A stretch of DNA of 51,240 nt, taken from NCBI RefSeq assembly GCF_900115195.1, contig NZ_FOVO01000027.1, positions 1 through 51,240 of the forward strand. The letters run 5' to 3'. Positions 1-51,240 of the stretch are shown here, piece by piece. The translations under genes were made by a program, and so were the position numbers. The stretch comes from Xenorhabdus japonica. Lineage in GTDB: Bacteria; Pseudomonadota; Gammaproteobacteria; Enterobacterales; Enterobacteriaceae. The notes under the pieces are model-generated. The model did no database searches, was not told the DNA's origin, and was given only the letters and a program-made list of their open reading frames with translations. Numbering within the stretch: the stretch's first letter is position 1; each line of letters starts with the position of its first letter.

Positions 1-108
1 ATCGTTAACCTGATTGCCCCAATCGCAATGGATGAGGGTCTGCGTTTTGCTATCCGTGAAGGCGGCCGTACTGTAGGTGCTGGTGTTGTTGCTAAAGTGA
101 TCGCATAA
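1..108 (+). CDS. tuf: Elongation factor Tu, C-terminal 35 residues (partial)
   Basis: The window opens inside a reading frame that ends at a TAA at 106-108. Its last residues ([17 protein letters not shown]) are the conserved end of domain III of EF-Tu, the GTPase that carries aminoacyl-tRNA to the ribosome. The frame runs from base 1 without interruption, so the gene is cut only by the window edge. secE follows, the same neighbour as E. coli tufB, so this is probably the tufB copy, but 35 residues cannot distinguish tufA from tufB. Confidence 0.95.
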
Positions 109-130
109 TTTTTTTAATGTGTTCATTTTG

Positions 131-157
131 AAAGGGCATCGACAGATGCCCTTTTTA
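131..157 (+). terminator. Rho-independent terminator after tuf
   Basis: Arms AAGGGCAT and ATGCCCTT pair around a short loop and are followed by a run of T. It lies 24 bases past the tuf stop and separates tuf from secE-nusG. Confidence 0.85.
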
Positions 158-159
158 TA

Positions 160-278
160 CGTTGTCTTAAGAAGAACCTATCTCATCAATATTTGCTCAT
201 AATTAGCCATTTAATGGCAGATAAATTGCTATTTGATTGCTATTCTTAATTATTGGTGAGATAGGCTCTGATACAACG
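160..278. repeat. Long imperfect inverted repeat (MITE-like) between tuf and secE
   Basis: The arms 173-192 and 250-269 match in 17 of 20 positions as inverted repeats (core CCTATCTCATCAATA against its complement). About 57 bases of AT-rich, non-coding sequence lie between them. An outer pair, CGTTGT at 160-165 and ACAACG at 273-278, extends the dyad with a gap. The size and symmetry resemble a miniature inverted-repeat element or a large RNA hairpin. No clear target-site duplication is visible. The rest of 279-444 must hold the secE promoter, but I see no strong -35/-10 pair. Confidence 0.45.
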
Positions 279-444
279 GGTGGACTTAAATATCATTGAG
301 GTATAAAAGTCCTACTGAATTATGGCGCCGAGTCAGATACAATTACAATTATCTTTGGGTTCGGTCTGATTTGTTTTGCTCTTGCGAGGCAAGCTGGCTA
401 TCTATTTACATCATAGTTACTTACATATAGTTACAGGTTGGTTT

Positions 445-828
445 ATGAGTGCGAATAGCGATGCTCAACAAAGCGGGCGTGGTCTTGATATAGCAAAATG
501 GCTATTGGTAGCAGTGCTGCTGGTGGTTGCTATTGTGGGTAATTACTATTACCGAGAGTATAACCTGCCTCTGCGCGCGATAGCCGTGGTTGCTATTGTT
601 GCCCTTGCAGGAGCAGTTGCATTGTGGACTGTAAAAGGTAAATCTGCATTAGCATTTGCCCGTGAAGCCCGCATTGAAATGCGTAAAGTCATTTGGCCAA
701 CTCGCCAGGAAGCACTGCAGACAACTTTGATTGTTGCAGTTGTTACGGCTGTCATGTCTCTTATTTTGTGGGGGCTTGATGGTATTCTGGTGCGTTTAGT
801 TTCATTTATTACAGGCCTGAGGTTTTAA
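445..828 (+). CDS. secE: Preprotein translocase subunit SecE
   Basis: SecE is the small essential subunit of the SecYEG channel that moves unfolded proteins across or into the inner membrane. The product is 127 residues, the E. coli length. It has two hydrophobic segments near residues 15-60, then the conserved amphipathic region with [17 protein letters not shown], and a last membrane segment ending in [12 protein letters not shown]. The start at 445 ([13 protein letters not shown]) fits the E. coli N-terminus. A TTG-initiated extension back to 376 has no family support. nusG starts three bases after the stop, the usual secE-nusG operon. Confidence 0.97.
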
Positions 829-831
829 AAA

Positions 832-1377
832 ATGTCTGAATCCCCAAAAAAGCGTTGGTATGTCATCCAGGCATTTTCTGGGTTTGAAGGTCGGGTCGCT
901 CAATCTCTGCGTGAACATATCAAATTACAAGAGATGGAAGATTCTTTTGGCGAAGTGATGGTGCCGACAGAAGAGGTTGTTGAGATCCGCAGTGGTCAGC
1001 GCCGTAAAAGCGAGCGTAAATTCTTCCCAGGCTATGTCTTGGTACAAATGGTAATGAACGATGCGACTTGGCATTTGGTTCGTAGTGTACCTCGCGTAAT
1101 GGGTTTTATCGGTGGCACTTCTGACCGCCCAGCACCAATCAGTGATAAAGAAGTTGATGCTATCATGAATCGTCTTCAACAGGTTGGTGATAAGCCACGG
1201 CCAAAAACTCTGTTCGAACCAGGAGAAATGGTTCGAGTCAGCGATGGTCCGTTTGCAGACTTCAATGGTGTGGTGGAAGAAGTCGATTACGAGAAGAGCC
1301 GTTTGAAAGTCTCGGTTTCTATCTTTGGTCGTGCTACACCAGTTGAGCTGGATTTCAGTCAGGTAGAGAAAGCCTGA
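832..1377 (+). CDS. nusG: Transcription termination/antitermination factor NusG
   Basis: NusG binds RNA polymerase, suppresses pausing and links it to Rho or to ribosomal protein S10. At 181 residues it has exactly the E. coli length. The N-terminal NGN domain ([17 protein letters not shown] near residue 7) is followed by a C-terminal KOW domain ([19 protein letters not shown], about 130-150). It is co-transcribed with secE and followed by a new promoter for the L11 operon. Confidence 0.98.
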
Positions 1378-1403
1378 TCTGACGCTTAATTAAGCGGCTC
1401 TGT

Positions 1404-1432
1404 TTGCAAAGGGTGTGAAATTAGCATACAAT
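1404..1432 (+). promoter_or_regulatory. Sigma-70 promoter of the rplKA (L11) operon
   Basis: TTGCAA at 1404-1409 and TACAAT at 1427-1432 are separated by exactly 17 bases. The pair lies between nusG and rplK, where the major L11 promoter is found in E. coli. The 150-base leader that follows would hold the L1 binding site for autogenous control; I did not resolve its structure. Confidence 0.8.
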
Positions 1433-1564
1433 CTTGCGCCTTTTGTTTTTTATCTAGATATCATTTTAGATGATGTTTCCTAGGTAATTTAGGTAATGCT
1501 TTAAGTGGTCTGGTCTTTTAGACGGGGCCTAAATTGTCAGGGGAGCCTCATTTTGAGGCGATAA

Positions 1565-2719
<1,155 letters not shown>

Positions 2720-2749
2720 TTATTTAAGCTGAGAATAACGCTTTACCTT

Positions 2750-2778
2750 AGCGTCAGATTTGTCTAAAATCTGACGCT
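2750..2778 (+). terminator. Stem-loop after rplA, probable partial terminator
   Basis: AGCGTCAGAT at 2750-2759 pairs with ATCTGACGCT at 2769-2778. The T content after the stem is modest (TCTAATTT), so read-through into rplJL is likely, as in the E. coli rplKAJL-rpoBC cluster. A shorter palindrome overlaps the rplA stop at about 2713-2730. Confidence 0.55.
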
Positions 2779-2854
2779 TCTAATTTGCCTGATAGTGTGC
2801 TCTATGACACACAATCTTTGAAAAATAAGACTGTATCGGCAAATAACAAGTTTT

Positions 2855-2957
2855 CGGTTGGAGCTTGGCCTAATCCAAGCCCCGTCCAAGACCGCAGGCG
2901 TAAGTACGTAGAAATAAATTACTTACTTAATATCCTGCGTAGACGGTGACAGAGCCA
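2855..2957 (+). ncRNA. Ribosomal protein L10 leader (autoregulatory mRNA element)
   Basis: The sequence GGTTGGAGCTTGGCC, the arms around CCGTC and GACGG, and CTGCGTAGACGGTGACAGAG match the conserved leader to which the L10-L7/L12 complex binds in enterobacteria, shutting off rplJL translation. It lies about 115 bases upstream of rplJ, as expected. Identification is from recalled E. coli sequence. The rest of 2720-3070 holds the rplJ promoter region, which I could not pin down. Confidence 0.8.
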
Positions 2958-3070
2958 AATGAAATTTATTTTCTGGATTCTGCTCACCGTGTTTTAGCGC
3001 TCATGCACATTTTGTGCCTTGAGTGAAGTGAGTTCCGGGTTTTCCCGGTTAATCCAGGAGCAAGAAGCTA

Positions 3071-3568
3071 ATGGCACTAAATCTTCAAGACAAACAAGCG
3101 ATTGTTGCTGAAGTCAGCGAAGTAGCCAAAGGCGCGCTGTCTGCGGTTGTTGCGGATTCTCGTGGCGTTACCGTAGATAAAATGACTGAGCTGCGTAAAG
3201 CATGCCGTGAAGCTGGCGTTAACGTACGTGTTGTACGTAATACACTGCTGCGTCGTGTTGTTGAAGGTACTGAGTATGAGTGCCTGAAAGAAGCGTTTAT
3301 CGGTCCAACCTTGATTGCTTTCTCTTTTGAACATCCGGGCGCAGCTGCTCGCCTGTTCAAAGATTTCGCGAAAGCGAACCCAGCATTCGAGATTAAAGCG
3401 GCAGCCTTTGAAGGTGAGTTTATCCCAGGATCAAATATCGATCGTCTGGCAACACTCCCAACTTACGAAGAAGCAATCGCACGCCTGATGGCAACCATGA
3501 AAGAAGCCTCTGCAGGCAAACTGGTTCGCACTCTGGCTGCGCTACGCGATCAGAAAGAAGCAGCTTAA
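3071..3568 (+). CDS. rplJ: 50S ribosomal protein L10
   Basis: L10 anchors the L7/L12 dimers to the ribosomal stalk and is the translational repressor of its own operon. The 165 residues equal the E. coli length. The N-terminal globular domain ([20 protein letters not shown]) is followed by the C-terminal helix that carries L7/L12 (about 130-165). A clear Shine-Dalgarno (AGGAGC) precedes the ATG. Translation is governed by the leader at 2855-2957. Confidence 0.98.
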
Positions 3569-3631
3569 TTGTCTATTTCCTTCGTTGCTTTTTAACGTAT
3601 AAACTTTTTCTGAATTTTAGGAACACTTGTT

Positions 3632-3997
3632 ATGTCTATCACTAAAGAACAAATTCTGGACGCAGTTGCAGAAATGTCTGTAATGGACGTTGTTGAACTG
3701 ATCAGCATGATGGAAGAAAAATTCGGCGTTTCTGCTGCTGCAGCTGTAGCTGTAGTTGGTGGCGCTGCTGAAGCTGTTGAAGAACAAACTGAATTCGACG
3801 TCATGCTATCTGGCGTTGGCGCTAACAAAGTTGCTGTAATCAAAGCAGTACGTGGCGCAACTGGCCTGGGTCTGAAAGAAGCTAAAGATCTGGTTGAAAG
3901 CGCACCAGCAGCTCTGAAAGAAGGCATCAGCAAAGACGACGCTGAAGCTCTGAAAAAATCTCTGGAAGAAGCTGGTGCTTCTGTTGAGATCAAGTAA
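3632..3997 (+). CDS. rplL: 50S ribosomal protein L7/L12
   Basis: L7/L12 is the multi-copy stalk protein that recruits translational GTPases. The product has 121 residues, with the N-terminal dimerisation part (about 1-33), an alanine-rich hinge ([15 protein letters not shown], about 34-50) and the C-terminal factor-binding domain with [20 protein letters not shown] (about 66-85). Codon use is strongly biased, as expected for a highly expressed gene. It is followed by an attenuator that reduces entry into rpoBC. Confidence 0.98.
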
Positions 3998-4037
3998 GAT
4001 CTGTTCGAAGTTCGCAGCCTGATTAGTTGAGGCTGGC

Positions 4038-4068
4038 GGCTGGCGATTTTTTAATCGCCAGCCTTTTT
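4038..4068 (+). terminator. rplL-rpoB transcription attenuator
   Basis: GGCTGGCGAT (4038-4047) pairs perfectly with ATCGCCAGCC (4054-4063), followed by TTTTT. It sits where the E. coli partial terminator lowers RNA polymerase subunit transcription relative to L7/L12. The remaining spacer up to 4381 has no open reading frame of note and probably includes an RNase III processing region, which I did not locate precisely. Confidence 0.85.
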
Positions 4069-4381
4069 GCGCTGTAAGGGCATTGCTTACAGAGCCATAT
4101 TGCCTAAAAGGCATTATGTAGGGAGTTAGTAGCATTTCACACTGTTTGGCTACTAATGAACCCAGAATACTTTTTCCTATTGACGCCTTAATATACTGTG
4201 TTCTCAGCTACGATCCACTCGGGTAGCTCGGTAGTAAGGTAACGCAATGAAATGATTTAAGAGTAATAGCAATGAGTATTACGGAAAATATTCTATTTTC
4301 TGTTCGAAAAAATAGTGTTGCAGAGCGCTGTCCTTCAAGGGCGGGCAGAGTGGGTCACTTGTCAGCGAGCTGAGGAACCCT

Positions 4382-7300
4382 ATGGTTTACTCCTATACCG
4401 AGAAAAAACGTATTCGTAAGGACTTTGGTAAACGTCCACAAGTTTTGGATGTTCCATACCTTCTTTCTATCCAACTTGACTCGTTCCAGAAGTTTATCGA
4501 GCAAGATCCTGAAGGCCAGAATGGACTGGAAGCGGCCTTCCGTTCAGTATTTCCAATTCAGAGCTACAATGGCAATTCTGAGTTGCAATATGTAAGTTAC
4601 CGTCTTGGCGAACCTGTCTTTGATGTTAAAGAGTGTCAGATCCGTGGTGTGACATATTCAGCACCGCTGCGCGTTAAGCTGCGCCTAGTGATCTATGAGC
4701 GCGAAGCGCCAGAAGGCACAGTTAAAGCCATCAAAGAACAAGAAGTCTACATGGGTGAAATTCCACTCATGACCGATAACGGTACTTTCGTTATCAACGG
4801 TACTGAGCGCGTTATCGTATCTCAGTTGCATCGTAGCCCAGGCGTTTTCTTTGACAGCGATAAGGGTAAAACCCATTCATCCGGTAAGGTACTGTATAAC
4901 GCACGTATCATCCCTTACCGTGGTTCATGGTTAGATTTCGAATTCGATCCAAAAGATAACCTGTTTGTGCGTATCGACCGCCGCCGTAAGCTGCCGGCTT
5001 CGATTATTCTGCGCGCGATGAATTATTCTACTGAAGACATTCTGAATCTGTTCTTCAACAAAACCGTATTCGAAATTCGCGGCAATAAATTGCAGATGGC
5101 TCTGGTTCCGGAACGTCTGCGTGGTGAGACTGCTTCATTTGATATCGAAGCAAACGACAAGGTCTATGTTGAAAAAGGCCGCCGTATCACAGCTCGTCAT
5201 ATCCGTCAGTTAGAAAAAGATCAGGTAGACCGTATTGAGGTACCTGTTGAATATATCGCTGGTAAAGTTGTAGCAAAAGATTACATTGACCAGAACACAG
5301 GTGAAATCATCTGTGCTGCTAACATGGAACTCTCTTTGGATCTGCTGGCACGTTTGAGTCAGTCTGGTCACAAATCTATCGAGACCCTGTTTACCAATGA
5401 TCTGGACCACGGTGCTTACATTTCCGAAACTCTGCGTGTTGACCCGACCAATGATCGTACTAACGCATTGGTTGAAATCTATCGCATGATGCGTCCGGGT
5501 GAACCACCAACACGCGAAGCCGCAGAAAACCTGTTTGAGAACCTGTTCTTCTCTGCAGATCGTTATGATCTGTCTGCGGTTGGTCGTATGAAGTTCAACC
5601 GTTCGCTGGATCGTGAAGAGATTGAAGGTGCTGGTATCCTGAGTAAAGAAGACATCACTGATGTGATGAAGAAGCTCATTGATATCCGTAACGGTAAAGG
5701 TGAAGTCGATGATATCGACCACTTGGGCAACCGTCGTATCCGTTCCGTTGGTGAAATGGCTGAAAACCAGTTCCGCGTCGGTCTGGTTCGTGTAGAACGT
5801 GCAGTGAAAGAGCGTTTGTCTCTGGGTGATCTGGATACTCTGATGCCTCAGGACATGATCAACGCCAAACCAATTTCTGCGGCGGTGAAAGAGTTCTTTG
5901 GTTCCAGCCAGTTGTCCCAGTTTATGGACCAGAACAACCCACTGTCTGAAATTACCCATAAACGCCGTATTTCTGCGTTGGGTCCAGGCGGTCTGACTCG
6001 TGAGCGTGCAGGCTTTGAAGTTCGAGACGTACATCCAACTCATTACGGTCGTGTATGTCCAATCGAAACGCCTGAAGGTCCAAACATCGGTCTGATTAAC
6101 TCATTGTCCGTTTATGCGCGTACCAATGAGTATGGTTTCCTTGAAACGCCTTACCGCTTAGTTCGTGATGGTGTAGTAACTGATGAAATCCACTATCTGT
6201 CTGCGATCGAAGAAGGTAACTACGTCATTGCACAGGCTAACACCGTATTGGATGAAGAAGGTCACTTCGTTGAAGAATTGATAACTTGCCGTCATTACGA
6301 TGAATCCAGCTTGTTCAACCGTGATCAGGTTCAGTACATGGATGTTTCGACACAACAGATCGTGTCCGTCGGTGCTTCTCTGATCCCATTCCTTGAACAC
6401 GATGACGCCAACCGTGCATTGATGGGTGCGAACATGCAACGTCAGGCGGTTCCAACTCTGCGTGCTGATAAGCCACTGGTCGGAACAGGCATGGAGCGTG
6501 CGGTAGCGGTTGACTCTGGTGTAACCTCTGTTGCTAAACGCGGCGGTATGGTTCAGTACGTTGACGCATCCCGTATCGTAATCAAGGTTAACGAAGATGA
6601 AATGTACGCGGGTGAAGCGGGCATTGATATCTATAACCTGACTAAATATACCCGTTCCAACCAAAACACCTGTATCAACCAGATGCCATGTGTTTCTTTG
6701 GGCGAATTGGTAGAACGTGGCAACGTACTGGCTGATGGCCCATCCACCGACTTGGGTGAACTGGCACTGGGTCAGAACATGCGCGTGGCATTCATGCCAT
6801 GGAATGGTTATAACTTCGAGGACTCCATCCTCGTATCTGAACGTGTTGTTCAGGAAGACCGTTTCACTACCATTCATATTCAAGAACTGGCTTGCGTGTC
6901 TCGTGACACCAAACTGGGGTCTGAAGAGATTACTGCTGACATCCCTAACGTGGGTGAAGCTGCGCTGTCTAAACTGGACGAATCCGGTATCGTTTATATC
7001 GGTGCGGAAGTGAAAGGCGGCGACATTCTGGTTGGTAAAGTGACACCGAAAGGTGAAACCCAGCTGACGCCAGAAGAAAAACTGCTGCGTGCGATCTTCG
7101 GTGAGAAAGCGTCTGATGTGAAAGACTCCTCACTGCGCGTACCAAATGGTGTTTCTGGTACTGTTATCGATGTACAAGTCTTTACCCGTGATGGTGTCGA
7201 GAAAGACAAGCGTGCGTTAGAAATCGAAGAAATGCAGTTGCGTGAGGCTAAGAAAGACCTTACAGAAGAACTGCAAATTTTCGAAGCTGGCCTGTTTGCT

Positions 7301-8410
7301 CGTATCCATTCTGTACTGGTTGCCGGTGGCGTTGAAGCGGAAAAACTCGCTAAACTTCCTCGTGGGCGTTGGTTAGAACTGGGTCTGGCTGATGAAGAAA
7401 AACAGAATCAGCTGGAGCAGTTGGCAGAACAGTATGACGAACTGAAAACAGAGTTCGAGAAAAAACTGGATGCTAAACGCCGTAAGATCACTCAAGGCGA
7501 CGATCTGGCACCTGGCGTGCTGAAAATTGTCAAAGTGTATCTGGCTGTGAAACGTCAGATTCAGCCTGGTGACAAGATGGCAGGTCGTCACGGTAACAAA
7601 GGTGTTATCTCCAAGATCAACCCGATCGAAGACATGCCTTACGATGAAAACGGCACACCAGTAGACATCGTACTGAACCCGCTGGGTGTACCATCACGTA
7701 TGAACATCGGTCAGATTCTGGAAACTCACTTGGGTATGGCGGCAAAAGGTATTGGTGACAAGATCAATGCCATGCTGAAACAGCAGCAAGAAGTTGCCAA
7801 ACTGCGTGAATTTATCCAGAAAGCTTATGATCTGGGTGATGATACTCGTCAGAAAGTTGACTTGAACACCTTCACTAACGAAGAAGTAATGCGTCTGGCA
7901 GAAAACCTGAGAAAAGGTATGCCTATTGCAACACCTGTCTTTGACGGTGCAAAAGAGACTGAAATCAAAGAGTTGTTGAAACTTGGTGGTTTGCCGACTT
8001 CCGGTCAGATTACTTTGTTCGACGGCCGTACAGGTGAACAATTCGAGCGTCAAGTAACCGTCGGTTACATGTACATGCTGAAATTGAACCACTTGGTTGA
8101 TGACAAGATGCACGCCCGTTCTACCGGCTCTTATAGTCTGGTTACCCAGCAGCCGCTGGGTGGTAAGGCACAGTTCGGTGGACAGCGCTTCGGTGAGATG
8201 GAAGTGTGGGCATTGGAAGCATACGGTGCTGCGTACACCCTGCAAGAAATGCTCACAGTTAAATCCGACGATGTTAACGGTCGAACCAAGATGTATAAAA
8301 ACATCGTGGATGGTAACCACCAGATGGAACCAGGCATGCCGGAATCTTTCAACGTATTGCTGAAAGAAATCCGTTCATTGGGTATCAACATCGAGCTGGA
8401 AGACGAATAA
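4382..8410 (+). CDS. rpoB: DNA-directed RNA polymerase subunit beta
   Basis: RpoB forms, with beta prime, the catalytic core of RNA polymerase. The 1342 residues equal the E. coli length and there are no gaps. The rifampicin-binding cluster around 507-533 ([20 protein letters not shown]) shows wild-type residues at the common resistance positions. The conserved C-terminal [13 protein letters not shown] motif and the [10 protein letters not shown] segment are present. It is transcribed from the ribosomal-protein promoters through the attenuator and is followed by an unusually structured 139-base spacer before rpoC. Confidence 0.99.
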
Positions 8411-8420
8411 ATCGTTTTCT

Positions 8421-8519
8421 CACTGGTACTGTCCGGCATGAAAATGTCGGACGGTTTACCAGCCAGTGGTTATACTGGTTATACTGGTTATAGAGGTGAG
8501 TGGCATGGGCCACTCACCT
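8421..8519 (+). repeat. rpoB-rpoC spacer: nested hairpin, 9-bp triplicate repeat, second hairpin
   Basis: The 139-base spacer (about 77 in E. coli, from memory) contains three elements. First is an extended stem-loop about 8421-8469, with an inner TGTCCGGCAT/ATGTCGGACG stem inside CACTGGTA/TACCAGCCAGTG arms. Then come three copies of TGGTTATAS (8467-8475, 8476-8484, 8485-8493). Last is a perfect 10-bp hairpin, AGGTGAGTGG (8494-8503) with CCACTCACCT (8510-8519). No T-run follows, so these are more likely mRNA-processing or stability structures than terminators. Confidence 0.75.
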
Positions 8520-8549
8520 AACAGGTCTAACTCCGACAGGAGCCATTTC

Positions 8550-11500
8550 GTGAAAGACTTATTGAAGTTTCTGAAAGCGCAAACCAAGACCGAAGAGTTT
8601 GATGCGATCAAAATTGCTCTGGCCTCTCCAGATATGATCCGTTCGTGGTCATTCGGGGAAGTAAAAAAGCCGGAAACCATTAACTACCGTACGTTCAAGC
8701 CTGAGCGTGACGGCCTTTTCTGTGCGCGTATTTTCGGGCCAGTAAAAGATTACGAATGTTTGTGTGGTAAATACAAACGTTTAAAACACCGTGGTGTGAT
8801 TTGTGAGAAGTGTGGCGTTGAAGTAACCCAAACCAAAGTTCGTCGTGAACGTATGGGACACATCGAGCTGGCTTCTCCAACCGCTCATATCTGGTTTCTG
8901 AAATCTCTGCCATCCCGCATCGGTTTGCTGCTGGATATGCCTCTGCGTGACATTGAACGCGTACTGTACTTCGAATCCTATGTTGTTGTCGAAGGTGGTA
9001 TGACTAATCTTGAGCGTGGGAAGATCCTGTCTGAAGAGGAGTATCTGAACGCGCTGGAAGAGTTCGGTGATGAATTTGATGCAAAAATGGGTGCAGAAGC
9101 AATCCAATCTTTGCTGAAAAACATCGAATTGGAAAACGAATGTGAAAACTTGCGTGAAGAGCTGAACGAGACTAACTCTGAAACCAAGCGTAAGAAGCTG
9201 ACCAAGCGTATTAAATTGCTGGAAGCTTTCATTCAGTCTGGTAACAAGCCAGAGTGGATGGTTCTGAACGTTCTGCCAGTTTTGCCACCGGATTTACGTC
9301 CACTGGTTCCACTGGATGGTGGTCGTTTCGCTACATCAGATCTGAATGATCTGTATCGTCGCGTCATTAACCGTAACAACCGTCTGAAGCGCCTGTTGGA
9401 TCTGGCTGCGCCAGATATCATCGTACGTAACGAAAAACGTATGTTGCAGGAAGCGGTTGATGCATTGCTGGACAACGGTCGCCGCGGTCGTGCGATTACT
9501 GGTTCCAACAAGCGTCCTCTGAAATCCCTGGCAGATATGATCAAGGGTAAACAAGGTCGTTTCCGTCAGAACCTGCTGGGTAAACGTGTTGACTACTCAG
9601 GCCGTTCTGTAATTACCGTAGGTCCATACCTGCGTTTGCATCAGTGTGGTCTTCCTAAGAAGATGGCACTGGAGCTGTTCAAGCCATTCATTTACGGCAA
9701 GCTGGAACTGCGTGGTCTGGCGACTACCATCAAAGCAGCCAAGAAAATGGTTGAGCGCGAAGAAGCCATTGTATGGGATATCTTGGATGAAGTTATCCGT
9801 GAGCACCCAGTTCTGCTGAACCGTGCACCGACCCTTCACCGTCTGGGTATTCAGGCATTTGAACCGGTTCTGATCGAAGGTAAAGCGATCCAGTTGCACC
9901 CATTAGTGTGTGCGGCTTATAACGCCGACTTCGATGGTGACCAGATGGCTGTTCACGTACCGTTGACACTGGAAGCCCAGTTGGAAGCACGTGCGTTGAT
10001 GATGTCTACCAACAACATCCTGTCTCCTGCGAGTGGTGAACCAATCATCGTTCCATCTCAGGACGTTGTGTTGGGTCTGTACTACATGACTCGTGACTGT
10101 GTTAATGCCAAAGGCGAAGGCATGGTTCTAAGCGGCCCTAAAGAAGCAGAGCGTGTTTACCGCGCAGGTCTGGCTTCTTTGCACGCTCGTGTCAAAGTTC
10201 GTATCACTGAAGAAGTGAGAGACGGTGAAGGCAATGTTACTGTTAACACAGGTCTGGTTGATACGACTATCGGTCGTGCCATCCTGTGGATGATTGTACC
10301 GAAAGGTCTGCCATACTCACTGATTAACCAGGCGCTGGGTAAAAAAGCAATTTCCAGAATGCTGAACACCTGTTACCGCATACTGGGCCTGAAACCAACC
10401 GTTATCTTAGCTGACCAGACCATGTACACCGGTTTTGCTTACGCTGCCCGTTCCGGGGTTTCCGTAGGTATTGACGACATGGTAATTCCTGAGAAGAAAG
10501 AAGGCATCATCGCGGAAGCAGAAGCAGAAGTGGCCGAAATTCAGGAACAATTCCAGTCAGGTTTGGTAACTGCTGGTGAACGCTATAACAAAGTTATCGA
10601 TATCTGGGCTGCGGCGAACGAACGTGTTGCTAAGGCGATGATGGAAAACCTGTCTACCGAAACTGTTATTAACCGTAATGGTGAAGAAGAACAGCAGGTT
10701 TCTTTCAACAACATCTTTATGATGGCCGACTCAGGTGCGCGTGGTTCTGCTGCTCAGATCCGTCAGTTGGCGGGTATGCGTGGTCTGATGGCAACTCCGG
10801 ATGGTTCCATCATCGAAACCCCAATTACCGCGAACTTCCGTGAAGGTCTGAACGTACTCCAGTACTTCATCTCAACCCACGGTGCTCGTAAAGGTCTTGC
10901 GGATACCGCATTGAAAACCGCGAACTCCGGTTACCTGACTCGTCGTCTGGTTGACGTTGCCCAAGATTTGGTAGTGACTGAAGATGACTGTGGTACTCAC
11001 GACGGTATCATGATGACTCCGGTTATCGAAGGTGGTGACGTTAAAGAACCACTGCGTGAACGTGTATTGGGTCGTGTAACGGCTGAAGACGTTCTGAAAC
11101 CAGGCACAGCGGACATTCTGGTTTCACGTAACACCTTACTGAATGAAAAATGGTGTGATCTGTTAGAAGAAAACTCCGTTGACAGCTTGAAAGTACGCTC
11201 AGTAGTAAGCTGTGAAACTGACTTTGGTGTTTGTGCTAAGTGTTACGGTCGTGACCTTGCTCGTGGTCACCTGATCAATAAAGGTGAAGCTGTTGGTGTT
11301 ATCGCGGCACAGTCAATCGGTGAGCCAGGTACACAGCTGACGATGCGTACGTTCCACATTGGTGGTGCGGCATCTCGTGCGGCAGCAGAATCCAGCATTC
11401 AGGTACGTAACAAAGGTCATCTGAAACTGACCAACGCGAAATTCGTTACGAACTCAGCGGGCAAACTGGTTATTACTTCTCGTAATACCGAATTGCGCCT

Positions 11501-12773
11501 GATCGACGATTTCGGTCGTACCAAAGAGAGCTATAAAGTACCTTACGGTTCGGTATTGGCGAAAGGTGATGGTGAGATGGTAACCGGCGGTGAAACCGTT
11601 GCGAACTGGGATCCACATACCATGCCAGTTGTGAGTGAAGTATCCGGTATTATCCAGTTCTCTGACATAGTTGATGGTCAAACCATTACCCGTCAGACGG
11701 ATGAACTGACTGGCCTGTCTTCACTGGTGGTTCTGGATAGTGCAGAACGTACCGGTAGTGGTAAAGACCTGCGTCCAGCACTGAAAGTCGTTGACGCTCA
11801 GGGTAATGATGTTCTGATCCCAGGTACTGATATACCTGCTCAGTACTTCCTGCCGGGTAAAGCGATTGTTCAGCTGGAAGATGGTATATCCATCTCTGCG
11901 GGTGATACATTGGCGCGTATTCCTCAGGAATCTGGCGGTACTAAAGATATCACCGGTGGTCTGCCGCGCGTTGCGGACCTGTTCGAAGCTCGTCGTCCGA
12001 AAGAGCCTGCTATCTTGGCAGAAATCAGCGGTATTGTTTCCTTCGGTAAAGAAACTAAAGGTAAGCGCCGTCTGGTAATCAGCCCATTGGATGGTAGTGA
12101 TGCTTACGAAGAGATGATCCCTAAATGGCGTCAGCTCAACGTATTCGAAGGTGAGGTTGTTGAACGTGGTGACGTGATCTCCGATGGCCCAGAATCTCCA
12201 CATGACATTCTGCGCCTGCGTGGTGTTCACGCGGTTGCTCGTTACATCACTAACGAAGTACAGGAAGTTTACCGTTTGCAAGGCGTTAAGATTAACGATA
12301 AACACATTGAAGTTATCGTTCGTCAGATGCTGCGTAAAGCAACTATCTCGAGTGCGGGTAGCTCTGAATTCCTTGAAGGTGAGCAAGTTGAATACGCACG
12401 CGTTAAAGTTGCGAACCGTAAACTGGAGCAGGATGGTAAAGTAGCAGCTACCTTCCATCGTGATCTGCTGGGTATCACCAAAGCATCACTGGCAACAGAA
12501 TCCTTCATCTCTGCGGCGTCGTTCCAGGAAACAACCCGCGTACTGACTGAAGCAGCTGTTGCAGGTAAACGTGATGAACTGCGTGGCCTGAAAGAGAACG
12601 TTATCGTTGGTCGTCTGATCCCTGCGGGTACAGGTTATGCTTACCATCAGGATCGCATCCGTCGTCGCCACGAAAACGAAGTGGTTGAAGCACCACAAGT
12701 TAGCGTTGACGAAGCTACTGCAAACCTTGCTGAATTGTTGAATGCAGGTTTTGGTAGCAGCAATAACGAATAA
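8550..12773 (+). CDS. rpoC: DNA-directed RNA polymerase subunit beta prime
   Basis: RpoC carries the catalytic magnesium site of RNA polymerase. A GTG start at 8550, preceded by GACAGGAG, gives [17 protein letters not shown] and 1407 residues, exactly the E. coli length. An in-frame extension upstream to 8466 runs only through the repeat spacer and is rejected. The zinc-binding cysteines [20 protein letters not shown] lie near residues 70-88. The absolutely conserved NADFDGDQM places the three catalytic aspartates at 460, 462 and 464. It ends the operon and is followed by a strong terminator. Confidence 0.98.
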
Positions 12774-12830
12774 TCTCGTGGTAAGTAGCATACTCTATAC
12801 GTATAGCTAATCACGTATGGCTAATCATGA

Positions 12831-12861
12831 AATGCCCTCTCTTTGTAGAGGGCATTTTTTT
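12831..12861 (+). terminator. Terminator of the rplJL-rpoBC operon
   Basis: AATGCCCTCT (12831-12840) and AGAGGGCATT (12847-12856) pair perfectly and are followed by an unbroken T-run. On the opposite strand the same stem could help stop malM transcription. Confidence 0.92.
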
Positions 12862-12938
12862 ATTATCAATGATAATAATGATAGGGTTATAGCAAATAGA
12901 GTCTAAAACTAAATATCACTATAACCCTTTAATAAAAA

Positions 12939-13942
12939 TTATTTCTTACTTTTTATCGTTTCGATAAAAGTTTTCCGTGCAGTTGGTGAACCAAGGCGCT
13001 CTGCTTCATCTAATAGTTTCAATGCTTTATCTATATCGCCATGACTAATGGCTTTCTTGATGGCGTCATTGAAATATTTTTCAGTATCGCTCAGTATAGG
13101 TTTAACTGTAGATGATGTGATGGAATGAGATATAGCAGTAGGCGCTGTTATTACAGGTGTAGATATTGCTTGTGTAGAACCGATTGTGATCGGTTTGGAC
13201 ATAGTTGTAGAAGTAGGTGTAGAAAATACCTGACCGATCAGAATATTGCCTGCATCGCGTTCTGATTTTACTTTTAGCGTTAATGTTCCTGTCTCTGTAT
13301 GGCGTGCGATCGGATCGGGAATATTAGGGATAGAATTACCGACTCCTTTAGCATAAGCCTTAGCAGGATCGATCATTTGTGTTGAAGTTTGTAAATCTGA
13401 ACGGGTGGTATAAATCAACAAATAAATTCGCTGTTGCCCTAATGCAGGTGTTAGCTTTAATACACCCTCAAGCCTATCGGCGGACATAATGCCCGGTTGT
13501 TGATAAAGAAAATAGTGACTTGGATAAAAGGCCGCAGGATGGAGTTGTTCATCAAGTACTAAAACATTCGGTGAATAGACCTGCTTATCTTTTATCAGGC
13601 TGTTCAGAGTGATTTCCAATGAGCCTTGATTCGCAGGTAAAGCAAATGCAGCTATCGCCCCACGAATATTTCCGTTATTAAGCTGCTGTGATGTGCTATT
13701 AAGAATAATAGTCTGTGTGCCATGAGTATTAATTGGCTGCCACCGTAATTCCTGCAAAGTTGGCAGAGACAAAGCTGGCGCGATAGCATTGGTTGTTTCT
13801 GGATTTACTCCTGCTTTATTAGTTATTACAGAACGAGATTCTGTTGTATCAGACAGTGCGATATCTGATGCGGCATAACTCACAGCAGGAATTATGTCGC
13901 AGAGCAGAGCACTGAGACAAAGTGAGAGTAATTTCTTTTTCA

Positions 13943-13943
<1 letters not shown>
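12939..13943 (-). CDS. malM: Maltose operon periplasmic protein MalM
   Basis: MalM is a periplasmic protein of unclear biochemical role that is encoded last in the malK-lamB-malM operon. The 334-residue product (E. coli about 306) shows the family segments MSADRLEGVLKLTPALGQQ and DPAKAYAKGVGNSIPNIPDP, and a C-terminal DTEKYFNDAIKKAISHGDID helix pair. A signal peptide (MKKKLLSLCLSALL to about SYAA) is evident. The chosen ATG at 13943 shares one base with the lamB stop codon (TAATG), which implies translational coupling. Another ATG three codons upstream overlaps lamB and is less likely. Extra length lies in the threonine/serine-rich linker (about 235-275). Confidence 0.93.
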
Positions 13944-16376
<2,433 letters not shown>

Positions 16377-16800
16377 TTTTTCCCTCTCTCGGATTTGCCA
16401 CCTCAGTTTTCTGTTCGTTTCCTATTTCGTCTTCGTTTCTTATTCGCCATAGAGAGAAACTTAGTGAAAAACTGATGGCAAGATTGTGTATAAAATAACA
16501 GGCGTGAGAATCCTCCATCCCAGAATTTTTGATGGTGGAGGAGTCAGGAGGACGAGATTAATGTGATTGATAAAGAAGGGAAAAAATTGTCAGGTAAGAT
16601 GTGATTTAAATCTCAAAAAAGGATGCGGTCTTGATGTTAACGTTCTGATTTTAATTGTTTTTGTAAGCCAGTTCACATTCATGCGGTATGAGGCGTAGAG
16701 CAGGGGAGGATGAGTCTTTTTTACATTGATTGCACACTGGTGCCATTTTATCGCGATGTAATAAAGATAGTTATCCTGAATTAACAAATGAAAAGGCGGA
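16377..16800. promoter_or_regulatory. Divergent malK/malE control region with candidate MalT boxes and CRP sites
   Basis: No gene is present in this stretch. Two good CRP half-site pairs are seen: TGTGA-N6-TCTCA at 16600-16615 and TGTAA-N6-TCACA at 16662-16677. Candidate MalT boxes (core GGAKGA) occur at 16708-16713 on the plus strand (GGGGAGGATGAG context, upstream of malE). On the minus strand they occur around 16510-16522 (GGATGGAGGA, upstream of malK), with more GGAGGA copies at about 16536-16552. This matches the E. coli malEp/malKp layout, where MalT and CRP act jointly on both promoters. I did not identify the -10 elements with certainty. Confidence 0.8.
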
Positions 16801-18003
16801 ATGATGACCAAGAAAATTTTAAAAGCGGGGACTTGTACCCTGATGCTTTCCGTTTTAACAACATGTGTACTGTCTGCTTCAGCTTTCGCGGAGCCGGAAG
16901 AAGGCAAGTTGGTAATTTGGATCAATGGTGATAAAGGCTATAACGGGCTGGCACAGGTCGGTGAAAAATTTGCAAAAGAAACGGGAATTTCTGTCATTGT
17001 TGAGCATCCTGATAAAATGGAAGAAAAATATACCCAGATTGCGGCCAGTGGAGACGGGCCAGATATTATTTTCTGGGCACATGATCGCTTTGGTGGTTAT
17101 GCTCAATCAGGGTTAGTAGCTGAAATCACACCTGATAAGTCGTTTATTGATAAGCTATTTCCCTTTACGTGGGATGCCGTTCGTTATGACGGAAAATTGG
17201 TAGGGTATCCTGTCGCAGTTGAAGCTCTTTCTCTTATTTACAATAAAGATTTAATTAAATCCCCCCCTAAAACATGGGAAGAAATCCCCGCTTTGGATAA
17301 TGAACTAAAAAAGCAAAATAAAAGCGCAATCATGTTCAATTTGCAGGAACCGTATTTCACCTGGCCGCTGATTGCTGCTGATGGCGGGTATGCCTTTAAG
17401 GCAGAGAACGGTACTTATAATGTTAAAGATAGCGGAGTGAATAATTCAGGTTCTAAAGCGGGAATGCAATTCCTGGCTGATTTAGTCAAAAATAAACACC
17501 TCAATGCAGATATTGATTATTCCATCGCCGAAGCTGCCTTCAATAAAGGCAAAACAGCGATGACGATTAACGGTCCTTGGGCTTGGGCAAATATAGATAA
17601 AAGCAAAATTAATTATGGTGTGACTTTATTACCAACTTTTAAAGAAAATCCCTCTAAACCCTTTGTTGGTATTTTAACTGCAGGGATTAATGCAGCCAGC
17701 CCCAATAAAGAGTTAGCGAAGGAGTTTTTGGAAAATTACCTGCTTACTAATGAAGGATTGGCAATGATAGACAAAGATAAGCCGTTGGGAGCGGTGGCTT
17801 TGAAGTCTTATCAGGAGATCCTCGCGCAAGATCCACGTATTGCCGCTACGATGGCAAACGCTCAAAAAGGTGAAATTATGCCGAATATCTCCCAAATGAG
17901 CAGTTTCTGGTACGCAATGCGTAGCGCTGTTCTTAACGTAGTCAGCGGGCGTCAGGCGGTAGATGCTGCTCTTGAAGATGCTAAAACGAGAATAACAAAA
18001 TAA
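16801..18003 (+). CDS. malE: Maltose-binding periplasmic protein MalE
   Basis: MalE captures maltose and maltodextrins in the periplasm and delivers them to MalFGK2. The product has 400 residues (E. coli 396). A signal peptide ends at about ASAFA before [20 protein letters not shown], the conserved mature start. Ligand-contact segments such as [37 protein letters not shown] and [12 protein letters not shown] are present. Two ATG codons lie in tandem. GGCGGA abuts the first, so initiation at 16804 is also possible. A hairpin in the 102-base gap to malF probably sets the higher MalE level. Confidence 0.97.
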
Positions 18004-18014
18004 ACGAATGACAG

Positions 18015-18033
18015 GCTCCTGATTCTAAGGAGC
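18015..18033 (+). promoter_or_regulatory. Hairpin in the malE-malF gap
   Basis: GCTCCT and AGGAGC pair around a seven-base loop, followed by TTTAG. A second weaker stem (AGTGATTG with CAATCGCT) lies about 30 bases on. In E. coli this gap carries REP hairpins that stabilise malE mRNA. A similar role is inferred here, but the sequences are not REP elements. Confidence 0.5.
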
Positions 18034-18105
18034 TTTAGCACCTTATTGTGATAGGTTCTGAGTGATTGGGATTCAATCGCTATTATTGGTAACAGGAAGT
18101 GCAAG

Positions 18106-19671
18106 ATGTCAGCGACATTAGAAAAAACAGCATGGTGGCAGCATCCTGCCCTGAAATGGTTTTCTGTAGGTTTTTGCCTACTTTTTACTGGGTATCTGGT
18201 TGTGTTGATGTATGCGCAGGGAGAATACCTGTTTGCGATGTTAACACTGGTATTACTAGGGAGTGGTATCTATGTTTTTTCCAACCGGAAGACTTATGTT
18301 TGGCGCTATACCTACCCTGGAATTGCTGGAATAGGGCTATTTATACTGTTTCCACTTATCTGCACGATTGCTATCGCTTTTACAAATTATAGTAGTACCA
18401 ATCAATTGACATTTGAACGTGCTCAAACTGTATTAATGAGTCGCCATTATCAGACGGGAGAGCCATTTAACTTCAAACTTTATTCTGAATCTGAACAATG
18501 GCGTTTGGCATTAAGCATTCCAGATAGTGATCGTTTATTGATATCTGAGCCTTTTTCTTTCACGGGAGCGGAAGAAACGGAAGAAATAGTATTGCCTCTC
18601 CATGAGCAGGATAAAAAACTTGAAGGCGATGCTGTGACATTACGCACTATCACTCAGCATCGGCAGGCATTGGGTCAATTGGTGGTAGTTCTTCCTGATA
18701 GCAGTAAATTGAGAATGAGTTCTTTACGCCAGTTCTCTGCTATCAACCCTCTTTATTCTCTTGATGAAGATGGGGTTACGCTGACCGATAAACAAACTGG
18801 CTTACGATATCGACCGAATATGGATATAGGGTTTTACCAATCCATTAATGCTGAAGGAGGGTGGACTAAGGAAACGTTAAGCCCAGGGTTCACAGTTTCT
18901 ATTGGTTGGAAAAACTTCTTAAGAGTGATACAAGATGAGGGTATTCAAAAACCTTTTTTGTCCATTTTTATCTGGACAGTGGTTTTCTCTCTATTGACAG
19001 TGGTATTGACCGTTGCGCTGGGTATGATCCTCGCTTGTGTTGTGCAATGGGAAGCGCTCAAGGGACGAGCAATTTATCGTGTACTGCTGATTTTGCCTTA
19101 TGCTGTTCCGTCGTTTATTTCCATTCTGATTTTCAAGGGATTGTTTAACCAGAGTTTTGGTGAAATTAATTTGGTACTGAATGGATTGTTTGGCCTTAAA
19201 CCGGATTGGTTTACAGATCCAACACTCGCTAGAACAATGTTGATTATTGTAAATACGTGGTTGGGCTATCCCTATATGATGATTCTTTGCATGGGGTTGC
19301 TTAAATCTATCCCTGATGATCTTTATGAGGCATCGGCACTTGATGGTGCTGGGCTGTGGCAGAATTTCACCAAAATTACTTTTCCATTATTAATTAAGCC
19401 ATTGACACCGTTGTTGATTGCCAGCTTTGCTTTCAACTTTAATAACTTTGTCCTGATTCAGCTGTTAACTAACGGTAAGCCTGATCATATTGGAACAACA
19501 ACACCTGCGGGCTATACCGATCTTTTGGTGAGCTATACCTATCGCATTGCATTTGAGGGTGGTGGTGGGCAGGATTTTGGGCTGGCGGCAGCAATTGCAA
19601 CATTGATTTTTTTGTTGGTAGGCGCATTAGCCATCATCAATTTGAAAACCACCCGCATTAAATTTGATTAA
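18106..19671 (+). CDS. malF: Maltose ABC transporter permease MalF
   Basis: MalF is the larger membrane subunit of the maltose importer. The product has 521 residues (E. coli 514). N-terminal membrane segments are followed by the large periplasmic P2 loop (about 95-275) and then the core permease helices. The EAA loop that docks on MalK is seen as YEASALDGAGLWQNFTKITF. The C-terminal half is nearly identical to E. coli (VLIQLLTNGKPDHIGTTTPA). The few extra residues are in the P2 loop. malG follows after 12 bases. Confidence 0.97.
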   Translation: MSATLEKTAWWQHPALKWFSVGFCLLFTGYLVVLMYAQGEYLFAMLTLVLLGSGIYVFSNRKTYVWRYTYPGIAGIGLFILFPLICTIAIAFTNYSSTNQLTFERAQTVLMSRHYQTGEPFNFKLYSESEQWRLALSIPDSDRLLISEPFSFTGAEETEEIVLPLHEQDKKLEGDAVTLRTITQHRQALGQLVVVLPDSSKLRMSSLRQFSAINPLYSLDEDGVTLTDKQTGLRYRPNMDIGFYQSINAEGGWTKETLSPGFTVSIGWKNFLRVIQDEGIQKPFLSIFIWTVVFSLLTVVLTVALGMILACVVQWEALKGRAIYRVLLILPYAVPSFISILIFKGLFNQSFGEINLVLNGLFGLKPDWFTDPTLARTMLIIVNTWLGYPYMMILCMGLLKSIPDDLYEASALDGAGLWQNFTKITFPLLIKPLTPLLIASFAFNFNNFVLIQLLTNGKPDHIGTTTPAGYTDLLVSYTYRIAFEGGGGQDFGLAAAIATLIFLLVGALAIINLKTTRIKFD

Positions 19672-19683
19672 GGAGGAAAGAAG

Positions 19684-20574
19684 ATGGCGATGGTACAGCC
19701 CAAATTGCAACGATGGCGGGTATGGGGAACACATGCATTTATGCTGGCTTTTATTGCCCTGATTTTGTTCCCTTTGCTGATGGTAATTGCCATTTCTTTG
19801 CGTCCGGGTAATTTTGCTACGGGTAATTTGATTCCTGATACTATTTCATGGGAACACTGGAAGTTGGCACTTGGCTACAGTGTGGAGTCTTCTGATGGAC
19901 AAGTCATACTCCCTCCATTTCCTGTTATGCAGTGGCTTTGGAATTCTGTAAAGATTGCATTCATTACTGCCACTGGCATTGTGGCGCTATCAACAACGTG
20001 TGCTTATGCATTTGCCCGCATGCGCTTTCGTGGAAAAAGTCCCTTACTCAAGGGAATGCTTATATTTCAGATGTTCCCTCCAGTACTTTCGCTGGTGGCA
20101 CTCTATGCCTTGTTTGATCGATTAGGAGAATATATTCCTTTCCTTGGCCTTAATACCCACGGTGGTGTGATTTTTGCCTATATGGGCGGAATTGCTTTAC
20201 ATGTCTGGACGATCAAAGGTTACTTCGAAACGATAGATCGCTCTCTGGAAGAAGCTGCCATGTTGGATGGGGCGACATCGTGGCAAATTTTACGTTTGAT
20301 ACTGTTGCCGCTTTCTGTGCCTATATTGGCTGTTGTATTTATTTTGTCATTTATTGGCGTCATTACTGAAGTACCTGTTGCATCTCTGCTATTACGTGAC
20401 GTGGACAATTACACGTTGGCAGTGGGAATGCAGCAATATCTTCATCCACAGAACTATCTCTGGGGAGATTTTGCTGCGGCGGCTGTACTTTCTGCTATTC
20501 CTATCACGGTGATTTTCTTACTTGCCCAACGTTGGTTGGTGGGTGGATTAACATCGGGAGGAGTGAAAGGCTGA
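19684..20574 (+). CDS. malG: Maltose ABC transporter permease MalG
   Basis: MalG is the second permease subunit of MalFGK2, with six membrane helices. The 296 residues equal the E. coli length. The EAA loop [20 protein letters not shown] contacts MalK, and the C-terminus ends LTSGGVKG, the tail that reaches into the MalE binding site. A strong Shine-Dalgarno, AAGGAGGA, precedes the ATG. It is the last gene of malEFG and is followed by a terminator. Confidence 0.97.
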
Positions 20575-20627
20575 GATCTGTCTAAGGTCTATTCGCTTTT
20601 GTTGGTTGGTCTTTGTTGGTTTAGCTT

Positions 20628-20667
20628 TCCCCAATCACATTTATTCATGTGGTTGGGGATTTTTTTC
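20628..20667 (+). terminator. Terminator after malEFG
   Basis: A 13-bp stem (TCCCCAATCACAT with ATGTGGTTGGGGA, one G-U pair) is followed by a run of eight T. It lies between the convergent malG and malQ. Confidence 0.93.
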
Positions 20668-20723
20668 CTTTGCCACCACCCTACAATTTGAAATCAATTG
20701 GGTATAGTGGATGGCTTAACAAA

Positions 20724-22925
20724 TTATAAACTTTGTTTTCGGCACTCTTCTACGGTTTGTAACAAATGGTTGATATGAGCATCCGCAAACATATTTTCCA
20801 ACGTGATGGTTAGTTTTCGTCGCCAGTTGGGGTATTCCTCTGTTGTGCCAGGGATATTAACGGGGCGTTCCATGTCCAGCCAGTCTTCAGGTTGTAATCC
20901 TAATAAGGCACAAGCGCTATGAGCTATATAGCGATGTATGCTTTGATTTATGGCAGTTGACATCGGATGTTCAGTTTGCGCCAGAGATATTGATTTCTGT
21001 AGCGAGGAAAGGGTATCAGCCTTGCTCAATTCTTCTGGTATCTTATCCAACTCTTCTGATGTCTTATCTGATGTTTTACCTAAATCTTCTAATAGATAGC
21101 CGTGACGATTTAAACTGGCTAATAACTCCTGCTTGCAGCGTTTACGTTCAGAATACAAATCGGCAAGAAGCGCTTTATCAGGGTATAAGCCGATGGCTTC
21201 TCCTAAGATTAGATCTTCATTTTGCCAGAATCCGCGTAAGGTAGGTAAGTCATGGGTAGTAATGGTTGCCATTGCTTGTGTGGGATATTCATCGGGGGAA
21301 CGATATTCACCTTGTGCGTTGCGTTCAAAATAAAATACCTTATAAGAATAAACACCCCTATCCCGTAACTTATTGATAATTTCCTCCGGCACGATCCCTA
21401 AATCTTCTCCTATCACCAGGCAACGATTACGCTGGCTTTCCAGTGCCAATATTGCTAACAAATCATCAACTGGATAATGGACATAAACGCCTTTATCGGC
21501 AGTTTCTCCTTGTGGTATCCACCAGAGCCTGAGTAGAGACATTACATGATCGATACGCAATGCCCCGCAATGGCGCATGTTGCTACGTAGTAATTCAATG
21601 AAAGGTTGATAGGCTTGAGCTTTTAAAACATGGGGATTCATTGGTGGAAGCCCCCAATTTTGGCCTAGTGGTCCTAGAATATCAGGGGGTGCTCCTACAG
21701 ACGCTTTGGTGCAATAGATGCTTCGGTTACACCAAGTTTCTGAGCCACCTTGAGCAACACCGACAGCGAGATCACGGTAGATGCCAATCGGCATATGACT
21801 GGTTTGGCTGGCAGTGAAGCATTCGGCAAGTTGAGTATCAGCCAGCCATTGTAGCCAAAGGAAAAATTCTATCTCCTGTGGATGTGAATGACAGAAAGCT
21901 TTAACCGCGTCACTTTCCGGCTCACGATATTCTTCCGGCCATACAGGCCAGCCCCAATAAACATTATTTTCCTCATATAGCTTATGGTGTAGAGCATCAT
22001 AAACCGCTTGAGAATAAAGATTCTTGCCACCTTTGATTACAAATTGCTGGAAAGCAATTTGTTGGGGATCATCGTCAGACCGAAACTTAAATTGCGGATA
22101 AGCCAAGCGCAATGCAGCCATTTTTAATGTCATGACAGTGACGTAATCGACCCATTCTGCTTGGCGGGCTTGCTGGAGTTTGCACTGTGTTTCCGTTGAG
22201 TGCCACCACTCTTGTGCTTCGGCGTTGTAATTAAAGTCTTCCACCTGATTCACAGCAATGTAAATAATATTGAGCCAATGACGGGAAGATGGGCTGTAAG
22301 GGCTGGCATTATCAGGCATCGCAGGATATATGGCATGAAGAGGATTCAAACCAATAAAGGAGCCACCACGTTGTGCCAGTTCTTGTTGCATGTATCTCAG
22401 ATCGCCAAAATCGCCAATTCCCCAGTTATTTTCTGATCGCAGGGTATAGAGTTGAACGCAAGCACCCCAAAGTTTTTCACCACGTGTTATGGCATCGGGT
22501 TCGTAACAGCGTTCTGGAGCAACGATAAGCTGTATAGGGTATTGTCGAGAGTGAGTTTCTGGTTTCACCTTCGGTATTAGGAACAGTGTGTGATATCCCA
22601 AGGGAAGATCGGTCGGCAAAGTAAGTTGAAGTTGACAATGACCACGAAATATTTCGCCTTGCTCAGTGTGTATCTGCCATTGGTAATTATCGGTATCTTC
22701 CAAAGGCAGAGTCACTATTTGTCCCTGAATAACCACTTTAACGTTAGGTAAAGAAGAAACATGTAAAGAAGAAACCGATCTTCCGACCGGTATATCTGTA
22801 TTCATGGCTTCCAGTATTCGATGCCTGGTTTCAGCGGGGATCGCCTGCGGTTTCCCATAGGCATTAATATATTCGCTGACAATGCCGGCCTCAGTTGCCA
22901 AATCATTGAGGCGTTTGTTTTCCAT
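20724..22925 (-). CDS. malQ: 4-alpha-glucanotransferase (amylomaltase) MalQ
   Basis: MalQ (GH77) transfers glucosyl and dextrinyl units between maltodextrins, releasing glucose. With MalP it lets cells grow on maltose. The product has 733 residues (E. coli 694). Catalytic residues are visible: the nucleophile Asp459 in RIDHVMSLLRLWWIP, the acid/base Glu507 in VIGEDLGIVP and Asp559 in THDLPTLRG. The extra length is largely a charged insertion around residues 613-655 built of heptapeptide repeats (EDLGKTS, DKTSEEL, DKIPEEL). The insertion follows the catalytic barrel and should not remove activity. It starts 9 bases after the malP stop, in one operon. Confidence 0.96.
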   Translation of the reverse strand: MENKRLNDLATEAGIVSEYINAYGKPQAIPAETRHRILEAMNTDIPVGRSVSSLHVSSLPNVKVVIQGQIVTLPLEDTDNYQWQIHTEQGEIFRGHCQLQLTLPTDLPLGYHTLFLIPKVKPETHSRQYPIQLIVAPERCYEPDAITRGEKLWGACVQLYTLRSENNWGIGDFGDLRYMQQELAQRGGSFIGLNPLHAIYPAMPDNASPYSPSSRHWLNIIYIAVNQVEDFNYNAEAQEWWHSTETQCKLQQARQAEWVDYVTVMTLKMAALRLAYPQFKFRSDDDPQQIAFQQFVIKGGKNLYSQAVYDALHHKLYEENNVYWGWPVWPEEYREPESDAVKAFCHSHPQEIEFFLWLQWLADTQLAECFTASQTSHMPIGIYRDLAVGVAQGGSETWCNRSIYCTKASVGAPPDILGPLGQNWGLPPMNPHVLKAQAYQPFIELLRSNMRHCGALRIDHVMSLLRLWWIPQGETADKGVYVHYPVDDLLAILALESQRNRCLVIGEDLGIVPEEIINKLRDRGVYSYKVFYFERNAQGEYRSPDEYPTQAMATITTHDLPTLRGFWQNEDLILGEAIGLYPDKALLADLYSERKRCKQELLASLNRHGYLLEDLGKTSDKTSEELDKIPEELSKADTLSSLQKSISLAQTEHPMSTAINQSIHRYIAHSACALLGLQPEDWLDMERPVNIPGTTEEYPNWRRKLTITLENMFADAHINHLLQTVEECRKQSL

Positions 22926-22934
22926 ACTAAATCC

Positions 22935-25382
22935 CTATTTGGTTTGCCAGATATGTTGTTGATAATCTTGGATAGCACGGTCAGAACTAAATTTACCCAT
23001 TCGAGCGGTATTTAGTACAGTACTACGTGTCCAACCTTGAGCATCACGATATCGAATATCAATTTGCTTATGGGCATGGCAGTAAGAGGCAAAATCAGCC
23101 AGAACTAAATAAGGATCACCACCGTCAGTCAGGCTATGTAACATGAGATCAAATGAGTGCGTATCTCCGTGGCTGAACTCACCGTTGGCGAGAGAAACAA
23201 GAATATCTTTCAGATGATGATCTTGTTGGAGTACATTTTGTGGATTGTAGTTGCTGTTCAGTAAGGCTTTGGCTTCTTCCACGGTTTTTCCGAAGATAAA
23301 AATATTGTTGTTGCCAACTTGTTCTGCGATTTCGACATTCGCTCCATCCAGTGTTCCGATGGTTAGTGCACCGTTTAAGGCTAATTTCATATTGCCTGTA
23401 CCAGAGGCTTCTTTGCCCGCAGTGGAGATTTGTTCTGATACATCGGCAGCCGGGATCATCAGTTCTGCTGCGGAAACATTGTAATCGGGGATAAAAGCAA
23501 TTTTGATGCGATCACGGACAATAGGATCATGATTGATCTTTTCGGCGGCATGATTGATAGCTGAGATGATGTTTTTTGCCAGATAGTAGCCGGGAGCTGC
23601 TTTGGCACCGAACAGGAAGACACGGGGATGGATATCCAAGGCTGGATTTTCCTGAATCTGCCGATAAAGTGACAAGATATGGAGCAGGTTCAGATGCTGA
23701 CGTTTATATTCATGCAAACGTTTTATCTGTATATCGAAAATAGCATGGGGATCAATCTTGAGTCCCATTACTTTATTGACATAGTTAGACAGGCTAATTT
23801 TATTGTCTTGCTTAATGGCTCGATAGGTTTCACGGAAGGCAGAATCGTCGGCATAAGGCTCGAGTTTCTTCAAGACAGCAAGATCATGAATCCATTCATG
23901 ACCTAATGTTTGGTCAAGTAGTGAAGAGAGTGCTGGATTACACTGTTTTAACCAACGACGGGGGGTTACACCATTAGTCACGTTGTGGAATTTAGTTGGC
24001 CACAATTGATAATATTCGGGGAACAAATCTGTCACGATCAGGGATGAGTGCAGAGCTGCGACCCCGTTGACAGCAAAGCAGGCGACAACACAAAGGTTAG
24101 CCATTCTTACTTGATTATCATGAATAACCGCCAATTTTTCCCAGACTTGTTGGTTATCAGGCCAGATTTGCTCCACGGTTTTTTTAAAGCGTCGATTGAT
24201 TTCTTGAATGATGCGATGATGACGTGGCAGAAGTTCACTAATGAGTTGTTCATCCCAACGTTCTAGGCCCTCTGGCAGCAAGGTATGGTTGGTATAGGCG
24301 AAAGTTTTCCCTGTGATTTCCCATGCTGTTTCCCAATCCAATTGATATTCATCAAGCAAAAGACGCATCATTTCAGGAATAGCAATGGTTGGGTGTGTGT
24401 CATTAAGCTGGATAACTTCATATCGCGCCAGCTCTTCTATTTTGCGTCCTGCTTGTTGATGGCGGCGCAGAATATCTGCCACGGCACAAGCACATTGGAA
24501 ATATTGTTGCATCAGGCGCAGCCGCTTACCTGTCTGGTGATTATCATTAGGATAGAGCACTTTGGTCAGGCTGGCAGCTTCAATGCCTTGTTGTTCGGCA
24601 TGCAGGAACTGCCCATCATTGAAAAGTGATAGATCAAAGGGACTATCATATGTTGCTTGCCATAGACGAAGAGGTTGAGTTACACCATTGTTATACCCAA
24701 TCACGGGTAAATCCCATGCTTCGCCAATCAGGTTAAATGCGGGAACCCAAGTTTCATGACCATCGGCAGTTGTCACTATTTCACCACCAAAACTGACGCC
24801 AACTTTTAATTGTGTGTTATGGCGGAACCAAGGATAGGACTCGCGTCCCCAATCGTCAGGTGCTTCAATTTGCTGACTCTTTTTAAAAGATTGGCGGAAG
24901 AGACCATATTGATAATTGAGGCCATATCCCGTAGCAGATTGATTGAGGGTTGCCATTGAATCTAGAAAACAGGCTGCCAGCCTCCCCAATCCTCCATTGC
25001 CTAAAGCGGGATCGGTTTCTTCTTCCAGCAAATCACTCAAAATGATGCCATCTTCTGCCAAATAAGATTGAATATCGTCATGCCAACCAAGATTCAACAA
25101 GTTGTTGGCTGTCAGTCGACCTATCAGGAATTCCATTGAGATATAGTTCACATGACGTTGGTTGTCAGGAGATGAATTAACCGGATTCTGTTGTGCGGGA
25201 AGAGGGAGTAATTCAGAAACTGCTGCACTAATAGCTTGCCACCACTGATGCGGAGTCATTTCCTGAGCTGAGTTGAGCCCGAAACGTTGCCATTGGCGTG
25301 TAAGTGCAGCCTGAAATAAGGCTTTATTGAGCTTCGGGTTTTTATCTAATTCGCATTTTTGATCTAATGTGGATAGTTGCAT
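22935..25382 (-). CDS. malP: Maltodextrin phosphorylase MalP
   Basis: MalP (GT35) phosphorolyses linear maltodextrins to glucose-1-phosphate using pyridoxal phosphate. The product has 815 residues (E. coli 797). The cofactor-binding motif [19 protein letters not shown] is intact, with the Schiff-base lysine at about 666. [16 protein letters not shown] and [19 protein letters not shown] near residues 80-145 are conserved. AGGATG precedes the start. The gene leads the malPQ operon, divergent from malT, and a candidate MalT box lies about 85 bases upstream. Confidence 0.97.
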
Positions 25383-25738
25383 GGTGTCGTCATCCTGTCA
25401 CTGAATGAAGAAAATTTGGGTAAGTATTTAGAGGGATATGCTGAAGGTTAGTGACGTGGGAAACATCATCCCGTAAAAATATTCGCAGGGAGGAGTGAAA
25501 GGGCGTAGCTATTTCTTTCGAGTTTTTTCGCAATTTCATGGAGAAATAGCAAAATTGCAATCAAAGAATGTGACAAGGTGCAATTTAACACAATGAAATT
25601 AATCAACTTGTTTGCAAAAAATGAGTGTTTCTCTACATTTGTTGGGCGTTAGCGAATGTTAATGGTGTAAGTGACTTAATAGTATCAGACAAAATTCAGG
25701 TATCAGTTTTATTCATTGTGTGTGAGGGGAAAAAATTA
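25383..25738. promoter_or_regulatory. Divergent malP/malT control region
   Basis: For malP (minus strand) a GGATGA MalT box is at 25466-25471, in a GGGATGATG context. A GGAGGA on the plus strand is at 25489-25494. For malT, TGTGACAAGGTGCAATTT at 25570-25587 closely resembles the CRP site of the E. coli malT promoter as I remember it (TGTGACACAGTGCAAATT). This implies cAMP-CRP activation of malT and MalT activation of malPQ. Confidence 0.72.
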
Positions 25739-28453
25739 ATGCTTATCCCATCGAAACTCAGCCGCCCCCTTCGGCTCAATAATATGGTTATGCGGGAGCG
25801 CCTGCTAGAAAAGTTCAATGAAGTTCAGGGTTATCGGCTGGTCTTGGTAACCAGTCCTGCTGGATATGGCAAAACGACATTGATGTCACAATGGGCTGCC
25901 GGGCAAGAGCGCCTTGGGTGGTATTCTCTTGATGATAGTGACAATCAGCCGGAGCGCTTTGCCAGCTATTTGATTGCAGCTATTCAGCAGGCAACGCAGG
26001 GGCACTGTGTAAAAAGTGACGTGCTGGCCCAGAAACACCAATACGCCAATTTACCTGCGTTGTTTGCGCAATTGTTTATTGAGCTTAGCGAATGGCAGCA
26101 ACCGATTTTTCTGGTGATCGACGATTATCATTTGATAATGAATGGGCTTATTCATGAAGCAATGCGTTTTTTCCTGCGCCACCAACCAGAAAACTTAACA
26201 TTGGTGCTCCTATCACGCCATTTGCCATCCTTGGGAATTGCTAACTTACGTGTCCGCGAGCAGTTATTGGAGATTGATAGCCAACAGTTGGCTTTTGATT
26301 ATCGGGAAACGCAGCAATTTTTCGCCAAGCGGTTAACCAATCCACTGGATTCTGAGCACTGTAAACAGTTATGCAATGATGTTGCTGGGTGGGCTACTGC
26401 TTTGCAGTTGATTGCCCTTTCTGCCCGTCAATCTGGTAATACGACTGAAATGTCAGCAAGGCGTCTTTCGGGAATTAATGCCAGTCACCTTGCGGATTAC
26501 CTTGTGGATGAGGTTTTAAATCGGGTGAATCAGAAGACGCGGAATTTCTTGCTGCATAGTTCTATTCTGCGTTCCATGAATGATGGCCTGATTGTTTGCC
26601 TGACGGGAGAGGACAACGGTCAACAACGTCTGGAGGATATTGAACGTCAGGGGTTGTTTATTCAACGGATGGATGATTCTGGAGAGTGGTTCTGCTTTCA
26701 TCCTTTATTTGCTTCATTCCTGCGCCAACGTTGCCAATGGGAAATGGCAGCAAAATTACCTGAATTACATAGAGCAGCCGTGAAAGGATGGTTGATGCAG
26801 GGCTATCCGGGAGAAGCTATTCATCATGCTCTGGCGGCGGGAGATACAACTTTGTTGCGGGATATTTTGTTGCAACATGCTTGGGAGTTATTTAACCACA
26901 GCAAACTATCCCTATTGGAAGAGTGCATGAATGCACTGCCATATGAACAACTATTGGAAAGTCCTCGCTTGGTTCTGTTACAAGCATGGTTGGCACAGAG
27001 TCAACATCGTTACTATGAAGTAAATGCGTTATTGAATCAGACAGAGCAATCATTGAAACAGAAGCAAATAGCTATTGAGCCGGAGTTACTGGCGGAATTT
27101 GATGTTCTGAGAGCTCAGGTAGCGATTAACGATGGTTGTCCGTCTGATGCCGATGCTTTGGCTGAAAAAGCTCTGGCGACCCTACTGCCAGACAATAAAT
27201 ATGGCCGTATTGTGGCGATGTCAGTGAAAGGAGAGGTATTGCATTGCAATGGGCAGTTGGTCAATGCATTGGCTTTGATGAAGCAAACTGAGCAACTTGC
27301 CCGCGTTTGTCATGTTTACCACTATGCTTTATGGGCGTTGTTGCAACAAAGCGAAATTTTATTGGCGCAAGGTTACTTACAGGCGGCTTATGATACTCAG
27401 ACCCATGCTTTTGACTTAATACATGAGCAGCATTTAGAACAATTGCCGATGCATGAGTTTCTGCTCAGGATCCGTTCACAACTTTTGTGGTGTTGGGCTC
27501 GTATTGATGAATCAGAAGATGCGGCTCGTCAAGGGCTGGAAGTGTTGGCCAATTACCAGCCACAGCAGCAATTACAATGTCTTACCCAGCTGGCAAAGTG
27601 TTCTTTGATTCGAGGGGATATTGATAACGCTCGTCGCTACTTGACCCGCTGCGAAAACTTACTGAGTAATGGACAGTACCATCGGGATTGGCGGACAAAT
27701 ACTGATAAATTGCGTGTCATTATTTGGCAAAGTTTGGAAGATAGCAGTTCGTTGACACAATGGTTGGCACAGGCAGAACGACCAGACAGTTTTTGTAACC
27801 ACTTCAATCAGAATCAATGGCGAAACATTGCACGAGCACAAATCTTACTTGGTCAATATGGGGACGCTGAATCTATTTTGGAGAAGCTGAATACATATGC
27901 CAGAAAATTGGCATTGGTCAGCGATTTAAATCGTAATCTCCTGCTGTGTAATTTGCTTTATTGGCAGATTGAACGTAAAGCTGAGGCTCAGGATGTTTTG
28001 ATGGAAGCCTTGAGTTTGGCCAATCGCACGGGGTTTATCAGCCATTTTGTTATTGAAGGTGAGCTGATGGCTTTACAACTGCGCCAGCTTATCCAACTTA
28101 ATATCTTGCCTGAAATGGAACAGCGTAGGGCTCAACGCATTCTTCGGGAAATCAACCGACAGCACCGACATAAATTTGCCCATTTTGACGAAACGTTTGT
28201 AGAACAGTTACTCACTCATCCTGACGTGCCTGAGCTTATTCGTAACAGTCCACTTACTCAGCGTGAATGGCAGGTATTGGGGTTGATTTATTCTGGCTAC
28301 AGCAATGATCAAATTGCCGCAGAACTGGATGTGGCTGCAACCACTATAAAAACCCATATACGTAATTTATATCAGAAAATGGGAATTACTCACCGACAGG
28401 AAGCTATTCAGCAGGCACAGAAATTGATGCGAATGATAGGGCTAGGGGTTTAG
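25739..28453 (+). CDS. malT: HTH-type transcriptional activator MalT
   Basis: MalT is the STAND-family ATPase that, bound to ATP and maltotriose, activates all mal promoters. The start at 25739 gives [15 protein letters not shown], matching the family, and 904 residues (E. coli 901). Upstream in-frame codons to 25625 are rejected, and GAGGGG lies just before the chosen ATG. Walker A is SPAGYGKTT at 39-47. A long TPR-like region fills about 440-800, and the C-terminal LuxR-type HTH shows [20 protein letters not shown] and [16 protein letters not shown]. Confidence 0.96.
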
Positions 28454-28528
28454 CGATTATTTCTAAATGTGATTTATTATGTCTTTAATATGAACAATAA
28501 ATATTAATAAATAACTATATGATTCTTC

Positions 28529-28551
28529 AAATTTAAATTTTTTTTAAATTT
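28529..28551. terminator. AT-only palindrome after malT, possible weak terminator
   Basis: AAATTTAAA and TTTAAATTT pair around a short T loop, followed by an AT-rich tract. It is 75 bases past the malT stop. The stem has no G-C pairs, so its strength is doubtful. The rest of 28454-28626 is very AT-rich and holds no gene. Confidence 0.35.
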
Positions 28552-28626
28552 ATTTAATATTTTTTATTACATTTTTATGATCTAAATGCGCTTAATCTAA
28601 TTTCATCGCAATAAGTATGTTTTTTC

Positions 28627-28778
28627 ATTGTTTAATACAACTAATTGTTTAATGAAGTAATTGTTTTGCGGTGTTAATTGTTTAGTGATGTTAGTTTTTT
28701 ATGCAAATAATTTTTCAATGCAAATAATTACTTTATGCAATGAATTGTTTAATACAACGAATTGTTTAATACAAACTA
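28627..28778 (+). repeat. Nine degenerate 17-bp direct repeats upstream of the accessory operon
   Basis: Units begin at 28627, 28644, 28660, 28677, 28694, 28711, 28728, 28744 and 28761 and are 16-18 bases long. The best copies read ATTGTTTAATACAACKA, and outer copies are more alike than the central three, which share ATGCAAATAA. Each good unit has TTGT and ACAA half-sites in dyad. The last two units also offer a promoter-like pair, TTGTTT (28745-28750) and TAATAC (28767-28772), 16 bases apart. The array ends about 14 bases before the first start codon, so a regulator-binding or promoter role is likely but unproven. Confidence 0.8.
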
Positions 28779-28792
28779 ACTAATAGTGGTGA

Positions 28793-30055
28793 ATGATTAT
28801 GGAAAATAAAGATCATCTTGAAGATATGCTTTCTCACTTTATTGGTCATGGCCCTTATTTGATTATTGATGGTGAAAAATATATTGACGCGGCATCAGGA
28901 ACTTTTAATTTGCCGCTAGGCTACACGAATGAGCGGATTGCAGACAAACTCAAACAGCAGATTGATAGATGTACACATTTGAGTTCGGCTTATACACATG
29001 AAATGTCACAATATATTTTAAGTAAATTACTTAAACATACACCTAAAGGAGTAGATCGTATTTGGCTGAGAGATGTATCTGGATCTGGTGCAGTTGAATG
29101 TGCTATCCGTATAGCGCAAAAATCAACGGGACGTTCAGGTGTTATTTCGTTCTTTCTTGCCCATCATGGACAATCTCTTGCAACAGCACAGATTTCCGGC
29201 AATGCGTTCAGAATTAAGGAATTCCATGTAAATATTGATGGTTCGATAAAAATTCCTGCGCCAGCCAGTGTTCTGTCAGAGTCACAATCACAGCCGAATG
29301 AAGGGCAATTTGTCGATTTAGAGCAGTTTATTCAGTTAGGTTCTAATGACAATATTGCATGTCTTATTATTGAACCGATTCAGGGGAATGGCGGAAATAC
29401 TGTTTTCCCTGTGTCTTTCTACCGGAAGATCAGGGAAATCTGTCATCAACATGGCATCATCATTATTGCGGATGAAGTACAGACAGGTTTTGGTCGTACA
29501 GGTACGTTTTTCGCCTCGACGGGTTATGCCAAAGAACTGGAACCGGATATCATCGTTTTCGCCAAAGGAGCTGGAGGCATCGGTATTCCAACTGGCGGCG
29601 TATTGATGCGCCATTCACTGGATATTCTGGAATCGTTCGAACATTCCAGCACTTCTGGTGCCAACCCACTCTCTTTGGTGGCTCTCAATGAAATCATCGA
29701 CATTATTGAAGATGATCACATTTTGGAAAATGTGCAACAAAATGAAGCCTACTTGCGTGATGGTTTGTTGAAATTACAGCATCAATATCCAGAGATCACG
29801 GGAGTCAGAGGTGTAGGATATATGTATGGCTTTGATACACCAAATCCAGATTTTGCAGCGCAGGCGATAGCCACTGCCAGCCGCCATAATTTGCTCTTAC
29901 GTGGTTCCCGTTATGGTAAGGGAAAAACAATCAAAGTTCGTCCACCGCTGATTTGCACGCAGGAACATCTGGCGGAAATCCTGCATAAACTGGATCTGAC
30001 TTTCTCAGAATTAACGGCTATCGCACAGGTATATAAGGAGGTTGCATCATGCTAG
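28793..30055 (+). CDS. Class III PLP-dependent aminotransferase (accessory operon gene 1)
   Basis: The product is a 420-residue fold-type I aminotransferase of the class III (GabT/ArgD/HemL-like) family. Visible marks are the cofactor-phosphate region VSGSGAVECAIRIA (95-108), IIEPIQGNGG (192-201), the pyridine-binding Asp227 in IIIIADEVQTGFGRTG, and the Schiff-base Lys258 in VFAKGAGG. Substrate-side segments diverge from GabT and ArgD, so the substrate is unknown. Class III enzymes act on terminal amines, ketones or aldehydes; GabT1 of the Bacillus azasugar pathway belongs here. A second ATG at 28799 is an alternative start, since GTGGTG lies close to the first. The stop overlaps the next gene by 7 bases. 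Confidence 0.9.
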   Translation: MIMENKDHLEDMLSHFIGHGPYLIIDGEKYIDAASGTFNLPLGYTNERIADKLKQQIDRCTHLSSAYTHEMSQYILSKLLKHTPKGVDRIWLRDVSGSGAVECAIRIAQKSTGRSGVISFFLAHHGQSLATAQISGNAFRIKEFHVNIDGSIKIPAPASVLSESQSQPNEGQFVDLEQFIQLGSNDNIACLIIEPIQGNGGNTVFPVSFYRKIREICHQHGIIIIADEVQTGFGRTGTFFASTGYAKELEPDIIVFAKGAGGIGIPTGGVLMRHSLDILESFEHSSTSGANPLSLVALNEIIDIIEDDHILENVQQNEAYLRDGLLKLQHQYPEITGVRGVGYMYGFDTPNPDFAAQAIATASRHNLLLRGSRYGKGKTIKVRPPLICTQEHLAEILHKLDLTFSELTAIAQVYKEVASC

Positions 30056-31110
30056 CGCTTAAATATCATCAAGCTTGGGATGTTGAAATTCAGCAAGTTG
30101 AATCTTTGGCTTGTATTGAACCTGATGATGTTGTTGTTGATATTGCAGTGTGTGGTATTTGTGGCACGGATGTGGGAATTATCACAGGCGCTTACCCTGT
30201 TGCAATACCGGGAACCACTTTGGGTCATGAAACCACTGGCGTGGTATCGCAAATTGGCAGCGATGTTACTCAGTTTCAGGTGGGAGATCGTGTTGTGGTC
30301 AACCCGACCTACTTTTGTGGGCATTGCCGGATGTGTCAGACGGGAAGTCCTAATCATTGTGAGAGAAAATTGGGAACAGAAGCAGGGGTTTCCTATGATG
30401 GCGCGTTCGCAGATCAATATTTGGCAAAAGAAAATTTACTTATCAAGCTGGATGATCATGTCAGCATGGAAGAAGCCTCACTGACTGAACCACTGAGCTG
30501 TACACTAACCGGAGTGGATAAACTGGGGATCACCCACACTAATATTCGTGCAGCGGTAGCAGGGGCTGGCCCTATGGGAATGTTGTACATTTGGGCGCTG
30601 CATGAGCGGGGCGTACAAGCCTTTATGGTTGAAAAGAATGAGAGTCGAATTCAGTTTGCAAGAGATAATTTGCCTCCGGGAAGCCAGTTGTATTCTGACT
30701 TTGATGAAGCACTGGTTCAGGAATATGGTGATACGTCAGCTCTGATTGACTTATGTGTGGATACGACAGGACAGTTGACCGAATACATTTTTAACCATTT
30801 GGCACCGGGTGGGAAGTTGCTGAATGTTGCCCTGAAAGACAAACATGCCAATTTGGATATTATGAAAATTGCGGATAAAAGTCTTTCAGTGATAGGTTCC
30901 ATTGATTCCCTGAATAACAGTTTTGAACGCGCCTATGCCATGATCCGTGATGGTGTAATCCCTGCGGAGCGTTTTATCAGCCAAGTTTTTGATTTCAAAG
31001 ATTATCAGCAGGCTTTTCTTACTGTTGGTTGTGATATTGCATCGAAAGCTCAAGTTCCTCTCAGTGCACCAAACTGCAAGGTGTTGATTCGTATCTCTGA
31101 CCTAAAGTAA
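30049..31110 (+). CDS. Zinc-dependent medium-chain alcohol/polyol dehydrogenase (accessory operon gene 2)
   Basis: This 353-residue MDR-family enzyme oxidises a secondary or primary alcohol with NAD(P), by family. Catalytic zinc ligands are Cys38 (GICGTD), His60-Glu61 (LGHE) and Glu147 (TEPLSC). The structural zinc site has Cys90, Cys93, Cys96 and Cys104. The Rossmann motif is AGAGPMG at 171-177. The overall pattern fits the sorbitol/threonine dehydrogenase branch, like GutB1 of azasugar clusters, rather than ethanol dehydrogenases. An excellent Shine-Dalgarno (AAGGAGGT) lies inside the upstream gene and the two frames overlap by 7 bases, so they are coupled. The exact substrate is inferred, not shown. 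Confidence 0.92.
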   Translation: MLALKYHQAWDVEIQQVESLACIEPDDVVVDIAVCGICGTDVGIITGAYPVAIPGTTLGHETTGVVSQIGSDVTQFQVGDRVVVNPTYFCGHCRMCQTGSPNHCERKLGTEAGVSYDGAFADQYLAKENLLIKLDDHVSMEEASLTEPLSCTLTGVDKLGITHTNIRAAVAGAGPMGMLYIWALHERGVQAFMVEKNESRIQFARDNLPPGSQLYSDFDEALVQEYGDTSALIDLCVDTTGQLTEYIFNHLAPGGKLLNVALKDKHANLDIMKIADKSLSVIGSIDSLNNSFERAYAMIRDGVIPAERFISQVFDFKDYQQAFLTVGCDIASKAQVPLSAPNCKVLIRISDLK

Positions 31111-31136
31111 TTGATCGTTTGAAGGACTGTTATTTG

Positions 31137-31802
31137 ATGAATAAATGCAATGTCATTTTTGATATCGACGGAGTGATTGTTGATAGTGAACAATTGCACT
31201 TTGATGTATTGCTTGATGTATTAGCTGATGTATCGGGAGAACAGGTATCTGCTCAAATACGTGATATCCAACCCCAGCAATTGATCGGGCTAAGCCTCAC
31301 GGAAACGTTGAATGAGGTTGGTCTTCCTTCATCAATGCATAAAAGCATTACTGAAAAAATTATTTCTCGTTATCAAGAAAAATTGTCCGCACATTACTTG
31401 CGACCGGGGATCACTGACTTGATTGCTGTTTTGCAACAAAATGGCACTAACTTTGGGTTTGTTTCCACCGCGCCGCGTAATGTGTGTTTAGCAAATCTTA
31501 GCTTGTTGGAGCTACATGAACAACCTGCCTTGATTTCTGGCGATGATGTGGAAAGAACTAAACCCTTTCCTGATCCTTATTTGGCTATGCTGAAATTGAA
31601 AGAGATGGATATTCGGCAAACTTTGGTGATTGAAGATACTGATTTGGGGATTGCGGCGGCAAAACAGGCGGGTATTCCGTGGATATATGCTTGGCCTCAT
31701 GCTTTGTCGGGAGCGGAACAGTATGGACAAGCTTCCAGCGTCATTAGGAAGTTAACGGATATTCCCCAGTTTTCAGAGATAAGTGCAAATATAGAGCAAT
31801 AA
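31137..31802 (+). CDS. HAD-family phosphatase, beta-phosphoglucomutase-like (accessory operon gene 3)
   Basis: The 221-residue product has all four HAD motifs: FDIDGVIVDSE with nucleophile Asp9 and Asp11, a Ser/Thr motif in FVSTAPRN, Lys in ERTKPFPDPYL, and VIEDTDLGIAAAKQAG. The helical cap inserted after motif I assigns it to subfamily IA (phosphoglucomutase or sugar-phosphate phosphatase type). The ATG at 31137 is preferred to a TTG at 31119 because the HAD fold starts directly after it and AAGGA lies upstream. It begins 26 bases after the dehydrogenase. In the proposed pathway it would remove phosphate from an amino-sugar or polyol phosphate. Confidence 0.9.
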   Translation: MNKCNVIFDIDGVIVDSEQLHFDVLLDVLADVSGEQVSAQIRDIQPQQLIGLSLTETLNEVGLPSSMHKSITEKIISRYQEKLSAHYLRPGITDLIAVLQQNGTNFGFVSTAPRNVCLANLSLLELHEQPALISGDDVERTKPFPDPYLAMLKLKEMDIRQTLVIEDTDLGIAAAKQAGIPWIYAWPHALSGAEQYGQASSVIRKLTDIPQFSEISANIEQ

Positions 31803-31854
31803 ACATAAGGCAATAAACATAAAGGTAATACCTTGTTGAAGGCCAATATTGGGA

Positions 31855-31887
31855 GCCTTCCGCCCGAACTGGCGGAAGGCTTTGTTT
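31855..31887 (+). terminator. Perfect 10-bp hairpin with T-rich tail between the phosphatase and transporter genes
   Basis: GCCTTCCGCC (31855-31864) pairs without mismatch to GGCGGAAGGC (31871-31880), and TTTGTTT follows. This looks like an internal terminator or attenuator that would set enzyme versus transporter expression. It lies within an in-frame upstream extension of the transporter gene, which is one reason to reject that extension. Confidence 0.8.
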
Positions 31888-31913
31888 GGAGGATATCGTT
31901 TGGAGGAATTAAG

Positions 31914-33071
31914 TTGTCTGAAGAATATGCAGTCTCTTCAATAAAACAGCCTATCATGGCAACGCGAATTTCGTTTTTTATTGCGGGATTCAGTATTGCA
32001 AGTTGGGCACCACTGATCCCATTGGTAAAAGAACGATTAGGGCTGAGTGACGGTTCAATGGGGATTCTGATACTGATGTTTGGTATTGGTTCTTTCATTA
32101 TGATGCCAATAGCCGGAATGTTGGCGACGCGCTTTGGCTGCCGGAAGATTTTTACCTTTTTTGCTTTGTTGGCTGTTTTAATATTGCCGAGCCTGAGTGT
32201 GTTCTCGACTCCACTGACCTTGGCTTGTGCTTTATTTGTGTTTGGTATGGGAATTGGCGCAACAGATGTGGTCATCAATATCCATGCGGTCAATGTTGAG
32301 AAACGAGTACATCAACCGATTATGTCAGGCTTCCACGCATTATTCAGCTTAGGTGGAATTGTGGGAGCCGGTACAGTCAGCCTATTGTTGTTTCTGGGAG
32401 TTCCACCATTTCAGGTCACAATTGCTGTAGCAGTATTCGTTATTCTTCTGTTGTTACCAACGTGGAGAGGAATGCTGGATAGCACTGAAACGGAAACGGA
32501 GGACACACCATTTTTTGCTTTACCTCGTGGCATTGTTATCCTGATTGGCTCTCTCTGTTTTGTCGTTTACTTGATGGAAGGTTCCATGCTGGATTGGAGC
32601 GGGATCTTGCTAAGTAGCGTACATAACATGAGTAGTCATCAGGCAGGTTTTGGCTATACGCTTTTTGCCATTACTATGACTGCGGGGCGATTTCTGGGTG
32701 ATAAAATCATTGCGGCGTGTGGATATCGGCGTGTGTTTTTAGGCAGCGCGATTTTGGCAACATCAGGTTTTGTTCTAATTTATCTGGCATCAAGCATGAC
32801 TCAGTTGGGAATTTCTTTCCTGATGATAGGGGCAGGGTTATCCAATTTGGCTCCGATGTTTTTCACCGCTTCAGGCCAGCAGAAAGTGATGCCTGATGCA
32901 TTGGCAGTTTCTGCCGTTTCGACGATGGGCTATTCCGGGATTCTGCTTGGGCCGGCAATTATTGGTGGTTTGGCGCATCAGGTAACGTTGCATGGTGCTT
33001 TTGCCTGTATTGCTGTGCTTTCCCTTTCATTGTTAGCAGGATATAGTTTGATTAATCCGACCAAAAAATAA
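31914..33071 (+). CDS. MFS transporter, YbjJ/FucP-like (accessory operon gene 4)
   Basis: The frame encodes about 385 residues with twelve hydrophobic segments, the major facilitator fold. The loop between helices 2 and 3 has GMLATRFGCRK, the MFS A-motif region. SGFHALFSLGGIVGAG in helix 5 recalls E. coli YbjJ. A TTG start at 31914 is chosen because GGAGG sits 8 bases before it; the next ATG at 31956 has no ribosome binding site and would cut into helix 1. Direction and substrate are not known. Export of the operon's product or uptake of its sugar precursor are both possible. From memory, E. coli ybjJ is adjacent to a HAD phosphatase gene, ybjI, a similar pairing. Confidence 0.88.
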   Translation: MSEEYAVSSIKQPIMATRISFFIAGFSIASWAPLIPLVKERLGLSDGSMGILILMFGIGSFIMMPIAGMLATRFGCRKIFTFFALLAVLILPSLSVFSTPLTLACALFVFGMGIGATDVVINIHAVNVEKRVHQPIMSGFHALFSLGGIVGAGTVSLLLFLGVPPFQVTIAVAVFVILLLLPTWRGMLDSTETETEDTPFFALPRGIVILIGSLCFVVYLMEGSMLDWSGILLSSVHNMSSHQAGFGYTLFAITMTAGRFLGDKIIAACGYRRVFLGSAILATSGFVLIYLASSMTQLGISFLMIGAGLSNLAPMFFTASGQQKVMPDALAVSAVSTMGYSGILLGPAIIGGLAHQVTLHGAFACIAVLSLSLLAGYSLINPTKK

Positions 33072-33085
33072 CAGGGTAAATATTG

Positions 33086-33685
33086 ATGAACTTGCAGCAA
33101 TGTCATTGGTTGAATGAACCTGCTTCATGGCAATGTCAGGATGATGAGCTTCATGTCACGACAGACAATAAAACCGATTTCTGGCGTGATACATGGTATG
33201 GTTTTCAGCGTCATAGTGGTCACGTATTTGGTGGCTATATTGATGATTTTAAATTTGAAGAAGGTTTTACTTTCCAGTTTTGTATCGAAGGCCAATTTGA
33301 ACAATTGTATGATCAGGCTGGCGTTATGTTGTTAGTGGATGAACAACATTGGCTAAAAGCTGGTATTGAACATTCTGATGGACAGGCAACCATCGGTAGT
33401 GTATTGACAAATGGGGGTTCTGACTGGGCCATGGGAATTTTCCCTGGTGATCCAGATAAGTTCTGGTTGAGGATCACGTATGGGGATGGAGCGCTCAGGT
33501 TGCAATATTCTACTGATGGCGAGACATGGCCATTACTAAGATTGTCTCCTTTTACGATTGACAATAATCAGCGTATTTTTATCGGTGCGATGTGCTGTTC
33601 GCCAGAACGTGAAGGATTACAGGTGAAGTTTTCAGATTTCAGACTGACAACATCGTTGAAAAAACACCTGCATGATTTAAGTTAG
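33086..33685 (+). CDS. DUF1349 domain protein (accessory operon gene 5)
   Basis: The 199-residue product matches the DUF1349 family (concanavalin A-like beta-sandwich). Family marks are TDFWRDTWYGFQRHSGHVF near residues 29-47, the DQAGVMLLVDEQHWLKAGIE segment near 80-99, and TNGGSDWAM. No signal peptide or membrane helix is seen, so it is probably cytoplasmic. The function of the family is unknown; the fold often binds carbohydrate. The ATG at 33086 follows AGGGTAA, and a TTG one codon before is less likely. It begins 14 bases after the transporter and ends the operon, suggesting a role with the same, possibly sugar-like, compound. Confidence 0.88.
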   Translation: MNLQQCHWLNEPASWQCQDDELHVTTDNKTDFWRDTWYGFQRHSGHVFGGYIDDFKFEEGFTFQFCIEGQFEQLYDQAGVMLLVDEQHWLKAGIEHSDGQATIGSVLTNGGSDWAMGIFPGDPDKFWLRITYGDGALRLQYSTDGETWPLLRLSPFTIDNNQRIFIGAMCCSPEREGLQVKFSDFRLTTSLKKHLHDLS

Positions 33686-33693
33686 TGGATTAA

Positions 33694-33792
33694 TTAAATA
33701 TCCAGATGAAGATTCAATTCAACTTCTTCGATCAATGATACGGGTACTTCGTTCTCTTTGGCTAACTTAGGCCAAAGAGAAACACTTTCCTT
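33694..33792 (-). pseudogene. Possible remnant coding fragment (32 codons) after thiH
   Basis: On the minus strand, just after the thiH stop but in another frame, 32 sense codons run from a TAG to a TAA. They read like ordinary protein (SLWPKLAKENEVPVSLIEE, ending in LNLHLDI). There is no start codon. A hairpin, TCTCTTTGGC (33753-33762) with GCCAAAGAGA (33771-33780), lies inside. It may be the 3' remnant of a lost gene left when the accessory operon was inserted, or chance. I do not recognise the family. Confidence 0.35.
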
Positions 33793-33799
33793 CTAAAAA

Positions 33800-34924
33800 T
33801 TATCGACCTAAATAATTATCCCAATCCTTCCAAACAGGTTGTAACCCTGATTTAACCAAGGCCTCCGCGACCCGCAAAACAGAACGATTGTCGTGGGGAG
33901 TGAATTGTTCTAACTCGTGATGCTCATCGGCATAGCCGCCCGGCTGGGTTTTTGAACCGGCACTGATGTTGTTGATAGCGAGAGGGACAACGTGATCACG
34001 GAAGAACGGTGATTCACGGGTGGAGAGGGAAAGCTCTACATCGGGTGCCAGCAGACGGAAAGCGCAAATCAGTTGCACCAGCTCGGCTTCATTCATTAAA
34101 GAAGCCGGCTCTATGCCGCCCGCACAGGGGCGTAGTCGCGGAAAAGAGATGGAGTAACGACTTTTCCAGAACTGTTTTTGCAGGAAAAAGAGGTGTTCAG
34201 CCACCATATAGCAGTCTGTTCGCCAATTGTGGGATAGTCCAATCAAGGCACCTAGACCAATCTTGTCTATTTCCGTTCGCCCAAGGCGTTCCGGTGTTCC
34301 CAGGCGCCAGTGAAAATCCTGCTTTTTGCCTTTCAAATGATGCAATTGATAACTGGGTTGATGGTAGGTTTCCTGATAGACCATCACGCCATCCAACCCC
34401 AGAGTTTTCAGTTCAGAGTATTCCTCTTGCGCCAATGGCTGAACTTCCATTGAGACTGAGCTGAAATGGCGGCGGATTAGGGGAAGATAGCGACGAAAAT
34501 AATCCATACCAACTTTGTTTTGGTGTTCCCCTGTCACCAGCAGGATATGCTCAAATCCTAGTTTTTTCAGTGTGAGACATTCTGCCTCAATCTCCTGTTC
34601 ATTGAGTGTCTTGCGCTTAATATGATTACTCATGGAGAAACCACAATAAGTACAGTCGTTGGCGCATAAATTGGAAAGATAGAGTGGGATAAAAAATCCC
34701 ACGGTATTTCCAAAACGCTGGCGAGTGAGTTGTTGTGCACGTTGAGCGAGCGGTTCAAGATAAGGCAATGCCGCAGGAGAGAGCAGAGCCATGAAATCAT
34801 CCAAGGTCAAACGAGCACTGGTTAGTGCATGTTCAACGTCCTGCGATGTTTTACTGTTGATGCGTAGGGTGATGTCATCCCAATCCAGTTGTTGCCAGCG
34901 CTGGCTAAATGTTCGGTCTGTCAT
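33800..34924 (-). CDS. thiH: 2-iminoacetate synthase ThiH
   Basis: ThiH is a radical-SAM enzyme that cleaves tyrosine to dehydroglycine (2-iminoacetate) and p-cresol for thiazole formation. The product has 374 residues (E. coli 377). The [4Fe-4S] motif CANDCTYC (CX3CX2C) follows FIPLYLSNL, and [14 protein letters not shown] is conserved. Its start overlaps the thiG stop by 4 bases. It is the last gene of thiCEFSGH. Confidence 0.97.
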
Positions 34925-35688
34925 AGTACCCCCAGAAAATCAGTCAGTGGACTGGAAGCCTCAGCATGGGATCTCTGGTTTGCCAAACCTGCTTGATGTG
35001 AAAGTTCACCCGCTTCAATGGCGGTTTTGAATGCCTGAGCCATTTTCACTGGATTACGGGCAACGGCGATGGCGGTGTTGACCAGCACGGCATCTGCACC
35101 CATTTCGATGGCTGCCAGTGCATGGCTTGGTGCTCCGATCCCTGCATCCACAACAACGGGCACGTTGGCCTGTTCGATGATGATTTGTAGAAAATCGCGA
35201 GTCAGCAGCCCCTGATTTGAGCCGATAGGAGCACCTAATGGCATGACAGCAGCACAACCGACTTCTTCCAGCCGACGGCACAGGACAGGATCAGCACCAC
35301 AATAGGGCAGGACGATAAATCCCTCTTTCACTAATTGTTCCGCGCCTTTCAGCGTTTCAATCGGATCGGGCAGCAGGTATTTTACATCGGGGTGGATTTC
35401 CAATTTAATCCAGTTAGTTCCTAATGCTTCCCGTGCAAGATGGGCGGCAAATATCGCTTCTTCTGCGGTTTTTGCGCCGGATGTATTTGGCAGTAGTTTG
35501 ACGCCCAACTGTTGCAGTGGTGTAAGAATGCCATCGTTGTTGCTGTGGAGATCGATGCGTTTCATTGCCATTGTCACCAGTTGGCTACCTGATGCGCGGA
35601 TTGCCTCGATCATTATGCTGGCATTGGCGAATTTACCTGTTCCGGTAAATAGGCGGGAGTGGAAGGTGGTATCTGCAATTTTTAACAT
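34921..35688 (-). CDS. thiG: Thiazole synthase ThiG
   Basis: ThiG condenses deoxyxylulose-5-phosphate, dehydroglycine and ThiS-thiocarboxylate into the thiazole ring. The start at 35688 gives [20 protein letters not shown] and 255 residues (E. coli 256). Lys95 in [10 protein letters not shown] is the residue that forms the imine with the sugar. [16 protein letters not shown] and [20 protein letters not shown] are the phosphate-binding loops. An extension of six codons upstream is rejected because GAGGCT precedes 35688. Confidence 0.97.
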
Positions 35689-35708
35689 AAAATTAGCCTC
35701 CGGCAATA

Positions 35709-35909
35709 TTAGCCACCAGCAATGGCCTGAAACAGTAAGATATTGTCCCCGTCATTAATTTGATGGGTATGCCATTCTGAGCGCGGAATAATGGTTTGAT
35801 TGATAGCCAAAGCAGTACCTGATTGAGTGCGCTTTATATGTTCAAGCAATTGTTGCACCGTCATGGGGGGAATTAGTGTAATGTTTTGATCATTAACGAT
35901 AATATTCAT
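35709..35909 (-). CDS. thiS: Sulfur carrier protein ThiS
   Basis: ThiS is a ubiquitin-like carrier of the thiazole sulfur. It has 66 residues, as in E. coli, and ends in the diglycine (LLFQAIAGG) that ThiF adenylates. [15 protein letters not shown] is the conserved mid-region. It overlaps thiF by 4 bases. Confidence 0.97.
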
Positions 35910-36708
35910 ACGACTTCTGTTCCTGACCGTTTTTCATCACTCTCATTTTCTCCGGCGGCTATTTCGTTACCGACGGCCCTGCAAATGGAGCACCTTGATG
36001 AGGGAGTAAGCTGTAGTGTGCTCCAGCTTTGTTGCTTGCCATCAAACAGCCGGAGTTTTCCGTTTAAGGGTGAAGGAAGACCTGCCAACATTTTTATTGC
36101 TTCTAATGATTGCAATGTACCGATCACACCCACAATGGGACCCAAGATACCGGCTGTCCGGCAGTTTCGGTGAGGTTCTTCTTGATCGGGATAAAGGCAG
36201 GCATAGCAACCGTGCTGGTAAGGCGGTGTCAATACCAGCAATTGACCACTAAAACCGACGGCGCTGCCGCTGATAAGGGGTTTATTTTCTGCGATACAGG
36301 CAGCATTGATGGCATGGCGGGTTGCCATGTTATCGCAGCAATCCAGTACCAGATCGACTTGTCGGACAGCATTAACCAAAGACTCACGATCTTGGCGTTC
36401 GGTCAGATCAGTGATATTGATCTGCGGGTTCAGCTCAGCCAGTTGTTTTGCCGCTAATTGGGCTTTGTTAGCAGGAATATCTGCCGTGCGGTAGATAATC
36501 TGGCGTTGCAGGTTTGATATATGCAATTTGTCATCATCTGCAAGATAAAGGTTTCCCACTCCTGCCGCCGCGAGATAGAGCGCAGCCGGAGATCCTAATC
36601 CGCCAAGGCCGACAATCAGCACCTTGCTGGCTTTTAATTTTTCTTGTCCTTCCGGGCCAATGTCTTCCAGCATTAATTGGCGACTGTAACGCATGAATTC
36701 TTGATCGT

Positions 36709-36715
<7 letters not shown>
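35906..36715 (-). CDS. thiF: ThiS adenylyltransferase ThiF
   Basis: ThiF (E1-like) activates the ThiS C-terminus with ATP for sulfur transfer. The product has 269 residues (E. coli 251). The nucleotide-binding motif is [21 protein letters not shown] at about 33-53, with the adenylation Asp in [11 protein letters not shown]. Two CxxC pairs (CYAC and CSIC) form the zinc site. The C-terminal tail is about 15 residues longer than in E. coli. It overlaps thiE by 7 bases. Confidence 0.97.
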
Positions 36716-39463
<2,748 letters not shown>

Positions 39464-39607
39464 TTATCGCCTATCTCATTGCTGAACAGGCTTAAGTTGA
39501 GAAAATTGCTTGTCTGGAGCTCGCAGGGAGTAATGGTTGGTTCTGACTAGTATTTGTACAAGGCATTGGCATAAATGTACGATAATACTGGCAGTGGGAT
39601 GATTACT

Positions 39608-39716
39608 CTTGTTCCCTTCGCGGATATTAGCCCGATCAGGTTCTGCGGATCCCGAATTAACGGTCTCAGCCTGTGTTCATCGTGTTATACGCTGAACGCT
39701 AGGCACTCCGACAAGA
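39608..39716 (-). ncRNA. TPP riboswitch (thi box) of the thiCEFSGH operon
   Basis: On the minus strand the sequence begins TTGTCGGAGTGCCT and continues with GGCTGAGACCGTTAATTCGG, GGATCCGCAGAACCTGATCG and ATATCCGCGAAGGGAACAAG. These are the conserved pyrimidine- and pyrophosphate-sensing arms of the thiamine pyrophosphate aptamer. It lies about 160 bases before thiC. Binding of TPP should reduce thiC translation or transcription, as in E. coli. Confidence 0.96.
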
Positions 39717-39730
39717 AAAAAACACCCTAA

Positions 39731-39758
39731 AGTATAAAGGGGATGGTGAAAACTGCAA
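39731..39758 (-). promoter_or_regulatory. Probable thiC operon promoter
   Basis: On the minus strand TTGCAG (39758-39753) and TATACT (39736-39731) are 16 bases apart and end about 15 bases before the riboswitch, the expected place for transcription start. Confidence 0.7.
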
Positions 39759-39778
39759 CCGGAAAACTTGCACTCTTT

Positions 39779-40441
39779 TTAAAGCAACCAATTCAATTGG
39801 TTCCACCCACGAATTTCTGCTTCTGATTGCAATTTCTTATCTGCATTAACCGTAAATACTTCATTGGCAAATAAACACATTGGCAAATCATTTATTGAGT
39901 CTGTATAAAATTCAATGTGCTCAGGCGATAAATTCTGTTTTTCGAGCCATTGCTGCAAGCAGGCAATTTTGCCTTCACGGAAGGTCGGAATTCCGTGAAT
40001 CTCACCCGTATAGCAACCTTCTTTCATCACCATATCAATGCCCATGGCTGTCTGTATGCCAAAGGCTGACGCGATTTTCTTGACCACGAAAGAAACCGTC
40101 GCAGAGATAATAATGACAGGGATGTTCTGTTGCCGGTAAATATCCAGTTGTTTTTGGGCTGCGGGATAAAAAATAGATTTGATTTTGGTTTCCACAAAAT
40201 CGGTTAACCAGATGTCTATTTGTTCAAAGGGAATTTGTTTGAGTGCTTGTAAACTGAATACCAGATATTCCTGCATATCCAGCTTTCCCGCACAGTAATC
40301 AGACATCATTTTTTGATCTGCTTCTATAAAACGAGAGTCGGTAATAATTCTTTTTTCCCATAGATATTTCGTCCAGAGGCGGCCGGAATCCCCACAAATC
40401 AGTGTTTCATCCAGATCAAATACAGCGATTTTTTTTGACAT
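39779..40441 (-). CDS. HAD-IB family hydrolase (SerB-like phosphatase)
   Basis: The 220-residue product starts MSKKIAVFDLDETLICGDSG, with the HAD nucleophile Asp in DLDETL, a Ser in IIISATVSFV, and the acidic motif FYTDSINDLPMC. These assign it to HAD subfamily IB, the phosphoserine-phosphatase-like group. The substrate is not evident. The start at 40441 follows AGGAAT; an upstream extension is rejected. In E. coli the gene between thiC and nudC is rsd, and no rsd is seen here. The gene is divergent from nudC, and the thiC promoter lies right after its stop. Confidence 0.9.
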   Translation of the reverse strand: MSKKIAVFDLDETLICGDSGRLWTKYLWEKRIITDSRFIEADQKMMSDYCAGKLDMQEYLVFSLQALKQIPFEQIDIWLTDFVETKIKSIFYPAAQKQLDIYRQQNIPVIIISATVSFVVKKIASAFGIQTAMGIDMVMKEGCYTGEIHGIPTFREGKIACLQQWLEKQNLSPEHIEFYTDSINDLPMCLFANEVFTVNADKKLQSEAEIRGWNQLNWLL

Positions 40442-40598
40442 TATTGTGATTCCTAATTGAGAAAGGGTATTCAGAAACAGGGTTAATATAACAAGATTGA
40501 AGACGAAAGAAGATGAAAAAGGAGTATGCTTTATTCGTGTTGATTTTGAACAACATATAATGGAAATAATCACACAACCTATGACGGAACAGAGACAA

Positions 40599-41369
40599 AT
40601 GACGCAACAAAAACTGACAGGTACAGAACGGGGCTGGTGGATTGTCAGTCTTGAGAATCAGGTTTGGCTGCCACAAGGAGAATTACCTTCAGGCACTGCC
40701 AATCAATGGTCATTGCAGGGTCATATGGCGTTGCCCATCGGCGAGTGGTTGGGGGAAACGGTTTGGCTGATTCGCCATAGAATGACTTCAAATATGTCTT
40801 CCCCCCGTTTAATTGCTGATCGGGATGCCAAATTATTTCAGATGGTAGGACGCGGCGTCCAATTGGCTGAGTTTTATCGTTCGCACCGTTATTGCGGTTA
40901 CTGTGGTCATGATATGCAGCATAGCCAGTACGAATGGGCCTGTTTATGCAGCCATTGCGAAGAGCGTTATTATCCACAAATTGCGCCCAGTATTATCGTG
41001 GGTATCCGGCGTGATGACCATATTCTTTTGGCACAGCATCAGCGTCACCGCAATGGCATCCATACCGTGCTTGCCGGTTTTGTTGAAGTGGGGGAAACGC
41101 TGGAAGAGGCTGTACATCGTGAAGTGATGGAAGAGAGTGGAGTTAAGATCTGTAACTTGCGTTATGTTGCTTCCCAGCCGTGGCCTTTCCCGAATTCATT
41201 AATGACAGGTTTTCTGGCTGATTATGAGAGTGGTGAAATCAAGGTTGATCCCGTCGAGCTTATCAGTGCAGATTGGTTTCGCTACGATAAACTTCCCCTG
41301 ATTCCTCCCCCTGATACGATTGCTCGCCGTCTGATTGAGGATACAGTTGTATTATGTCGTCAGCAGTGA
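40599..41369 (+). CDS. nudC: NAD-capped RNA hydrolase / NADH pyrophosphatase NudC
   Basis: NudC hydrolyses NAD(H) and removes NAD caps from RNA. The Nudix box is [20 protein letters not shown] with SGV after it. The zinc ribbon is CGYC and [18 protein letters not shown] is the NudC-type motif downstream. The start at 40599 gives 256 residues (E. coli 257) and places GWW at residue 12, as in the family; GGAACAGAG lies upstream. Alternative in-frame ATGs at 40497, 40560 and 40581 are less likely. Confidence 0.93.
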
Positions 41370-41401
41370 TGTTAATTGATCAATGAATTGTGTATAAAAA
41401 T

Positions 41402-41460
41402 GAGAGCTACCTTGTGTTTTGTATCAGGTTCCGATATCCATACCAAAACGGGTAACTCTC
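41402..41460. repeat. 59-base imperfect palindrome between convergent nudC and dcp
   Basis: GAGAGCTACC (41402-41411) faces GGTAACTCTC (41451-41460) with one mismatch. An inner pair, GTTTTGTAT (41416-41424) and ATACCAAAAC (41440-41449), matches but for one extra base. No T-run follows on either strand, so it is not a typical terminator. It could be a transcript-stabilising hairpin or a small mobile palindrome. Confidence 0.6.
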
Positions 41461-41484
41461 AATCACTTAAGATTCAGTGGCTGA

Positions 41485-43692
41485 TTAAGGCTGTTTTTGT
41501 TCCTTCAGGCCCCGGTTTTTCAGCATAGGTTCAATACTCGGTGGCTTACCGCGCCAGTTGATATACAGCTTTTCTAAGTCTTCACTATTACCACGTGACA
41601 ACACCTTATCGCGGAAAAGTTGGCCATTCTCTGGTGTCAGGCCTCCGTGTTCGGTAAACCAGGCAAAAGCATCGTCTGCCAGCATTTCGGTCCACAGATA
41701 AGCATAATAACCGGCAGCATAGCCGTTACCCCAAATGTGTTTGAAGTAGCTGGAACGATAACGCGGCGGCACGTAGCTGATATAGATGTTATCTTGTTGC
41801 AGAGACCCGGCTTCAAACTTATCCACGTCCTGCTGTGGCTGATCAGCGGTCAGCATATGCCAGTGCATATCCAACAACGCGGCTGACAGCAGCTCAGTCA
41901 TGCTATAACCTTTGTTGAATTTGTCAGCCTTATTGATCTTATCGACCAACGTCTGCGGCATTGCTTCACCGGTTTGGTAATGCTTGGCGTAATGGGCAAA
42001 CACCTTGGGATCACGCGCCCAATACTCATTAAATTGCGATGGGAATTCCACAAAATCACGGGCGGTATTGGTGCCGGACAGGCTCGGATATTTCTGATCA
42101 GCAAACATGCCGTGTAAGGCATGCCCAAACTCATGGAAGATTGTGATCACGTCATCATACGACAATAGTGCAGGTTGGCCCGGCGCAGGTTTGGTAAAGT
42201 TGGCGACGTTGTAAATCACCGGTTTGGTTCCGATGAGCTTTGACTGATCGACAAAATTACTCATCCAGGCTCCACCACCTTTGTTGTCGCGCTTAAAGTA
42301 ATCGGTATAAAACAACGCCAACGGTTTCCCGTCTTTATCGAAAACTTCATACACGCGGACGTCGGATTGATAAACCGGGATGTCTTTGCGCTCTTTAAAG
42401 GTAATGCCATACAGCAGATTGGCGGCATAGAATACGCCATTATTCAGGACGTTATTCAGCTCGAAATACGGCTTAATCTGTGATTCATCCAAATCATATT
42501 TTGCTTTGCGTACCTGCTCGGCATAAAACGGCCAATCCCAGGCCTCCAGCTTGAAGCCCCCTTTTTGCTGATCAATCACCACCTGAATGTCTTTAGCTTC
42601 TCGCTCAGCGCGCGCCGTTGCCGCAGGTACAATATCACGCAAAAATTTCAACGCGGCTTTAGGCGTTTTTGCCATCTGATTTTGCAGTTTCCACGATGCA
42701 TAATCCGGGAAGCCCAGCAGCTTAGCCTGTTCAGCACGGATCTTCGCTAACCGGGCTAAGGTTTGACGCGTGTCATTATCGTCACCTTTCTCGGCTCGGA
42801 TCCACGATGCCTCAAATAACGCTTTACGCGTATCGCGATCTTTCAGGTCTTGCAGACTCGGTTGCTGGGTAGTGTTTTGCAATACCAACAGCCATTGTTT
42901 GTCTAGCTTACGCTCACTGGCAGCCTGCGCAGCCGCGGCAATTTCGCCATCAGACAGTCCGTTCAGTCTGGCTTTATCTTGAATCGCCAGTGCGCCATTT
43001 TTGGTTGCCGCCAGCAATTTGTTGCTGAACTGGGTACTGAGTGTGGCCGCTTCCTGATTCAAAGCCTTTAACTTTGCTTTATCCGCATCAGACAAGTTGG
43101 CTCCCGCTAACTCGAAACTTTGATAAGTAACCTCCACCAATCGGTGTGATTCCGGATCCAGATTCAACGTCCCGCGCTGCTGGTAAATGGTTTTGATACG
43201 GTTGAACAGTTTACTGTTCAGCATAATTTCATCATTCATCGCCGCCAACTTTGGTGCAATTTCTTCATCCAGTTTTTGCAGCTTGTCAGTGGTATTAGCT
43301 GACGTCATCGCTCCAAATACGTTCATCACCCGTGTCAACGTTGCGCCCGATTTCTCCAGCGCGATAAATGTATTTTCAAAGTCAGGCGTGGCAGGATTAT
43401 TGGCGATCTTCTCTACCTCCTTCAGTTTTTGTTTAATACCGGCAGCAATCGCGGGTGCATAGTCTGTTTCTTTTATCTTATCGAACGGGGGAGCCTGGAA
43501 CGGTAGTACACTCGAGTAGAAGAAAGGGTTTTTGTTCTTGTATTGCTGTTGATTAGCTTCACCAGTCACACTCATCTCCTTTACCTGATCACTTGATATG
43601 TTCGTGTGATCAGATCCCAGTTTATTTTCTTTGGCCTGCACTTGAGTGCCTAGTGCCAAGCCAATAGCTAATACTAAAGTGGATAAACGCAT
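41485..43692 (-). CDS. dcp: Peptidyl-dipeptidase Dcp (M3 metallopeptidase) with signal peptide
   Basis: Dcp removes dipeptides from the C-terminus of oligopeptides with a zinc ion. The motif HEFGH is at 520-524, followed by ALHGMF and DFVEFPSQFNEYW with the third-ligand region. The product has 735 residues (E. coli 681). The additional N-terminus is a Sec signal peptide (MRLSTLVLAIGLALG to VQA), so the enzyme should be periplasmic or secreted. The start at 43692 follows GGAGG; an ATG six codons earlier overlaps that site. Its codons look richer in G and C than its neighbours. The gene is not between nudC and hemE in E. coli, so transfer or rearrangement is likely. Confidence 0.93.
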   Translation of the reverse strand: MRLSTLVLAIGLALGTQVQAKENKLGSDHTNISSDQVKEMSVTGEANQQQYKNKNPFFYSSVLPFQAPPFDKIKETDYAPAIAAGIKQKLKEVEKIANNPATPDFENTFIALEKSGATLTRVMNVFGAMTSANTTDKLQKLDEEIAPKLAAMNDEIMLNSKLFNRIKTIYQQRGTLNLDPESHRLVEVTYQSFELAGANLSDADKAKLKALNQEAATLSTQFSNKLLAATKNGALAIQDKARLNGLSDGEIAAAAQAASERKLDKQWLLVLQNTTQQPSLQDLKDRDTRKALFEASWIRAEKGDDNDTRQTLARLAKIRAEQAKLLGFPDYASWKLQNQMAKTPKAALKFLRDIVPAATARAEREAKDIQVVIDQQKGGFKLEAWDWPFYAEQVRKAKYDLDESQIKPYFELNNVLNNGVFYAANLLYGITFKERKDIPVYQSDVRVYEVFDKDGKPLALFYTDYFKRDNKGGGAWMSNFVDQSKLIGTKPVIYNVANFTKPAPGQPALLSYDDVITIFHEFGHALHGMFADQKYPSLSGTNTARDFVEFPSQFNEYWARDPKVFAHYAKHYQTGEAMPQTLVDKINKADKFNKGYSMTELLSAALLDMHWHMLTADQPQQDVDKFEAGSLQQDNIYISYVPPRYRSSYFKHIWGNGYAAGYYAYLWTEMLADDAFAWFTEHGGLTPENGQLFRDKVLSRGNSEDLEKLYINWRGKPPSIEPMLKNRGLKEQKQP

Positions 43693-43885
43693 CAATAGAA
43701 ACTCCTCCATATAGGTTTAATAGGTTATTTATCAACGAAAATGACTTCATAAGCGCTTTGATACAGTCAGTTAACTACAGGCAATTAATTTACAGTCAAT
43801 TAATTAACGTAAACTAATTCATCCAACGATTAATTGAAGAGCGCGAGCAATGAAGGGTTATGGCAACGTGAGAAACGGCATTGCC

Positions 43886-43911
43886 TTCATGTAACGCATG
43901 TGTTACATGAA
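43886..43911. promoter_or_regulatory. Perfect 10-bp palindrome upstream of hemE
   Basis: TTCATGTAAC and GTTACATGAA flank a six-base spacer. It could be a regulator operator or a hairpin. A second small stem, CGGAAG/CTTCCG at 44037-44053, lies in the likely hemE leader. The rest of the 409-base dcp-hemE gap shows AT-rich near-repeats (CAATTAATT twice at about 43785-43805) but no gene. No clear promoter was found. Confidence 0.45.
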
Positions 43912-44101
43912 TGTAGCATAATGAGAGCGATGAGCCGGTATGCATAGTCCTTGTTCTGGGTTTTGTGACTCTGTACATAAATTTTTTCATCTGACGCCGG
44001 GATTGGTACTTGACGTTTATTTATTGGGGGGCACGACGGAAGTTCGGCTTCCGACGTGATATCATGCGGGCGCTTTTTGTTGATAATCAAGGGAGCTTGT
44101 C

Positions 44102-45166
44102 ATGAATGCGTTGAAAAACGACCGCTATCTGCGTGCCTTATTACGTCAGCCTGTCGATGTCACACCTGTATGGATGATGCGCCAAGCTGGCCGATATTTG
44201 CCTGAATATAAAGCGACACGTCAGGAAGCGGGGGATTTCATCTCGTTATGCAAAAATACCGAATTAGCCTGTGAAGTCACACTTCAACCCTTGCGCCGTT
44301 TTCCACTGGATGCGGCAATCCTGTTTTCGGATATTTTGACGATTCCCGATGCGATGGGGCTGGGGCTTTATTTTGAAACGGGTGAGGGGCCACGTTTTCA
44401 TTCTCCGATCCAAAATCATGCTGATGTAGAAAAATTGCCTGTACCTGATCCAGAACTGGAATTGAGCTATGTGATGGATGCCGTTCGTGCGATCCGCAAG
44501 GCGTTGACAGGGCAAGTTCCTCTCATCGGGTTTTCTGGCAGCCCGTGGACATTGGCAACTTATATGGTTGAAGGCGGAAGCAGTAAAGCGTTCACTAAGA
44601 TCAAGGCCATGATGTATGCTGAGTCTGCCACATTGCATCTGCTACTGGATAAATTGGCAAACAGCGTTATTCTATATTTGAATGCGCAAATAAAAGCGGG
44701 CGCTCAATCTGTCATGATTTTCGATACTTGGGGAGGCGTTTTGTCCCAGCGCGATTATCTGGAATTCTCCCTGCAATATATGCATAAAATTGTTGATGGG
44801 TTGATCCGCGAACATGAAGGGCGGCGGGTGCCTGTTACCCTGTTTACCAAAGGGGGAGGGCAATGGCTTGAAGCGATGGCAGCAACCGGTTGTGATGCTC
44901 TTGGCCTGGATTGGACGACGAATATTGCTGATGCACGTCGGCGCGTTGGCGATAAGGTCGCTTTGCAGGGCAATATGGACCCTTCCATGCTGTATGCTCA
45001 GCCAGCACGAATTGAAAAAGAAGTTTCGACAATTTTACAAGATTTTGGTGTGGGCAACGGGCATGTTTTCAACTTGGGGCATGGCATTCATCAGGATGTT
45101 CCACCAGAGCACGCAGGTGCATTTGTCGAAGCAGTACACAGACTTTCAGCAAAATACCACCAATGA
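44102..45166 (+). CDS. hemE: Uroporphyrinogen decarboxylase HemE
   Basis: HemE removes the four acetate carboxyls of uroporphyrinogen III in heme synthesis. The 354 residues equal E. coli. The N-terminal signature [16 protein letters not shown] (about 21-36) and the second signature [17 protein letters not shown] are intact. AGGGAG precedes the start. nfi begins 4 bases after the stop, as in E. coli. Confidence 0.98.
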
Positions 45167-45170
45167 TTCT

Positions 45171-45848
45171 ATGATTAAAACAAAAGCATTGTGTCAGGAA
45201 CAGATAGAAAAATCGCGGCAGGTTATCCGCCATGATGCTTTTTCTACATCTTTTACGCCAAAGTTCATTGCGGGTGCTGATGTTGGGTTTGAAGAGAGCG
45301 GTACGGTGACTCGTGCCGCAATTGTGGTGTTGCAGTATCCTTCACTAGAATTGGTCGAATATCAAATTGCCAGAATTGATATGGTTCTTCCCTATATCCC
45401 CGGTTTACTCTCATTTCGTGAATATCCTGCACTGATGGCTGCATGGCAAAAATTAAGCTTGCGGCCTGATTTGGTGATGGTGGATGGTCAGGGCATTGCC
45501 CATCCTCGGCGTTTTGGTGTTGCTAGCCATTTTGGCGTATTAGCGGATATTCCAACAATTGGAGTGGCAAAAAGCCGTTTGTGTGGCGAGCATGCACTGG
45601 TAGGAGAGATTCAGGGAAGTCGTCAGCCGTTGATGGATCATGGTGAACAGATTGGTGTCGTATTAAGAAGCAAAAAAAGATGTAAGCCACTCTATATTTC
45701 CCTCGGTCATAAGGTCAGTATTGACAGTGCGGTATTTTGGGTTGAGCAATGTATGAGGGGATATAAGCTGCCTGAACCAATCCGTTGGGCGGATGGGATT
45801 GCCTCAAATAGACCGTTTTTTAAGCAATCAATGCAGAAAAATCTATAA
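45171..45848 (+). CDS. nfi: Endonuclease V
   Basis: Endonuclease V nicks DNA near deoxyinosine. The product has 225 residues (E. coli 223). [13 protein letters not shown] and [18 protein letters not shown] carry the catalytic acidic residues, and [16 protein letters not shown] is the family block. The ATG at 45171 is used because upstream in-frame codons lie within hemE in another frame. No good Shine-Dalgarno is visible, so translation is probably coupled to hemE. Confidence 0.96.
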
Positions 45849-45924
45849 TTTTGGCGGAAAAGTGTGGATATTCTTGATTTTCAGGTAAACTTCGACGCAA
45901 ATTAGGCATTATGAGTAACGACCA

Positions 45925-46515
45925 ATGTTAAGAAATCCGATCCACCTGAGGTTGGAGAAACTCGAAAGTTGGCAACATTTGACTTTTATGGCTAGTCTAT
46001 GTGAGCGAATGTACCCAAATTATCAGGTGTTTTGTCGCCAAAGCGAGTTTATAGATCCCGTACAATATCGACGCATTTTGGATCTTGTGTGGGAAGTATT
46101 GGTCGTTAAAGATGTAAAAGTAAATTTTGATAATCAGCTGGAAAAATTGGAAGCCATTATCCCATCATCAGAAGATTATGATATTTATGGTGTGTACCCA
46201 GCGATTGATGCGTGTATTGCATTGGGTGAAGTGATTCATTCTCGTCTGAGTGGCTCGACGTTAGAGCATACAATAGCCGTCAGTGAAATATCTATCCGTA
46301 CTGTTGCCATGCTGGAAATGACGCAGGCTGGTAGGGAAATGACTGAGGATGAGTTGAAAATATTACCTGCCATTGAGGAAGAGTGGGATATTCAATGGGA
46401 GATTTACCGTTTATTGGCAAATTGCGAAGAACGGGACATCGAATTAATTAAAGGATTAAAGGCTGATCTCCGTGAGGCGGGGATTAGTAATATCGGCATA
46501 AATTTAGAGCAATAA
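45925..46515 (+). CDS. yjaG: DUF416 family protein YjaG
   Basis: The 196 residues equal E. coli YjaG and align throughout (HLRLEKLESWQHLTFMA, YGVYPAIDACIALGE, EWDIQWEIYRLLANCEERDI). The function is unknown; the protein is mostly helical and lacks signal or membrane segments. It lies between nfi and hupA as in E. coli. A 6-codon frame (45911-45931) overlaps its start but is not convincing. Confidence 0.95.
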   Translation: MLRNPIHLRLEKLESWQHLTFMASLCERMYPNYQVFCRQSEFIDPVQYRRILDLVWEVLVVKDVKVNFDNQLEKLEAIIPSSEDYDIYGVYPAIDACIALGEVIHSRLSGSTLEHTIAVSEISIRTVAMLEMTQAGREMTEDELKILPAIEEEWDIQWEIYRLLANCEERDIELIKGLKADLREAGISNIGINLEQ

Positions 46516-46700
46516 CTCATAAAACGTGACTTAATGCTTGATTTGCCGCATTTAAAGGCTTCACTTTTGCCCTCACTCTGTTCTACATTGGGGGGCGAAA
46601 AGAAGTGGCTATCGGTGCGTGTATGCAGGGGTGCTGTCAAATCGGCATATCCGTCGCACTCGATGCTTTGCAAACGATAAACACACTGTAAGGATAATCT

Positions 46701-46973
46701 ATGAATAAGACCGAATTAGTTGATGCAATTGCAGCAGGTGCAGATCTGACTAAAACTCAGGCTAAAGCTGCCCTGGAATCAACTTTAAATGCAATCACTG
46801 AATCCCTGAAAAATGGTGATGCAGTGCAATTGGTAGGCTTTGGTACTTTCAAAGTTAACCACCGTGCAGAGCGCACAGGCCGCAACCCACAGACTGGTAA
46901 AGAAATCAAAATTGCAGCAGCAAACGTACCTGCTTTCTCTGCTGGTAAGGCATTGAAAGACGCAGTTAAGTAA
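46701..46973 (+). CDS. hupA: DNA-binding protein HU-alpha
   Basis: HU-alpha is a histone-like protein that bends DNA and organises the nucleoid. The 90 residues match E. coli: [18 protein letters not shown], the beta-arm [20 protein letters not shown], and a C-terminal helix. AAGGAT precedes the ATG. The 185-base upstream region should hold its promoters; I could not mark one with confidence. Confidence 0.98.
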
Positions 46974-46978
46974 TCGTA

Positions 46979-47734
46979 TTGCTAAAAAAAATAAGAGGGG
47001 GAATTAAACCCCTTTTGTTGATTCTACAGGGGCTGTTAGCATTAGGGATCATCTCTTTGCTCAGCGCCTGTTCGATTCAACCAAAAACACCTCTTTTCAG
47101 CGCCAGTGGTTTTGTAATCGACAGCGGCGTTGTACGTTTATGGCGTTTGAATGATCAAAACAGTAAGCCTCAGATTATCATGAGTGTTTACAGTCCTTAT
47201 CATAATAATCCTTACCATAATAAAGATATCCGCAATCAAAATATCCATATTGAAGATACTCATAATAGAAACACCATAGTGACTTTCTACGAATATCGTC
47301 ATGGTAGCTTGTGGCAAATCCGCCGTAGTGTGCTTGATAACCCTCCAATCGCAGAAACGTTACGTATCGACCAAGATAACTCTGTCATTTTTAAACTGCG
47401 GCAATTGCAAAAACGTAATGAACCGTTATCCGATGATGATATGGTTCGTCTGAAATCTGATGCTAAGCAGATAGAGAAAATTAGTGGCGCTTTAATTGCA
47501 AATAAGGTTGAGTTATTACAAGGGCACTGGCTGAATGGAAAAGTGACTACCTGTTCAGGAAAACAATCATTCATTGAGTTTGAGCCTCATGATCAGAAGT
47601 GGCTCGGAGAAAGGAGTAGTAACAGCCCCGCTTTGCTGACTATTGCATGGCTGGATTCGCCTAAAGGAAAACAGCTATTGTTGGTCGCCAATGATGATTT
47701 TTGTCGTTGGGAGCCGACGAAAGATAAGCTGTAA
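46979..47734 (+). CDS. yjaH: DUF1481 lipoprotein YjaH
   Basis: The product resembles E. coli YjaH, found in the same place after hupA. A hydrophobic N-terminus leads to a lipobox, LLSAC, with the lipidated Cys31. SASGFVIDSGVVRLWR follows, and TIAWLDSPKGKQLLLVANDD near the end is conserved. Function is unknown; an envelope location is expected. No ATG is present. The frame opens at a TTG at 46979, and other TTG codons (47015, 47018) could be the real start. Extra residues around 72-98 include a duplicated PYHN unit. The putative hupA terminator overlaps its 5' end. Confidence 0.82.
   Translation: MLKKIRGGIKPLLLILQGLLALGIISLLSACSIQPKTPLFSASGFVIDSGVVRLWRLNDQNSKPQIIMSVYSPYHNNPYHNKDIRNQNIHIEDTHNRNTIVTFYEYRHGSLWQIRRSVLDNPPIAETLRIDQDNSVIFKLRQLQKRNEPLSDDDMVRLKSDAKQIEKISGALIANKVELLQGHWLNGKVTTCSGKQSFIEFEPHDQKWLGERSSNSPALLTIAWLDSPKGKQLLLVANDDFCRWEPTKDKL
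46993..47020 (+). terminator. Probable hupA terminator overlapping the yjaH 5' end
   Basis: AAGAGGGG (46993-47000) pairs with CCCCTTTT (47009-47016), one G-U, around an AT loop, and a T-rich stretch follows. It would stop most hupA transcripts while allowing some read-through into yjaH. Confidence 0.55.
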
Positions 47735-47751
47735 TTCTGTACTTCCGTCGG
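47714..47751 (+). terminator. Hairpin at the yjaH stop
   Basis: CCGACGAAAG (47714-47723) pairs with CTTCCGTCGG (47742-47751), with one mismatch, across the yjaH stop codon. It is followed by TTTGG. It may end yjaH transcripts before the convergent purD. Confidence 0.45.
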
Positions 47752-47773
47752 TTTGGTTGATCTATTTTGGGAA

Positions 47774-49072
47774 CTATTTCAAACGGGCAATTGCCCGATA
47801 GCCAATATCTTTACGATAAAAACAGCCTTCCCAGCTAATTTGTCCAGCTCTCAGATAAGCTTTTTTTTGGGCGTCCGCAATATCACAACCTAAAGCAGTA
47901 ACACATAAAACACGCCCGCCCGCAGTGATAACATTTCCGTCCTTAAAAGCTGTTCCAGCATGAAAGACCTTTTCATTTATATCTGATTCACTGTTATCTG
48001 ATTTCTGTACCAATCCACTAATAACATCACCTTTGGTATAACTAGCCGGATAGCCTCCCGCTGCCAGCACTATCCCTAAGGCAGGGCGTTCGTCCCATGC
48101 AGATGTTTTTTCGTCTAACAGGCCTTGGACTCCTGCAAGGCACAATTCGACCAAATCAGAGCGTAGACGCATCATGATAGGTTGAGTCTCAGGATCACCA
48201 AATCGACAGTTAAATTCGATCACTTTCGGTTCACCCTGTTTATCAATCATCAATCCCGCATAAAGAAAACCAACATAGGTATGACCTTCTGCTGCCATTC
48301 CTTTCACGGTAGGGTAAATGATTTTTTCCATCACACGCTGGTGGATTTCATCCGTTACTACCGGCGCTGGTGAGTAAGCTCCCATTCCTCCAGTATTCGG
48401 CCCTGTATCTGCGTCACTCACGCGCTTGTGATCTTGACTGGTTGCCATAGGAACTACGTTTTTGCCATCCACCATGACAATAAAACTGGCTTCTTCCCCA
48501 TCCAGAAATTCTTCTATGACAATACGATGCCCTGCATCACCAAACGCATTACCAGCCAGCATATCTTTGACGGCGCTTTGTGCTTCTTCCATGGTTGTGG
48601 CAACTACGACGCCTTTACCCGCTGCGAGGCCATCGGCTTTAATGACGATTGGTGTGCCCATTTTTTCCAAATACGCCAGTGCGGGGGCAATTTCTGTGAA
48701 ATTTTGGTAGGTTGCCGTGGGTATATGATGGCGAGCAAGGAAATCCTTAGTAAAAGCTTTGGAACCTTCCAATTGGGCAGCCGCTTTGGTTGGGCCGAAA
48801 ATAGTCAGCCCTGCCTGCTTGAAAGTATCAACCACACCGACAACCAGTGGAGCTTCAGGCCCTACAATAGTTAGGTCAATCTTATAGTCTTGGGCAAATG
48901 CTAGCAATCCTTCAATATCTGTCGCGGCAATGTCCACATTTTCTAAATTTGCTTCCAATGCAGTACCCGCATTACCCGGTGCGACATAAACCTTGTTTGC
49001 CAGAGGTGACTGTGCCGCTTTCCAGGCTAATGCATGTTCTCTTCCGCCACTGCCAATAATCAATATGTTCAT
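47774..49072 (-). CDS. purD: Phosphoribosylamine-glycine ligase PurD
   Basis: PurD makes glycinamide ribotide, step two of purine synthesis. The product has 432 residues (E. coli 429). [18 protein letters not shown] opens the N-domain. The ATP-grasp domain contains [18 protein letters not shown], and [15 protein letters not shown] holds the metal site. It follows purH after 30 bases with AGGAG upstream, in one operon. Confidence 0.98.
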
Positions 49073-49102
49073 CTGAGGCTCCTATTAATAAGGCAGAGGT
49101 TG

Positions 49103-50692
49103 TTAATGGCGAAAATGACGCATGCCAGTGAAAATCATGGCAATACTGTGTTCATCGGCGGCAGCAATTACTTCATCATCACGAATGGAACCACCTGGTT
49201 GGATAATACAGCTCACTCCTACAGCGGCTGCGGCATCAATACCATCCCTGAATGGGAAAAATGCATCTGAAGCCATGGCACAGCCCTGAACTTCCAAACC
49301 CTCATCTGCTGCTTTAATACCAGCGATTTTGGCAGAGTAAACACGACTCATTTGCCCAGCTCCAATGCCAATGGTCATATTATTCTTGGCATAAACAATA
49401 GCATTAGATTTGACGAACTTAGCGACCTTCCAGCAGAACAGGGCATCTTGCATTTCTTGTTCCGTTGGCTGACGTTTGGATACAACAACCAGATCACTTT
49501 CTGTCACCATGCCTAAATCTCGATCTTGTACCAGCAAGCCACCATTGACACGTTTGAAATCTAAGCCGGCAATAGGAGAGTTCCATTCACCACATGCCAA
49601 AACGCGGACATTTTGCTTGGTTGCCAGAATTGGCAGAGCTGCTTCATTAATAGAAGGAGCAATAATGACTTCAACAAACTGGCGTTCAATGATGATCTGA
49701 GCGGTATCGGCATCTAGTTCACGGTTAAACGCAATAATTCCCCCGAATGCGGAAGTAGGATCGGTCTTAAAGGCGTGGTCATAGGCGGTATGGATGTCAG
49801 TGCCAATCGCAACGCCACAAGGATTGGCATGTTTAACAATGACGCAGGCAGGTTCAAAGAAGGTTTTGACGCATTCCAGTGCGGCATCAGTATCTGCGAT
49901 ATTGTTATAAGAGAGTGCCTTGCCTTGCAACTGGGTTGCTGTAGCAATTGAAGCCTCCGCGATTTGTTCTTCTATATAGAAGGCTGCGTTTTGGTGGCTA
50001 TTTTCACCATAGCGCATATCTTGCTTTTTAATGAAGTTCAGATTTAACGTGCGAGGGAAGCGCCCTGATGGTTGATCAGTTTCGCCATGATATGGCGGAA
50101 CCAGTTCGCCAAAGTAGTTAGCGATCATGCTGTCATATGCGGCGGTATGCTCGAATGCTTTAATGGCTAAATTAAAGCGAGTGGATTGTGTTAGTGAATT
50201 TTGGTTGTTATCCATATCCTCAATAACTTTGGCGTAATCTTGGCTATTAACAACAATCGCCACATCTTTGTGATTTTTGGCAGCGGAGCGAACCATTGTC
50301 GGGCCGCCGATATCAATATTCTCTACGGCATCCTCCAGAGAGCAATCTGGTTTTGCCACGGTTTGAGCAAAGGGATAAAGGTTAACGACTACCATATCAA
50401 TCGGCGAAATTTGATGTTGTGACATCACTTCGTCATCCTGCCCACGCCGACCCAAAATGCCGCCATGAACTTTGGGATGCAGTGTTTTGACGCGTCCATC
50501 CATCATTTCGGGGAAACCTGTGTAGTCAGAAACCTCAGTGACATTCAATCCTGCTTCGGCCAGTAGACGAGCAGTGCCACCCGTTGAAAGCAGTTCGATA
50601 CCACGACTGGATAAGGCTTTGGCAAATTCAATAACTCCCGCTTTGTCAGAAACACTTAGCAGGGCACGACGGATTGGACGAAGCTGTTGCAT
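49103..50692 (-). CDS. purH: Bifunctional AICAR transformylase / IMP cyclohydrolase PurH
   Basis: PurH carries out the last two steps of IMP synthesis. The start at 50692 ([19 protein letters not shown]) gives 529 residues, the E. coli length; codons upstream are rejected and AGGATC lies just before. The N-terminal cyclohydrolase domain has [20 protein letters not shown]. The C-terminal transformylase has the catalytic Lys-His in [12 protein letters not shown] and ends in MRHFRH. A PurR operator sits about 140 bases upstream. Confidence 0.98.
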
Positions 50693-50825
50693 TGGTGTGA
50701 TCCTTCGAATTTCATAAAACAAGAATGTGTTATTGGGGAAAATCCACTGATTTATAGAAAAAATGGTTTCTGCAATAACATTTCAAAACAATCTGAAAAA
50801 ATACTTGGTGATTTTTCCTTCGCAG

Positions 50826-50847
50826 ATTGTAACGAAAACGTTTGCGT
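50826..50847 (-). promoter_or_regulatory. purHD promoter -10 and PurR operator
   Basis: The sequence at 50832-50847 matches the PurR consensus ACGCAAACGTTTGCGT at 15 of 16 positions. On the minus strand TACAAT (50831-50826) follows directly and can serve as the -10. PurR with hypoxanthine or guanine would block this promoter. The -35 is weak. Confidence 0.88.
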
Positions 50848-50963
50848 GATGCCCGATAAATTTTATTAAAATATTGCCCTGTGTATAATTGTGTGCGTAA
50901 CTTGGTATAAATAGGGGTTTTGCTGTGTGATTAATCAAATGATAATTTTTTTCAAAAAAACTA

Positions 50964-50991
50964 TTGCCAGCCGCCGAAAACTCCCTATAAT
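50964..50991 (+). promoter_or_regulatory. rRNA operon promoter P1
   Basis: TTGCCA and TATAAT are 16 bases apart, the spacing typical of rrn P1, and a GC-rich discriminator (GCGC) follows. The A/T-rich tract at about 50930-50962 is a likely UP element; Fis sites further upstream were not resolved. Confidence 0.88.
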
Positions 50992-51062
50992 GCGCATCCG
51001 TTGTCACGACAAACACACAGACCTGTCGGGATGACAAAGTGAAAGGCCCTGAAAAATAAGGC

Positions 51063-51090
51063 TTGACACTGAAGGCAAAAAGCGTAAGAT
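51063..51090 (+). promoter_or_regulatory. rRNA operon promoter P2
   Basis: TTGACA and TAAGAT are 16 bases apart and lie about 100 bases after P1, the normal tandem layout of rrn operons. Confidence 0.85.
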
Positions 51091-51100
51091 ACGCAGCCTC

Positions 51101-51240
51101 GCAACCCGGAAGAGCCTTCCGGTTGCACCCGCTCTTTAACAAATTAATCAGACAATCTGTGTGGGCACTCGCAAGACCCTATCCACGCCGAAAGGCGAAA
51201 ACGATACCAAGTCTTGAAGAGTGACTGAGCAGTTAATTCA
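51101..51240 (+). other. rRNA operon leader with antitermination signals (16S gene not reached)
   Basis: A hairpin (GCAACCCGGAAG with CTTCCGGTTGC) corresponds to boxB. It is followed by boxA, GCTCTTTAACAA, at 51131-51142, and then CAGACAATCTGTGTGGGCAC, as in E. coli rrn leaders. The window ends before the mature 16S start. In E. coli the operon after purHD is rrnE. Confidence 0.93.

Follow-up and report, generated by a model that had tools for sequence, protein, structure and literature searches.

The five-gene operon of Xenorhabdus japonica analysed here very probably directs the synthesis and export of an azasugar, i.e. a sugar analogue inhibiting the enzymes that cut sugars, as judged from the families and the phylogenetic placement of its predicted proteins. 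The idea itself is not new, as 31 Xenorhabdus and 25 Photorhabdus matches have already been listed as putative azasugar producers (Beal and Horenstein, 2021; PMC8382821), and our literature search found no report of a product. The additions made here to the published work are the absence of the second half of the aminotransferase motif from the enterobacterial proteins, copies of the operon on Erwinia plasmids, two genomes that keep the DUF1349 gene alone, and a 17-bp repeat array.

Organisation and conservation of the operon

In the window, i.e. the whole stretch of 51,240 nucleotides of X. japonica contig NZ_FOVO01000027.1 that was analysed, five intact and close-packed open reading frames (28793-33685) lie on the forward strand between malT and thi genes:

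28793..30055, + strand: class III PLP aminotransferase (AT) of the azasugar (GabT1-like) clade, from ORF, Pfam, tree and clade residues
30049..31110, + strand: Zn-dependent MDR dehydrogenase (MDR), GutB1-like aminopolyol dehydrogenase, from ORF, Pfam and tree
31119..31802, + strand: HAD_2 phosphatase (HAD), predicted to act on an aminopolyol phosphate, from ORF and Pfam
31833..33071, + strand: MFS transporter (MFS), predicted product exporter, from ORF and Pfam
33083..33685, + strand: DUF1349 protein, separable accessory, from ORF and Pfam

The AT and MDR frames overlap by 7 bases. Pfam assigned Aminotran_3 to AT (277 bits), ADH_N and Glu_dehyd_C to MDR (99.9 and 39.7 bits), HAD_2 to HAD (93.6 bits), MFS_1 to MFS (78.5 bits) and DUF1349 to the last protein (212 bits). 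The translations contain FAKGAGG, which we take to be the PLP lysine motif, and DEVQTG in AT, CGICGTD, GHE and CX2CX2CX7C in MDR, and DIDGV, KPFPDP and EDTDLG in HAD. Some of the listed starts may need correction. For AT, an ATG is present at the position of 28799 in 17/17 relatives inspected and missing at that of 28793 in 15 of the 17, making 28799 the more plausible start; for HAD, the point at which matching to the relatives begins suggests ATG 31137 as the likely start, and the MFS start is probably listed too far upstream, with a later ATG at 31956 or so being used. No promoter or terminator was assigned, because consensus scans found fewer promoter-like and terminator-like sites than in shuffled sequences. 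A role in anti-phage defence was rejected, as none of the five proteins had a PADLOC match.

Every one of the 18 Xenorhabdus and 13 Photorhabdus long loci compared (L028-L058, 31 in all) has the five genes in identical order, which answers the question whether they are found together in other genomes. Since these loci were selected by the presence of AT, only the other four genes and their order count as independent evidence; the conservation of gene order is not due to chance. In comparisons with nine relatives, dN/dS of the five genes was 0.03-0.18, with 2 of the 45 values undefined owing to saturated dS and with HAD, MFS and DUF1349 trimmed to the later starts. Reading frames, Pfam families, conserved order and low dN/dS thus bear out the preliminary description of a compact five-gene operon with intact motifs. 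Erwinia plasmids carry the set as well. Among 72,556 plasmid records, MDR matched in six at E<=1e-40, with AT adjoining by coordinates in all six, four of which were opened. Among 369 genomes at class level, with a limited number of candidates scored in each, AT (1e-65) and MDR (1e-75) matched their own genome only. The AT of Paenibacillus polymyxa had no match at 1e-80 in 395 genomes of the phylum of L060, a search that carries no weight, as no positive control matched either.

The DUF1349 gene behaves differently from the other four. In two Xenorhabdus genomes AT, MDR, HAD and MFS are missing at the site and DUF1349 is retained, and among six other enterobacterial regions it is missing in L073 and L074 and reduced to a remnant in L078. 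It also stands without AT, MDR or HAD neighbours in 4/4 other records opened (Klebsiella, Pantoea, Agrobacterium and Sphingomonas). Because the gene is missing or a remnant in three of the six regions, stands alone in the four records and occurs where AT to MFS are absent, a core enzymatic role is unlikely, and we regard DUF1349 as an accessory from which the pathway can be split.

Placement of the aminotransferase and the dehydrogenase

In the AT tree, the Xenorhabdus protein groups with the aminotransferases of the P. polymyxa and Streptomyces clusters at 100/100 support, with 13 other class III aminotransferases outside and apart from both GabT proteins and the paralogs of its own genome. 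The reference in this tree was an AT from a plasmid-borne P. polymyxa cluster, serving as a proxy for Bacillus GabT1 and the Chitinophaga enzyme; the gutB1 annotation of that cluster and its motif match suggest that its proteins are counterparts of the P. polymyxa enzymes studied biochemically. Identity of AT is 40% to this protein and 49% to the AT of Streptomyces sp. NBC_00715. Across 20 clade rows 116 residues are invariant, and 28 of these occur in at most one of 13 outgroup rows. The 28 include N199, K381, H124 and Q127, which align with E211, R398, Y138 and R141 of GABA transaminase in its customary numbering. AT is predicted to be an azasugar-type aminotransferase that aminates a ketose phosphate.

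The published consensus for azasugar aminotransferases is SGNXFRXXXFPNXXXXXXXLXVPXPYCXRC (PMC8382821). The P. polymyxa AT carries it in full, whereas the enterobacterial proteins match the first part (SGNAFR and the next F) and lack FP and PYCxRC in 15/15 readable rows, a sixteenth sequence (L076) that stops ahead of the motif being left out. According to the authors of the consensus, some aminotransferases of azasugar three-gene clusters (3GC) escaped their motif search (PMC8382821).

MDR joins P. polymyxa GutB1 at 96/97 support (42% identity). The outgroups were four paralogs from its own genome, a fifth (L109) having been dropped as it matched nothing, and their very long branches (7-10 changes per column) weaken this tree. 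A P. polymyxa GutB1 is reported to convert 2-amino-2-deoxymannitol to mannojirimycin in vitro (PMC10904899). Overall, the operon contains an adjacent PF00202 aminotransferase, a dehydrogenase of the PF08240/PF00107/PF16912 type (PF08240 and PF16912 above their cut-offs, PF00107 with 28.4 bits under its cut-off of 31.8) and a PF13419/PF00459-type phosphatase (PF13419 above cut-off). A 3GC is recognised by these families, by an AT that groups with the enzymes of known producers, here through the P. polymyxa proxy, and by a dehydrogenase of the GutB1 clade. Both placements support the azasugar-type interpretation of the preliminary description, and the catabolic placement that would have spoken against it was not seen.

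A candidate pathway, its relatives and its alternatives

The chemistry of the aminotransferase, phosphatase and dehydrogenase is known from the literature for homologs from Bacillus, Paenibacillus and Chitinophaga, and by analogy the Xenorhabdus enzymes may be expected to share it. AT would aminate a ketose phosphate at its keto carbon, the substrate being fructose 6-phosphate or a ketose phosphate of shorter or longer chain; HAD would remove the phosphate from the aminated product, and MDR would oxidise the freed hydroxyl to a carbonyl, on which the amine could close spontaneously to a six- or five-membered iminosugar. MFS would then export the product, with DUF1349 as a separable accessory. 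HAD and MFS are only remotely related to their Paenibacillus counterparts (28% identity, and 24% over 215 aa, respectively).

Among the known systems, the Paenibacillus/Chitinophaga 3GC comes closest, with the same enzyme families, the order AT-MDR-HAD, a HAD phosphatase and an MFS gene nearby (PMC8382821). The view that a HAD enzyme takes the place of an inositol-monophosphatase-type phosphatase is supported, and such phosphatases were described earlier in azasugar clusters (PMC8382821). In the P. polymyxa plasmid cluster, however, MFS lies upstream instead of downstream, DUF1349 is on the opposite strand instead of inside the operon, and AT has the FPN...PYCxRC part that the Xenorhabdus protein lacks. 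Bacillus gabT1-yktC1-gutB1 (DNJ), compared by its published description, shares the AT and Zn-dehydrogenase roles but has the order AT-phosphatase-dehydrogenase and an inositol-monophosphatase-type phosphatase. The gsn cluster of Pseudomonas syringae is reported to combine a PF00107 oxidase with a phosphatase, a transporter and a protein whose function is not known, and its product galactosyrin is an iminosugar deployed against the host; it has no AT and instead draws its nitrogen from a purine intermediate via a RibD-like reductase (PMC11844564). No such reductase (GsnB) was found within the Xenorhabdus operon, where AT is present instead. The likeness to the kanosamine system NtdABC is confined to enzyme roles, NtdA and NtdC presumably belonging to other families than AT and MDR. 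The plasmid cluster of Streptomyces sp. NBC_00715 has relatives of AT (49% identical), MDR (49%) and DUF1349 (40%) beside starch-synthase-type and GT2 glycosyltransferases, an epimerase and a MATE exporter; it has no HAD or MFS match, and no HAD was found within 17 kb of AT/MDR. The AT/MDR pair can thus also sit in other pathways.

One could imagine that AT and MDR are housekeeping enzymes, namely an amino acid or polyamine transaminase with a threonine- or sorbitol-type dehydrogenase. The best curated names are indeed of this catabolic kind, with AT matching acetylornithine/aspartate transaminases and MDR inosose/threonine dehydrogenases best in NCBIfam, and PDB matches to racemases, GABA transaminase and polyol dehydrogenases. 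However, the NCBIfam matches lie below cut-off in all of the best 25 of 71 rows for AT (e.g. 245 vs 552 bits) and in all 23 rows for MDR (e.g. 143 vs 450 bits), and trees and residue changes part the two proteins from GabT and their own-genome paralogs; we therefore rejected a catabolic origin as very improbable. Slightly more credit, if still little, may be given to an open-chain amino-polyol or amino sugar, e.g. an osmolyte or signal, as the same enzyme roles could give an uncyclised product and the AT motif departs from that of known producers; against this, MDR is conserved and groups with an aminopolyol dehydrogenase whose product cyclises.

The least probable option is a validamycin-type aminocyclitol, for which a ValM-like AT would form the amine of a trehalase inhibitor. 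ValM falls in the similarity cluster of AT (PMC8382821), blocking trehalase would make sense for an insect pathogen, and the Streptomyces relative adjoins glycosyltransferases. The operon, however, includes a phosphatase, and ValN is just 23% similar to GutB1 (PMC8382821), whereas MDR groups with GutB1. We take PF01761 to be the family holding the cyclases of aminocyclitol pathways. The genome (92 contigs) has one match to it, as expected for AroB alone, and this type of cyclitol was rejected for want of a second such DHQ synthase-family cyclase; the search leaves room for a cyclitol derived from inositol.

Returning to the azasugar reading, the product may be used against insects or competitors, the anti-insect role being argued from ecology only. 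The reason for which azasugars are made by bacteria has yet to be settled (PMC8382821), and a small conserved operon in insect-killing nematode symbionts, with operon-less congeners and plasmid relatives, offers a tractable test. Action on insect trehalase or glucosidases would explain the conservation, and a different substrate behind the changed AT motif would mean a new iminosugar scaffold. A bolder and rather doubtful version is that the enterobacterial set is a distinct subtype moving, also on plasmids, among insect-associated enterobacteria, in which AT does without the Cys-containing motif since its substrate is another ketose phosphate, an undescribed iminosugar acts on insect trehalase or glucosidases, and DUF1349 binds the sugar mimic for protection or tailoring and can be kept without the pathway.

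Neighbouring genes and an upstream repeat

Three features flank the operon:

25625..28453, + strand: malT, conserved upstream neighbour outside the pathway (31/31 long loci)
28627..28779, + strand: 17-bp direct tandem repeat just upstream of AT, about nine degenerate copies of ATTGTTTAATGCAACTA, found by TRF
33800..34924, - strand: thiH, conserved downstream neighbour outside the pathway (found in 28/31 long loci, the exceptions being L040, L045 and L051)

A pattern scan of 28301-28830 found no box of the GGA(T/G)GA type, which we take to be the MalT pattern. Control by MalT was rejected on this ground, and the adjacency of malT is read as mere position. TRF described the array with a period of 17, 9.1 copies, 70% matches and a score of 87. 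Its core ATTGTTTAAT was absent from 4/4 Photorhabdus upstream regions inspected, and a period-17 array is present in six of 19 Xenorhabdus upstream regions tested, the X. japonica window included.

Operon layout and conservation in Xenorhabdus and Photorhabdus

Between malT and thi genes, five genes follow one another downstream of a repeat array:

28627-28779: 17-bp degenerate tandem repeat, about nine copies, directly upstream of the operon
28793-30055, + strand: class III aminotransferase (AT)
30049-31110, + strand: Zn-dehydrogenase (MDR), GutB1-like
31119-31802, + strand: HAD phosphatase
31833-33071, + strand: MFS transporter
33083-33685, + strand: DUF1349 protein

The 7-base overlap of AT and MDR claimed in the preliminary description is seen in the gene coordinates, and the operon itself is real. 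A scan of species genomes returned 33 loci, namely 18 from Xenorhabdus, 13 from Photorhabdus and two remote class III ATs, and the co-occurrence elsewhere that had been proposed as a check was found in all 31 Xenorhabdus and Photorhabdus loci, with the five genes in identical order downstream of malT. The window is a contig of Xenorhabdus, and its nearest fetched relatives are X. yunnanensis and X. anantnagensis, whose ATs are 95% identical. Against nine relatives, dN/dS of the five genes ranged from 0.03 to 0.18 (43 of 45 values defined), with the highest dN in HAD in eight of the nine comparisons.

Within the genus set, which shares many genomes with the 31 loci and is not independent of them, the AT was matched at E<=1e-60 in 26 of 30 genomes. 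Two genomes without such a match, G025 and G026, have malT, DUF1349 (79% and 82%, respectively) and thiH in line, and 14 kb from each gave no AT, MDR, HAD or MFS match better than E=0.79. These genomes could either have lost the AT-MDR-HAD-MFS genes or never have acquired them; loss is the likelier, since the plasmid-borne sets of Erwinia too carry DUF1349 right after MFS. In G013 and G024, true absence and an assembly gap are indistinguishable because, besides the AT (E<=1e-60), malT was also unmatched at 1e-100.

Enzyme families and the predicted product class

The reading as an azasugar or iminosugar operon is very probably right at that level, as judged from the AT and MDR trees, in which a P. 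polymyxa plasmid cluster stood in for known azasugar clusters. A maximum-likelihood tree of 33 ATs places the window AT with the Xenorhabdus and Photorhabdus proteins, followed successively by those of other enterobacteria, Streptomyces and P. polymyxa, all under one branch (100/100, length 1.17). GabT proteins, own-genome paralogs, and archaeal and other ATs fall outside; several outgroup branches are long, and the program warns of long-branch joins. Likewise, in a tree of 20 MDRs the window protein and the other cluster MDRs join P. polymyxa GutB1 at 96/97, outside of which lie four own-genome paralogs, the outgroup, on very long branches.

The AT has 116 residues that are invariant in 20 clade rows, and 28 of these are found in no more than one of 13 outgroup rows. 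These include N199 and K381 (Glu and Arg, respectively, in 8 of 13 outgroups), H124 and Q127 of an HHGQ stretch (mostly Y/F-H-G-R in outgroups) and an RGSRYG stretch. The GABA transaminase residues aligned with these positions handle substrate carboxylates, so that the changes would fit a predicted substrate other than an ordinary amino acid. The enterobacterial ATs retain SGNxFR and are without FP...PYCxRC; the P. polymyxa AT carries the full motif, and that of Streptomyces keeps the cysteines at a different spacing.

In published work, a P. polymyxa GutB1 makes mannojirimycin in vitro from 2-amino-2-deoxymannitol, and 4.9 nmol/min/mg is cited for GabT1 of P. polymyxa SC2 (both PMC10904899). 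The study of Beal and Horenstein (2021; PMC8382821) defines a three-gene azasugar signature, counts 31 hits in Xenorhabdus and 25 in Photorhabdus, describes Chitinophaga and Paenibacillus clusters with HAD phosphatases in AT-dehydrogenase-phosphatase order, and suggests export by MFS. PMC8466323 treats the azasugar cluster in Streptomyces and cites one of P. polymyxa SC2 with a putative fucose permease, and PMC11844564 shows that a five-gene gsn cluster makes galactosyrin in P. syringae, with Erwinia and Kosakonia among the bacteria carrying homologous clusters. In open-licence literature, no title or abstract retrieved reported an azasugar or iminosugar product for Xenorhabdus or deoxynojirimycin for Photorhabdus; besides PMC8382821, the only listing was PMC10012537, which concerns herbicolin A.

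An azasugar operon in Xenorhabdus is an already published prediction for the genus, and the interest therefore rests on which product is made and on the host context. Added beyond print are the AT motif deviation, the separability of DUF1349, the 17-bp array and a Streptomyces AT-MDR-DUF1349 cluster with glycosyltransferases.

Wider spread and the separability of DUF1349

Sampling at family level gave matches in 9 of 149 genomes (8 of 148 genera). They comprise the own genome, another of the same genus, G166 and six more; the regions from these six all hold AT-MDR-HAD-MFS, with DUF1349 whole in three, a remnant in one and missing from two. One of the six, G141, holds two five-gene sets: a broken chromosomal one (locus L076, 8752-13526), with AT interrupted by a stop and MFS by a frame break, and a second on a plasmid of Candidatus Erwinia impunctatus (locus L072; source Culicoides impunctatus). 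At class level (369 genomes), neither AT (1e-65) nor MDR (1e-75) matched any genome but the own one. The same five genes lie on an Erwinia tracheiphila plasmid.

The MDR was matched at E<=1e-40 in 6 of 72,556 plasmid records:

Erwinia tracheiphila, two records
Candidatus Erwinia impunctatus
Streptomyces NBC_00715
P. polymyxa, two records

The same six head the AT match list, and AT adjoins MDR by coordinates in all of them (features inspected in four). Four of seven more distant AT matches were inspected (two haloarchaea, Thermomicrobium, Leptolyngbya) and had no MDR-HAD neighbours in their listed features. An Arsenophonus strain is also reported in PMC8382821. A host link to insects is suggestive, in a sample not designed for that question.

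DUF1349 is separable both ways, as AT-MDR-HAD-MFS occurs without a whole DUF1349 and DUF1349 without the pathway. In a tree with long branches, the cluster proteins are not cleanly separated from stand-alone ones of Klebsiella and Pantoea, and two solved relatives, 3mep and 3o12, are named only as uncharacterised proteins. On the plasmid of Streptomyces sp. NBC_00715 (locus L069, 5304-13438), an epimerase and a starch-synthase-type glycosyltransferase come before AT-MDR-GT2-DUF1349-MATE. This cluster has no phosphatase; its combination of AT-MDR-DUF1349 with glycosyltransferases hints at a glycosylated azasugar, a pseudo-sugar or possibly another product.

The repeat array and neighbouring genes

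Of 19 upstream regions from Xenorhabdus run through TRF, 6 gave a period-17 array, with 1.9 to 9.1 copies. Copy number varies among close relatives, from about nine in the window to roughly two, counted by eye, in X. yunnanensis, in whose upstream region TRF reports no 17-bp array.

On the 5' side of the operon stand maltose genes: Pfam identifies MalM, LamB, a MalK-type ABC protein, a solute-binding protein and MalF, followed by what we take, from size and position, to be malQ-, malP- and malT-type genes. An ordinary TPP riboswitch (39596-39720, - strand; Rfam, 64.3 bits) precedes a 679-aa ORF, by position presumably thiC, and a P26 element (4002-4064, + strand; Rfam, 53.1 bits) precedes a 1342-aa ORF that we assume from size and position to be rpoB. 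At 44102-45848 two listed ORFs overlap: the first, at 44102-45166, is uroporphyrinogen decarboxylase, and the second, listed from 44814, carries an endonuclease V domain (residues 134-327) and probably has its true start downstream of 44814.
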